Part shown: positions 1 to 64,000 of the stretch, piece after piece | Layout: each line of letters begins with the position of its first letter | Numbering within the stretch: the stretch's first letter is position 1 | Notes under the pieces: generated by a model | Databases searched by the model: none | Told to the model about the DNA's origin: nothing | What the model saw: the letters and a program-made list of their open reading frames with translations, nothing else | Made by a program: the position numbers and the translations under genes | DNA from: Halichondria panicea | Lineage: Eukaryota > Porifera > Demospongiae > Suberitida > Halichondriidae | Length of the DNA stretch: 64,000 bases | NCBI RefSeq assembly: GCF_963675165.1 | Contig: NC_087391.1 | Location: 3,181,001-3,245,000, forward strand | Reading direction: 5' to 3'

Positions 1-363
1 CAAGGGTACATCTCATACAAGGGTGACAAAAAATTATGAATCGTGCAACCTTAGATGTATAGGCTTGCAATGGTGATCCTACAACAAAATGGGAGTTCAT
101 AAAAAGATTCAACTTTGGGCACAAGTTACAATGCATATCACAGGCGAGCATAACACAACCAGCATAACACAACCAGCAAGCCTATTATGTTGGGAAGAAA
201 TTGAAAAGGTCAGAACATTATTATGCAATCAACCTCTGTACATGTACACAGTGAGCGTAATGAGTAGTGAGCCTGAGTGAGCCTGATTGAGTAGTGAGCC
301 TAATTGAATTGTAACCTGGGAAGCAAGCAGAAACTTCACACAAGCCTAGGCTGATAATGTAAA

Positions 364-890
364 TTGTTAGCACGGTATAAAGTATCATGCCACAGGCACA
401 CACAGCACGGGCAGGCACGCACACACACACACGCACACACACACACACACACGCACACACAGCACGGGCGGGCACGCACACACACACACGCACACACACA
501 CACACACACGCACACACACGTGGGCACCAATAGTGAATACACACACATGTGCACATGTGCACACTAATACACACACCACAGACACAAATACAAATACACA
601 CAAGCGCGCGTGTGTGCACGTGTGGCGTGCACACACACACGTACACCCGCGCGGGCACACATACACTCGCGTGGGAACACATATCGCGTGGGAACACATA
701 TACCGACACACACACGCACGCGCACATAAAGATACATAAAGATACCGCGCACATAAAGATACACACACAAGTGCACACACACACACACACACACACACCA
801 GCACACCACACACACACACACACGAACACGCACATAAAGATACCGCGCACATAAAGATACACACACACACACACACGAACACGCACCATC
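364..890. repeat. CA/TG microsatellite with interrupted units
   Basis: The stretch is dominated by (CA)n on the + strand, interrupted by CACG, GCACGGGC and ATAAAGATAC units. Several longer units are duplicated in tandem (for example the CGCGTGGGAACACATAT block near 673-705, and ACATAAAGATACCGCGC-type blocks near 724-860). Long open frames on both strands here are Cys/Val or His/Thr dipeptide artefacts, not genes. A shorter GT tract occupies the equivalent place beside the second copy of the adjoining repeat at 32630-32680, so the microsatellite seems to travel with that repeat family. Confidence 0.9.
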
Positions 891-1000
891 ATCTCAACCA
901 ATCTGTTGGCCCAAACTTTCCGATGTCCAGCATTCTCACAGCTGATAACAGAATACATTGTGGATGAGACCAACAGATAGCTAAGCAAATCATGATAACC

Positions 1001-1675
1001 CCTTTACATTGCAACACTGCTGAGCGTACATATATAGGCTTCTGTATTTTAAACTCGGGCTTCAACACACTGCTGGAGCAAGTATACTTTACAAGCTACG
1101 TAGGTCAGCGTATAGTATTATCAGCTAGCTAATAATCATACGCACACAAAGCTTACTTCTAAAATAATCTCTCGCTCAGCCACGCTCTGTCCTTGGCTGG
1201 TTGACTCTTAGACTGTTCAGATAGAAGTAGCTTGAAGAGAACTGTTACTGTTACTAAGGGGTGCATGTTTCTTTGCCACATTTCTTTGCCACATTGAAAC
1301 AAATAAATTGAATATCAAACACTGTACACTACACTCTAAAAACAGGCTCTAAACTAACTCAGCTACTACACAAGTATACTTTACACACTCATAAGCTATC
1401 TAGGCAAGTGCATAAGCATATTAAATCAGCTCAAAGGCTTATGAAAGCTTATACTAGCTACATAATGCTTGCTACATAATGCTTGCTATATACGCACACA
1501 AAGCTTACCTCTGAAGTGATCCCTTGCTCTGGCCCTTGGCTGGTTGACTGTTTCGTTGGAAACCAGGAGATCCTGACACAGTACCTACAGTAGACTACTT
1601 TGCTAAGAAGTTTAATAAAGAAAACTGTCACTGTTTCCAAGTTATGCATCTTTCTTTGCTAGACAGTCGACCAGC
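1001..1675 (+). repeat. Dispersed repeat D, copy 1, made of two related units
   Basis: This block reappears in inverted orientation at about 32090-32551. Shared landmarks are CCTTTACATTGCAACAC, AAACTCGGGCTTCA, the CCTTGGCTGGTTGACT segment, and CTGTTACTGTTACTAAGGGG. Internally it holds two diverged units, about 1001-1340 and 1370-1670; each contains a CACACAAAGCTTAC and a TGGCTGGTTGACT segment. No coding function is recognised. Element E1 begins just after it. Confidence 0.75.
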
Positions 1676-1715
1676 AAATGGAATCGAGGGGTCCGACACT
1701 ATGAAAATTTGTGTA

Positions 1716-1882
1716 CAGGATTTTAAAATCTCGAGATTCGGGAGATTTTACAAGATTTTACGGATTTCAGAGATTTTGAAGATTTTAGAGATTTCAGAAG
1801 ATTTTGGAAGATTTCAATGATTTTAGAGATTTCAGAAGATTTTAGAAGATTTCAGAAGATTTCGAAATATTTCAGAATATTT
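1716..1882. repeat. Left subterminal AGATTTT array of E1
   Basis: Imperfect tandem copies of units such as AGATTTTAGAGATTTCAGA fill this stretch just inside the left terminal repeat of E1. Related AGATTTT units occur just inside the right end (8486-8566), in inverted register relative to the ends. Such subterminal arrays commonly serve as transposase binding regions in other DNA transposons; that role here is an inference. Confidence 0.7.
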
Positions 1883-2232
1883 CAAGGACTGCAGGGGCCC
1901 ATAACAGCTCTATAAAGTCTATATGCAACACATTGTTCATGTTGTTCCAGGTTTATACTGTTCTTCTACCAGCTGTCCTTCTTATAAATTCCAGCTCTTC
2001 CAAATTCTCCTGCATGACGTGCAGTGGATCTATAGCTAGCTAGCTAGTTATTTGGGTTTCACTATAGCTATAGTGAATCTATAATTATAAGTCTATAGCT
2101 ATATAGTATAGGTATAGCTTTATAATTATATATATAAATTATTATGTATAATTATTATGAATTTAAAGTATATATAGGGGGCATTGTGAAATGAAAATGC
2201 ATTGCATTGTGAATTGTAAATATACATAAAAA

Positions 2233-4090
2233 TTATACTCCTCTACAATTGTTACAGATCCATTTATTGTTTTTCTTCACTTCGAAAGCATTGACACACT
2301 TGAAGTGAAACCAGCCTCCCAGTTTACACCCGCTGCTCTCACACTCAACCATTTTTGAGCCATTATCAGGCAGTCTACAATAGCAATACAATTGAATCTC
2401 CACTATTTCCTTTGTTATCGCTAATCTGGCTGTTCTTTGTGAGTTAGTCGGAAAGGGTAAAGGGTGTCATGGTTGCTTGGTCAATGCATTTCAAGAATGC
2501 TCTCTCATTGCATTTTGTTTGAAATTGCAGTAGCAGGGGTTTAGGCCATGTGCTAAATGCGTAATGAAAGCGATAGCAAACAATCCACAGTCTGAAGCGC
2601 CTGATTGTTGTGCCACATTTGCTACAGCGACGGAAGCGACGGAAAGTTGTTGCTCTGAGTCTCTTGTTCCATTTGCTAGAAACTTGGCCAAAAGTGTTTG
2701 AGTGTCCATGCTTATTCCCCTATACAACGAGTCGTATACACATGCAGTGGGAATCAAATGTGTGGTACTGCACTGAAGTGTAGACAGAGCTATCCAATGG
2801 TTGCTAGAAACGTGCAAAATTTGTAGAGACTCCTGTGAGAGAAGACTGATATATTGCGACTGTTGTAACACAGAGCACCGTAGGCCATGCAGATGAGTGA
2901 ATTGCAAGTATTGGGCACAATTTACATGATTGTCGTTCAACCAGGCATTACGGCTTTGCAGAATACTGTGGTACTGTGGTCTTGGTAGTAGAGATGAAAA
3001 TGATCAATTTTCTTCCAGATAGTTGACTCGGATGAATCACTTGAGTCTGAAATGATAGTAATATCAGAATTTGTGCTTGTGTCGATGGTTACTGTCGAAC
3101 TGTTTATAAAACATTCACATTCTTTGGTCAGAACTAGTTTGTGGTGCTCAGGACTGAATTGAAGCAGAGTGCTTGGTGCTTGTTGAATTGTGCTGACTGC
3201 TTCATCAATAAGAGTGCAAACATACGTTGTGGTTGGTACGTATGTGTGTGTGATAGCAGGATTGTCAAACAACTTAAACAATCTGGTTGAATCTTTTTAC
3301 ACCTCAAACCATGAACACAACACACCAACGCTTGGTGATATCTCTGCTGTCGACCCCTGTCGACCCCTTGTATTGCTGAATCTTTTTTTTCTTATGGTTT
3401 AGGGCAAACTGCAATATCTTTCCAATAGACCACTTATGCTCACCAGCCATGAACACACAAACATCCCCTACGTGCATAACATTGGAGGTAGTTGGCAATT
3501 GGCTGTTTGTTACTGGTGACTTAGTTACAATTGTACTGCTTAAAGAGAAAGGTTGGTTGGTCCGTACTCTAAACAACCGATCAGAAGACACCCTTTCACC
3601 TTCTTGGAACAATGATATATACACCAGGGTGCACTTCTACGAACGGTTTTCGAGAAAGCAGTGCAGGTTTTTTCGTGGGGGTTCTGAACACATGTCTGGA
3701 AATTCAGGTGCTTGTATTGGTCCGTATGTTGAGATGGTGTTAGAAGTTGAGGTTTTAGTGGTTTTAGTGAGATGTCTATGAAGGGTATCTAGCTTATCTT
3801 TCAAATCTGAAGTTATCAGTTGGTTCTTAGACAAATTTTCTACATCTTCCCTAACATGGCTGGAGTCAGTATCCAGACACATTTCTTGAATTAAGCTGGA
3901 TTCAGACCGTTTTTCCAATTCATCATCGGAGCTGTCCTCAGAGTCACCAAAGACGACGTCAATATCATCAATCACATCTGCCTGATCCTCCCACTGCTTA
4001 TGTTCAATCAACAGATCTGCCATTCCCAGTTTCTCAATTCTCCCACGTGCCAATATTTTTGCTCTCTGAACAGCATCGGCAATGTCAGAG
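2233..4090 (-). pseudogene. Ulp1-type (C48) protease with C-terminal PHD finger, broken
   Basis: Reading from 4090 down, the frame opens with an acidic, Ser-rich region (about 4053-3640). It then meets an in-frame stop at 3637-3639 and continues in the same frame to 3304. After further low-complexity sequence a frameshift near 2940-2955 leads into the protease core. That core begins with WLNDNHVNCAQ, a typical Ulp1 entry motif, and continues with the catalytic His (NHWIAL), Asp (VYDSL), Gln (QQSG) and Cys (SDCGLFAIA; Cys codon 2587-2589). Past 2491, after more frameshifts, comes a Cys-rich PHD-like finger: CYCRLPDNG, MVEC, GWFHFKCV, KWICNNC, ending at a stop at 2233-2235. Ulp1 proteases cleave SUMO-type conjugates, and such domains recur in several transposon groups. 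The gene points away from the HECT gene; only about 10 bp separate them near 4090, possibly a deletion junction. No intact frame remains. Confidence 0.7.
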
Positions 4091-4097
4091 TCTCATG

Positions 4098-5553
4098 TCC
4101 TAATCCATCACCACCACCCTTTTCTCCTTTGACCCCGGTTGATGAAGGGTGAGTTGCCAAACATTTTTATTACCATCACATGACTGTACTTTGTTAATTT
4201 CAGTGGAGAACAAGAGCTGTCTGTATTATTGAATGAGCTATATGTTAAGAATCTGCCAGTAGACCGGCTACTATCAGTCAATTGTCAACGAATTGTTGTT
4301 CGTCGCAAACACCTTCTGTTCGATGCAATGAAATACTTAAAAGTGACGTTTGTTGGAGAGCCTGCAGTTGACGATGGAGGGCCTCTTCGAGAGTTCTTCC
4401 ATCTCCTTGTAAAGAATTTATCCGAAGAAAACAAGCTGTTGTGTGGGCCTTATGATTGTCGAACGCCACGGAAGAACATCGTCGAGTTCCAGAAGAACTC
4501 TTTCTTTCAACTTGGGAAAATGATAGCTATGTCTCTTGTACATGGAGGTCTCTTGTACATGGAGGACCAGCCCCACATTTCTTCTCTCCTGCTGTGGCTG
4601 ACTTCATCTGTTATGGGATGTTCAAAGTTTACGCTTCCATTTCATTGTTATAATTATGCAATGCACCTATCAAATTTGGCCGTGAGCATTAATTAGGAAT
4701 GTTAATGTGTCATTGCCTAAATCTGAGCAGCTTATGTAATTAGTGGTTGTGGGGTTATTTAAATTCTGAACTTTAATGATGTTGAGTCATTGCACTTTAT
4801 AATTATTATAGCTGCAGAATTGTGCAACTGTGGACGAAGTGAGAGAGCTTCTGGATAGTGACAAGATGGGGTTTCGTTTTTCAATTGGTGTCTCTATCAA
4901 TTGGTGTCTCTATGCCAAGCTCATTGGTCCACTTCAACGATCGAGAGGCTATTATACGATCAGTGGCCACTCACTACTCTGTGCTGTCCGTGAAGGCAGA
5001 GCTTGACCAATTTCTCGATTGCTTCAAAGCTATGGGTGTTCTAGATCTATTTAGATCAAGACCGAACCAAATGAGACCTCTGTTGATTTCCGAGCCACAT
5101 GTCGATCTCACATCGGATTACATGATCTATTTGTTCAAGACTTGTCTCTCTCCATTGGGGAGTAATCAGAGAGAAGCTGAGGATGCTAGCATCTTGAAAT
5201 GGATCAACTATATTCAGATGATCGAAGGTTAGAATGAAAACAATAATAATTATGTTCCAATTTCATTTGTACTCTACAGATAATAATGGCAAAGTACAAG
5301 GTGAATCTCCCGATGGAGAACAGAGCCAATTTCTCGTGTCCTATGAAGTCGTTTGCCACAGGGTGTACCACCAGCTGGTTTCAGGATAGAGCCCTCTCTA
5401 AGATTCCAGTCATCAAGCCCCTATCCTACAGTCAACACCTGTACCAACACTATCCACCTTCCATTAACAAATCGTGGTTCCGATTCTTTCAATGTCTTTG
5501 CATATTGCATGTCCTCTGGCATCCTCAATAGTGCTGGATTTGGAAAAGTTTAA
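4098..5553 (+). pseudogene. HECT-domain E3 ubiquitin ligase of E1, broken
   Basis: An upstream exon (PPPFSPLTPVDEG) ends at 4148 with donor GTGAGT and rejoins at 4204. It continues into the HECT N-lobe: VVRRKHLLFDAMKYLK, VTFVGEPAVDDGGPLREFF. A 17-bp tandem duplication (4531-4547 and 4548-4564) shifts the frame before GGPAPHFFSPAVADFI. A second exon from about 4811 reads ATVDEVRELLDSDKMGFRFS and then hits a 16-bp tandem duplication (4881-4896 and 4897-4912), another frameshift. After it come AELDQF and the helical region to 5228. A last exon from about 5281 holds the C-lobe, PPAGFRIEPSLRF, YPTVNTCTNTIHLPL with the catalytic Cys at 5440-5442, and ends GILNSAGFGKV with stop at 5551-5553. Organisation and exon borders match the intact HECT gene of E2. 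Removing the two duplications would restore the local frame, so the damage looks recent. Confidence 0.75.
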
Positions 5554-5767
5554 TACCAAGACACTGACATTGTTTATTACGATATCTCTATAATATATAT
5601 TTTTCCATGCAAATTCATGATTATTCACAATAATTATTGGAAGTTAATTAAGTTTCATGACCACAAAACTGACTAAAAATGACAACTAGCACAAGTGTTT
5701 GATAAATGTTGCCCTACTTTACTACAAACTTCTCGGTATATATCACATCCAAAATCAGTGCTTTCTC

Positions 5768-6814
5768 TTAAGCAATCAATAGTTCGTACAATCCGTTTAA
5801 GGTGTGAGCAAGGGATGAATGACAACCGTGGCACACGTACATGGTCACGTGGTGGGTGACTGCACACTCAGACGTACCGGTGTTATGAATCATGTTCTGC
5901 TCGAGTGCACCTTGAATAAATAACTGGTTTGGAGTCATGTTTCGAGCACTTGCAACGGGATGGTTGTTCCAGCTTTCTACAAAACAATCTAGGGATTTAT
6001 TAATGCGTTTAAGGTACACAAAGCGCAGACAGTACAGGTTGATTTCATTCAGGCAATCTATATAGTACATTCTATATAGTACATTCTCGTCTTCCAGTTT
6101 ATAGAAGATGTGGTAAAAAATAGACGCAACACAACGGAAAACATCTCGCCATAATCTTTCAATGCGCTGGTTGTGTGTTGACGAACCAGTAATGATTGAA
6201 GATGAATCACAATGTTGTTCTACCATATAGCGCCAAACATCTACGTTTTCTCCACCCAAGTCTGATCTTATCCTAGTTGGCAATCCATGTCTTTCTACAG
6301 CATCTCGAAAGGCACCCAATACAGTTTCCGCACGGTTATTGTCACTGCAACGTAGAAACACCACAGTACGTGAGTAACCATCGATCCCACCGTCGATCCC
6401 ACCGTGAGTTACCAACCCCCACCTGATCAATTTATGGTGTCCATCAACATGCCAGACTGTGTTGGGCCCATCTGCATGATACACCCGGCATCTTATTGTA
6501 ATGCTCCTTCTAATTGGCTGTATTAATAGGGTCAACTCGATGAATCGATCCTCGTAACCGTGCTCTTTGTACAATTACCTCGTCTGGCAAGGTTACATCC
6601 GTTCCCCGTCGTTTGGATGAGCCTGTTTAATATTTTCAATGGATTCATCCAATTGTTCATCAGTAATGTCACTGTAAGAAACATGGTTCGGAACACCCTC
6701 CTCATTCAGTCTCCTATACAGAGTTGAGCGACTTATTTGCAGTAATTGTGCAATCTTGGTCCAGGTGAAACTCATTCCCCTTAAAAATTCCACATCATCC
6801 AAATTCCACATCAT
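5768..6814 (-). pseudogene. rve-type D,D-E integrase/transposase of E1, broken
   Basis: The 73-codon N-terminal part (6814-6593) is a helix-turn-helix: FTWTKIAQLLQISRSTLYRR. After an in-frame stop and a garbled stretch (about 6593-6530) the same frame resumes and runs to 5768. It carries the first Asp in VWHVDGHHKLIRWG, the second in RSDLGGENVDVW, and the Glu in THNQRIERLWRDVF, followed by conserved C-terminal sequence (FVYLKRINKSLD, NMTPNQLFIQGAL). A 12-bp tandem duplication (6381-6392 and 6393-6404) inserts four extra residues, giving HGGIDGGIDGYSR where the E2 copy has HGGIDGYSR. The gene converges on the HECT gene, as in E2. It is clearly homologous to the E2 integrase but diverged and inactivated. 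Confidence 0.75.
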
Positions 6815-6914
6815 CCATGTTCAATGGGATTGACGGGCGACCAGCAGACCTGGATAAAATAAACCTGGATAAAATAAACATTATTAATTGTAACTTAACA
6901 TCTTATGACATTTA

Positions 6915-7539
6915 GACTGGAAACCATTCTTGGGGAGAGAGTTGTTGTCCCGTTGGAATGCAAAATGCAATTAGAACAAACCACAAAATGCGTAGGCGTG
7001 GGTGATATTACTTAACAGACCGCTAGTGATGTACGTATACTGAAGACCGATAATATTTTGCGCAGTAATATACTTAATACATGGACGGTGGCACATAAGT
7101 ATAAATATTTGTGACGTATTCTTGTGGGAGTGTGGTTTCGTCTAAATGACGATAAGATATGCAAAAGTAGTTTGGAAGCCCCTTAATGGTCTCATAATTC
7201 AGAGTTCATATTTACAAGCCTTGCTGTTAGACGCTGTTAGACTGGACACCACTCCCCTTCACTGCGCTCTGGGGACTGGCAAGCTGCCGTGTTTGAGTTG
7301 TCCCCCCAGTGCGTGAAGAATCTCACGCTCCCACAAGGATGCAAACGTCACAAATACTCATGTGCCAACCACCACCGCCCACAATATTATTGGCCTCGAG
7401 TATAAGTACATCACTGGCGGTCTGTTCTCGAGGCTGAAGCAATATCACCCACGCATTACGCCTTTTATGGTTTGTTCTAAAACAACTCTAACACATACAG
7501 TCACATACAGAGCGTAGTGAAGGGGGTGGTTTTCCAGTC
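6915..7539. mobile_element. Foldback MITE with TA target duplication inside E1
   Basis: The left end reads GACTGGAAACCATTC and the right end ends GGTTTTCCAGTC, its near reverse complement. TA flanks both sides (6913-6914 and 7540-7541). The two halves are imperfect inverted copies over roughly 240 bp; shared landmarks are GCGTGGGTGATATT, AACAGACCGC, GATGTAC, GGCACAT and TTGTGGGAG. A further related end-like stretch, AGACTGGACACC, lies inside near 7231. No coding sequence. TA flanks and foldback structure suggest a Tc1/mariner-type non-autonomous element. Confidence 0.65.
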
Positions 7540-7861
7540 TACCATACCTTGCTGTCACTACTTGCTCACAGATAAATGATAAATGCATGTAGTCTGGCCA
7601 CACCCTTCCCAATAGTACAGTCAGTCATATAATTTACCTTTCTTCAAATTTACCTTTCTTCATCAGAATCCTCACTATGACAGTGTGGAGTTACTCCTTC
7701 TTCCGACAAAGCAGTCATTATCGCCTCGTAAAAAGTTTGTTCCAGCTCCTCTTCAGACATAGATGTCGTTGCCATTGTTTAACAATAAAATTATCAGCCC
7801 ATGTGGAGTTATGGTCGTCAAAGATACAAGTAAACTTCAATCTAGTAAGGTCGAAGTTGTG

Positions 7862-8300
7862 CTTTTTACTAAACATCACTGTGTAAACATCACTTTTTAG
7901 TAAATATCACTGCTTTTTACTAAACATCACTGCTTTTTAGTAAATATCACTGCTTTTTACTAAACATCACTGCTTTTTAGTAAATATCACTGCTTTTTAA
8001 CTAAACATCACTGCTTTTTAGTAAATATCACTGCTTTTTACTAAACATCACTGCTTTTTAGTAAACATCACTGCTTTTTACTAAATATCACTGCTTTTTA
8101 CTAAATATCACTTGTAAACATCATTTTTACTAATATCACTGCTTTTTAGTAAACATCACTGCTTTTTACTAAATATCACTGCAATATCACTGCTTTTTAG
8201 TAAACATCACTGCTTTTTACTAAATATCACTGCTTTTTACTAAATATCACTGCTTTTTAGTAAACATCACTGCTTTTTACTAAAATTAATATCACTGCAG
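7862..8300. repeat. Minisatellite of about 20-21 bp units (E1 interior)
   Basis: Alternating units of the form TAAACATCACTGCTTTTTAG and TAAATATCACTGCTTTTTAC are repeated about twenty times with occasional indels. Units are adjacent, without unique spacers, so this is not a CRISPR array. It lies inside E1 near its right end, comparable in position to the minisatellite arms of E2 but unrelated in sequence. Confidence 0.9.
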
Positions 8301-8479
8301 TGCAATGCACTGCTTTTATAACACTGATGTTTAGTAAATATCCGTGGCTCGAGGAATAGCGCCTTCTCGTGGACAATGTTCCTTAAAAAAGGATTTTGAT
8401 ACAAACGGCACTCCATACTCGAGACCATTGCAGCTGAATGCTGTAACGTAAGCAAGATTTACGGAGATGGAAACATAGA

Positions 8480-8568
8480 TTACGGATTATAGGGAGAGAT
8501 TTTAAGAGATTTTGCGAGATTTTAAGATTTTAAGGAGATTTTGCCCACAGGCGTACAAGATTTTAAGG
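8480..8568. repeat. Right subterminal AGATTTT array of E1
   Basis: Units GAGATTTTAAGAGATTTTGCGAG and similar precede the right terminal repeat of E1. They mirror the left array (1716-1882) and help to fix the element boundary. Confidence 0.65.
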
Positions 8569-8941
8569 AGTGGCGGACCCCTCGAAATGGAATAATTGCG
8601 AGGTTTTTATTTTCCAATTTTCCAGCAAATGGGCGTGTCCGGAAACAAGGTGCCATGAGGAATGGTGATTAATGGTGATTAACAGGGGGTTTCCATATGC
8701 TGACTTGGCACTTTCGATTTATGATCGCCCTCTATATATTTTCTTGTGCTCCTAATCAGGAGCACAAGCTAAGAGGCCCTCTGGAGTGCACAGAATTTAT
8801 TGTATGTAAGCCAATCCTATTAAATACATCATACATCATGGCTGAGTTAGTGGTTCATAATAATATTATGGTTTCAGTGTTGATCATCTTGCATGTTGCA
8901 ACATTTGCTCTTTCATTGATCATACCACAGTCATGGTACAG

Positions 8942-9871
8942 CAGGGGCGATCCTAGGATTCAGTAAATGGGGGTGCTCATTGCGCGCAAAGCGCGCTGCA
9001 AAAATTAGACCACGCCCACTTCCGGGGTCACGCCCCTTTTGTCGGCAACGCCCACTGTTTTCTAGATGGTGCACAGCCGGCCACAGTACTGACAGTATTT
9101 TACAGTGCCATCATTACAGTGCCATCAGCAAGTCAAGAATGTTTACGACCAGAAGCTCAATTCGCCTGGGATGGCAAACTCTAGCCAACTCTTCTTAAGG
9201 TATGTCAAATGTCAATGCAATCATGCCTAGTCTCTGTGTAAATGTAGAAGTTAAGTGATGATAAACGTTTGTTCCTTTGCTTGATCTGACGACAGTCTTG
9301 ATTCTTTTCTTTTCAGGCCACTAAAAGATTGATCAGCTTACCAGGAGGTGACAGGCAGCGTACAAAGTATGACCACCAGTACGTACCTTGATGTTGAGGA
9401 AAAGAGACTTTGTAGTTTACATTGCAAACATTGATTATTATTATAATTTATTGTACATACATAATTATAGGCTTAATTATAATTATAATTATACTATACA
9501 TTCATGTACCTGGATCCAAGAACCTTGTTGTGCTGCATGTTGTGAGGCAAGCTCAAGTGTTTGATACAGCAAACCACTTCCTGCTGCCTAGCCTTATTAT
9601 TGAGCCCCTCCCCACTCTTTATTAGTTCCCATGGATATCCCAGTAACGATCGAAGAAAAGTAAGTTTTTTAGGCTAGCTAGCTAGATTAAAGTTATTGTA
9701 ACTATCACTATTAAGCTGTAGATAGCTGCAGTAAGTGTAGCTTCCTTCTAGCCAGCCAGTGATGGTTGAACTATCTACTTGAGCTTCTCTGAGTCTGGAT
9801 AGGGTGCTGGAGCACCAGAGCCTGGATGGGGGTGCTGGAGCACCCTAAGCACCACCCTGTGTACGCCCCTG
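8942..9871. mobile_element. Candidate hAT-like non-autonomous element
   Basis: The left end begins CAGGGGCGATCC and the right end finishes GTACGCCCCTG, giving an 8-bp terminal inverted repeat CAGGGGCG. The 5-bp sequence TACAG flanks both ends (8937-8941 and 9872-9876). CAGGGGCG-type ends are typical of hAT-related elements, but those normally make 8-bp duplications and I can match only five bases, so the class is tentative. The interior has a palindromic GCGCGCAAAGCGCGC near 8979 and duplicated GGGTGCTGGAGCACC segments near the right end (9799-9845). No recognisable transposase. Confidence 0.5.
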
Positions 9872-9876
9872 TACAG

Positions 9877-12690
9877 AGACTATTAATGCACATTTGATGT
9901 AAACTTGTAACAGAAATTATGTTCAGGGAAGTGAAGTGAAGTGAAAAGTTATCATGTATAGTGAGTTATCATGTATAGTGAGGCTGCGAAACAGGGAAAT
10001 CTAACGTACGGAGTGAGACATGTGGATCATGTTCAAAGTCGCTCTTCATACTGAAGAAGAAATGCCAGCTCAGAAGAAATGCCAGCTCAGCCAGAAGAAT
10101 CACCAAGAAGAACCAGCTCAACCAGAAGATTATTTTGGGTGTACTCTGCTGGAATAGATTCTGTTCAGCTTTAAAGCTTATGATGAGCAAAGTTGTAATG
10201 AGACCACAGAACTAGTCCAAATGATCGCTTGGGGAACAAAAAATGGTTAGCTGGATGGTGAGCTTGGTCTGGAAGAGATTCATAGCATGTAGACTAATAG
10301 TCTTGATCACTTATAGTTCTAGCATGCTTGCATGTTTTGCACTGCAGAAGAAGTTCACCGTGTTTACTGCAGTGACGACCATTGCCTATTCAATTGCCTA
10401 TTCACCTCGGAAAAAGTGGTCAGGTTTCAACCTGACTAACGGCTACGGCCCTGAGTAGGTAGAAGTGGCACTATTAGTATTGAAAACACACACTACACAC
10501 TACTGCACTGTCAATCAATCCTATGTACAACATTATTGCACAAATTTTGTCTCGTGTTCTATTTCTATTTCTGCAAGAAATGGACTGCTGTCTAAATGTG
10601 TGATATTATACTCTATGAATATTCACATGCATTAATATTAATATTTGAAGAATTGCACTATTTTCATATTTCACCGCGTTTCGTCTGACTGACTAAGTAA
10701 GTTAGTAATTGATACAGCTGACTACAAACCTGACTACAAACCGGGCGTTTTTCTCAGCCCGCTTCCAAGACGCAGGTGACTTCTCATGCTTCACTTCTCT
10801 TGCCCATTCACTTCACTTCTCTTGCCTACGCAATTCCGCCATCTTTATTATTACAACAATGTATTGCTCAGTTCATTTTACGCCGTGAGCTAAAAACTTA
10901 CTCCAACGTACTCTTTGACTGTCAAAGATAAGCTCAGTACCAACAGCTATAATCCCGATTCTCTTGTTGAAAGTGCTAGACTAATCTTACGTTGTGCATT
11001 TTAGACTCATGCCATTCAAAGTAAGGTTGTATTATGTCAATAAGACCCGCACCCAATCCCTATCTAACCAATATTACCGTCAAACAAAACTTAGAAATCG
11101 CACTCTGTTGAGAAGAAATCCGTCAAAAGTCAAGATTGATTCGTATCTGACCATCGGTCTCAATATGCCCCAGATTCCACGAGGAAGGCTAGCTCCAGCC
11201 TCCTCACAGAAGGCTATGAAAAATTTGAACACATGTTGAAAAATATAGGGTTTCGAATCCAGAGAGGTTTCACGCCACTATTTAAAAAACACTCTGCGTA
11301 GTAGAGCTCTCTCACGGACCTCTATTGCGCGTAGTTACATGAATCAGCTTCGACGTTTCCGCAAAAAGTGTTTGCTGACGTCGAAAGCGTCACACAAACG
11401 GCACTAAGTGACGACTGGCAGCAAGCATACATGCAGCGTGTTTGCGTGCTTTGGCTAGCATTCCAGTTTGGAATACTTCTTCAAGGATGCAATTTGTTTA
11501 CTTTTTACGAAAGTGTCCTGACTTGCTCGCAGAAGCTGGCGTCAAGAGAGATGTCATGGACGCACCCCTGACGTCGGCATACAGATTCTAGAGAGCCTTA
11601 CTTTTACGAAGCTGGGTACACCCAACGACCACCTACGTACACTAGTGGCATACCCAGCATCGATGCGTGCGTGCTCTCAGACCACAAACCTGTTGTAGCA
11701 AAAACAGCCTAAAGATGGGAAAAAGAAAACACCAAAACCCTGTACGGCCAGATGTAGGCAGGTTGAAACCATTGTAAACTTGCACGACATGTTTAGCGAG
11801 GATGTTCAAGTTCTCCGAGACCGCATGTCCGTATGTGCAAACACACATACAGAAGTCCCATTCAACCAAGAGAGGAGTAAAAGTATTATTGACAAGATAG
11901 GTGACAAGATAGGTTAATTAATTTGATGTACTGTATGTGCCCCCCAGGACTTAATGATAGCACTATTATATGTTCGTAGCGCATAGTTCATAGTTGAATT
12001 AGGCTCCTCCCACACTGTCCTCCCACACTGCTTTGATGTGCTGCTGTACTGCACTGTAACCCGTAATATTATTTTGTGTGTGATACGTTAATTTACTCTT
12101 GAGGTTAATTAGGCTCTTCCCACACTGCTTTGATGTGGACGAGCCTGTACCCCTGGCACTTAATCATATTCATAGCACGGTTCTCTTGTGGTTTATTTGG
12201 CTCCTCACATACTAGCCTAGACTCGCCAGCCAGCCCTTCCTCGGGGTAAGGGACTCCTATCTGAGAGTTGTGCCGGTGGAATTTTAATGAGTTGCATGTA
12301 TGACATCATCATGTGGTTTGTAATGTCTGACATGCGTGGGTTGCAAATGGCAAATGGCTAACACAATTACAAATAATGCTTAGTTTGTGGCAGAGAAACC
12401 AAGAAACTACTCATAAATTTTTTTCTTGGCTATTGTTTTAGGTTGCACTTGGGTGCGCTCCCAATGGTGGGATTTGATTGCAACAGGTGATATGTCGTTT
12501 CACTACCTTGCTTGACTGCATTAGTGACATCAATATTTTTCAATTGTATTGTACAGGTAATAATGCCTTTTTTCTTTCTCTCATTTATTTTACTTATCGT
12601 GCCTACTTGCCAGACGTAGACTTAAAACTAGTAAAGTACATAATTATTCTACGATTACCCATATTTACCAGGCCGTATTTTGATTGGCCT
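9877..12690. other. No recognised gene
   Basis: About 2.8 kb without a gene I can identify. A basic 81-codon open frame at 10994-11239 (+) resembles nothing I know and is followed by stops. Several two-copy 10-19 bp tandem duplications occur (near 9951-9980, 10058-10090, 10384-10408, 10723-10742, 11889-11912). A CTCCTCCCACACTG-type segment recurs at 12003-12031 and 12114-12127. Confidence 0.5.
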
Positions 12691-13040
12691 TCAATCGAGG
12701 CTGTGTAATACATAGCCTAGTTCTAATGTACAGTTCCTCACATTACTCCCTCCTTTGAGAGAGCTTGCGACATGCGTTATTATTCGAGTTTGTGTCCGCG
12801 CGATGGGCGGCGTTACAACACGGTCGTGGCACTCTTCTGGTCTTCTGGATCCATAGGACATCAGGTGTCGCATCCCCTTCAGGTGTCACATCATCCGTTG
12901 GTTCATCAGGATCGTTAGCAGTCCGCCTGAAGGTTATCCAGCCTGGGCGTCCTGGGCCAGCCCACCTGGAAACACGCATCCACACACATCCACACACTCT
13001 GTGTACTCCATTAATCAGGGAAATACACTTTGGAGGCAAC
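12690..13040 (-). mobile_element. Possible 3' end of an LTR retrotransposon, very uncertain
   Basis: On the minus strand an open frame of about 98 codons (13039-12743) is rich in Arg, Pro and acidic residues. It is followed at once by a purine-rich AAAGGAGGGAGTAA tract and then TGTGAGGAACTG. This resembles the end of a Gypsy-type polyprotein, a polypurine tract and the start of a 3' LTR. No reverse transcriptase, integrase or second LTR is visible in the window, so this rests on layout alone. Confidence 0.25.
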
Positions 13041-15749
13041 TACATTTGGATGACAGCACTCGGTACGGCCCAATCTTGTAACCATGAGTGAAGCTTTTCT
13101 TGTCATGAGATTTCTTGTACAGTTCATTTAGTCTAGAGAGTAGATTACCACAAATGTCGCACAAATGTGTGAGTAGTTGCTGAAATGTAAATATCTTTTG
13201 ATTGGAGCATTTCGTGTTGATACCCGTGTGTAGATGAATGACTGAACTACAACATATCCAAAAATGTTTCGAAACATAAGGTGGTGGGTTTGTGGTGATT
13301 AATAGAACAACAGCAAATTGTTATAGTGGGTAATCGCTAACCTAAGTTCTTAGACTTTTATCACACAGTATAGGTTTAGGTATCCTGACCATCGGTCTAT
13401 AATTCATGTACACTTTTGGTTAGAGTAATATGTGTAACATCTTTGTTCCGGCACCGTGTCTAACCCTACCTGGCTAGTAACTGCAAATCAGGATCAGTCA
13501 TACTATCAATGAAAGAACAGCTAAAAAGCTGCTGAAATGGTCACTATGGTTTTCCATGTAAGAGGCTGCTCAAGAGTCAGTCATTTTATAATTCTAATTG
13601 GTATACGACACAATGAACTTTAACTGTCAGGTGCTGGTGGTGATTCTGCTTCACTATTTATATAGCGATGGAAACAAAAACTCACCACCACTGTCAGTGA
13701 AAAGTTCCAGACCTAGCTCTCTTGGCTGAAGATCGTTCTGCAATAAAAAAAATCGCATAATAACTGTAGCTGTAAGGTCAAACTCACCAATTCAGGGGTA
13801 GTAGATCTAGCTGAAGAGGGACATCCTACAAAACAATAATTTAATTTTGACTGTTTAGTTTCAACGTATGTCCTTTTACTGGCAGTAGCATGTCTTGGAA
13901 CTCGCTTTATGTATAACATATGGTCCCTCTTGTTGAGTTGGATGGCCAGATCTGGAACCCTTGTGGACATCAGGATATGTCCACACAATGTACTTTACAC
14001 ACTTTGTACTTTACTCCATGGTAGATCTAATATTTCTTTTGACACAGGAGAGGACACAGGAGAGGACAGTCATAATCAGTAGGTACTACGTACATTGCTC
14101 CAAGAACTAGTAGCTAGCTAGCTAGTACATGCAGTACAGACCACACATCTAGCTGTACTGTGTGAATAAAGGTCATAGGTCATGTGAATAACTCAATAAT
14201 GTATGCGCACTGAACTTGTAGTGATTCGTGAACGTCAGTCTCAAAACTAGGCCGCCTAGGTGAATCCTAGGCCGGGTTTTCACTTTTATATCAGTTTTGG
14301 CTAGTTTTGGCTGCGTTATTTTAGAAACAACTCGGCCTAACGTACCTCGGTTTCAGGCCGCTGGGAAGACCCCGCTCTCGGGGAATCGAGGCTATGTGCA
14401 CTCTCCTAACTTTTTTAAGAAGCTTAAGTGATTCAGTGGTATTTCAGTGTAATTCCGGATACCTACCTACAAATAATGTATTCAGATGTATTCAGAAAAT
14501 CAGTTGATTTTCATGCACATGTTAAGTTGACTGTCAATTCTTTATACTAAATCTATATTCTGCATGATCCGTACCTAAGTACAGCAATCACAGGAAGTGG
14601 CTAATTACACATACATACATTCAGTCAGTTCAGTCTATTTCCTGCTCTGCCACATCACTCTCTTCTCTCAAGGCAGCTCGTCCCGAGCTGCTTCATCCAT
14701 CTTCATCAGTCGAGCCGGGCCTCTCACTCTCGCTCTGAGTGGGTAATGAGTATTTGACCTGCGTGGCTTCTGCTGGTCCTCCTTTGGTTGTAAACTTGAG
14801 TAACAGTCAGGTACACTGTTAAAATTGATGTGTTAATTAGCACCCTACTTTTTTTTTTTATTGTCAGTGGGGTGCTAATTAGCACCCCAGTGCTCACTAG
14901 CACTCTAATGTGCAATAGAACACACTAAACTGAACAGTGAGTAATAGAACACACAAGACTGCTGAGAGTGTAAATAAACACACTGTAAACTAGCGCACTA
15001 TTGTAGTGTAAAGTATAGCACAGCACACTACCATCTGGACCTATATAAGTTAATTCTTCTACATAATTATGCCCACGTGCATGCACTTACACTACGCTGC
15101 ACGCGCATGCTTTCAAACAGTGCTGAGATTAAAATTATGTCATCAGGACTTTACACATGATTAATGACGGATATATAGACATAAGTTCAGGATGTATAGA
15201 TAAATTTAAGAGATTATGTCATCAGGACTTTGAATATAGATAAGTTCAGGATAGCACAAAGGACAAAATCGTTTTAAAGCACGATAATTTAAGAGCAGGA
15301 TTTAAATGAAACAAATGTCTTGAATGTAATAGGCGGACTTCATTGTCATCGTCATCTTCACCGTAACATAAAACAACGAAGAACAATTGACCGAAGTTAA
15401 AGGTGAAATGTAGCACAATCATTTCCTATGTGTATGTATATACATGGACATAGAATAGGATGACATTATAGTAGCATAATAGTAACCTAAGCCATAATGT
15501 GACATAACATTGTAATTTCTCACCTGTTCAACAAAAGTAATATCAATGGCCATGGCAGTCAGACACTGAGCTCAAGTTCATATGCAGCAGCATGGAAAGA
15601 TGGAAAGTTCACTGATCACCCCATCTCTAAAGTAATAGTAAATACTCAAGGCCACCATACTATTAACACTTTAAGCAATGCCTTTGATCATAGATCCAAT
15701 ATTCAAATTCTAGAGAACACCATGGTTAGACCAATTATAATCAAGGGCG
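13041..15749. other. No recognised gene; short repeats only
   Basis: I find no coding sequence here. Two small structures stand out. An inverted repeat around 14830-14886 has GTTAATTAGCACCCTAC paired with GGGGTGCTAATTAGCACC. A direct repeat of about 40-50 bp (ATTATGTCATCAGGACTTT ... ATAAGTTCAGGAT) occurs at about 15135-15198 and 15213-15253. Several short two-copy tandem duplications are also present (14042-14065, 14479-14498). Confidence 0.5.
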
Positions 15750-16031
15750 TATAGTGCAGTTAACCATCAATGTCTAAAACTGTGTAGCAAAAAGTACTGG
15801 TTATATCTGTCTGATATTATGTTAGTATGTGTACTTTTGCATAACAATACACTAAAAAAAATTTTAGCTCATAGAAGTGAAGCATTGTTGAGATATTAAC
15901 TTGCCCACAAAAATATACAAAATTATGTGGCCAGTGATGTCATCGATGACGCGTTTTTTGATGTTACCGTGGAAACGCATTTTATGTTTTTCTGTCTGTA
16001 GCGGCTCTAGCAGTGATTGTAGAAGCTAAAT

Positions 16032-17557
16032 ATGCCAAAGAAAAGCAAGAGAAGATTACAAGCAAGTGCAGCTCTTCAAAAACAGAGAAGATTATCCGCA
16101 ATTGGTGGTGCTACCTCAACTCTCTCGCAGTCGCAGTCGCAGTCACAAGCAGATGAAACTGTGCCTACACCTCCCAGTCTTCCCCCTGTTTCTCCCCTAA
16201 CACCAGTTTCTGAAGAATCTGGAGATGATACAGAGCCTGAATCTAGTGACAACGAAGAGCCAGATGTGCGATCACAGGAGGAGATTCTAGAAGATTTTTG
16301 TCTTGAATGGATGGTGACGCTTGACAACGATGAAAAAAGTCTCTGGCTGTTCTTCTGTGCCATTTTTCTGCCAAACATCATGGCATGAAAGCGACAGAAT
16401 CTGCTCAGCTTGCTGCTAGTTTTGTTGGAAAAAATGATAAGACTGTTAGGCGATGGAGGACTGGTGTATTACGTAACAAAGGAGTTTTACCTCAAAGTAA
16501 ACAGGGAAGATACGAAAGGAAGGGTGTACTTTGGCACAATGAGAATCTAAACAAGATGGCAACACAATATGTACGCAATAATTCTTCCATTAAAGGTAAA
16601 CCGAATATGACTACGTTCGATTTTTGTACGTGGGTAAATACAACTCTTCTACCGAGCCTTACTCTAGAACCAGGCTTCCCTCGAAAAGTTGGGGTAAGTA
16701 CCTGCCGAAAATGGTTGTTGACACTTGGTTTTGAAGTGATTACGCCACGAAAGGGAGTTTTTATCGATGGTCACAAAAGGGTAGATGTCGTCAAAGCCCG
16801 CACCGAGTACTTGAGAAGAATGGTCAAGTTGGGGTATGTTAGCTTGACCAATGGACCCACACCTGACGCAATTAAAGCAATCCCTGTAGATATTGAACCA
16901 AGATCGTCGATCTAAAACTGTGTTCATTTTTCATGACGAAACTACATTTCACTCAAACGATGACCAAATATTGAAATGGGGTCTAAAGGGCGAGAAAACA
17001 GATTTTATTGACAATCACATTTTATTGACAATCACAACGGGTTTTTGGCACTAACAGACGAAGAATATGATCAAGCAAAATAGTCTAATCCTGATGCAAA
17101 GAAATATGCAAGAGACTTTTTAGAATACGGAACTGGAACTTAAAAAGATTTGTGGCACATATGCACCGAGCTATTAAAATAGCAGAGATAAAGTACCCCA
17201 AAGATCAAGGATGGAGGCTTTGTTGGATCTTCGACAACAGTAGCTGCCACAACGCCATGGCTGACGATGCGTTACACGTTCATCGTATGAATATATTTCC
17301 CGGTGGTAAGCAGAGGATATTAAGAGATACAAGCTACAATGGCAAAGAACAATGGCAAAGAACAAAGAATGTACACTGTAGTAAATGGTCAGAAAGTTGC
17401 CAAAGGATTGAAGCGTGTTCTGGAAGAGAGAGGTATTTCAACTGACGGTCGAAATAAAGAGTGGATGCAGTCTGTTCTGTCTCAACACATCGATTTCAAA
17501 TTCGTGCCAAAGTTTCACCCAGAATTAAATCCTATTGAACGTGTATGGGCACAGATG
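16032..17557 (+). pseudogene. DDE transposase, 5' part, interrupted by E2
   Basis: ATG at 16032 opens a basic N-terminus with a Ser/Gln/Pro/acidic linker. A one-base frameshift near 16335-16345 is needed to reach the helix-turn-helix-like region KATESAQLAASFVGKNDKT, VRRWRTG, GRYERKGVLWHNENL. Further frame changes follow at about 16900. The catalytic segments remain visible: VFIFHDETTFHSNDD (first Asp, near 16921-16965), LCWIFDNSSCHNAMADDAL (second Asp, near 17220-17270) and FHPELNPIERVWAQM (Glu, near 17512-17557). Two exact tandem duplications (17 bp at 17002-17035, 13 bp at 17337-17362) shift the frame. The NPIERVWAQ ending is the DDE_3-like pattern. The last codons run straight into E2 at 17558, and the rest of the gene is found at 23181. 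Confidence 0.75.
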
Positions 17558-17579
17558 TATGGGGTGTTATCTGTGTCAA

Positions 17580-17912
17580 AATTACTACGCCAGTGTGCAT
17601 ATGCCAGTGTGCAATGTGCATATGTCAACATGCATGTGCATATGCCAGTTATGCCAGTGTGCAATGTGCGTATGCCAGTGTGCAATGTGCGTATGTCAAC
17701 ATGCATGTGCATATTCCAGTGTGCAATGTGCATATGCCAACATGCATGTGCATATGCCAGTGTGCGTGTGCAAACATTGCACACACGTCGTCAACACATA
17801 TGCCAGTGTGCAATATGGATATGTCAACATGCATATGTCAACATGCTATGTCAACATGCATATGCATATGGGAATTTGCGTATGTCAGTGTGCAATATGT
17901 ATATACCTCAAC
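17580..17912. repeat. Left minisatellite arm of E2
   Basis: About 20-21 bp units of the forms GCATATGCCAGTGTGCAATGT and GCATATGTCAACATGCATGT alternate. The same units, reverse complemented, form the right arm (22935-23150). Together with the 30-bp termini they make a long imperfect inverted repeat. Open frames across the array are repeat artefacts. Confidence 0.9.
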
Positions 17913-18027
17913 TGACAACAATAATTATGCATAATTATGCCAGTGTAGGCATTTTTTTATGAAAATATTTGCTGGCAATGTAACATCCACATGGTCTGGA
18001 TTTTAAATAAAGCACAGCATCATCATC

Positions 18028-20797
18028 ATGGCTGACAAAATTAGCAGAGCAAACAGCCTCTTAAAAGAGGCTGCAGAGCTATTGAACCCTACTGATGAAG
18101 ATTCACCTCCAGGTCCATCTACTGCATCTACTGCATCTAGGCCTACCGGTACCGGCAGCTCGTCTGTCATATCTAGGTACGTGAGCCTGCATGTACGTGT
18201 GCATGTAGAATAACAGGAGTGCATTCCTGAGAATAATTATAGTACTGTTATGCAATCCATCCATTCAGTGTTTTCAATGTCCAAGAGTTCATGCCAAGGG
18301 CAACTGGCAGAAGAAGAAACGCTGGAAGCACCCCTTACGAGAAAAAGGGTCGAGCTGGAATGACATGGACACACAAATTCGTATGTCTTGGTCAAACTGC
18401 TGTTGAAAGTGTGCCAAATCCTCAAGATAAGTATACACTGAAACAAGCTGACCTCGGTGAGAAGAAACTTGTGTTCAAGCTAAACGGGGATTATGTTCAT
18501 CTTAAAGAAGTGATTTTGCAATCATTTCCGTTATTGGTTAAGGCTGGTGGCTTTGAGCTACACCGAACAGACGGCCCATACTCCAGGGCATTGATCCCAA
18601 TAGAACAGAAGTTCTTCACCTCAGTTGCTAAACTCAAGTCGTATGTGGTGCAAGCAAGGGTGTACATTCGCCCAGTTCAAGCTGACATTATGGACATTTT
18701 CGGCTTACCATGTGAGACTGGAGAGGTAAATGGAACAACTGACAAAATAATGTGCACAGTGCTATAATTATGTATGTTCTCCTTAATAAATTAAATGTAG
18801 GGTACAGAACCCAAAGAGAGGTGCTTGGAATGCGGAAAAGAAGTGGAAATCTCTTACTTAAAAACACATATTGAAGTGTGCAAAGAAGCAAGCGCCTTGT
18901 GCAAAAAAGAGAAGGAAAAGGGAAAGTAGGTATTCTTTACTTTTGTATCAATTTGCAACGGCTTTTTGTGTTAGGGATTCTGATTCTTGTGACAGCCTGC
19001 CCCCTACACCACCAACATTGGCTGAATTGCTACGGTCATCAGCAAGGAATGCAATCCGCTCTGGGCAGCCTGACCAGACCCCTACACCTCCAACATCATC
19101 AGCATGTTCAACAACCCGCTCTGGTCGTTTTGCATCGTAAGTCAAACAAACGTGATAACTCAATTATTTATTATACGATAGGGCATACATCAATCTCCTT
19201 GAGGAAGGCCTCCCTGACCCTACACCTCCAACATTGGCTGAAACATCAGCTTGTTCAACAACCCGCTCTGAGCAGCCTGTTCGTTTTTCATCCACTGGTT
19301 ATTCGTAAGTCAAACAAACGTCATAGACTCAATTATTTATTATACGATAGGGCATACGTCGATCTCCTCGAGGAAGACCTCCCTGCCGAATACGAGCCGG
19401 AACTACAGATGGCCTTAGAAGCTAGTCTTGCTACTGCTGAAAGAGATTTTTCAATGTAATAATAAGTGTTTCATGTACAGCTAATATAATAATATAACTA
19501 TCATAGGCAAGAAGTTGACACCCCTGAAATAGTCAAGCAACATGTCTCAGAACTGAACATTAAATGTGGAGTTGAAGACCCACACCAACAGCTAACTGTG
19601 CGACGTAAGCACCTCTGGGAGGACATCAAACGGTGTTTTTCGAAGCCCTACACAAATGTGTTACTGCCACTACGAGTCACCTTTGTCGGTGAATCTGGAG
19701 CTGATGAAGGTGGACCCAAACGAGAATTCTTTCGACTTGCATTGGAGTCTTGTATTGGTAATTCATCCTTGTTCACTGGTTCCACATACGAAAAAGTGCT
19801 CTTGCATAATACCACTGCTCTCCTCCAAAAGCATTATAAATATGTTGGGCACATTTGTGCAATGTCCATAGTGCAAGGTGGACCTGGACCCATGTGTTTT
19901 TCAAGTTGGGTATATGATTATTTAGCCGAAGGGTTGGACGGTGTGGTGATCAATGTCAGTGATGTACTTGTTGATTCAGTGAAAGATTTTTTGGGAAAGG
20001 TACGCTATACACCTAACATGATTCAGACTATAATTATGTTGATATACAGGTTGCACTGACTACTGACGTCACCACCCTTCGTGAGCTCTTGCGTGAAGAT
20101 CCAGCTGATGTTGTTTTTGAGTGTGGGTTCTCGAAACCTATCACACAAGTGTCCTTAGAAGATGTCCCAATGTTGCACAAGGCGATAGCCATCAATTCGT
20201 GTTTGGTGCCAATCAAAGCCGAGTTGGATCAAATGAAAGAAGGTTTGCGTCTATTTAACGTTGACGGACTCCTCAAGAAATATCCAGCCAAGATGAAGAA
20301 GCTGTTTGTGGTATGTGGCTCACCAGCTCGCCTTTCTCTAGCGGAGTTTATGGCACTCACTGAGTATAACTACTCCGTCAATGGTTCAAATGACAGAGAG
20401 GCAGAAGAGTCTACCACTATGAACTGGGTTGAATTTCTGGCGGAAATAGAAAATGGACTAGCAGGTAAACCAGACATTCTAAGAGTATGTGTGCAAGATA
20501 TCTGTGATTCTTATCTTTACAGTGTGCACCGTTCATTCTATTGATGGAGGGAATGAGGAACACACACTCAGCTTGGAAGATATACTTGTTTTTGCAACTG
20601 GAGCTGACCGAGTTCCTCCAATGGGCTTCCATAAAATGGTGACGATCGATTTTGACCGATCAAACATATTCCCTACTGCCTCCACTTGTTCTCTGACGAT
20701 GTACCTGCCCATGGCCACTACTATGATGTCTTATGACCAATTTAAAACTGGCATGATTGAAGGACTAGTAAGCGGTTTTGGTTTTGGACAAGCCTAA
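18028..20797 (+). CDS. HECT-type E3 ubiquitin ligase with UBZ-like finger and UIM (E2 cargo)
   Basis: Nine exons with GT..AG introns join in frame: 18028-18176, 18269-18725, 18801-18925, 18975-19136, 19182-19304, 19351-19455, 19507-19999, 20050-20464 and 20523-20797. They give 2304 nt, or 767 residues plus stop. In order: a Ser/Pro-rich N-terminus; a conserved region about 65-200 (HKFVCLG, LGEKKLVF, GGFELHR, VYIRPVQADIMD) like that of fish and cnidarian proteins annotated as G2/M-specific E3 ligase-like; a C2HC finger (Cys210, Cys213, His225, Cys229) of UBZ type; a Thr/Pro-rich linker; a UIM at about 352-369 (EPELQMALEASLATAE); and the HECT domain from about 405 to the end. The HECT catalytic Cys is 732 in PTASTCSLTMYLP, 35 residues from the C-terminus as usual. 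HECT enzymes form a ubiquitin thioester on that Cys and pass it to substrate. It converges on the integrase gene. Why a transposon carries it is unknown. Confidence 0.85.
19085..19370 (+). repeat. Tandem exon-plus-intron duplication within the HECT gene
   Basis: The segment spanning the end of exon 4, its intron and the start of exon 5 is repeated at the end of exon 5, its intron and the start of exon 6. Both copies share TCAGC(A/T)TGTTCAACAACC, a donor followed by AAGTCAAACAAACGT, the AATTATTTATTATACGATAG acceptor and GGCATAC. The frame is kept, so the Thr/Pro linker before the UIM has simply been lengthened. Confidence 0.75.
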
Positions 20798-20804
20798 CTG
20801 TTCA

Positions 20805-21014
20805 TAGTTGAAGAACCACTTCTGTTTTTCATTTGGTTGCAATCACGTATTTTAATCACTGTGAGAACCACTTCATTTTGATTGCAGAACCACTTTTGTT
20901 TTTTTCTTTTTCATTGGTTGCAATCACGTATTTTAATCACTGTGAGAGCCACTTCATTTTGATTGCAGAACCACTTTTGTTTTTTCATTCATTGATTATA
21001 AAAATAAAATAAAC
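20805..21014 (+). repeat. Duplicated 3' untranslated segment and poly(A) signal of the HECT gene
   Basis: Behind the stop at 20795-20797 a segment of about 85 bp is repeated: GAACCACTT ... GGTTGCAATCACGTATTTTA ... GTGAGA(A/G)CCACTTC. AAAAATAAAATAAAC at 20999-21013 contains AATAAA and is a plausible polyadenylation signal for this transcript. Confidence 0.6.
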
Positions 21015-21510
21015 AATCTCAAACTAGTATATCAATAGCTTGTCGATACAAATTTATACCATAGTTGGAATCATCTCCAGTAGGATCAATATTGCACCGA
21101 CGTAATTGTTGTAAGCATAGTTAAGGGTTTGGCATTGTCACCTGTGGTACAACTACAGTATGGTCATCAAGCGAGTACGGTAGTGGAGCACTGAGGTCGA
21201 TTCCATCACTTACAGATACAGACCCCTATAGAAAAACAACGTATTAGAACAAGCACCAACAACTAAGTGATTACATCATTGAGGGGAATTTGATTTTTGA
21301 CAGTAGTAGTATGGACATAATTATAATTATTTATACAAGCTGAGCTAAAAATGTTCTGGGAAGGAATATATGTCCCGGACCCCGATCCTCCTATAGTTTG
21401 TATAGTTGTATAGTTTGCAATGCACCTTGTGCATATGTACGCACCCCCCCTCCCCCCAATTTTTTATTTCGCCTATTTGCCCTAAATAAATCACAAAGTT
21501 CACTTAAAAC
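21015..21510. other. Intergenic gap between the two convergent genes of E2
   Basis: About 0.5 kb lies between the presumed poly(A) site of the HECT gene and the stop of the integrase gene. It contains a C-rich run near 21446-21459 (two CCCCCC blocks). No further gene is recognised. Confidence 0.5.
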
Positions 21511-22866
21511 TTACATAGTTTTATAGTTTTGTTGGTGTATCTGTGCACAGCGAATAGCACCAGAAACAAACAATTGTATCGGACTTCGATTCCCACAGGA
21601 GCTCAGTGGGTGGTGAGCATAAGCATATCTAAAACTGTCCAGGCTCTGTTGAATTCTCGGTTTATAGACATAGTGGAGAACAAGTAAATGAAGCTCGTTG
21701 CATGGATCAAGATGTCCACACGTTTCGAGATAAGAGAAGATGTTGTAGTATAGACCAAGACAACCTTGATACACGTCTCTCCAAAGTCTCTCGATTCTTT
21801 GGTTATGAACCGATCGACCCATAATCATACCTTCACCTAATCCAGTGTGCTGGCGAGACCACATGTATTCGGCTACCTTAATATTTTCTCCTCCCATATC
21901 TGATCTCACTCGTAGTGGACATCCGTACGTGTTAACTGCTTCAAGGAAATACTGAAAAACCAATTCGGAAGTGTTGGTAGTAGAACAATTCAAAAACACA
22001 GGCAACCTTGAATAACCATCTATTCCACCATGCACCACAAATCTCCATCTGGGTTAAAAAAAACTGGTTTATACAGCTGCATGCATGTATATAATTATAC
22101 AGAAAACTTAGTGGCCACATAATTATGTATTGTGCACACATACTTAAATAGGCGGCCATACCTATTATAGGCTACATAAAAAAGCATCATACCTTACTAA
22201 TTTATGGTTTCCATCTATGTGCCATAAATATTGGGGTGCAGGAACGTTGTAGACTCGTCGACGTACACTGGTATGAAGCCTACTAGCTATACCCTCAGGA
22301 TCAGTCCGTCGTAGAGATTCTCTTACTCGAATTTGTTGAGTAATTATTCCCTGTGCCCGAAGGTGACCGTTCATCATTTTGCTACCACATCCTGGATGTT
22401 GTGCAGATATTGTTGTCACAATCTCATCGAGGTTTTGGTCGCTGATACAGCAATAGTTAGTTTCATATGAGAGGCCATACTGCCTCATTCGCCTACAAAC
22501 AGTACTTCTAGACACACCAAGAATTGTGGCAATGTCTTGAGACGTGAACTGGAGGTCCATGAGACTCTCAAGTGCACTAGGGGAAATTTCGAATGCAGGC
22601 CGGCCTGGTATGGATACTTCAACATCTTGAAATTGCTTCCAGCACTCAAATACATTTTGTATTACTTGAGAAGGAATTAGACCACCAAAACTTAAATCAG
22701 TTTCGATCAAGTCAGCATATAGTGATTCCAGGCGAACACAAAAGTTTTCTAACTCGTCAGTGTCATCTACATCAACATGCTGTATACTAACAACAAGTGC
22801 ATCAAGCCTATTCGCAAGTGAAGCTACAACTCCTTCCATTTGGTGGGCTTTGCATTTAGAGCACAC
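21511..22866 (-). CDS. rve-type D,D35E integrase/transposase (E2)
   Basis: Two exons, 22866-22193 and 22048-21511, join across a GT..AG intron with matching phase. The total is 1212 nt, or 403 residues plus stop. The N-terminus (1-90) is unassigned and includes a CxxC (CSKC). A helix-turn-helix lies at about 98-132 (LQFTSQDIATILGVSRSTVC). The retroviral-integrase-like fold follows: Asp218 in LWHIDGNHKLVR, Asp275 in RSDMGGENIKV, and Glu311 in HNQRIERLWRDVY, so the second Asp and the Glu are separated by exactly 35 residues. HGGIDGYSR precedes the second Asp. These residues bind the metal ions for strand transfer in the family. The broken homologue in E1 confirms the gene. As the only recombinase in E2, with matching termini and target duplication, it is the likely transposase. 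Confidence 0.85.
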
Positions 22867-22934
22867 CTAGCATGTTCACCTTTGACCTCCGCATGACATG
22901 TACGTATCGTGAACTTGCGATGTCATACATCATA

Positions 22935-23150
22935 GATACATGCATGTAAATTCACATGCTGACATATACACATTGGACACTGACATAATTATATAAATGT
23001 GCAGCACACATTGATTGCACACTGGCATATGCATATGCATGTTGACATATGCACATTGCACACTGGCATATGCACATGCATGTTGACATATGCACATTGC
23101 ACACCGGCATATGCACATTGCACACCGGCATATGCACACTGGCATAGTAA
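22935..23150. repeat. Right minisatellite arm of E2
   Basis: Units such as CACACTGGCATATGCACATT and GCATGTTGACATATGCACAT are the reverse complements of the left-arm units. They end directly at the 30-bp terminus. Open frames through this array are artefacts. Confidence 0.9.
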
Positions 23151-23180
23151 TTTTGACACAGATAACACCCCATACAGATG

Positions 23181-23408
23181 AAGCGATATACAAGAGCACA
23201 CTGTAATTATTCCATTCAATCTTTACGAGTAAACATACCTAATTCATACGAATTCACGAACGAAAACATTCAAAACCATTGTAGGAAAGTTAGACACTAC
23301 ATGTTTGGCTATCTAGAAGGACTTGTGCCTGGAAAGGAGCTGGATGAGAAACTTAAAAAGTATAAAACTGCGGTGAAGTCACACAGGCGTATTGGAATAC
23401 ACGAGTGA
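23181..23408 (+). pseudogene. DDE transposase, 3' part, displaced by E2
   Basis: After the right CAGATG (23175-23180), whose ATG is the same Met codon as the one before E2, the frame continues KRYTRAHCNYSIQSLR, FTNENIQNHCRKVRHYMFGY, LEGLVPG and ends KSHRRIGIHE with stop at 23406-23408. This is the C-terminal part expected after NPIERVWAQ in the family, so the two halves belong to one gene. This part shows no frameshift. A 3' flank of about 430 bp leads to the right end of the host transposon. Confidence 0.75.
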
Positions 23409-23894
23409 CCACGACAATTTGTCCTAGAACTTTCTAATGACCTAACTTAGTTTATTGTACTGTTTTGTGCACTGTTTCATAATACTAACATGATTGCATT
23501 AATTTTTATAAAGTTGAAACAATTCCTGCAACGGTGCCATAATAAAATAATAGTCTACTTATTGAATCTACTTCTTACTTAATGTGACCTAGTATGGTTT
23601 GCAATGGAATGTAAACCTTGCATACCAAATATGGACTTGTGAAACCACACAGGGCTGGAGTTAAATCACTTTTAAACAAAATACAATATTAGCTCTAAGG
23701 TTAAAGGTGAACCAAAAAAATCAAATTTGAAGCCATACAAAATGTAGCCCAGTCCACCCCCTTTAAGATAAAACACCATGGAGATATTAAACAATAAAAA
23801 AAGCCAATAGAATGGGCATTTGTGGCTAACTGCACTATATAAAAGAAGAGAGGGTATGCATGGCCATGAAACTCAAATCACTATCTATAGTACA

Positions 23895-24030
23895 AGCAGA
23901 ATTCAAATGTCGGCGGATGAATATGTGAATTTGAATGAAGTGCTAAAAATAGAAGCTAAAAATAGAAATTTCTATTTTTAGCACTTCACGCAGTCATGGC
24001 ACATTCATCCGTCCACAATTGAATTCTGCT
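23895..24030. repeat. Compact hairpin-forming inverted repeat
   Basis: The outer arms pair AGCAGAATTCAA and GCGGATGAAT with GGATGAATGTGC-like and TTGAATTCTGCT sequence. The inner arms pair GAAGTGCTAAAAATAGAA with TTTCTATTTTTAGCACTTC. The centre contains an extra tandem copy of GCTAAAAATAGAA. The whole could fold into a long stem: a small MITE or a hairpin RNA precursor are both possible. No coding sequence. Confidence 0.6.
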
Positions 24031-24572
24031 CTTTTGCTGCTCTGTCTTCTTCTCATTATGACTCTGGAAGGAATTAGACTTGGCTTTTTAGAAGCAGGGT
24101 AAGTATTATATTATATAGATCCACAGCTTTTAGTATCTTACATCTTGTTGGAGTCTGAATGGAATTCTAGAACTCAAATGAGGGAAGTACTGGAGACTAT
24201 TATTCAGGTAAGCTGTAAAGGTACAATTATGATCTTTACTATTATTATAATAATGATGTGAAAACATCAGAATTTGATGGTTTATGCTGACGTGTGTGGT
24301 CAGTACCCTAGGTTTCCTTTAGATTTCGAAAGGTTTCTGGATGCAAAATTTGCTGAAGACAATTCAGATGATGAAATTAAAAACAAGGTAAAAGATATTC
24401 ATCCCGCTAACATGTCATACGTACGCAAAATTATGTAAGCCTAATATTCGCTGCAGGAGAAGTACAACGTCACCTACTACCATCTAGCAACAATCCAAAA
24501 CTGGATTATGTGACCTTATTTAATGTATTGTAACTAGATCTACTGTAAACAGTTTGATGCTTCATGCTATTA

Positions 24573-25335
24573 CCGTACCCTCGCGAAAATACGCCCACCC
24601 TTTTCTGCAAGAAGTCTAGGCTTATTAGGGGACTGGGCGTTTAATCGCGAACAGCGAGTTTTCATTCGAATATACGCCCACCCGCGGCCTCAAATCGAGG
24701 TTTACACTTTGCTTTGTGGCAATTCTGTATTAATTTATTGTATTAATTTATTGTATTTTCATTTTAATAGATAGTATGAACATTTTATTGACAACAACAA
24801 TGTTATAAACTAATGCATGAGTATGATTAAAGCATGACAAGAGAATGAACATGAAGAAGTGGACTCTGACTCTATTCGTTGCTTGTTGATGTCAGATGTA
24901 GCAGAAACTTCTCGAAGGATGGTAGGTCATACTCCTACAGAGCAGCTATCAGGTACTTTGTTTCAGAAAACCAAGGCAAGGTAACCTGCAAAATTAGCCT
25001 GTGTGATAACTTTCTTAGACTTTCTGTTTCCTTTCTCAGCATATAGGACTACTTGTTCCCTGCATATACATCTTCAGGGGCAAACAGATCCATACAGAGA
25101 AAGTTATAATGTCTGATCTTGGTCCAGCAAGGAGTATAGTCTTACTAGCTACTACCTAAAACTTCCTTTCTTCACAAAAATTAATAGTAAACATGTGGCA
25201 TTCAGCTACTGCGCATGCTCAACTTCTTATTCTGGGTGGGCTTATAATCGAGTGAAAATACCCTTGTGCAAGAACTTCGAAGCAAAAGAGGGGATGGGCG
25301 TTTATTCAAGATGGGCTTATTTTCGCGAGGGTATG
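24573..25335. mobile_element. MITE with CCGTACCCTCGCGAAAAT ends
   Basis: The left end CCGTACCCTCGCGAAAATAC and the right end (reverse complement begins CCATACCCTCGCGAAAATAA) match in 23 of 25 bases. TATTA flanks both sides (24568-24572 and 25336-25340). Subterminal copies of TGGGCGTTTA and GGGCTTATAATCGAG-type motifs face each other near both ends. No transposase is readable. Length is 763 bp. The class is not clear from a 5-bp TATTA duplication. Confidence 0.7.
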
Positions 25336-25772
25336 GTATTAATAAAGAATATCATTGCCAGAGTCAGCCAAAGTACTACAATGCAGTTGCATGATATGGG
25401 CATGGCCCAAAATCAGGCCACGCCCAACCACTACAGGAGCATAAATTATTATTTTCTACATGCACTACACAACCTCGCTTCCTTATTAGCTTGCTTTTGA
25501 CGGCATTCATATGTGATAGTACTTAGGAAAAGGGCCCTTAACGCGGGGATAATCAAAATCGAGTTTGTAGTATGATCTTATAAAGAATTTCAACAGCTAC
25601 ACACTGATATGCAGATCGTTCGCGTAGCGTTTTTAGTTAGATGGCTTCAAAGAAATGCGTTTCGAAAAATTGACTTTCAAAGTTCAATGAAATATTGGAA
25701 TGTTTCCCCAACTTTTCCCCATACCTCCGTATACTAGCCTCGTGCGGTGACGTAACCATCTTGCAAGAGATA

Positions 25773-27010
25773 TTAATTTCGCAAGTAAAGAACTTCCCCC
25801 AGAGCATTACTTCCAAGGTTGTCTCCACAAATTGATGCTATCGTACCAAAGTATCGCCTTGGAAAACCGTTGATATCCACCAGCACGCCTACATTCTCCT
25901 GTGTAATAGCATACAAATACAGTACCTCAGCATGTGCTGGACGATGAAAATTCAATTATCTGTCTCTATTTTAAAAACAACATTACACTAATTAATACAT
26001 ACCAACTTCACGACCTCCACGATATAGTTGGCATAGTATACTTTTTGATAAGCCTGGTCTTCACAACTGCAAGGAGTTGAATTGAACCTAACTGGGATCT
26101 CAGTTTTGGAGTAAGGTTTCCAAGAGTATAATAGAAGAACCCTACAAACACAACAAATTACAATTCTTAATACAAATCGAGCCAGCACTATAATTATAAT
26201 ATATGTACATAACCTAGTTTGTGTTCGACCCGAGGGGATTCACAACCACACAGTCGTCATAGTACAGTATGAGCTGCAAAGTATCATTCCGGACAGAAAA
26301 CAGTGGATGTGATTTGAAATTTTCGCCATCACAATAGTCACGCAAAAAACCAGAAGAATCAGAGTGACCACTGTCCACCTATACCATAAGATTATGAGAA
26401 CGAGTTGTCGGCTATAGTTGTGACTAACCTCAGATACCAGTGTTTTACTCTTCAGCAGAAGACGTAGGGATTCAAGAATGGGAACATACATCAAAGTATC
26501 CTTAGTCTCTACAAGACGACGTTTACGTCCACTCCCTTTGTATGTGCGACCAGGATCCTAGAAATACATTGAAGAGTCACTAATTTCTAATTTCTCATAA
26601 GGGGCGATAATTCTTACCTGCTCTCTGCAATATTTCAACTGCAAGTAATGGGTGTCCAATTGTGGAAACAAGGCACCATAAACGCCATTTGGATGAAGAG
26701 TTTCGAGCACAGTGGTTGTCTCATCCTTATCCACACAGGCTTCCCGCAAAGCACTCTGTACCTTCAGCTTTATCTTGTCTAGCATGACCTTGCAATTTAT
26801 TATAAATTAAATAACCACACAACATTAAACAATGTGTGAATGTACAAATCTAATCTGTACCTCATACAACGAATCTGTATCTTTAATGATGGATTCCATC
26901 ACTGACTGGGGGATTCTATGTGTGTCTCTGACTTTTAAGATCCACAAAGCTGCAGCTCTTTGGATAGTCGAAAAGTAGTGGCTATCAGATTCAGGAGACA
27001 TAGGATTTAG
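25773..27010 (-). pseudogene. Multi-exon gene of a repeated family, function unknown
   Basis: Reading down the minus strand, exon-like segments with plausible splice sites give the following: SDSHYFSTIQRAAALWILK (to 26861); DKIKLKVQSALREACVDKDE to YLQLKYCREQ (to 26618); DPGRTYKGSGRKRRLVETKD, LMYVPILESLRLLL (from about 26556); RDYCDGENFKSHPLFSVRND, LQLILYYDDCVVVNPLG (about 26380-26240); FYYTLGNLTPKLRSQLGSIQ (about 26140-26000); and INGFPRRYFGTIASICGDNL, GSNALG (about 25890-25800). A frameshift follows NPLGS. I remember such YYDDxExxNPLGS / YFTLGN / SADNLGxxxLG proteins as multicopy and uncharacterised in invertebrates and fish. Related fragments lie at 38290-38590 and 58380-58730, which supports a mobile origin. 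No catalytic function can be named. Confidence 0.5.
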
Positions 27011-27205
27011 TGAGTCATCCGAGTCAACGACGCTATCTTTTGAAGAGAGATATATTGGCGATCAATAATTGGTGATTGGAGGCTGATGTCAGGCTGATGT
27101 CATCAGGGGCCGGGGAGCTCTGTCTTGGATGTTGGAAAACTTGACAATGTTTATTGTGTGCAAAGTAGACATGGTTTCGAAACGTGTGAAAGTTTACGAA
27201 AGCTC

Positions 27206-28391
27206 TGCAGCACCATAGATACTATAAATTACATGGATATGAAACGCCTCTAGATTACAGTGATTCCAGATAGTATCCGGAGTTTTGCTGGGAGGAGGAT
27301 TGTCTCACAGCTACCAGAAAATGAAGAGCTACTGGCAAGCAAAGAATCTGTTGTCACAAGAGTCTACGATTGAAAACTGAAGTGATACCACTATGATTGG
27401 CTTTAACTAGGTCTGTAAAGTAAGTTTTAGTTATGATTGTTCCAATTAGAGCGTTGTAGCTGATTTGTAGCTGATTTGTGGAGCTAAAATGGCTATATTC
27501 ACTCTTTTAATAACTTTGTGTTAGTTCATCTGCTGTTTGAAAAGAATTACTGTGTTTATTTTTTGTGTAGTAGTTAGCCAGTAGGTATAGGTACTGGGTC
27601 CACTTGCTTTAACTATCTGGTTACAAACAGTTGAAGGTGTTTTCAAGTGTCCTTCTTTGTGTCAGTTGATTTCTTACCACATTTATTGAATGTCTGTACT
27701 AAATTTTATTGCGTAGAGTAAGGGCATGTTCACCGGGTCCACTAAGTTTTATTAATGCACATGTCTTAGTTTGGCTAAAAAGCAAGTTCAAATGTACTAA
27801 AAATTCACGCTCTCAATGAATTGTTGTTGATTATTACGATTATGAAATTATAGCTACAGAATTATTTTTCGTTCGTATAATTATTATAGTAGTTACAATG
27901 TCATACTTACTGTTTGCTTATGTTTTGCAGCCAGACTACACCTCAGACAATGCCTCGCGAGAAGAAGGAACCATTCATTGACTGGCGAAAGAATGACACG
28001 AGAATGTGACGTCCACATGTCTATGTCAAAGCCTCTACTCCACATCAGCTATTATAGCCAAGCATGCATTATCATGATTCATTCATTTCCAATCTATCTA
28101 GACACATAGTTTTTTATATTAAATCCCAGAATGCACATGTAAAGTTATTCTTGTTATTGTCAAGCCTCCATCATCATTATCATTCTCAGTCAGAAATTTT
28201 CAAAAGTCATCTGAGACGCTCTCAGAGCTGGAACAACCTGGAACAACTAGAGACACACTTTCAGTAGCCATTTTTATTTGGAAAAATTCGTATACTAGAC
28301 CGTTACATCCGAGGCAATCATCATCCCAGCCCAAACGTCCGTTTACGGAGGCGTTTCATATCCATGTAATTTATAGTATCTATGGCAGCAC
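27206..28391. repeat. Pair of nearly perfect inverted repeats about 1.1 kb apart
   Basis: CATAGATACTATAAATTACA followed by TGGATATGAAACGCCTC (27213-27249) is found reverse complemented at 28348-28384, about 37 bases without a mismatch that I can see. The intervening 1.1 kb has no clear gene; near 27950-28010 a short frame reads PREKKEPFIDWRKND. The pair could be the ends of a non-autonomous element, but no target duplication was found. Confidence 0.4.
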
Positions 28392-28741
28392 CCATTCAGT
28401 CCACTACTAAATCTTGGCGAGTCAGCATGATAGAGACGAATGTGTCTCACAAAACTTTTTGTAGTGCTGCAAAAATATTGACAGCAGGGACAATCATAGC
28501 TTGACATGGCAGAATATATACCTATAGTATAGTGTGCTACTAGCTATATGTAGGTATCCTTTCTACTATACTCGTAAGTACCTACGTACGTATAGCAAGC
28601 TCAGAATGATGAATTGCACGTGGTATACTACTGAGAGTTGGGCGGAGCCAATCTCTGAAGTAAAACTCACGTGGTTAGTCACGTGGAAATGCCTGGAAAT
28701 GCGCTTGCGCGTAGATCAAGGCACGAAGTGCAAAAAGACAG

Positions 28742-30660
28742 CATGGCAGCATCTACGATGGCAGCTACAGCAAGAGATCATAGTGACACTGGAGTTGTCT
28801 AACTATCTGGCTGATCAAGGACAGCACCAAGATGTACTGACTGCTGTAGAAGTGAACAGACTGACTGGAGCTGATTTCCTCGAACTTACCAGCAGCCATC
28901 TCAAGGAGCTGTTTCCAGTGTTAGGGGCAAGGATGTCTGTTCAAAGGCTGATTTCATCCTTTACTTCTAAGCCTGCACCAAACCAACAGTCTGAAACTCC
29001 TTTAGCTAAAGTAAGTTTTAATAATTGCCTTTTAATACTATATACCATGCATTATACTTTACAGGTAAGAACAAGCTCATCGGCTAACAAGGATTGGGTT
29101 AAAACTTTCAAACTCCCTGATCGTTTCAACAACCGCACTATGAAATCCCTCAGGGAGGGTGTGATAACCAAGGCCGCTCGCATAGACATCATTGGCTCGT
29201 TGTATATCTTGATGATGCAGAATGATCCTAAACCAAACGGCTTTGTCTATGAAATGGCCTGAAATGGCCTGCACAAGGCTCATGGAGAAATATCCTGTAA
29301 TTACGGACAATACTGATTAAGTTAACATTATCATTAATCGCACATGACCATGGCACATGCAGGAACAGCTTACAGAAATTCAGGAATGGCCGTAGAGGCG
29401 ACAAGGATGATGAACCTGACGTGGATATCCCCGATACCACCCCCAAGAGAACAAGTACTGCGAAAAAGCGTAGAATTACACTACAAACTGTCATGTTAAC
29501 AAACTGTCATGTTAACGCGAATGTATTACGTGGTTCATGTGCATGTGTATAGCTTTCCCTGATCCCATGCAGCATCCCCTGAGGGTATAGACATCTGCAG
29601 TGAATCCTACTAAAAATCACTTTGATATATGAGGAGGTAGCAAAGAGCAACCCAAAGGCATCTAAATTGAAACGTTTGTTGTTGGAAACATTTGGTGGTA
29701 GGAGAGAGTGGATTATAAAAGATGAACCCTCTATTACTGAAGTTCTGGATGTTTTTCCTATGTATATAAAGTTTGGCCATGTGCATGATGATGTATACTC
29801 TTTGTACTTATAATAATAGCTCAAACGAGAGCTGACCATGATTCTGGGCTTGCCTAAGGGGCTTGCCTAAGAAACATGATTTCCTGAGAGAGTGGCCAGT
29901 GTTCAAGGAGAAACTCATCAAGCTTGCACAGATTGAAGCACCGACGAGACCTTGCATAAGAGAAACCCTTCAAAAGATTCCTAGATTCCTCCTCAAAGCG
30001 AGGAGGAGGAGGAGGATCATTGTAAGAAAACCTAAATTTTCTATGCGCATGTCCGTGCATTTGATTTCAATTATGCAGTTTTGGAGTTTGTCTGTTGTTT
30101 GAGCCTTCTGGATAATTTCCTTGCAAGCAGGGCCAAAATGCGGCTGCTCTACGAGTTTCCGGTGAGTTGATTAGCCCAAGCAATTAAGTTTTGGCAGTGT
30201 AATTTATCTATAATTATTTGATGTCATTTTAGCGTTAATGTTATACACATTTTTTCATACATACACACGCACACACACAAAATGATATAGGCTGATGAAG
30301 ATCTACAGAAGAATATCAAGAACCTACCTCCTGCTCCAGCAATTGTATTATCTCATTCGGACTCTGCTGTCCAAATGATCGTGGTTGCAGAAAAGAGTAT
30401 TATTGTTGAGCCAGAATTATTGTTGAGCCAGACACCATTGAACAATGTCCATCTATTTCACGTTCAACATCGCTTATCCCAAACCACTTTTGGTTTTTAT
30501 ACAACACCACATTTTTGGTATTAAGGATGACCAGATGACCAGGTTGCTGGCAGGACTTCACAAACTTGAATTATCACAAACATTCATGCCAATCACAATC
30601 ATGCATTACATTCGTTTATTTATACACCTCTTTCCTAATTGTTATTATTGATGTCAACGC
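28742..30660 (+). pseudogene. SAM-domain protein of the SAMD3-like repeated family, broken
   Basis: The first readable part is a SAM-like domain (VLTAVEVNRLTGADFLELTS, HLKELFPVLGARMSVQRLI), ending at donor GTAAGT after 29010. The next exon, from 29065, reads KLPDRFNNRTMKSLREGVIT, KAARIDIIGSLYILMM. A 10-bp tandem duplication (GAAATGGCCT at 29250-29269) shifts the frame before CTRLMEKYPVITDNTD. Further segments are KFRNGRRGDKDDEPDVDIPD (about 29370), EEVAKSNPKASKLKRLLLET (29622-29813), FLREWPVFKEKLIKLAQIEA (about 29880) and ADEDLQKNIKNLPPAP (about 30290). Order and content match the multicopy SAMD3-like proteins I remember from fish and cnidarians. The frame is broken in several places. No function can be assigned beyond the SAM fold, usually a protein-protein interaction module. 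Confidence 0.5.
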
Positions 30661-30849
30661 CAAATTTCTGGATGGGAATAAATACATATACCAGCATGTT
30701 GCATGACACACTGTAACATGTCATGTTAATTGGTCACATGATGGTCACATGATCTTTATTTTCATTTAAGGATATTATAACAAAACAATATGTGCAATTA
30801 CTATGTTTAATATTGAATACTTTATGTGACGTTGGCTAATTTTTGATGC

Positions 30850-31390
30850 CCAGAGAGAGTAGCCCTCAAAAGATAGAGTATGTTGTCATGATTGCAAAAT
30901 TGTCTTAGCTCTGGCAGCCACCCCTAGAGGTAGGCTATGTTGTGTATCTCAAGAATACAGGTATCTCAAGAATACAGATACAGTAACTGCTACTCTCCCC
31001 TCCCCATTTTGTTTTTGAAGCTTGATCTTAGCATCTTCATAGCCGCTTTTTGCAGTTTTCTTACGGCATGACATCATCACCATTTATGGGGCTAATTAGC
31101 ATAATTGAATTAAGCTAATTAGTTTTTTGGAAAAAGAAAACATTGAACTTTATGTTGAATCATCTTGATGTAGCTAGGTTGCAAAAAATACAGCATTGTG
31201 TTAAATTTTGGTATTCGACTTTGTCTTTATACTACTTCTCTGTAAAATCTGATGCTCTGCTCTGAATCCAACGCGTTCCACCAAAGCGGAAGCGCTTTGA
31301 CTAAGCAGCCACCATTACCTTACTTTTCTCAATTTAGCAATTAAGCATATCAATGCATAGGCAATTCTTTGCTCTATCATCTGGTATTTA
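30850..31390 (+). repeat. Dispersed repeat B, copy 2
   Basis: From about 30865 to 31215 this matches the interior of the TTAA-flanked element at 40348-40997. Shared landmarks are CCTCAAAAGAT(A/G)GAGTATG, GGCAGCCACCC, GAAGCTTGATCTT, the AATTAAGCTAATTAGTTTTT stretch and GAATCATCTTGATGTAGC. Its continuation (31230-31390) is found reverse complemented at 37255-37510. No gene. Confidence 0.65.
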
Positions 31391-32089
31391 AATCTCAGCC
31401 TGCTCAACAATACTCTATGATGTTACGAAGTGACTGAACACATGATATAAGTGTTCTCACGGTACATGGCGGATCTGCAGAAACTTGTGTTTGAGGTTCT
31501 ATGTTTGAGGTTTGAGGTTCTATGTTTGAGGTTCAACTAGGTTCAGGAAGATGGTCCACCTCAAGTGCGTCGGGATTCTCAGTTTTTAGCTTAACCTCAG
31601 CTTCCTACCTAGCTATGATCCCAGTCTCAGTCTCACCCATTTCTACTACTATGGGTCATTCATTCTAAGTGAGATCAACACGCTTCCCGAAACTTGGTAC
31701 ATTCATAGTATGCATAACCACAAGAATTTTTGGGGTCCTTGTTGCATGGCTTCTGAAATACAAGGTGCCAAAGTTGTGAGTCTTGTGCAATTTAAGTCAA
31801 TATATCTCAGAGCCATGATATCTGAAAATATGGGGTGAAAGGTCATTGTCCGCTATACATTGTCACTATATCTGCTATATTGTGGTTTGTAATAATTATG
31901 GGGATCCTTAATAGGGATCCTTCCATTTTTTTTAGCATTAACCGAATAGCTGCGGTTATGATTTCATACAAAATCTATTAAATTACTTTCATTATCAGCT
32001 AGAAGCAGTAGCAGTTTTCTGCAGGCAGCAAACTAGTCCAGCCGAGGCAGGATCATTTCTGTGTATAGCGATCTGATTTAATGTGCTTG

Positions 32090-32551
32090 ATTTAATATGC
32101 TTGTCCACCTGCCTCTGAGTGTGTGAAATATACTAGAAGAGTAGCTGGCCTGTTTTTAGAGTGTAGTCTACAACGTTTGATATTCAAATTATTTTCTCTA
32201 GCAAAGAAAGGTGACAGTAGTCTACAGTAGTTACGGATCTCCTGGTTTCCAACGAAACAGTCAACCAGCCAAGGCCAGAGCAAGGGATCACTTCAGAGCA
32301 TTTAATATGTGCTTATGAGTTTTTAGAGTGTAGTGTACAGTGTTTGATATTCAATTTATTTGTTTCAGTGTAGATGCACCCCTTAGTAACAGTAACAGTT
32401 CTCTGTAGTTCTAAGTCAACCAGCCAAGGACAGAGCGAGAGACTACTAGCTAATAATACTATACGCTTACCTACGTAGCTTGTAAAGGTCCAGCAGTGTG
32501 CTGAAGCCCGAGTTTAAAATACAGAAGCCCAGTGTTGCAATGTAAAGGGGG
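32090..32551 (-). repeat. Dispersed repeat D, copy 2
   Basis: Reverse-complement copy of the repeat at 1001-1675, with both internal units recognisable (CCAGCCAAGGCCAGAGC and CCAGCCAAGGACAGAGCG). It is followed at 32552-32690 by flanking sequence that is also related to the flank of copy 1, including the GT-rich tract. Confidence 0.7.
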
Positions 32552-32689
32552 TTATGCTATCTCGTCCACCTCGTCCACAATGTGAAGAACAGGAAAGTTT
32601 GGGCTAGGCAGGCCAGGAGTGGAACTGCTTGTGTGTGTGTATCTTAATGTGCCTTTATGTGCGCGTGTGTGTGTCTGTATATGTGTTCT

Positions 32690-32909
32690 CCTACCAGAGG
32701 AGACATCGCCATTGCTGTCCTCAAGCTGTTCAAGCACATCGGCACAAGTAAACAAAGATGCTAATGAAATTTTAACATAAGGCTTGGAAATTTCTAGACT
32801 AGATTGCACGTGATTCTACAGCTCTTCCGGAATGTGCGTAGTTCGAGCTACTTCCTAAGTATCGCAGAATTAGAATTTCGCAAGTGGCCCGTGGCGGTTA
32901 AAGGGTTAA
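32690..32909 (-). mobile_element. piggyBac-like MITE family A, truncated copy
   Basis: The right terminus GGCGGTTAAAGGG is followed by TTAA (32906-32909). On the minus strand it carries the family A start region: CTTAGGAAGTAGCTCGAACT, the TTTACTTGTGCCGATGTGCT segment and the acidic coding remnant. The other end is lost where it meets the GT tract near 32690. Families named here A, B and C all insert at TTAA, as piggyBac elements do. Confidence 0.65.
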
Positions 32910-33553
32910 GAAAAAGCAATATAAAAGCATATAAAAGCAAGAACTAACACAATAATAGCAGAGTGTCATGTACGTCATGTACATGTAGTAAGTAGATAAT
33001 GTCGATAGTGTAGCAGCTATTAGGGGTTGCTATTATGCCAATACTGCACCTAACTCTACGGCAGCAGAAGTTGAAGTCAACTGTGCATTAGTGAAAAACG
33101 TACAGTGTGTGCACGGGCTGGTTGCACTGCACTTCTGCACTTCAACTTCTAACTGTTTACATGTACAAAAAGAGCTTTTCACAAAAACTTTAAAACTCCT
33201 TTTTCTATATAAAAAGCACCCAATCATCCGGATTATGGATTGACTCGAATAGCCGCGGCTTGCCTCAATCATCCTCCGGATTTATTCGAATAACTGCGGC
33301 GGCTAGTTGCTCTGGACTTCTGGACTTCAACGATCCTTTCTTGCCGTAGTTCTCGAGCTAGAGATGCTCAGCTGTCAAGAGTTGTACTGATGGATTAATC
33401 ACGATGGATTAATCACGTCCTACTAAGTCCAGCAGAGACATCATATTACGACACGTGACGTCACGTTTGATCATGTGAGCTGTCCAACCGTAATTAATTA
33501 ATTAATTAATAATGTCCAATTTTGAGTGTGTGCTAAACACAACTGAAACTAAC

Positions 33554-34112
33554 TTAACCCGTCCTTGCTACCGAGATTTTTAAAATTTCGTTGTACAGGA
33601 GCTATATACGCACACGCTGTAGGTACTAGCACATTACTAGCTCTTTCACGTGGTATTTTCACGTGGTATTTTCAATATCTTGCCTCGAGGTACAATACTG
33701 TCGAAAGAAAAGTGACCGTTTGATGATGACTTCAAGATCTTCGTAGTATAACCTCAGTGAGCTGCTAGACAGTGAGAATGTCAACAGTGACTGGGATCAT
33801 AGCTAGGTAGGAAGCTACTTCAAGCTAGGCCAGTTTATGGATCTGGTAAGTCTAAGCCTACAGTAGCATCTGTACTACAGACTGTATTGTGATAGCTTCA
33901 GTATAGGTTACAGCACCAATGAGCCACCATTGAACTTGTATACCTGTGTTTCCCGGGAAAAGGGCGTCGACCTCGCAGAGAAGTTTCGGCAATTAGTTGG
34001 GGGTGGTCAGTTGCTAGGTAATGATGATGATTTCATGGCGGAAATAGTTACGAGTTACGAGTTATTTCATTTCAATGTATGGTTCATGAGATTATGGTAT
34101 AGATTTTTAAAT
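33554..34112 (+). mobile_element. piggyBac-like family C, diverged copy
   Basis: It begins TTAACCCGTCCTTGCTACCG and shares internal sequence in inverted order with the complete family C element at 41587-42500. Examples are CTTGCCTCGAGGTACA, AGAAAAGTGACCGTTTGAT, GCTGCTAGACAGTGAGAATG, TGACTGGGATCATA, GGGTGGTCAGTTGCTAGGTA and GATGATGAT. The right end is eroded near 34060-34112. A short remnant frame (33930-34115) is not a functional gene. Confidence 0.5.
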
Positions 34113-34283
34113 TAGCATTACCGTCTCAGTGTCTTTTACCAAATCTAAATCTAACAGGATATAGGTACAAGGATATTGCTATACCATTTGCTGCTGTAAT
34201 GGCAGTGTTAAAAATAGGTAGTTATACAATAGCACCATGCCAACACTCATGGTGTCAACACTCACCAAATAATTGTAACCAAA

Positions 34284-34480
34284 TGCACCTATCAATGTCA
34301 AGCCCCACCCCTGACATACGGGAGGGCACTCACTTTCCCCCCAACACAGAGTCAACATTTTCCCCAGCAATGTTGATGCGTATGCGCATCACAAAGTTGC
34401 TAGATTAGCTGCCCAGTGTACCCCCACCATATATATACCATATATATACAAGGGGATTGATAGGCACATGAGGAACCCCC
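34284..34480. mobile_element. Degenerate relative of the TGCACCTATCAAT MITE
   Basis: TGCACCTATCAATGTCA followed by CCCCACCCC at 34284 matches the terminus of the clear MITE at 53004-53340. A GGGGATTGATAGGCACAT stretch at 34452-34469 looks like a diverged opposite end. No target duplication can be matched, so this copy is tentative. Another isolated terminus-like match, TGCACCTATCAAATTTGG, is at 4663. Confidence 0.35.
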
Positions 34481-35514
34481 ACCATTCATTATAAATGTAT
34501 AATCCCCACCCAATCCCCTATACTGCCGGCTTGACATGTAAAGGGTGCTTGTAAGACCTTGTGGAACATGCACTTGCCTATAATCAGCGACCTGTGTAAA
34601 AGGTTGAAACACTCCGCGTTATAATTAATTTTGCGCTCGTGAATATGTTGTGGTTGATCGTTCTGTGTTGTATTTTAACTGTTTCTAGCTCTTCTATCCA
34701 CTAGGCTTAACAAGCTCTAAGTCCGTTGTATTTTTTTGGAGTTTAGCTTGAATTACTCTCTGTCAACTTTTCCTCTTTCCCTGCAAAATATTGGTTATTA
34801 AGTGCTGCTGTACTGGTCCTGACACTTTTAGAGACACCACGGGCCTTGACCTCCCACGGCCAACTCACAACTCGTAACTGTTACGTGTTACAATAACAAT
34901 AAAGGGTGCAAATAGTGTTGTGCATGCACGTTGCTATACACGGACTTTTGAGACCATTTTAAGGTTGCGGTAAATCATGATTTTCTTATAATGATTTTCC
35001 ATGATAAAAATTTGAAGCACACACATGATATGCTGTATGTCAAGTATCAGTCTTCAGCTCTGAGAAACAACACAAAACTAGTAGTAACTTCCAAAAACAC
35101 TTCTTATATGATGCTTCTTACCATTCTGGAGGGCGGGTCGAAGCGTTTTTTCCACTTAAAATCGCGGCCAGAGCCAAGGAAAACAGCCGCCCTGCATATA
35201 GTGAAGCTAAGCTTTATGTCTATTCGAGCCATGAAATGACTACTGCGTTTCAGCTGGACATATAATTAATGAGCAAACGGTTGCCGTAACCTTAAGTGAG
35301 AAACAAGATCCCCGTTCACAAGAGTGAAGTCATGAAGTCATCTATCACATCGCAATCGTATTGATAAGCCAATGTTGATAAGCCAATGTGTCCGAACTGA
35401 GTCTGGAGATGACGTGACCCAGGTGAACCAAATACCAAATGTGTACGTGACTGATCTGAAGTGATGAGTTACATGTATGTTAATCTGCACGCATAATTGC
35501 GAAACAAGAGCTCA
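34481..35514. other. No recognised gene
   Basis: About 1 kb without a feature I can support, apart from short AT-rich and duplicated stretches (GATAAGCCAATGT near 35361-35389). Confidence 0.5.
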
Positions 35515-35790
35515 CGCTGACAAGTGCCCCACCCAACATATCATACAGAGGGGCAAGTGCCCACATGCAAGTGCCCAACATATCAGACTGACGAACAGCT
35601 GCCCACAAAGCCCAACATATCAGACTGACGGACAGCTTCAGACTGACGGACAGCTGCCCACAAAGCCGGACAAGTGCGGACAGTTGCCCAACAAAAGCCC
35701 AACATATCAGACTGACGGACAGCTGCCCACAAAACCCAACATATCAGACTGACGGACAAGTGCCCAACATATACTGACGGACAGCTGGAC
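35515..35790. repeat. Minisatellite of about 35-40 bp units
   Basis: Units built from CAACATATCAGACTGACGGA, CAGCTGCCCACAAAGCC and CAAGTGCCC recur about seven times with internal deletions. They are not evenly spaced and there are no unique spacers, so it is not a CRISPR array. The open frame through it is a repeat artefact. Confidence 0.8.
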
Positions 35791-36196
35791 AAAGTGTTTT
35801 TGCAGCAACTTCACCATAGATTTCAGTACTGCAACAGAGTTGGTTAGGGCAGGATAGGTACGTCTAGGCGAGGCGTGCGTGTGTACATTTCATGCAGCTG
35901 TCAATCTTATCTTCAACCACACATTGGAGATCTGTGTAAATGTGTGTAAATGTGATCATTGATCGCAGAGATTGTGATTGATGTATGACCTTGAAACAAA
36001 CAAAACATACATCATTAGATGGCAAATTAAATCTGCTAGGGGGGTGTAAACATTGCTGGGCAGATGGGTCACTAGAACTTGCCAAAAAATCACAAGTTGC
36101 TATCATCCAAGTTGCTATCATCCATGCTGAACAATGTGAATAATGTGACACTTGGGGGCCCATTTAACGTCATTATGACGTTAGGGACCACTCATA

Positions 36197-36934
36197 TTAA
36201 ACGTTTAACCGTCAGATTCTTAATTAAAGTGAAAAGTCTGTAAATTCTCTATCGGGTTTCCAGAGCAATAAAATGCCTAGCAACCATATACCAATAGAAT
36301 GCCCATACAACAAGGAATAAAATGGTGCAACATGTGTTACCATAACAACCACGGTTATTACGCTCACGGTTATTACGCTCACCCGTTTTTATCATTTTTT
36401 TATGCTTGACTAAGCTTGATTTTCACATCATAATTATGAATGTAACAGTGCTAAATTTGAAGGTACATTTGAAGGTACATGAACGATCTATGAAATTTAC
36501 AAGCTCACTTACTGCTAATTCTATTTTAGCTATACTATACTTACATTACTGATACATACTACTTGCCAGAGTCACACAGTGAGCCCTCTTTCACCGTCCT
36601 GGTCCATATCTATCCTCAGTCTCAGACAGTTCATCAGTGTCTGGTATCCCCTCTCCTTCATAGGCACTGTCTTCATATTCATAGGCATCACCAGAGGACT
36701 GTCATCACCAGAGGAGACATCACCATTGCTTCGTAAACAATCTAGCCGTGCGGTAATGAAATTTTAAAAATTTTAACATAGCAACGTGGCTTGGAAAATT
36801 CTAGACTAAATTGCACGTGATTCTACAGGGATTGCGTAGTTCGAGCTACTTCCTAAGTATCGCAGAATTAGAATTTCGCAAAAAAAGTCACTATTGCGGG
36901 CCACGATCGTGGCCCGTGACGGTTAAAAGGTTAA
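36197..36934 (-). mobile_element. piggyBac-like MITE family A, full-length inverted copy
   Basis: TTAA flanks both ends (36197-36200 and 36931-36934). The left edge reads ACGTTTAACCGTCAGATTC, the right edge GTGACGGTTAAAAGG. Inside, on the minus strand, are the family landmarks: a 20-bp palindrome CGGGCCACGATCGTGGCCCG (36897-36916), the AAGTAGCTCGAACT region, an acidic coding remnant, and the GTTATGGTAACACATG-type right half. No intact gene. Confidence 0.75.
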
Positions 36935-37254
36935 ACAATGTTTAATGAATCGCAGAAATACCGCCGTAATAAGCGTGAAATGTTTGGTGAAATGTTCGAG
37001 GTGAAATTTTCGAGGCACTTAATAAATTTTGTTGAATTGTCTGCTTAGCCTTTAAAATATACAGAGCTATTTTTTCATGAAAATTCCTCGAAAATGTCAT
37101 TTGAAGAGGAGGTAGTAAGTCTGCGTAAAATTTTTAATTCATTCAATATAAGCCTGTACCAGTATCGTGGGACCAATATCGACGTGTCACTGAGCTTTTG
37201 GTGACGCATAGGCCAATATGTGACAGGCTCTGGGAAAAAGGCCATTGGAGCAGG

Positions 37255-37510
37255 CTACAATTGTTGAGATTTAAATACGAGCAAAGAATTGCCCATGCAT
37301 TGATATGCTTAGTGATATGCTTAGTTTGCACTTTCATGCCTGAGTGAAATAGCGGTATTGAGAAACGCCCACTTAAAGATTGCTAAATATCAAATTATTG
37401 GGAAAAGTAAGGTAATGGTGAGGTAATGGTGGCTGCTTCGACAAAGCGCTTCGGTGGAACGCGTTAGATTCAGAGCATCAGATTTTACAGAGAGGTAGTA
37501 GAGTAGAAAG
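37255..37510 (-). repeat. Dispersed repeat B tail, inverted copy
   Basis: Reverse complement of 31230-31390. Shared landmarks are GCAAAGAATTGCC, the GATATGCTTA segment, GTAAGGTAATGGTGGCTGC, AACGCGTT and AGCATCAGATTTTACAGAGA. No coding sequence is recognised. Confidence 0.6.
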
Positions 37511-38289
37511 ACTGTAGATAACTATAAGCCAAGAAAAATTTATGAGACTGCAGTCCATAAATCTGGCTATTGCTCAATACATGCTCCAATATGGTTGCCC
37601 AGCTGCAGGGCCAGTTGCTTCCTCGATCCTTATGGTCCAACCACGCCTAAACCTGATGATTGAAGTACACAATTGTTCACGTGTGAGTTGACGTAAAATA
37701 CTCACTTTTTAAATACTCACTTTCTCGACATGTGCACCAAGTAGTGGAACTTAGGGGTGATACTAACATCTGGATACAGCTTACAGCACACTGTCGATCT
37801 ATGTGCAAACAGTGGATTTGAAGCATAAGCATAAGGTTTGTCCATTTGTCATCATCTTCTGGAACTATAAATAACCATCAAGCAACCATGCTGCAAAACG
37901 TACAAGTACTTTACATCTGTACTAACCATCTGCTTCAGTGTAGGGTGGTGCTCTTTTTGATTGGGGTTGGGGTGGGACGTTTTGTTGACTCCATATATCC
38001 CAGCTCGAAGTTGCTGATCAGTTCATTGAGACCGAAAGTATGTATGCAGTACTGGAGTACCAACTTCACTTCAACCTGCAATACACCTTCAAGTAGTTAA
38101 TACCGTTAATACCGTACTGCTTGGAGCAGTGATCATGCTGGCCAGTTTCTAGCTCTTCACACTGTTGAAGGTATTGCAAAATCGAACCCTTATAATAATT
38201 ATACATGTGCATGTACCATTATCTACATGTACATGTACATAATAGGTTAAAACACTAAAACACCAAATTATACCTTTGTCTTTATTTCT

Positions 38290-38590
38290 TCTTTAGTCCC
38301 CATACATTGGCGGCAACCACGAAAAGCTGTGCACCCAGTAGATTTGCACCTAGGTTATCTGCAGATCTAGGTTATCTGCAGATACATGGCTGATTGTACC
38401 ATAAAATTTCTGCTGGGTACCCCTGTGCATGGAAGGTACTATAATTATAATTATAGGATATCATATCAGGAATTGTCAATCTTCTTATCATCCTTACCCT
38501 ATGGTGTATTTGTCAATTAAAACTTAGACGAGACCGGTGCTTGGATGTTTCCAAGTGTGAAGTAGAAAAAACCTGCAAAAAACACAAAAT
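38290..38590 (-). pseudogene. Fragment of the unknown multi-exon family (as at 25773-27010)
   Basis: On the minus strand an acceptor-like TTTTTGCAG near 38575 is followed by a frame reading FFYFTLGNIQAPVSSKF. Further down (about 38385-38300) comes DNLGANLLGAQLFVVAAN. Both are the conserved exon motifs YFTLGN and ADNLGxxxLG of the gene at 25773-27010, in the same order. Duplications such as CTAGGTTATCTGCAGAT (38350-38384) disturb it. A relic only. Confidence 0.4.
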
Positions 38591-40039
38591 AACGAAACCA
38601 TGCATGCATAAGGTACACAAGGTGTGTGAACTTTCCCTGTATGGTGTACTTATATTTTTCATCAAAAGAATGGAAGAAAGTGATGATCATGTCAAGCGAA
38701 GACTGAATCTGATGATGTGAGCTTGATCATAGTGGCTATACTTAACGAATACGACCTAAACGACGTCAACTTTGGGGTGTATTGAAAATAGGATTCGATG
38801 TGCACTTATGTTGTGATGGTCGTAAAAATGTGTGATTTTCTTAAGCACACTGATTACGCGAAGTGCTTAAAAGAATTTCCTGGATCTTTGGGATTTGACT
38901 GGAAAGTAAGACTAGGCACTTGATTACTATTGCTGCCGTACTTTGATGCTCCGAATATGCTTGTTATTGACCCCATGCACAATCTGCTGGACTACGTTAC
39001 AAGGTCGACTGGGAGTCGAGTCGTCGATATCGATGTCGCCAAATCCACTTCCAGGAACAGTCTTCATCACTGAGCTAGGTGCTTCTCGTCAGCTCCCAGC
39101 ATAAACGTCTGAACCACAGGCGCACAGGCGACTACACGTCGGTATTGGCAGGCCACGTGTCGCTACACCGGCGTCAACTTCCTCTCGCGGACAGGAGCAT
39201 GGGAGGAGATATGTAACTGGACTAAAAACTAACTTACTGACTGTGTGTGGGTGTTGTGTGGGTGTTGTGTGTGGGTGTAACACGTGATGTGTTACACATG
39301 TTCAGTCAGTTGCACGTTTAGGAAACCACGTGATCATTTCAATGACTTTTGTGTATTGGCCGTGCTACGCAATAATAATTGCCGGGATTCTTGTATTTTA
39401 CGCTGTATTTTACGCTCCATGATGCAATATAGAACCACTATAATTATTGAGAAAAAAGATATTGAGAAAAAAGAAAAAAAAATTAAGTTTTTGCCGAAGA
39501 AATGATAAAGTAAGTTATCTTTGGTACACATTATATTAGCTCTGTATTATTTCAGAAGAAAAGCTTATTGTTATTTCATGATTATAGTATTGCATGGACT
39601 TAGGCGCCATTAATAGATATGCGACGATACTTTACTCGCTAGATCAAAATTAAAACGTATACAAAAAGCTGCCACGCCTCCATTCAGCCTCCATTCACAA
39701 GTCAATCTCCATCCACCAGTCAAACAATCCACAAGTCAACCAACGAATCCTATTCTTGGTGCCTTGACTAAAAATAACTACTCAACCTGTCATACTGTCA
39801 TACTGTGTAAGATTTCTAATGAAGCATCCAGCAGCAAAACGTTATTATACACACTTTGGTCAGACTGTACATTGCCATACATTGCCATGTACGTGTACAT
39901 AACCACATTGCAGCCGGCCTCCAAGAGCTGTGGTCATCATATTAAGAAAATATTAAGAAAAACAAAATAATATCGGCTTGATATAAATTAGATGAGCTGT
40001 GATAAACAAAACAAAACAGACACACACATACACTCGCGT
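38591..40039. other. No recognised gene
   Basis: A short frame near 38829-38910 (MCDFLKHTDYAKCLKEFPGS) ends in a donor-like GTAAG, but I cannot link it to a family. GTGTGGGTGTT units repeat at 39242-39275. Nothing else can be supported. Confidence 0.4.
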
Positions 40040-41245
40040 GGGATACCTCCCAAAGGCTACCAGCTTTATGCCAGACGCTGATGAACTCTGAGGACATGCA
40101 TGACATGGACCTAGACGCTAGCGCTATGGACCAGGACGGTGAAAGACTAGGAGAGGGCTCACTGTGTGACTCTGGCAAGTAGTATAGTATAGCTAGAATA
40201 TCAGTAGTGAGTATAGTATAGAATTAGCAATAATGAACAGTCTTTATGTGAGTTTGTAAATTTCATAGATCGTTCACCGATATAGTAATACATGTACGTA
40301 TTGTACTTCAAATTGATATAATTATCTTACATTCTCCATGCACTTAAGGCCTGGGCCTTGTACTGATAGCATTAATTTTATTCATTACCCAAGATTGTGT
40401 AGATTATGTAGTGTTAATGAGATTCATAATCCTTATCAGTGCATGTGACGTAATGTGTTTTGCCTAGCTAGCTGCTGGAACTATTATACAATATCTTTAG
40501 CAACAAAAGGGGCTGGCTTAAGCAAGGTGTAAGAGTAGCTGTTTAGGCCCTCAAAAGATGGAGTATGTTGTCATGATTATGTTTCCCAAGTGGGAAGTCA
40601 ATATGTGCAAAATTGTCTTAGCTATACTGGCTTCTTCAGCTCTGGCAGCCACCCTAGAGGTAGGCTATGTTGTGTATCTCAAGAATACAGTAACTGCTAC
40701 TCTTCCCATTTATGATACTAGTACCTAGCAATGAGTTATTCATCTAGCCTTGTTTTTGAAGCTTGATCTTGGCATCTTCATGGCCTCTTTTTGCAGTTTT
40801 CTTACTAAAAGTGGCATGACGTCATCACCATTTATGGGGCTATTAGCATAATTGAATTAAGCTAATTAGTTTTTTGGAAAAAGAAAACATTGAGCTTCAT
40901 GTTGAATCATCTTGATGTAGCATAAATGGTATGTTGCAAATAATACAGCAGTATGAACATTGTTTTAAATTTTGGTATTCAGACTTTGACCCGGGCCTTA
41001 AGTGCGCAGAGTTCATATGATGTGAACATAATTATGATAGGCTGATCCATAAAAAAATTTTTTAGGATTTTATCTCACCGCTGGCCGAGCATTTAAAATG
41101 ATAAAAACGGGTGAGCGTAATAACCGTGGTTGTTATGGCAACACATCCTTGTTGTATGGGCATTCAAGGTTGCTAGGCATTTTATAGAGAATTTACAGAC
41201 ATTTCACTTCACTGTTAATTAAGAATCCGACGGTTAAAGGGTTAA
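40040..41245 (+). mobile_element. piggyBac-like MITE family A, 5'-truncated, carrying a nested element
   Basis: Left sequence is lost; the copy starts at the GGGATACCTCCCAAAGG part of the coding remnant. The right half (41014-41241) matches other family A copies and ends GACGGTTAAAGGG before TTAA (41242-41245). A second TTAA-flanked element (40348-40997) sits in the middle, so the family A copy is older than that insertion. Confidence 0.65.
40348..40997 (+). mobile_element. TTAA-flanked element B, nested in family A
   Basis: TTAA precedes (40344-40347) and follows (40998-41001) a segment beginning GGCCTGGGCC and ending GACCCGGGCC, whose reverse complement is GGCCCGGGTC. Terminal match is short (about 9 of 10). 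The interior matches repeat B at 30865-31215. Length is 650 bp, with no coding sequence. The TTAA target suggests piggyBac-type mobilisation although the ends differ from families A and C. Confidence 0.6.
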
Positions 41246-41247
41246 CC

Positions 41248-41500
41248 ATTATAGACACCCGCTATTATTGCTAATTGGTTTATATACCATTATAGACACC
41301 GCTGATTTATAGACACATTGCTATTTCTTGATTATTACAGACCATTATAGACACTATAGACACTGCTATTTCTTGATACCATTACAGACACCGCTCGCTA
41401 TTATTGCTATTTCTTGATTTATATACCATTATGGACACCGCTATTTCTTGATTTATATACCATGCATTGTAGACACCGCTATTAGCTTTTATATACGCTT
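41248..41500. repeat. Minisatellite of roughly 30-bp units
   Basis: Units around ACCATTATAGACACCGCTAT and TTCTTGATTTATATACCAT recur about seven times with deletions, directly after the TTAA of the family A copy. No gene. Confidence 0.75.
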
Positions 41501-41586
41501 GCTATTATTGTCATAATTATTGCGATAATTATTACTACATACACTATAATTAATATTCTCAAGATGGTTTCACCAAGTAATGAATA

Positions 41587-42500
41587 TTAACCCTTTCCCG
41601 GCTTTAATTAAAAAAACAAAATACAGAATAAAATACACAAAAATACATATCTCGTGAACCATGCATTGTAATCACTTGCAACTATTTCCTACAGGTAGCC
41701 CATATCCTGGGGGTACCATGACATCATCATCGTTACCTAGCAACTGACCACCCCCCACTAATTAACGATTTTTTTTACACATTTCACAATTATGAACATA
41801 AACAATATTGTATGAAGGCATGAAGTAACTAAAGAAACTAAAGACACTAAATAAGTGTTCTCAATGTTCTCACGGTGACATGGTTCAATCAGGATCAGCA
41901 GAAACTTCTCTGCGAGGTCGTATCGGCAGACGCTCTTTTCCCGGGAAATGTTTTCTTCACCTACACACAGGTTTACAAGTTCAATGGTGGCTCATGATGT
42001 CCACTTGTGTATGTACTAACTAGACTAAGCATACCATACTGAAGCTATCCAGACTACATTATGATACTCCATAGTTACTTACAAGGTCCAGGACTTTGGT
42101 TCATGCTGAGGAGCTTCTTCCTCCGGTTCTTCAGGCTCTATATTTATAGCTTGACCTCTGAAAAGTAGTTTCCTCTCTTGGTATGATCCCAGTCACTGTC
42201 CTCTTACTCAACAAGGCCATAAGCATCGTTATTCTCACTGTCTAGCTGCCCTAGAACCTCGCTGAGGTTGTACTACAAAGATTTTGTAGCCATTATCAAA
42301 CGGTCACTTTTCTTTCGACAGTACTGCACAAAGTGTACCTCAAGGCAAGATATTAAAGATACCATGTGAAAGAGCAGCCCAATGCGCATGTGCTGGTACC
42401 TACAGCGTGCGCATAGCTCCAACACAGCGCCCACAACGATTTTCTGAAAATTATCACTACCGCTGCCGTCATATGACGGCTAAAGCCGGGAAAGGGTTAA
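41587..42500 (-). mobile_element. piggyBac-like family C, complete non-autonomous copy
   Basis: TTAA flanks both sides (41587-41590 and 42497-42500). Termini are a perfect 16-bp inverted repeat, CCCTTTCCCGGCTTTA. A CCGTCATATGACGG palindrome lies next to the right end. The minus strand has a short acidic frame with stops (NLSEVLGQLDSENNDAYGLV), reminiscent of the acidic N-terminus of piggyBac transposases. Parts of the left half recur inside both arms of the large inverted repeat (60890-61215 and 63455-63770). Confidence 0.75.
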
Positions 42501-44640
42501 TAATACATACTATAATTATACAGACAGGTATATAGTATTTATAGTATGCTATAATAACTATGACATAATGTTATGTGTCACATGGACTACAGTACTACAG
42601 TACTGGCCAAAGTTAAGGGGAGCCTAACTTTAGTGCCTCCACCGGTCTAAACGTATACGTTTTAGAATTTCTTGCGGTGACTCGCCGAGATCGTTGAAGG
42701 ACTTCCTTCTGAACACCAGAGTCTTGCCCGTCTTTGTCACTTCCTCGCAATCTCCTCAGAAAGAAATTTTTCTCATGAACTTTTTCGCATTTTCTACCTG
42801 TTTTTGCTGCTGCTTGCAGAAGAACTAGAAGGCATGAGCCGATATTGTGATACATCACTGGCTTGTATGTCGGTCGCCTTAAAGCGCAGAAACTTGTCCA
42901 CATATCTTATACTTACTTCGTCAAATGAAGTGTCTCCCTCATCTACTTCGTTGCGGACTGGCTCATCAGAGCAAACTTCTGGTCGATCACATACTCCATG
43001 ATTGTCTTCGATTGTCTTCGATTGTTTCACGTTAGTCTTGTGCAACAATTCTCAATGGAAGCTCTACATTTAATGTCTGTCATCATTTAATGTCTGTCAT
43101 GTACGGTAGCAGTGTGTGTCAGACTGAGCTTTAGCAATTCGTGCAATTCGTGCTTTAAGTGCAGTTGAAGGTAAACTCTTGCAATTATTTTTATTACTAA
43201 GCAACTTTTATTACTAAGCAACTATGCGCATTACGTTGCACAGCGCATGCGCAGCAATTGGACCATTGCTACGCTTTTCCAGTTGTTGCACTGAATATAA
43301 TGGATATGGACAATCGCAAGAGAGCGGCACCATCCGATTCCACAACTGTATCACTGGTGAAGAGGAGAACGCCATCTAGGGAATTGTGTATTTCAGCTCT
43401 CTTAACAAGGCATGTACCACCCAATCGATGGGCAGTAGTTGCTAAACTAAGATCTGCTGGATTTCGTTTGTGCTGGGATTGGAAACGGAAGTAGTGGTCA
43501 ATACTCAGTCTCGAGGACAAGCCGAGGTGTATTTACATGGCCGCCTCAGGAATTATGCACTGTGCTATTTCTAATGCAATGGAGAAAACACCGTCCAGTA
43601 GTAAACAAAATTAATAACTCGACAATGATAATAGCAGTACATAATAATTATCATGTAAATCTTGCTCGTGTTTGATTGGTGTTCGTGTTTGATTGGTGTA
43701 ATGATTATTTTGGTGTAATGATTATTATGTATTGAACATGTGAATGTGAGGAGAAATAGTGTTAAGGAAAATTGCGCCTTTTTAGGTAAAACTTGAGTGG
43801 GTGGGTAATTCAAATGGTCCAACTGGATGATCCTGTTGCATGTTCTATAAAAATAGATGTTTTGAGAAGTGGACTCATTTAATGCAACAATGGCTACTAA
43901 CACAGCTACAGCTACAGGTAGTAGTCCTATACTGAAAACGTCGGATGAAAAAAGTGTAGAAATTTGAGAAATTGAGTGTTGTTACAATAATCTTTTACCC
44001 GGGCAGGCGAAGAATACAAGATACAACAGCCTTATGGAAATGGCGACGGAGAGCAGGGACATTGTCGTGCCCATGATATAGGCTGTACCAAGACCTAGTA
44101 GTGTTAGGCAAACCGATGAAGAGGCGTGGATATGAAGAGGCGTGGATAGAGGCAAGAAGAAGGAGGAGGGAGATAGAAATCGAGGAAGACAGGACAGAGG
44201 AGGAGAGAGATTGAGTTAAAGGAGGATAGGGTGTGGAGGGAAGAAAGAAAGAAAGAGAATGAGGGAGACTTCGAAGGAAGAAGAAAACAAAGAGTGGAGG
44301 ACGTCAGTAAGCTATTGAATACAAGTAGCTTCATAGACATGTGTGTTTATATAGATATCTCGCTGCTCGGTTGTAATAAACCAAACCCAAAGGCCAAGGA
44401 CAACAACGAGGGGGGAAAAAATGGAGGGGAAAGAAGGGTAAGCCGTAAGGGACCTGGACGTACCCTCGAAAAACTTGACATGATATATCTTTATGACTAT
44501 ATAGGTCTACTATATGTAATATTTATTGTATACACGTTCTTGTTATAAAAAACTTTACTAACAAGTACAAAAAACATTTTGTGAAAAAATTGGGAAGAGT
44601 AGGGTTGGAAGAGCATGCATACTGAAAGAACAATTGTAGG
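42501..44640. other. Unrecognised open frames, no confident gene
   Basis: On the minus strand two overlapping frames (43048-42794 and 42903-42613) could be one frameshifted coding piece rich in Ser and charged residues; I do not recognise it. On the plus strand a 78-codon frame at 43258-43494 is basic and also unrecognised. A purine-rich AGGAGG tract lies at 44150-44290. Short tandem duplications occur near 43189-43221 and 43665-43695. Confidence 0.35.
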
Positions 44641-44899
44641 TTGGTATAGTCTTTGCATGCTCCAACTAGCTGGGGGTGGGGCTCAATCTTTGCGATCTTC
44701 ACCAGTTGGGTCCAGGTGCTGGTCCATCTGGAGGAAAGAAAAGGTGCGAACCAAAATAGCTACAGTGCTAGCATATTATTATAGCATTGGGTAACCTATA
44801 GACTACTATCTCCACTACTATAATTATACTATCTATACCATAATATAAGATGCTGTATAGATCCACAAAATATGTGCATTGGGGTACTATACATTGTTG

Positions 44900-45094
44900 C
44901 TACTTCTCTTGTTCATCACTGCTCCATGTGGTCACACCAGCAAAGTTAATAGATTCCACTCTAAGCCAGTCTTCATTCGACCAGAGTAATCCTCGGCGTT
45001 GATATCGGCCTTGCATGTTAAAATACTTGTTAATCCACGTTCGGATTGTCTTTTCTGACTTGCACTGAGCTGCGGTTGTAGCCTTCATCTTCAA
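44900..45094 (-). pseudogene. N-terminal fragment of a DDE transposase
   Basis: The frame reads MKATTAAQCKSEKTIRTWIN, YFNMQGRYQRRGLLWSNEDW. It aligns by eye with the N-terminal region of the transposase at 16385-16560 (KATESAQLAASFVGKNDKTV, GRYERKGVLWHNEN). No catalytic part is found nearby. Probably a related transposon relic. Confidence 0.5.
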
Positions 45095-45219
45095 GTCAAA
45101 AGACAGGAAGCCGAAAACAGGAAGCCGAAACGTTCAGCACCAAGAATGCATCACAAGTTTGTACATTTTTACTTTGCGAAGGTGAGAACCTTTCTTAGTC
45201 TATACACTTTCTTAGTCTA

Positions 45220-45322
45220 TACAGGTCTCCAGCGTAACTGCGTATGTTTATATAGCCAGCGTAACTGCGTATGTTTATATAGCAAGCTATATAAACATAC
45301 GCAGTTACGCTGGAGACCTGTA
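45220..45322. repeat. Perfect palindrome with 37-bp arms and an extra half copy
   Basis: Left arm 45220-45256 begins TACAGGTCTCCAGCGTAACT; the right arm 45286-45322 is its exact reverse complement. Between them, 45257-45283 is a direct repeat of the inner 27 bp of the left arm. The transcript of either strand could form a long perfect hairpin. Confidence 0.85.
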
Positions 45323-45738
45323 ATATAAGTTTTGTAATTATTACACTTCACTGTGCTGTGTGTATAACTTGAGCCAATAACATTTATTTCTCCACAGAAA
45401 AGAAAACGGGGAGGCCGAGGATGTACGGCTAGGTGTGGTCAAGAAAATATGTCGCCTGATCAAGACTGAACTTGTTGTGAGTTGGGTATAATTATAAGCA
45501 TGATTTATTAACAGCACAAAACTGTTTTAATTATTGGGACTAGCACTGTCTGTTTGTTTGGCTGTTTGTCAACCTTAGTCACAGTAAAAGGTAAGGAACG
45601 ATGCTTTCATGTCTGTGAATAATGATTATGTTTACAATGATTTTGACGTTGAGTTACCTGCCTCGTCCTTGTGATAGTGGAATTAACAGATGGTAACTTA
45701 CCATGTATTATAAGGTGTACATATGCATGTAATAGGTG

Positions 45739-45905
45739 TTCTAAAAACGGCTTCCAATGTCATTGGGAAGGGAGGATTCGGAGAGGTATATCGAGGACAA
45801 CAGTTGAGAGGATAAGTTTTCAGCAAGGAAAGTTCCATATTTGTAAATGAAGTTCAAAGACTTCTCCTCTTGGGTGAGCATAATGATAAAGATCTGACTT
45901 AGAGT
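45739..45905 (+). pseudogene. Protein kinase N-lobe fragment
   Basis: The frame reads VLKTASNVIGKGGFGEVYRG, matching the glycine-rich ATP loop of protein kinases. A stop follows shortly, and then a related stretch IFVNEVQRLLLLGEHNDK. Nearby segments (QYESGPKQGVVSGIYSQ at about 46022, IVIAEVKKAILSKDTSDYS at about 46193) may belong to the same or another broken gene. No catalytic loop or DFG motif is seen. Confidence 0.4.
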
Positions 45906-47546
45906 GAGAGTGAAGTTTGAAACTTTGGCATGATCAACAGGCTGACCAAAAGCTGACCAAAAGCTTTTTAATGTGTACCGTCAAGAGTGTATGAAGGCTC
46001 AAAAATTCTAATTTTCCATGTCAGTATGAAAGTGGACCTAAGCAAGGTGTGGTATCTGGTATCTACAGCCAACTGGCTGAGTTGGAAAAAAAGAGGTAAG
46101 ACCCCCTTCACCTATTGTAACTATCGGCACAGGGTAATGTACATGGTACAATTATAATTGGCTCACACGAATATTGTTCAGGAGGAGGCTATTGTTATTG
46201 CAGAAGTTAAGAAAGCAATTCTATCGAAGGACACCTCAGACTACAGTGATTATGATGTTACATGGTAGATCAATTCAGCACAGCAGTGGAGATTCCCTTG
46301 TGCGTAAGAAACTCTCCTGGAGCAATCAGTAGTACCGTCCAAACATTCTAGCCCTGGAATACGCACTGGAGTTGCAAATAAAATAATTATACTACAGGCA
46401 CTAGGGTGGTGGCTTGTTTGGAAATAATCAGCATATGCTATAGGTAGGCAGATAGAAAATATCTCGCTAACTAACGCAGCAACACCCCTTGCAACAACAA
46501 TAATGTAGGCGTGACAGGATGCGTGGGTGACGTCACAAAACAATGAATGTCATTAAAATAGCCAAATGTCTACAGCTTACGGAAATGGCTGGTATGGTGT
46601 CCCGGTGTCCCGGCCTACTTAGCTGTAGAACGGAAGGCGACAGGTCGATGCCTGCAGACAATACACAGCTGCGTAGAGTAGAGATTCACTAGGACAATAA
46701 ACATTAGTGACTAATCTATAATTATTACCAGTTGACCCATGTTGTAGCTACGATCCGATCTTACTGAGATGATCGGCCAGCTCCCGTCCAGACGACAGTT
46801 CTTCCTGGATACTGAACACATTGGGGAGGTTGTATGAAAAAAATGTGCGAGCCACAAGGTAAACACGAAATAATGGCACCTTCACAGGCTTTTGACCTGT
46901 CGCAGACTGTGTAGGTAATATTATACTACACAAACATACTACACAAACATATGATGGCAGGATGATTGTGTGCCTTTTTATAAGCGCCAGAAAAAATAAT
47001 TCCAGAACGGTTGGCGCTTATTTTAGGACCTAAAAAATTATGTTGATGCCATGGCGCTTAAATTATGGTGGCGCTGTAATAGTTGGGCGGGCCCGAACGG
47101 TTTCAAGCCTATGTCAGGATTTGTCTTTGCTGTTGCAGCCCAATCAGATTGCAGCATTTCTACTGTTTACTGTCACGTCCGATTGCGCAACCTCAAGCAA
47201 GCCCACTTCAGAATAATAATATTCATAGAATTATTCATAGCTGCTTATCAGCGTGTTACATAATTCAGCAAGACAAACACATAGGCTTGAAACCCGACCT
47301 CCCGTCAGGGGCGGTCGGGCTCCACCCAACTAGCGCTACCGCTACGTACAGTTGCATTAAGGTGCCATGCTAATATTAATGCTATTTCATATCGTGTTGC
47401 TATTAGCAAATTATTTCTTATAGGCGCTATTTCATACTGTGTTGCTAATAGCAAATACAAATGCTATTTCTTACAGCTGTTTGCATAGACCTTGCAAAAT
47501 GCAAAATACACTGTGTATAACCACTAAGTAGTGACAAACCACAAAG

Positions 47547-48725
47547 ATGAACCACAAAGAATCACATGAGCTCATGTACAGGCCATGTGATGAATGTTTG
47601 CTGAATCCATCCAGATCACAAAAAATCAGAAATGGCCTACTCCTATCCTCCTATCCTTACACTCATCCAAGCCTGAATTATGTGTATCCACAGGCAGCTC
47701 CTCATCCAGGTTTTACTGTTGGAGCAATGAATCCTGTAACTACAGGTGTTGCTGCTACAACCAACCAGTCAGCACAATCTGTTGGCATATCCGTGAATAT
47801 CAACCGCCCTGACTCTCCAGTAAGTGCTAGTCATCAGGCACGCAGTGCATTAAAACATATTGTACTGTGTGTGTACCTACATACATACATGCACACATCA
47901 GTATAAAGCAGACATGTATAAAGCAGACATGTTTATTTGTGCAGATCGAATGAAATACTTTGTCCGTATCATCCCTGTCAAGAAAACAGAAGCAATAACT
48001 CTTGAATGGCATGGTGAACATAGCTTATTTACGTCGCCAACAATACTCAAGATGAAGCTAATGGATTTCTACAAGGAAAAGCTGCCCTCAAATCCTGACT
48101 TGTTCGTTCTTGGTTATATAGTGAAACGAGGTGGGAAAAGGGGCATTGAAAAGAAAAGGAACTAGATCTTGCCTCTATGTATACTCAGTTTGATAAAGGA
48201 GACCCTATAACACTTTACTGCGAAATAAAAGCTATAATTTCTGTACCAAAGCGAAAACGATTCAGATTCAGATGTAGAAGACCACGAGAGACCACGAGAG
48301 TGAAGTCAAAAAAGCAGCAGACAAACTAAAAGAGAAACATCAAGAAAATTATGACAAAAGGCAGTTGACCCTTTGGGGTCGTATGATAGTCAATAAACAA
48401 TGGAAATCTTACGATGATCCTCCTGATGTACCTCTTATAACTGGTGGACTACGGAAATTTCCACGGAAAGAAACTATCTCTGAAGCCATCACTGGTGCAG
48501 CGCTGGCTTTTGCAAAAGCTATTTCTCCTCAAACTAACCAACAATCATCAAAAACCCCAATACACCAGTGTATCCCCAATGAGCAAAGCCCGGGTTAGTA
48601 GTGAATACATAACGCAGTTAAAATCGCTACAACAGCTGCGTGATTGTGGTGTACTCAGTGATGATGAATTCATGGAACAAAAGTCAATCGCTTTAGACAA
48701 CATTAGGAGCATAAATGCAAGAAAC
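47547..48725 (+). pseudogene. Conserved protein of unknown function carried with a DDE transposase
   Basis: Coding-like segments in order: MNHKESHELMYRPCDECLLN with a Pro/Thr/Asn-rich tail (47547-47819, possible donor GTAAGT); MKYFVRIIPVKKTEAITLEW, FLVLGYIV-like region (about 47950-48160); KKAADKLKEKHQENYDKRQL, LTLWGRMIVNKQWKSYDDPP, KETISEAITGAALAFAKAIS (about 48310-48560); and YITQLKSLQQLRDCGVLSDD, EFMEQKSIALDNIRSI to the stop near 48727. The last part looks like a SHOCT-type short helical tail. Frame changes between segments, and two-copy duplications (TATAAAGCAGACATG, AGACCACGAG), mean it is probably broken. It converges on the transposase inside a shared pair of terminal repeats. No function can be named. 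Confidence 0.45.
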
Positions 48726-48806
48726 TGAAACTTTGAACATGTACTGTATATAATATGTGCAGTGTGCATTAATTGTAATGAATATAAAAAAAATACATAA
48801 ATTTAT

Positions 48807-49894
48807 TCAACCAACATATCCTGCATGATTGAACCACCCAAAGCAGTCATCGGCTGTCACTAAAGAGAATGCTGCTTGTACAATGTCAGTGGCACATGCC
48901 GCTCCAATCCGTCCAATAGCTTCATCACTTTCTTTCAAAACAGCTTTAATCTTGGAAAATAATTCTTCAATGGGATTTAGATCGGGTGAATAAGGGGGTA
49001 GAAAATGTACTAGCGCACCAACACTCTGAATTAGACTAACTGCACGGGAAACATGATGGATGGATGCGTTGGATGGATGCGTTGTCAAGAAATACAATGC
49101 TTCTAGGATTTCTACCATTGAATGGGAGTAGTTGAGGTATTAGAGATCGCTCCACAAAGTCACAAAACAAGTCACAAAACACGTCACCATTTACACTTCC
49201 TGTAATACTATCAACACAAATAACTCCATTCATATCCATTGCTGCCACAGAATTTACCCTTTTCCCTCTACATAGCATCCTTCTTGAGGTAGCACGTTGT
49301 CCTTGCAAGGCATACCCAAATTTCCTCATCGAATCTCTAGCATCATTTCCTGTTTCATCTACAAACACCATCATTTCCGGTAAGATGTTCATTTTGCTGT
49401 TTGGCAACCATGTGCAACTTTTTCCTTGAAAAATTGTTGCGCTTAAGGAACCTGCAGATGGCTGACTTGCTCACTGTACTACCGGTCTTGACCAACAACT
49501 CTGAACATATTTCGCGTAGATAAGCAGCAGGTTTCTCCAAAACAATCTGTAAAATGACAAACTTTTGTGACTCTGTCAGTGTTTGAGGTCCTTTGCAGTA
49601 CTTTGTATTTACAGTTCCTTCAGCCTGAAACTTCTTCACTGCTCTCCATACAGTGGACGTGTCTACACATAGATTAGTAGCTATCTGCTGGTATGAAAGT
49701 CCCAGCATAAGGCGTTGGTAGACCATTCTCCACTTTAGGTCCTCACCATATGCCTTGGTTCTATGCATTTCCATACTAAAAGACATCTTTAAATTCTCTT
49801 TTTTGAATTTACATGTACATGTAATACTATTTGTTTGCATAGCTACAATATGGTGGTTTTGTGGTAATGTAGTGAATGGTTTAGTATTTTGCAA
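48807..49894 (-). pseudogene. Tc1/IS630-like DDE transposase, frameshifted
   Basis: The N-terminal half (about 49790-49410) holds a helix-turn-helix: KWRMVYQRLMLGLSYQQIAT, NLCVDTSTVWRAVKKF, then RFLKRNNFSRKKLH. A frameshift near 49395 leads into the catalytic half: MMVFVDETGNDARDSMRKFG (first Asp), RSIVFLDNASI (second Asp) and HFLPPYSPDLNPIEELFSKI (Glu). A 13-bp tandem duplication (49059-49071 and 49072-49084) shifts the frame directly after DNASI. The family cuts DNA with this Asp-Asp-Glu triad. The last residues (ADDCFGWFNHAGYV) match the usual C-terminus, so the gene is near full length but not functional as read. Confidence 0.7.
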
Positions 49895-50078
49895 GGTCTA
49901 TGCAAACAGCTGTATAGGCAGCATTATGTTATGTAATTAGCGCCTATATTAAAGACACAATATAAAATAGCAAATAAATAATAGCGCCTATAAGAAATAG
50001 CATGCTATTATTTGCTATTAGCAACACAGTATGAAATAGCTGCATGTGTATTATCATTGTCCCCCATAGCTGAGACTG

Positions 50079-51645
50079 TTAAGACTGAACCGTGACGTGC
50101 ATAACTGAAGTTTTACTGAGATAATTATTAATGATGTGGAAGAGGACAATGAGAGGATAATTTAAGTAAACTTTCTTGTGAGACGAATATTGAGACGAAT
50201 AGAATATTGTGCAAGTTAAAATCATCTGCCAGTATCTGTGCCTAGTCATTTTCCTCGTGTGGAATTCAAACCGACCGAGCCACTTGAAAGCTTGTTCAGC
50301 ACATTCAGTATTTACCCCGTGGATTTCGCTGAAAGCAGAAAGAGGGTATTGGGTTCTCAGGAGGCATACAACACACAGTGTGCTTGTTACAATGGAACAA
50401 AACCTGACTTTGTTCAGAAGTATTTTGGCTCCCAACGATCCTTTGGCTTCCAAATTCTTCAAAAATAGATGAAAACCACACGCCCTCAATCTTTCAAGAT
50501 CGTGTACGTTCCTACCAAACGTAGTGTATAGGAAAATGTAGGCATGTAAACATTTCGGTAAAGTTGATCCACATGGTCTTACACAGCGAAAAGTCCGGCA
50601 GTTCGGTCATAAAAACGATCGATATTCTTACAACCCACCAGAACAGTGTCATCATCATTGTCAGGAAGAGGTGCTTTTTCAGCATGTTTTCGCCATGTGC
50701 TGGGCAAAATTTGACGGTATTTTACTCTTTCCCTCCAAGTTTCAGGACAACACTGGGTAATATTTAATACTCGAGTCTCACGATCCTGTCCAGCTTTAGC
50801 TTTAGAGTGCACACATTGGCCGGCAGATCTTCTCAATGCCATCCAAACAACAGTAACTGCATAAAAATATTATACATGCAGTCACTATAACTTCCAATAA
50901 CCTATAACTTCCAATAACTTAACTTTATAATGCGACTAAGGTGAGTATAATTATACAGAGTTAGTGTTAGGGGGGTGGTTAGGTAAGGGGTATATAGGTA
51001 AATGGTATAGGTAACAAGGTAGGGTTAGCAATGTGTTAGGGGGATGTTAAGCAGGTAAGGGTTAGGGGGGGTTAGGAGTAAGGGTTAGGGGGATGGTTAG
51101 GTTAGGGGGTTAGGTAGGGGGTTAGGGGGAGGGTTAGGTAATGTATATAGGTTAGGGTTAGGTTAGTGGGATGGTTAGGTATATGGGTTAGGGTAAGGGT
51201 AAGGGTTAGGTTAGTAGAGTTAGGGTCATGGTTAGGTAGTTTGGTTAGGAGTTAGGTATAATAGTGGGAGAGGGTGAAGGTAAGAAATATCTTACCTTCC
51301 GTGCATTCTTTCTTGTCGCATTGATGGTGCACCCACGGACTGGTTTTACTTGTTATGTACAGTTCGTCTACGCCAACATCTGTAGCGAAGCTGGTTGATA
51401 AAAGATTACCACAGTCGTTGTGGTAATTAACCAGGCAGTACATAAACCATGCGTCTTCAATGTTTCGACCATCGACCAAATAGAGTATGGTCTTTCAATC
51501 GAAGACAATCCGCTTCTCTGAAGTTAGCATTGTATACCTCGGCTCTTGACTCAAATGAAGCAGCACTGTTGTTAGTCATAATTATCTTGTAGCAAGTTAA
51601 TTTCAAAAACTGTAGTGCAGTGAAAGTATTTTGCATCATTGACAT
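50079..51645 (-). pseudogene. KDZ-like transposase relic
   Basis: Down the minus strand the segments are: RNIEDAWFMYCLVNYHNDCG, then WVHHQCDKKECTEG (51479-51300) ending in donor GTAAG; after about 430 bp, DGIEKICRPMC (near 50830) and GCKNIDRFYDRTAGLFAV (to 50579); then further down RACGFHLFLKNL and VNTECAEQAFKWLGRFEFHT, RKMTRHRYW (about 50330-50220). The H-x-C-D..C exon end, the following DGxxKxxRxxC and the NTExxEQxFxWL..F..TRxM motif are the KDZ (Kyakuja-Dileera-Zisupton) pattern as I remember it. Frames do not join cleanly, so this is a relic. Telomere-like repeats fill the intron. Confidence 0.45.
50955..51265. repeat. Interstitial telomere-like (TTAGGG-related) repeats
   Basis: The + strand carries many GGTTAGG, TTAGGGTTAGG, GTTAGGGGGATGGTTAGG and AGGGTAAGGG units, degenerate but unmistakably G-rich in TTAGGG register. 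Unique sequence continues on both sides, so it is not a chromosome end. It lies in the intron of the KDZ-like relic. Confidence 0.75.
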
Positions 51646-51699
51646 TGATACTGTAGTAGTGTGTAGTTTTAGAGTCTACTTCGTAGCTATGGTGATATT

Positions 51700-52792
51700 T
51701 CTTATTGCAGGATAGCCTTCTGCACTAAAGCCGTTTGTAGTATACACTAGAGGGCAATTTCTGATCATGAGTGGCTCTTTACAACTGGTGGCAGAAGAAT
51801 AATGTGTTTCGGGGACTCGTTTCAGGGAATCTTTTTAGTAAATTTATCAAGCTGACAAGCTGACATTCAAGTTTTGCTTCGCTCAACTCCAATGTTCCGG
51901 AAAATAAATTTAGCTGCTAGAAACAATGCTGTACTCTTGCACTGCTCACGTGTAGGAACACTCGAACAACCGGACACAACTCTTCGGTACTGTGACAGTG
52001 GAAATTACTATACTCTCATGTACTACAATACAGAGTGCATGCATAGATTGAAGAGGGAAGAGGGAGAGGGATTGGAAACGGAAGTAGCCATTTGCAGCAT
52101 GGCACAAAAAGGCCTTTGATGTTGATCCGTGTTACGGTTGCGCAACACGCGGGAAACCCCTCCAACATAATAGTTTAGCCTTTTATCACGTTTATAGAGC
52201 TGCAGTCATGTCACGTGGTTGTGTCCTACTGATCCATAGTGAGATACTGATCCATAGTGAGGAGCTTTAACGAAACAGTTACATGCTGCACTAGCTACAA
52301 GGTATAGTGTACACAAACAAGCCTGAGGGCAGAAATAGATCTACAAGCCTTTTACAAGACCCACTTATACATGTAGCTATAATACAAAATAGTATATCAT
52401 GTACCAGCTCTTATGCAGCTACAGAGTCCTGTTCCTAGTTCTTACCTAAATGCCGAAGTCGTGGTGGTGGTGTAGGGGCCATCACTAGATTACTAGTAGT
52501 GCCTAGATGCATTGTAGTGGAGGGTGCAGGCATTAGGGTCTGAGGTTTCTGGTCGAGCATGTGATGGTTGCTGTCCATGATATTACAAGCTGAGATTTAT
52601 ATTCTTTTGCTGCAGTATACGTACATAGATCTAGTAGGTCTAGTTTGCAGAGCATGTCAATAGGGAGGAGACTGTGATATTGGAGGTTATAAAGAAGGAG
52701 TAGATGTAACAATGGCATGCGCAGACACTAGTAACCAGGCCTAGTTTTGCCTAACCCGAGCATGCAACCACTAACTTGAACAGCTAAGAGAT
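51700..52792. other. No recognised gene
   Basis: An 81-codon frame at 51874-52119 (+) is unrecognised. Otherwise only short duplicated stretches are seen (GATACTGATCCATAGTGAG near 52223-52261). Confidence 0.4.
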
Positions 52793-52985
52793 ATGGAATC
52801 TTCGTGTGTGTGCTTGTGGAAGGGCTGCAATCAGAAATGTGACAAGCAAGAGGATCTGGTCCAGCACATCAAAAGTCGACATGTGGAGAAAACTGAGGAC
52901 TTTACGGCCTGTATGTGGAAGGTAAGGCATGTATCCGAATGAAAAAGCCTTTTAATATCCACTCTCATGAAAAACCAAACAAGTG
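52793..52985 (+). pseudogene. GLI/ZIC-like C2H2 zinc-finger fragment
   Basis: From an ATG at 52793 the frame reads CLWKGCNQKCDKQEDLVQHI, KSRHVEKTEDFTACMWK to 52921, a GLI-type finger with its CxWxxC start and H-x-x-x-H end. A possible donor GTAAGG follows, and directly after it another frame reads IRMKKPFN, then HSHEKPNKCA (to about 52980) followed by GTGAGT, as if the second finger had lost part of its middle. A MITE begins 18 bp further on. No later fingers are visible in the window. Confidence 0.5.
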
Positions 52986-53003
52986 CGCAGTGAGTCCCTC
53001 TTA

Positions 53004-53340
53004 TGCACCTATCAATTTCAGTCCCCACTACCCCCCATGCGTGCTATGTCGGGGTTTAGTGGGGATTTGATTTACATCAATATCAACTGCCCCACCCCAG
53101 GGGGCCTGGTTGAAATCAAATCCTCACTTCCCTCCCATACCCCCACTTAACAACCTCGGGATTTGACTACACGCGCACGCGTACATGCGCTATACTTTTC
53201 TGGATATTGAGTTTGTATATTGAGGAAGTCAAATTCCCCACCCTATCCCGCACCTCGGGGTTACTTGCTGAATCAAAACCCCACTATGTCCCCACTGTGC
53301 CCCGCAGGGGGGGTAGTGGGGACTGACATTGATAGGTGCA
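53004..53340. mobile_element. PIF/Harbinger-like MITE with TTA target duplication
   Basis: The left end TGCACCTATCAATTTCAGTC and the right end (reverse complement TGCACCTATCAATGTCAGTC) match in 19 of 20 bases and continue through CCCACTACCCCCC. TTA flanks both sides (53001-53003 and 53341-53343). Length is 337 bp, with no coding sequence. Confidence 0.75.
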
Positions 53341-53343
53341 TTA

Positions 53344-56300
53344 CATGCATGCACTACTAAGGCCGGTAGCAGGCTATCGTACTTCTAAATAAGACGCCAC
53401 CCAGACTGAAAAGTAATTTTAAAGTCTCCATATAGAGCTTGGTGGCGCGTTGTAAATGGAGGCTAACATCACATTTTTTTTCAGAAAGCTTGAGGCTGCC
53501 CAAATGGTTGGTAGACGTGGTATCCACGGATGGCATCATCCATTTCAAACGGTGTTCCACCGGCGGTAGCCATTTTGTCAGACTTTAGCCTCGATTTCCA
53601 AGTTTCTAAGGCGGCCTGGAATCGGGGATACCAAGATTGTTCAAATAACCAGGCGCCCTTCTAAATACGCGCCTCCCTGGACCAAATCTGTCTCTAATTA
53701 TGGCCCTTGCTCATATCGTAATTATTAAAAAGAGGTGCCTTATTTAGAAGAAGTACGGTATATATGTGTAGGCCCACATGCATGTACATGCTCATTTTCA
53801 GCTGGTAACCTATTACTATCCTATTATTCTAAGAATAGTATAGCAGCATAGTTATGCAATATGACCTTTAAATAGTTGACGATGCTTCAGTGGAGTAGGA
53901 ACAGTTAAAAGGTTGGGGGGGCCACTTGGGTGACGCGGAACGCCGGAAATGAGATGAATATCCACCAATAATTATTCCCAGGCCGTCCCTTTTGGAAAAA
54001 TCAGTCTGGGACCGAGGCTATACCATTGTACGTGTCCACGATACTTTTGTAGTTAGTGGAAGTTGGAACATGTAATTATTGCCGAGTTTTTTTAGTTGCT
54101 TATAACTGTTTCAGTATCCAGGAAGCTGAAGCTATACATAACATAAAGCCAGGGGGGAGCTTCCCCCTAAAAGAAGGGGGAAATTAATATGAAGAATACT
54201 AGACCCAACATTATCGATTTAATCGTCACCCATGTAGCAGCTATCAAAACAATGGTTAGTCACTCTTTTGCATGGTGCCTGGATGTATTCATATTGGAGT
54301 GGTTTATGGGATCAAATTCGTGTGGACAGAGGGAGAGAGTGGTTTTTGATGTTTTATGTTCTGAGAATTTACCGACACAACACTTCAAAAGCACCTTACC
54401 GTAATTTTATCTGGCAGTAATCCAATCCTTTTTCAACAACAAAGGATGTAAACAGCCACCCCACTCAGAAATCTTCACCTCTAACCCTACCACATTCTAA
54501 CCACATACTTCTAACTGGTAGTCACCACTCACCAGAGGAGGTAGGCCAACCTATAATCAATAATTGTACTGAGAATCCAGTTTCTATAAAACCTACCCAC
54601 GTTCTTACTGCAGTTCCATTCTTACTGCAGTTCCAGTCTGGACGTGCCATGGGATTACAAAATCTTCTCACAATTAGGAAACTTCTGCTTTAGAAAATTA
54701 TTTAGGTCTGATGAAACTTTCATTTCAATGTAATCTAAGGCAAGACAGCGATCACATAATATGAGTTGAAGCGCAGAGATTCGAATATAGCCTAGACTTT
54801 GCAGCCTCGAATCCATGTCTGTATTTTAATCGGCCTGGTCTACGTGACTAGCCTCAAGTCTAGCTGTGCTCTGTAGCTAGCGAAGCATCCAAGATACCAT
54901 TTTTACACTTTACGTATCTGCTAAGGGGCATGATCCCGTCGAGGATATTCTCCGTGTTTAAAATGAGGAAAAAGTCATAGCTTGAAGATTGATACTCCGT
55001 GTTTTACACTAACACGTGAATGTTTTATTGTGTATGTTGGAGGCTCCAAGCAGTCTTGTTTTCTTTCCGAATAGCACGTGTTTGTACTGCCTGACTATAT
55101 TGGAATGAACACAACTTTGCATTTTAAATCCCCCGCATTTGCTACTAGTAATAGTTTTATACATGGAAAGGGTTACACAAAAAGTGCTTCCTTGGGGGCT
55201 CATCCTCTGAAAGGAAGTCCACAGATTGGCCTATAGAAACCCAGCTACTCAAAAGGTTTTGTTTAGATCAGATTTCGTCTCGGTCATACCACTAACTTAC
55301 TGTAGGCATGATGTACTCGTCAACTGCTGGTACTGAAATTTCTTTTGAAATTAATGTTCACCCTGGTACTGCCTCCATTCCAGCAAAAAGTTCTCACGCA
55401 AGATATGTTTCAACAGATACGATCACATGTATCCGCATAAAGATATAATACACCTGTCCTACTTCTATAGATTGCTAGTGATTTCCTCCGTCCGTGACAG
55501 TTAGCAAGCTGGATTAAATGTAGGAAAAGTACAGTTCTATCTGAAGCAAGAGCAAGTTAAACGCTCCACAGACCGAAATGAATTGGAGAAAGCTACGATT
55601 AGTTAGGAGTCTAGATCTCTTCGAACTTGGTGAATTGCAGCCGTCAGAATTATGTACCAGTCGTGTCTGAAGAAGTGACGACAGAGAGGACTGGGCATGC
55701 AGATTGCTTCCATCATACATGGTGATATATTGACTGCTAAGCGTGCCAGAGGGAATTCCACGAGAGTTCCACGAGAGTCTAGTGGTTCTTGGGGTAAATA
55801 CAAAAGTCATTATTAATTATGATAAATTAATGCTGTCCATATTAATTGATTGTCCATATTAATTGTTTTTACTGAATGCCTAGATAATGTTGTATTCGTT
55901 TTGCAGGTTATTTGGAAACGGCTCTCTACGGACACCAGGCCGTGACCCGAGGCTAGGTACCGAAACGTTTGTTGCAAAACCAAAAAGAGTAGTTCTGTGT
56001 CATGGCTATGAAAATGTTTGGTCTCTAGTCCTCTCTTTCCGGAGAAGAACTGCCCTCCTAATCAACGCTGGAAGTTGTTGCAGCTTGCACATTGTCAACA
56101 ATCAGTCCTACTACTGAAGATGAGACGATTATAATGTACGATAATAATTGTACGTGAATGTGCCAAGGATTTTGTTGATGGTGTGCGAGAAGGATTTCTC
56201 TCAATTTTTAAAGTGTCTATACGATTGAGAGGCCACGCATGAAAGAGCAGCTTGTATGGGAGAGGACGGTAAACACGCACATTTCGATGGATTTGCACAT

Positions 56301-57272
56301 TGTTGAGTTCGTGCATCGAGCAGCGTGCGGATTAAGATTTAACATTCAACCATAGATCAACTAACAAAACATAGACGGTAAATACTAAGACAAGGTAAAT
56401 ACTAAGACTACTAAGACGACTACTAAGACAACAAAGACAGTGGAGCAGGCAACAATAAGATAGACCTATACAAAAGAAGTGTTAACTAGTAATAAGAACT
56501 CACAGTAAACAATTACAATATTAAGAACAGAAATGACGTCATTACACATATGGAGCACGCGTGTAAAAACGCAAATGGGGACGCTTGGTCCCAATAATAG
56601 CGAAGATTCAATAGATGAAGTTATAGGAATCTAATAAAGTTCCAGAAGACACTCCAAGCGTACAGTTGCTCTAGTAGGAGTAAAGTGTTTGATCATCTTC
56701 CGGGTCGAAAACACACCCAGTTTCCAAGTCTGCTCAAGTGAAAAAAAGTGAAGTTTATTACGCCTGGACGTATACTTAGTTCCTGGTGTTGAGTCATTAG
56801 ACTGCACACAATTCCGAACAATTCACACGAACATACAACTCAATGTAGTTAAGGAGCAACCATGCAGCTATTAATTATTGATACACCCTGTAAGTTCCGT
56901 ACCGGACATGAAAGTAATACTTATTATTGATACAACTTATTATTGATACACCGTGCCGATACATTTAAGGAGTGATCATTTGCTAGAACTTTGCACAAGG
57001 TTGTTTCTTGCATCAATTCCTTTGTAGAGCAACTTTTTCGCCATAAAAGCTTTTAGCATTTGTTTCACAACTAGTGGTAGTGCCCCCTCAAGCACTTCAT
57101 AAGACCTTCCGTTACGTGAAAGTAGTCAGGATAGAATCCCTGTGCACCCCACCCCGTAGGTGGTAGCATAGTGCTCATGCATAAGAGTGGCACACTGTGC
57201 TGTATGTGTCTGTCTGGTGTATGTGTCTGTCTGGTCCTTGGGGGGAATTTTTCTGACAGGAACTGCAGGTGT
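53344..57272. other. No recognised gene over 3.9 kb
   Basis: Open frames here (for example 54189-54404 +, 55514-55810 -, 55887-56117 +) show no motif I can identify, and I do not call them. Short two-copy duplications recur (TTCTTACTGCAGTTCC near 54603-54633, TTCCACGAGAG near 55756-55777, GTAAATACTAAGAC near 56370-56410, TTATTGATACA near 56919-56951). Confidence 0.5.
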
Positions 57273-58024
57273 TTAACCCTTTAACCGCCACGGGCCACGT
57301 TCGTGGCCCGCAATAGTGACTTTTTTTGCGAAATTCTAATTCTGCGATACTTAGGAAGTAGCTCGAACTACGCACATCCCTGTAGAGGAAGAGCTGTAGA
57401 ATCACGTGCATCCAAGCCACGTTGCTATATTAAAATTTCATTAGCATCTTACCGCACGAATGGCTAGGTTGTTTACTTGTGCCGATGTGCTTGAACAGCT
57501 TGAGGGCGATGTCTCCTCTGGTGATGACAGAGATAGTAGGATACCGGCTACCAGCTTTATGCCAGACGCTGATGAACTGTCTGGGACTGAGGACATGGAC
57601 CTAGACGCTAGCACTATGGACCAGGACGGTGAAAGACCAAGAGAGGGCTCACTGTGTGACTCTGGCAAGTAGTATAGTATAGCTAGAATATCTAAGTATA
57701 GTATAGCTAAAATAGAATTAGCAGTAATGAACAGTCTTTGTGTGAGCTTGTAAATTTCATAGATTGTTCACCTACTTCAAATTGATATTATCTTAGCACT
57801 ATTACATTCATATGATGCAAGCTTAGTCAAGCCTTTATACCATGGCTGATCCATAAAAAAAATTTTTTGGATTTCCGCTGGCCGAGCATTTAAATGGTGA
57901 GCGTAATAACCGTGGTTGTTATGGCAACACAATTTTGTGTTGTATGGGCTGCTAGGCATTTTATTGCTCTGGAAACCCGATAGAGAATTTACAGACATTT
58001 CACTTCACTGTCAATTAGGGTTAA
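57273..58024 (+). mobile_element. piggyBac-like MITE family A, best-preserved copy
   Basis: TTAA flanks both ends (57273-57276 and 58021-58024). The left terminus begins CCCTTTAACCGCCACGGGCC, the right ends CAATTAGGG. A near-perfect palindrome (57291-57310) lies just inside the left end. An open frame of 70 codons (57460-57672) begins MARLFTCADVLEQLEGDVSS and is acidic, like the N-terminus of piggyBac transposases; the catalytic part is absent. Four other copies lie at 32690, 36197, 40040 and 59258. Confidence 0.75.
57460..57672 (+). pseudogene. N-terminal remnant of a piggyBac-like transposase
   Basis: Seventy codons from ATG to TAG: ARLFTCADVLEQLE, then acidic GTEDMDLDASTMDQDGE. It is about one eighth of a usual piggyBac transposase and lacks any catalytic Asp region. 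The same frame, with indels, is visible in the other family A copies, so the deletion predates their spread. Confidence 0.5.
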
Positions 58025-58379
58025 ACTGTGATTGCAAACCAACATTAAAAACAAAACAAGGTTGTCTGCATGTCTTCATTGACTGCCATGCAATGTCTAC
58101 ATTCTCCAAGGTACTGACTGGCTAAATTATCTCCAGGAACTAAAGTAATGGAGAGCTGCCATTGATGTTTAGGGTTACTCCAGTGAGCAATGAAGGCATC
58201 ATAATTTATAGTAAACTTACCTCTAGTTTCTTTATCTCATCCATAATTGCCCCGTATTTAACTAGTACAGATGACTTGCCAGCAACTGAATACTTTTCTC
58301 AGTAGAACGATACCTTGGTTGCACGTTGCCCAAGAAAATGCTGTGTGGTTCGTTTGGGTGTCAAGTAATTACAATACCT

Positions 58380-58730
58380 AGCTTATGTTTCGTAGATTTA
58401 GACCCAAGTGGATTGCAAACCTCTACATCATCGTAGTAGATGATTAGCTGGAGTGCTTCCGGATTGTTCATGAAAAGTGGGTGTGAAAAGTGGGTGTGGG
58501 TGTGATTTGTAGTAGGTCCCATCGCAATAATCCCCTAGTAGTCCACGTTGTACCTAAAAGTTGTATAATAATTATTATTATACTACAATTACATTTCGTC
58601 ATAATGCTTACCTCATGCAAAATAAATTCGTCTGAAAGCAGGAGTTGCGAATTAGAGTTTGTCTCTGCTGGCCCAACATCCAGATTGTGCTCAACAGGAA
58701 TCTTATAATGCGCTAGCGAGGAGAGAACTG
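58380..58730 (-). pseudogene. Fragment of the unknown multi-exon family, third copy
   Basis: On the minus strand: LDVGPAETNSNSQLLLSDEF, ILHE ending in donor GTAAG (58609). Then, in shifting frames, GLLGDYCDG, KSHPLFMNNPEALQLIIYYD, DVEVCNPLGSKSTKHKL (about 58545-58385). These match the gene at 25773-27010 segment by segment. A short duplication (GAAAAGTGGGTGTG, 58471-58498) lies within it. Confidence 0.45.
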
Positions 58731-59257
58731 CAAAAGTATGAAAAATGCTGCAATAAATTTTATAGACTTTGAACTTTTGGCATATTTTAGCAATAATCAT
58801 AGTCTAGCCTCATGTTTGGCCGCTGTGCATGTAACCTATAACATTATTATGGTAACTTACAATGAAACCAAAATGTGATTTGTAGTATTGATGTCGTATA
58901 AGTACGCAGTCCCAAGAATGGTGTTGTTAGTCGTGGCTGTTGAAATACAGCAACAATAATTCAACACCCCGTTTGTGAAGTAAGCAACCTAGCTGACTCT
59001 GCAGAGACTGTGTCCTTTCTTCATAAAACATCTTCAATGCTTCGCCAATAGCAATAGTGCCGATTATTAGTGCCGATTATCTTGTGCGATAGCATATCGC
59101 ACACTGGAACTGTACTTAACTTAACATCATCTGCAGCATATACCTGAGTTTATTTTTATTGTTGAATCGATAAAGTGAATCGTTCTTACCAAGATCGACC
59201 TCCTAGCTATTTTCTATCCGGAGATATGTTCGCTCAAACGTCATGAATAATTTTTTT

Positions 59258-59970
59258 TTAACACCCGTCACGGGCCACGATCGTGGCCCGCAATAGTGAC
59301 TTTTTTTGCGAAATTCTAATTGTGCGATACTTAGGAAGTAGCTCGAACTACGCACATCCCTGTATAGAGGAAGAGCTGTAGAATCATCTTACCGCACGAG
59401 CTATGGCTAGATTGTTTACTTGTGCCGATGTGGCCGATGTGCTTGAGGACAGCCTGGTGATGACAGTGCCTATGAAGGAGAGGGGATAGTAGGATACCTC
59501 CCAAAGGGTACCAGCTTTATGCCAGACGCTGATGAACTGTCATGCATGACATGGGCCTAGACGCTGACCAGGACGGTGAAAGACCAGGAGTGTGTGACTC
59601 TGGCAAGTAGTATAGTATAGCTAAGTATAGTATAGCTAGAATATCAGTAGTGTAAGTATAAGTATAGTATAGCAGTCTTTATGTGAGCTTGTAAATTTCA
59701 TAGATCGTTCACCGATATAGTAATACATGTACGTATTATCTATGATGTGAAAATCAAGCTTAGTCAAGCCATATGATAACATAACATAAAAAAATTGTTT
59801 GGATTTTATCTCGGCCAGCGGGCCGAGCATTTAAAATGATAAAAACGGGTGAGCGTAATAACCGTGGTTGTTATGGCAACACATGTTGCACATTCTATTG
59901 GTATAGGTTGCTAGGCATTTTATTGCTCTGGAAACCGACATTTCACTTCACTGTTAATTAAGAATCCGAC
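59258..59970 (+). mobile_element. piggyBac-like MITE family A, 3'-truncated copy
   Basis: TTAA at 59258-59261 is followed by CACCCGTCACGGGCC and a perfect 20-bp palindrome (59271-59290). The acidic coding remnant (59402-59610) has a GCCGATGTG duplication and deletions. The right half ends at AAGAATCCGAC (59970) without the terminal GGTTAAAGGG. Confidence 0.65.
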
Positions 59971-60670
59971 AATATGGAAGGACAAATAAAGATGTACGTA
60001 TTCTAAACATTAATTTTGTGACAGGAAAACAATCAGTACTGAGCATTTTTTATCCGAAAATTTTTTTGCATAGCCGTTACAAGGCAGCCATTGAATTTTT
60101 TCATGCTGTTCTTCTGTTCTTGTATGCATTAACGGTATGCATAACGGTATGTCAATACTGTCCCCCTTTCCACCCGAAAATATTTTGGGGTAGGAAGGTG
60201 CAAAGTGTGTGGCTTTATTTAATTAAGCAATAAAATACAATTAATTAGTTTGCTCGTTGTTTTCCTAGGCCCTGTCACATTTTTGAGACTTTGGGTATAT
60301 ACATGTATAGTCTCGAACCGTGCTTGGATCAGGTCCATTGGAGACTGGCGAATGTCTCTTCTGCGGGTGGAACGAACACAACGTATGGCTGGTCTTGCCA
60401 GTCTCATCCAATCTCATCCAATCTCATCCAGCCTACCACCTGCTGTAGCTTTCGTTTATTTTCGTGGCTAGGTCCGAGAAAACTAGAGGTGTGAACGAGC
60501 CATGCTCAATTTCATTTAATCCTTTCTCCGTATTCTCTTTTTTTTCTCTCTATTTTCTGAAAAAGCGACTTGAGGGGTGGGACCCTTGTGTCAAAAAATG
60601 CGTTTCTGCCTTGGGGGTCCTCACTCTGATGTCTGACTCTGATGTCTGCTCTGGCATCAGGGTCTGTTCG

Positions 60671-61390
60671 ATACTCGCCTTGTACTCAACGTCATGAATA
60701 ATTGAAGAAGTTCAATTATTGATTTCCTCCGTATACTCATAAAGCATAGTAAAAGATTTCTGGAGAAGACGAGTTAGTTAGATGAAGGCATTCTAGGACT
60801 CTCTAGCTAGCTTGTATAGCTTCGAAGAAATAAAAAGACAAAGACTCCGCTTTCATGTCTTGTTATCAGTTTGTATTTCTCTGTCATGTATCAGACCTCG
60901 CAGAGAAGTTTCTGCTGATCCTGATTGAACCATGTTACCGTGAGAACATTGAGGACACTAAGTTAGTGTCTTTAGTTACTTCATGCCTTCATTTGTGAAA
61001 TGTGTAAAAAAATCGTTAATTAGTGGGGGGTGGTCAGTTGCTAGGTAACGATGATGATGTCATGGTACCCCCAGGATCTGGGCTACCACCTGTAGGAAAT
61101 AGTTGCAAGTGATTAGTTGCAAGTGATTACAATGCATTGTTCATGAGATATGTATTTTTAAAGAAAAATGTGTATTTATTCTGTATTTTGTTTTTTTAAT
61201 TAAGGACCGATTGACCGATTGAATTTCTGTCACCGAGAATTTCACCTGCTCGATAAGCTTCTAATCGTCCTCCTCACCACCCTTTCGTACCGTCAGCATT
61301 CGTACCGTCAGCAACTCAGAACTGTGGTTTGACTGGCACTCGCACTGGCCACTCTCCAAGGTTCGAGGCTGTGAAATTATATAATGGTAT
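60671..61390 (+). repeat. Left arm of a very large inverted repeat
   Basis: This arm matches the reverse complement of 63292-64000 almost throughout, from ATACTCGCCTTGTACTCAAC to the GTGAAATTATATAATGGTAT end. It contains a partial family C element (about 60890-61215). It differs from the right arm by few substitutions and by an extra 15-bp tandem copy (CGTACCGTCAGCATT, near 61286-61313). Confidence 0.9.
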
Positions 61391-61639
61391 GTCAAATTTT
61401 CATTCAGTATTGCATAAATAGATCAAGCACATGGCATCTTAAAATGCAGTTGAAACTAAAGTGACACACAGTTGATAGTAAAATGGGCGTATGGGCGTGT
61501 CAGCAAGTCCCCCAGAGATCTGAATTAACTTTAATTAAATTCCTTGTGCCGTTGTGTGGAAAGGGCGTACGTAGGTACGTGTCATTTGTGTGACTGCTTG
61601 TGTGACTGCTATCACATCCACGACGCTTGCTCCATCTAC

Positions 61640-62263
61640 AATAAATGGCTCTCAAATTAACTCTATAAGCTTTAAAGCTTTACATGAACTGCATCTTTCC
61701 GATTGACTAATGATGTCACAATCTGCCGTACGAACAGTCTTGCTATAAGTTTTTTCATCCACATAGGCTGCAACTTTCCCATTAGACAACACAATTGTTA
61801 TATTGACTGGTCTGGATGTCCTACACAAACTGAGAGACCATCCAGTTTAGTTAACAATCGACGAAGATTTTCTGCATCCAATGTCTGAGGAAAGTCCTTT
61901 AGAGCAATACATCCTTTAGAGCAATACAACTTGCTGGTTCAACCATATGTTCATAATTATGTTCATTTACAAACAGTGACCAATGATAATTTTTTGTCAA
62001 TCTTCAAGCAGTGAGTTATTCTAAGTGGAACAGTATTCTAAGTGGAACAGTTTCAGAACTTGAATGTGCAGATATCTTGAATGTGCAGATATTCGACACA
62101 GAAGGACATTCTCTAGATTCACATTCTCTAGATTCTTAGGACTCCACGACTCAGACAAAACAACAGATGACCGCAATACATCAAGTGGATTTTTCGATGT
62201 ATCATCTAGGCTTGTTTCCTCAAAGGCTGTACTCATACTTGGGGTTGAAATACATGCAGACAT
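61640..62263 (-). pseudogene. Conserved cysteine-motif gene fragment, unknown family
   Basis: From about 61890 down, mixed frames read LDAENLRRLLTKLDGLSVCV, SNGKVAAYVDEKTYSKTVRT, ADCDIISQSERCSSCK, then after a 10-bp duplication (AGCTTTAAAG, near 61669-61684) AYRVNLRAIYCRW. I remember the VRTADCxI..CxxCKxYRxxLR pattern as the C-terminal part of uncharacterised multicopy invertebrate proteins. An upstream frame (62263-62021) is acidic/Ser-rich and may be an exon of the same gene. The frame is broken at least twice. Confidence 0.4.
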
Positions 62264-62693
62264 GCAGACGAGCTAGTACTGTCACTACAATAGTCAGGAC
62301 TTCAGGGTTTTTTCTTTTTCTTGTAGGGATATTCTTTATGTGATAAAACTTCTTTTTTCTCGGCATACCTACATGGTATATAATAAAAAAAAAACTCTAC
62401 CACCTGATCACCCCACCTAATCACCCAACACCAGGTGGACATACATGCAAACAATGAAAGTCACATTCACATGTACATATCAGGGTAGGTAAGTAACACG
62501 TATGTTGGTAGAAACATAATGTAGTCTCAGCACGTTTTACCTGATGCACATGTACATACTCAACATCAACTACTCTCTAACTAGTTTGGAATCTAACATA
62601 CATAATAGTTAGGGGTACAAAACTCTAAAAACATAGTTTAATCATCGCTTACCGCTGCTAAAGATGATTAACATTTATATAATGATAATGTCT

Positions 62694-63266
62694 GCTTGCG
62701 AGTGCAGGCCGAGTGTCAGAGAGAAAGTCCTAAAGGTGTTCGGAAGACAATACAACCCCAACCCTAGAAAGGTGATTGCAAAAGGTGATTGCATCGTGGT
62801 CTGCTCACAGCGAGGACAACTGCAGTATTGGTGGGAGGCCAAGCAACTTTATGCAACTGGCAGGCCAGCAAAAGGCTGTCATGCATCCAGTACGTCCACA
62901 CGATCGCTCCTCTCACCTTCTGTCACCAAGCAACAGTAATCGAATTTTCGAATGCCCTCTTTGTTTACACAATGTATAGATAAGCCGTAGTCTGGTCTGC
63001 GCAGGTTGTTTGTGCGAGCGCTTAAGAGTATCTCAAAGCCGCACTTCACCACCATACACTCTCCGTCTGAGATCACTCTGAGAAACATGGAGGTCACATG
63101 CAGTATGTGTGTCATCTCAAGGCTCAGCTTTAAGCTCACCTCTCAATGCATTGAGCATACCGGCACCACTTGAGGAGAAGCTGAAATCCAAGCTGATTAA
63201 GCGTAGCATGCACAACTCCCACACTCTAGAAGACACTGTAGAAGTGAAGACAGGAGGGAGGACAGG
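62694..63266 (+). other. Coding-like segment, not recognised
   Basis: A frame reads SVREKVLKVFGRQYNPNPRK, IVVCSQRGQLQYWWEAKQLY (62709-62940). Another further on reads SIPAPLEEKLKSKLIKRSMH, THTLEDTVEVK-like sequence, ending at a donor-like GTGAG (63267). These could be exons of one gene interrupted by the inverted-repeat arm, but I know no family for them. Confidence 0.25.
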
Positions 63267-63291
63267 TGAGAACAATATTATTATTGTTAAT

Positions 63292-64000
63292 ATACCATTA
63301 TATAATTTCACAGCCTCGAACCTTGGAGAGTGGCCAGTGCGAGTGCCAGTCAAACCACAGTTCTGAGTTGCTGACGATACGAAAGGGTGGTGAGGAGGAC
63401 GACTAGAAGCTTATCGAGCAGGTGAAATTCTCGGTGACAGAAATTCAATCAGTCAATCGGTCCTTAATTAAAAAAACAAAATACAGAATAAATACACATT
63501 TTTCTTTAAAAATACATATCTCATGAACAATGTATTGTAATCACTTGCAACTAATCACTTGCAACTATTTCCTACAGGTGGTAGCCCAGATCCTGGGGGT
63601 ACCATGACATCATCATCGTTACCTAGCAACTGACCACCCCCACTAATTAACGATTTTTTTACACATTTCACAAATGAAGGCATGAAGTAACTAAAGACAC
63701 TAACTTAGTGTCCTCAATGTTCTCACCGTAACATGGTTCAATCAGGATCAGCAGAAACTTCTCTGCGAGGTCTGATACATGACAGAGAAAGTAAGTACAA
63801 ACTGATAACAAGACATGAAAGCGGAGTCTTTGTCTTTTTATTTCTTCGAAGCTATACAAGCTAGCTAGAGAGTCCTAGAATGCCTTCATCTAACTAACTC
63901 GTCTTCTCCAGAAATCTTTTACTATGCTTTATGAGTATACGGAGGAAATCAATAATTGAACTTCTTCAATTATTCATGACATTGAGTACAAGGCGAGTAT
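63292..64000 (-). repeat. Right arm of the very large inverted repeat (runs to the window edge)
   Basis: Reverse complement of 60671-61390, reaching the last base of the window, so the repeat may extend further. It carries the same partial family C element and a TAATCACTTGCAAC tandem duplication (63538-63566) that is also in the left arm but single in the family C copy at 41681. Confidence 0.9.

Follow-up and report, generated by a model that had tools for sequence, protein, structure and literature searches.

Element boundaries and target site

The window, a stretch of 64,000 nucleotides of Halichondria panicea DNA, contains a transposon of 5617 bp at positions 17558–23174, with termini TATGG...CCATA and a CAGATG target duplication. 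The features of the element and its flanks are as follows.

17324..17557, + strand: left part of the target gene, a DDE_3-type transposase reading frame
17552..17557: CAGATG, left copy of the target site duplication
17558..17587, + strand: left terminal inverted repeat, 30/30 bases, begins TATGG
17594..17864: tandem repeats of 20/41-bp units, left sub-terminal arm
18028..20797, + strand: predicted HECT E3 ligase gene, 9 exons, 767 aa (gene model; PF00632, E 1.1e-10; E6AP alignment)
18270..18725, + strand: HECT exon 2, conserved N-terminal domain, tentatively of beta-grasp (PB1/ubiquitin-like) fold
18822..18881, + strand: C2HC zinc-finger-like motif (CLECG...THIEVC), below the Pfam cut-off
19394..19447, + strand: stretch resembling a ubiquitin-interacting motif
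20687..20689, + strand: predicted catalytic cysteine codon (PTASTC), aligned with the TC of E6AP
21121..22839, − strand: integrase/transposase gene, with HTH region and rva_4 core, D209-D266-E302; the end near 21121 is tentative
23014..23138: right sub-terminal tandem repeats, inverted relative to the left arm
23145..23174, − strand: right terminal inverted repeat, terminates CCATA
23175..23180: CAGATG, right copy of the target site duplication
23181..23408, + strand: right part of the target gene

The ends are exact, as the sequence-only reading of this DNA had described: bases 17558–17587 and the reverse complement of 23145–23174 are identical at all 30 positions (TATGGGGTGTTATCTGTGTCAAAATTACTA), minisatellite arms of 20/41-bp units lie inside them in opposite orientation, and CAGATG flanks the element on both sides. 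The sub-terminal repeats are possible binding sites for the transposase. Excision of the element together with one CAGATG restores the frame of the target gene, with ERVWAQM joining KRYTRAH, again in agreement with that reading. Two further genomic copies of the target, on contigs C5 and C13, match at 98% and 97% over query bases 100–320. Both are element-free, with a single CAGATG and with GGGCACAGATGAAGCG identical to the joined flanks; they differ by small indels and, some 50 bases to the left of the site, by an extra 54 and 74 bases, respectively, that are missing from the window copy. These empty sites are paralogous, not orthologous. The suggestion that the element sits inside another transposon holds only at the level of the target reading frame, which is present in these two further copies and scores in a profile search as a DDE_3 transposase, just above the cut-off (30.3 versus 28.6 bits).

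Two convergent genes

The HECT and integrase genes of the element are convergent. Introns of the HECT gene (GT..AG) were chosen by eye, and the resulting model of 767 aa contains no stop. Its HECT domain scores 42.1 bits against a curated Pfam cut-off of 23.9, and both the N-lobe and the C-lobe match E6AP/UBE3A (PDB 1c4z), with the catalytic TC aligned; the relationship is distant, however, and the match covers the HECT domain only, the query having begun there. The catalytic cysteine is kept in all 11 HECT representatives inspected. By its domain and catalytic cysteine, the protein is predicted to be a HECT E3 ligase. Upstream of the HECT domain, the N-terminal domain encoded by exon 2 has no Pfam match, and the C2HC motif is common to L021 (a relative on contig C7), to family B (see below), and to a HECT protein of Dysidea avara. 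The stretch at 19394..19447, which we take to be ubiquitin-interacting-motif-like, matched no family profile in a Pfam search of the HECT protein.

The integrase gene is stop-free over two exons (22839–21515); a short third exon likely lies near 21225–21121, at a junction that is not settled. The encoded protein matches PF24764 (E 1.6e-73), with HTH-type matches upstream of a D-56-D-35-E core (DD35E, with 35 residues between the second D and the E), and no zinc-binding integrase family is among the 16 matches of the profile search. Among the frames of at least 40 aa in the six-frame list, no further one was judged gene-like. The earlier view that the element holds only two genes is upheld; that both are open is true of the HECT model and of two integrase exons, with the third tentative.

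Polinton/Maverick elements carry DNA polymerase B, protease, ATPase, and capsid genes. With two genes within exact 5.6-kb ends and no other frame judged to be gene-like, the element lacks this gene set, and a Polinton/Maverick identity was rejected. It is also very improbable that a Polinton-like or viral element has been stripped down to an integrase and a HECT gene: 6-bp duplications and a broadly similar integrase are common to Polintons (PMC10045372, in part), but the two-gene content recurs in 5.6–7 kb with no other frame judged gene-like, the ends are TA..TA, the integrase is of the rva_4 type with HTH-type matches, and one integrase exon has no relative in a viral contig collection, in a search able to detect only close relatives.

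Related copies in the genome

A second copy, on contig C11, differs by 8 mismatches in 5555 aligned columns and has its own duplication, GAGACG, on both sides. Compared with the window, 7 bp are missing from its HECT exon 8. The deletion puts the exon model out of frame, while the integrase of this copy is still open; HECT is thus not needed in every copy. Two shorter elements, of 1163 and 2835 bp, share the ends of the window element, and each has a duplication of its own (CTCCTG and AGGGAT). A separate 7-kb family, family B, has TATGG ends different from those of the window family. Each of its four copies bounded by both termini has HECT and integrase inside them, and their duplications are GATACA, ATTACT, GAATAA, and the 7-bp CATACTA. 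Among the eight insertions with both ends read, the duplication is 6 bp in seven and 7 bp in one. At another locus (L016, 9.5 kb read), the same left end as in the window element accompanies a fragmentary integrase, and no HECT match was found in the sequence read.

The window element is a genuine DNA transposon that has moved recently. The C11 copy, with the same termini, its own duplication, and both genes, bears out the description of a self-contained transposon carrying HECT and integrase; along with the four family B copies, it speaks against the possibility, raised at the outset, that copies with such ends never contain HECT. A mobile lineage with these two genes is almost certain.

Pairing, selection, and co-inheritance

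Among 48 HECT loci in the genome, 37 lie within 5 kb of an integrase locus convergent with them; about 0.38 such cases would be expected. The ligase is no private capture of the window element but is common to many families in the genome, and the picture of a lone, cargo-like ligase of one element must be dropped. Because many related elements carry the same gene pair, HECT gives the impression of being a regular helper gene of this kind of transposon. Seen from the integrase side, there is no HECT match within 5 kb of 41 of the 94 loci, and at three others the match is solely on the same strand.

Comparison of the window element with L021 gave pS 0.787 and pN 0.248 over 567 codons for HECT and pS 0.760 and pN 0.181 over 379 codons for the integrase; both proteins are under purifying selection in this, the one family pair tested. 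Distances of the two proteins correlate over 10 representatives (r 0.78). When two close pairs are cut to one member each, r is 0.32 over 8 representatives, a value reached in 170 of 2000 permutations. Because the agreement is then weak, HECT and integrase may have been re-paired at times.

We consider it unlikely that HECT is passenger cargo from the host with no role in transposition. Such cargo would be in keeping with the 41 integrase loci without detected HECT, with the near-identical C11 copy, where the integrase is open but the HECT frame is broken, and with the fungal TET/JBP genes, for which passive transfer from one transposon to another has been described (PMC12730594, in part). The convergent layout nevertheless recurs across representatives that are 44–77% different in HECT (a close pair at 14% set aside), and the domain order is constant wherever the 5' part was read. 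A gene captured once as cargo would be expected to decay, which is at odds with this recurrence and with the purifying selection on HECT in the pair tested.

Relationship to known transposons

IS3EU/GingerRoot elements have TA..TA termini, mostly 6-bp target duplications, and an integrase-like DDE transposase without HHCC (PMC10045372, in part). The TATGG..CCATA termini of the window family and family B, the 6-bp duplications of most insertions, and the integrase-like DDE core without an HHCC zinc domain all agree, and by these features the ends, duplication, and predicted integrase of the window element fit this superfamily. Ginger1 and Ginger2, with 4- or 5-bp target duplications (PMC10045372, in part), are ruled out by the 6-bp duplications. 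The element differs from IS3EU/GingerRoot in its second gene, a HECT ligase; the words HECT and ubiquitin are absent from the main text of that paper.

Also close are IS3EU families of fungi that carry genes for a TET/JBP dioxygenase and an alpha-kinase and have TAYGG..CCRTA ends and 6-bp duplications, in which the accessory gene lies opposite to the transposase and the enzyme is proposed to counter silencing (PMC12730594, in part). These share the ends, the duplication length, and the opposed accessory gene with the sponge element, whereas their accessory genes encode a dioxygenase and a kinase, their hosts are fungi, and HECT and ubiquitin are likewise absent from the main text of that paper. 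E3-ligase-type domains have a precedent in a DNA transposon lineage, the RING fingers of Chapaev transposases and RAG1 (PMC4411706, in part); there the domain is fused to the transposase, whereas here HECT is a separate protein with its own gene. A literature search, which did not cover Repbase, listed no match recognized as a report of a DNA transposon with a HECT gene, and no paper was found on IS3EU together with HECT. The earlier impression of an undescribed arrangement accordingly survives for the HECT/integrase pairing but not for the superfamily, which is known, nor for an E3 domain as such.

Possible role of the HECT ligase

The overall reading that we favor, with good confidence, is an autonomous, cut-and-paste transposon of the IS3EU/GingerRoot type with two genes, one of them a HECT helper. 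The integrase would bind the sub-terminal repeat units and inverted termini and move the element. HECT probably serves transposition, in which case it may place ubiquitin on a protein that limits the process, with the N-terminal domain (tentatively PB1/ubiquitin-like) and the zinc-finger-like motif picking the substrate. Our leading guess for that substrate, held at somewhat below even confidence, is a host factor, most likely one of silencing or repair. HECT might instead ubiquitylate the transposase, marking the integrase–DNA complex for removal and handing the ends to repair. Co-inheritance of HECT and integrase at recent depth would suit such a role, and the ligase domain of RAG1 is reported to ubiquitylate RAG1 (by the title of a paper cited in PMC4411706), but relatives without detected HECT exist, and we regard the transposase complex as an improbable target.

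The substrate could reveal a factor that restrains DNA transposons, and the near-identical copies leave both transposon activity and the role of the ligase open to direct testing. Transposons carrying enzymes that erase silencing marks are known; a complete HECT ligase as a standard second gene, if true, would mean that transposons also rewire host protein turnover. More speculatively, a whole animal IS3EU-like lineage with HECT as its second core gene might turn the host ubiquitin system on the very host factors that act in silencing or repair, and some of the HECT genes annotated in animals as "G2/M phase-specific E3 ligase-like" might derive from elements of this kind, a proposal that we hold as doubtful. 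Annotators should be aware that, in a genome of this kind, transposons hold a sizeable share of the HECT genes: by the Pfam profile, 40 of 68 HECT loci here have an integrase within 5 kb, all 40 convergent, and the 28 without one include the highest-scoring loci, which we take for host genes.

Results

The element at 17558–23174 is real, recently mobile, and one of a two-gene lineage of many families. The ends proposed by the sequence-only reading proved exact, with inverted termini identical at 30 of 30 bases, and the inverted minisatellite arms that it had described were recovered as 20/41-bp tandem repeats directly inside both termini. The proposed CAGATG duplication is present at both flanks, and once the element is removed together with one CAGATG, the interrupted target frame reads through again as that reading had described (ERVWAQM-KRYTRAH). 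This frame matches the Pfam DDE_3 transposase profile with a score only slightly above the cut-off. Searching the joined flanks against the sponge's own 131-Mb genome revealed two target copies besides the two halves in the window, on contigs C5 and C13 (98% and 97% identical, respectively, over query bases 100–320). Base-by-base reading shows that both carry a single CAGATG and lack the element, and that sequence around the insertion point corresponds to the joined window flanks on either side. Indels distinguish both from the window, the largest (54 and 74 bases) lying about 50 bases left of the site. Interrupted and empty copies thus differ beyond the insertion, because these 54 and 74 bases of the empty copies (loci L068 and L069) are missing from the window at about 17504/17505.

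The ligase gene, its splice sites picked by eye, has the following features.

18028–20797, HECT gene: nine exons, 767 residues, frame uninterrupted, introns GT..AG
20687–20689, codon of HECT cysteine 732, in the TC motif (PTASTC)

The protein scores 42.1 bits against the Pfam HECT profile (cut-off 23.9), and its top solved-structure match is the HECT domain of E6AP, with PTASTC aligned to the E6AP TC motif. N-terminal to the HECT domain are a C2HC-like motif, scoring below Pfam cut-offs, and a linker stretch that we take to be UIM-like. The conserved N-terminal domain had no Pfam match; a beta-grasp fold is predicted for it at modest confidence, its best match being the PB1 domain of p62. The integrase gene lies on the opposite strand, convergent and tail to tail with the HECT gene. 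Its rva_4 core (E 1.6e-73) is preceded by HTH-type matches and contains Asp209, Asp266, and Glu302, the last two spaced by 35 residues. Two tandem 81-bp copies occupy 20825–20985, just past the HECT stop codon and between the genes.

Further copies with the same termini and their own 6-bp duplications, which the sequence-only reading had suggested seeking, were found. The first 67 bases of the element have 14 matches in the genome, and three copies besides the element itself were read at both ends.

C11:3308358–3313943, second full copy, GAGACG at both flanks
Locus L018, 1163-bp shorter element, window-family ends, duplication CTCCTG
Locus L020, 2835-bp shorter element, window-family ends, duplication AGGGAT

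The C11 copy differs from the window at 8 of 5555 aligned columns and by nine indels of 1–30 bases. Compared with the window, 7 bp are missing from its HECT exon 8, leaving the remainder of the exon model out of frame; its integrase is open across the 391 residues compared. On contig C7, locus L021 is a diverged relative that carries both genes, the integrase gene being interrupted by other sequence of ~2.9 kb. Locus L016 retains a window-family left end and a fragmentary integrase, with no HECT match in 9.5 kb.

Independent proof of mobility comes from a second family (family B), two copies of which are 99.9% identical over 6299 columns. A search with the end at which these two copies begin (TATGGAGCGCC) gave 36 matches. 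They delimit four elements 6992 to 7025 bases long, all containing HECT and integrase matches; two single ends are also among them. The four are flanked by GATACA, ATTACT, GAATAA, and the 7-bp CATACTA. Across the eight insertions that were read at both ends, namely these four and those in the window, C11, L018, and L020, the duplication is 6 bp in seven and 7 bp in one. Family B termini also lie 13.5 and 14.0 kb apart at C2:2778152–2791644 and C1:8641118–8655131, the additional length being on the HECT side.

Across the genome, a partial-HECT search gave 72 exon matches at no fewer than 48 loci and an integrase search 127 matches at 94 or more, lower bounds because the searches score best candidates only. 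A convergent integrase locus lies within 5 kb at 37 of the 48 HECT loci (~0.38 expected by chance); two have a same-strand integrase, two a convergent one at 5–10 kb, and seven none inside 10 kb. With the Pfam HECT profile, whose loci are taken to include host HECT genes as well, 40 of 68 have an integrase within 5 kb, convergent in all 40, and 28 do not. When every source of HECT evidence is combined, 50 of the 94 integrase loci have a convergent HECT within 5 kb, 3 have only a same-strand one, and 41 have none.

The window also holds an old pair, decayed, convergent, and with stop codons in both genes, for which no termini were found.

4286–5550 (+), old HECT gene
5882–6793 (−), old integrase gene

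Copies L052 (1–1753) and L053 (1–1732) are 99.5% identical over 3762 columns and wholly different upstream, where the HECT 5′ part would lie; one reading is that the N-terminal half was truncated or exchanged.

In the single pair compared, the window element and L021, the proteins of both genes are under constraint, as judged from codon-position mismatches (0.309, 0.205, and 0.591 over 567 HECT codons; 0.251, 0.153, and 0.520 over 379 integrase codons) and pN (0.248 for HECT, 0.181 for integrase; pS saturated). Every one of the 11 representatives examined (window, L021, B, C, E to J, and the old window pair) keeps the TC-motif cysteine; the motif reads LTC in J and NTC in the old pair. HECT and integrase pairwise distances among ten representatives (J, with too little HECT aligned, left out) agree with r 0.78, reached by 3 of 5000 permutations. 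Representatives E and I resemble each other closely. The value of 0.78 is due to two close pairs, since with each cut to one member the remaining eight representatives give r 0.32, reached by 170 of 2000 permutations. Co-inheritance is shown at recent depth only.

Discussion

Its termini, 6-bp duplications, and integrase without HHCC agree with the description of IS3EU/GingerRoot elements in PMC10045372. We call the element IS3EU/GingerRoot-like, its transposase being placed by described features. As far as the literature was searched, the pairing of HECT with an IS3EU-type transposon is new, and unremarked Repbase entries may exist. The protein collection contains 3140 integrase relatives, and one sponge protein in which HECT follows the zinc-finger-like C2HC motif bears the annotation “G2/M phase-specific E3 ubiquitin-protein ligase-like”. 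These are hints of the pairing, or of domesticated offspring, that may also occur outside this genome.

We propose that the element would move by cut and paste using its own DD35E integrase, with the HECT ligase as a probable helper. The ligase might tag a factor involved in silencing or repair for degradation, and its beta-grasp-like domain could bind the substrate. Fungal IS3EU families carry TET/JBP dioxygenase and alpha-kinase genes, the kinase gene running opposite to the transposase and the dioxygenase thought to lift silencing (PMC12730594). A ligase acting in the proposed way could have a similar effect. The element matters because the role of a transposon ligase becomes directly testable.

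Inverted integrase pairs, ~6.6–16.5 kb apart on five contigs, are possible composite elements.

C13:4273554+/4280732−, HECT C-lobe match adjoining the minus integrase
C1:8835046+/8842788−, HECT C-lobe match adjoining the minus integrase
C8:780883+/796363−, HECT C-lobe match adjoining the minus integrase
C16:4429677+/4446133−, HECT C-lobe match adjoining the minus integrase
C9:2874332+/2880896−, inverted integrase pair

The C-lobe matches score below the Pfam cut-off. Elsewhere in the window, 51035–51256 is a GGGTTAG/GGTTAG-rich array of telomere-like repeats in the interior of the contig.
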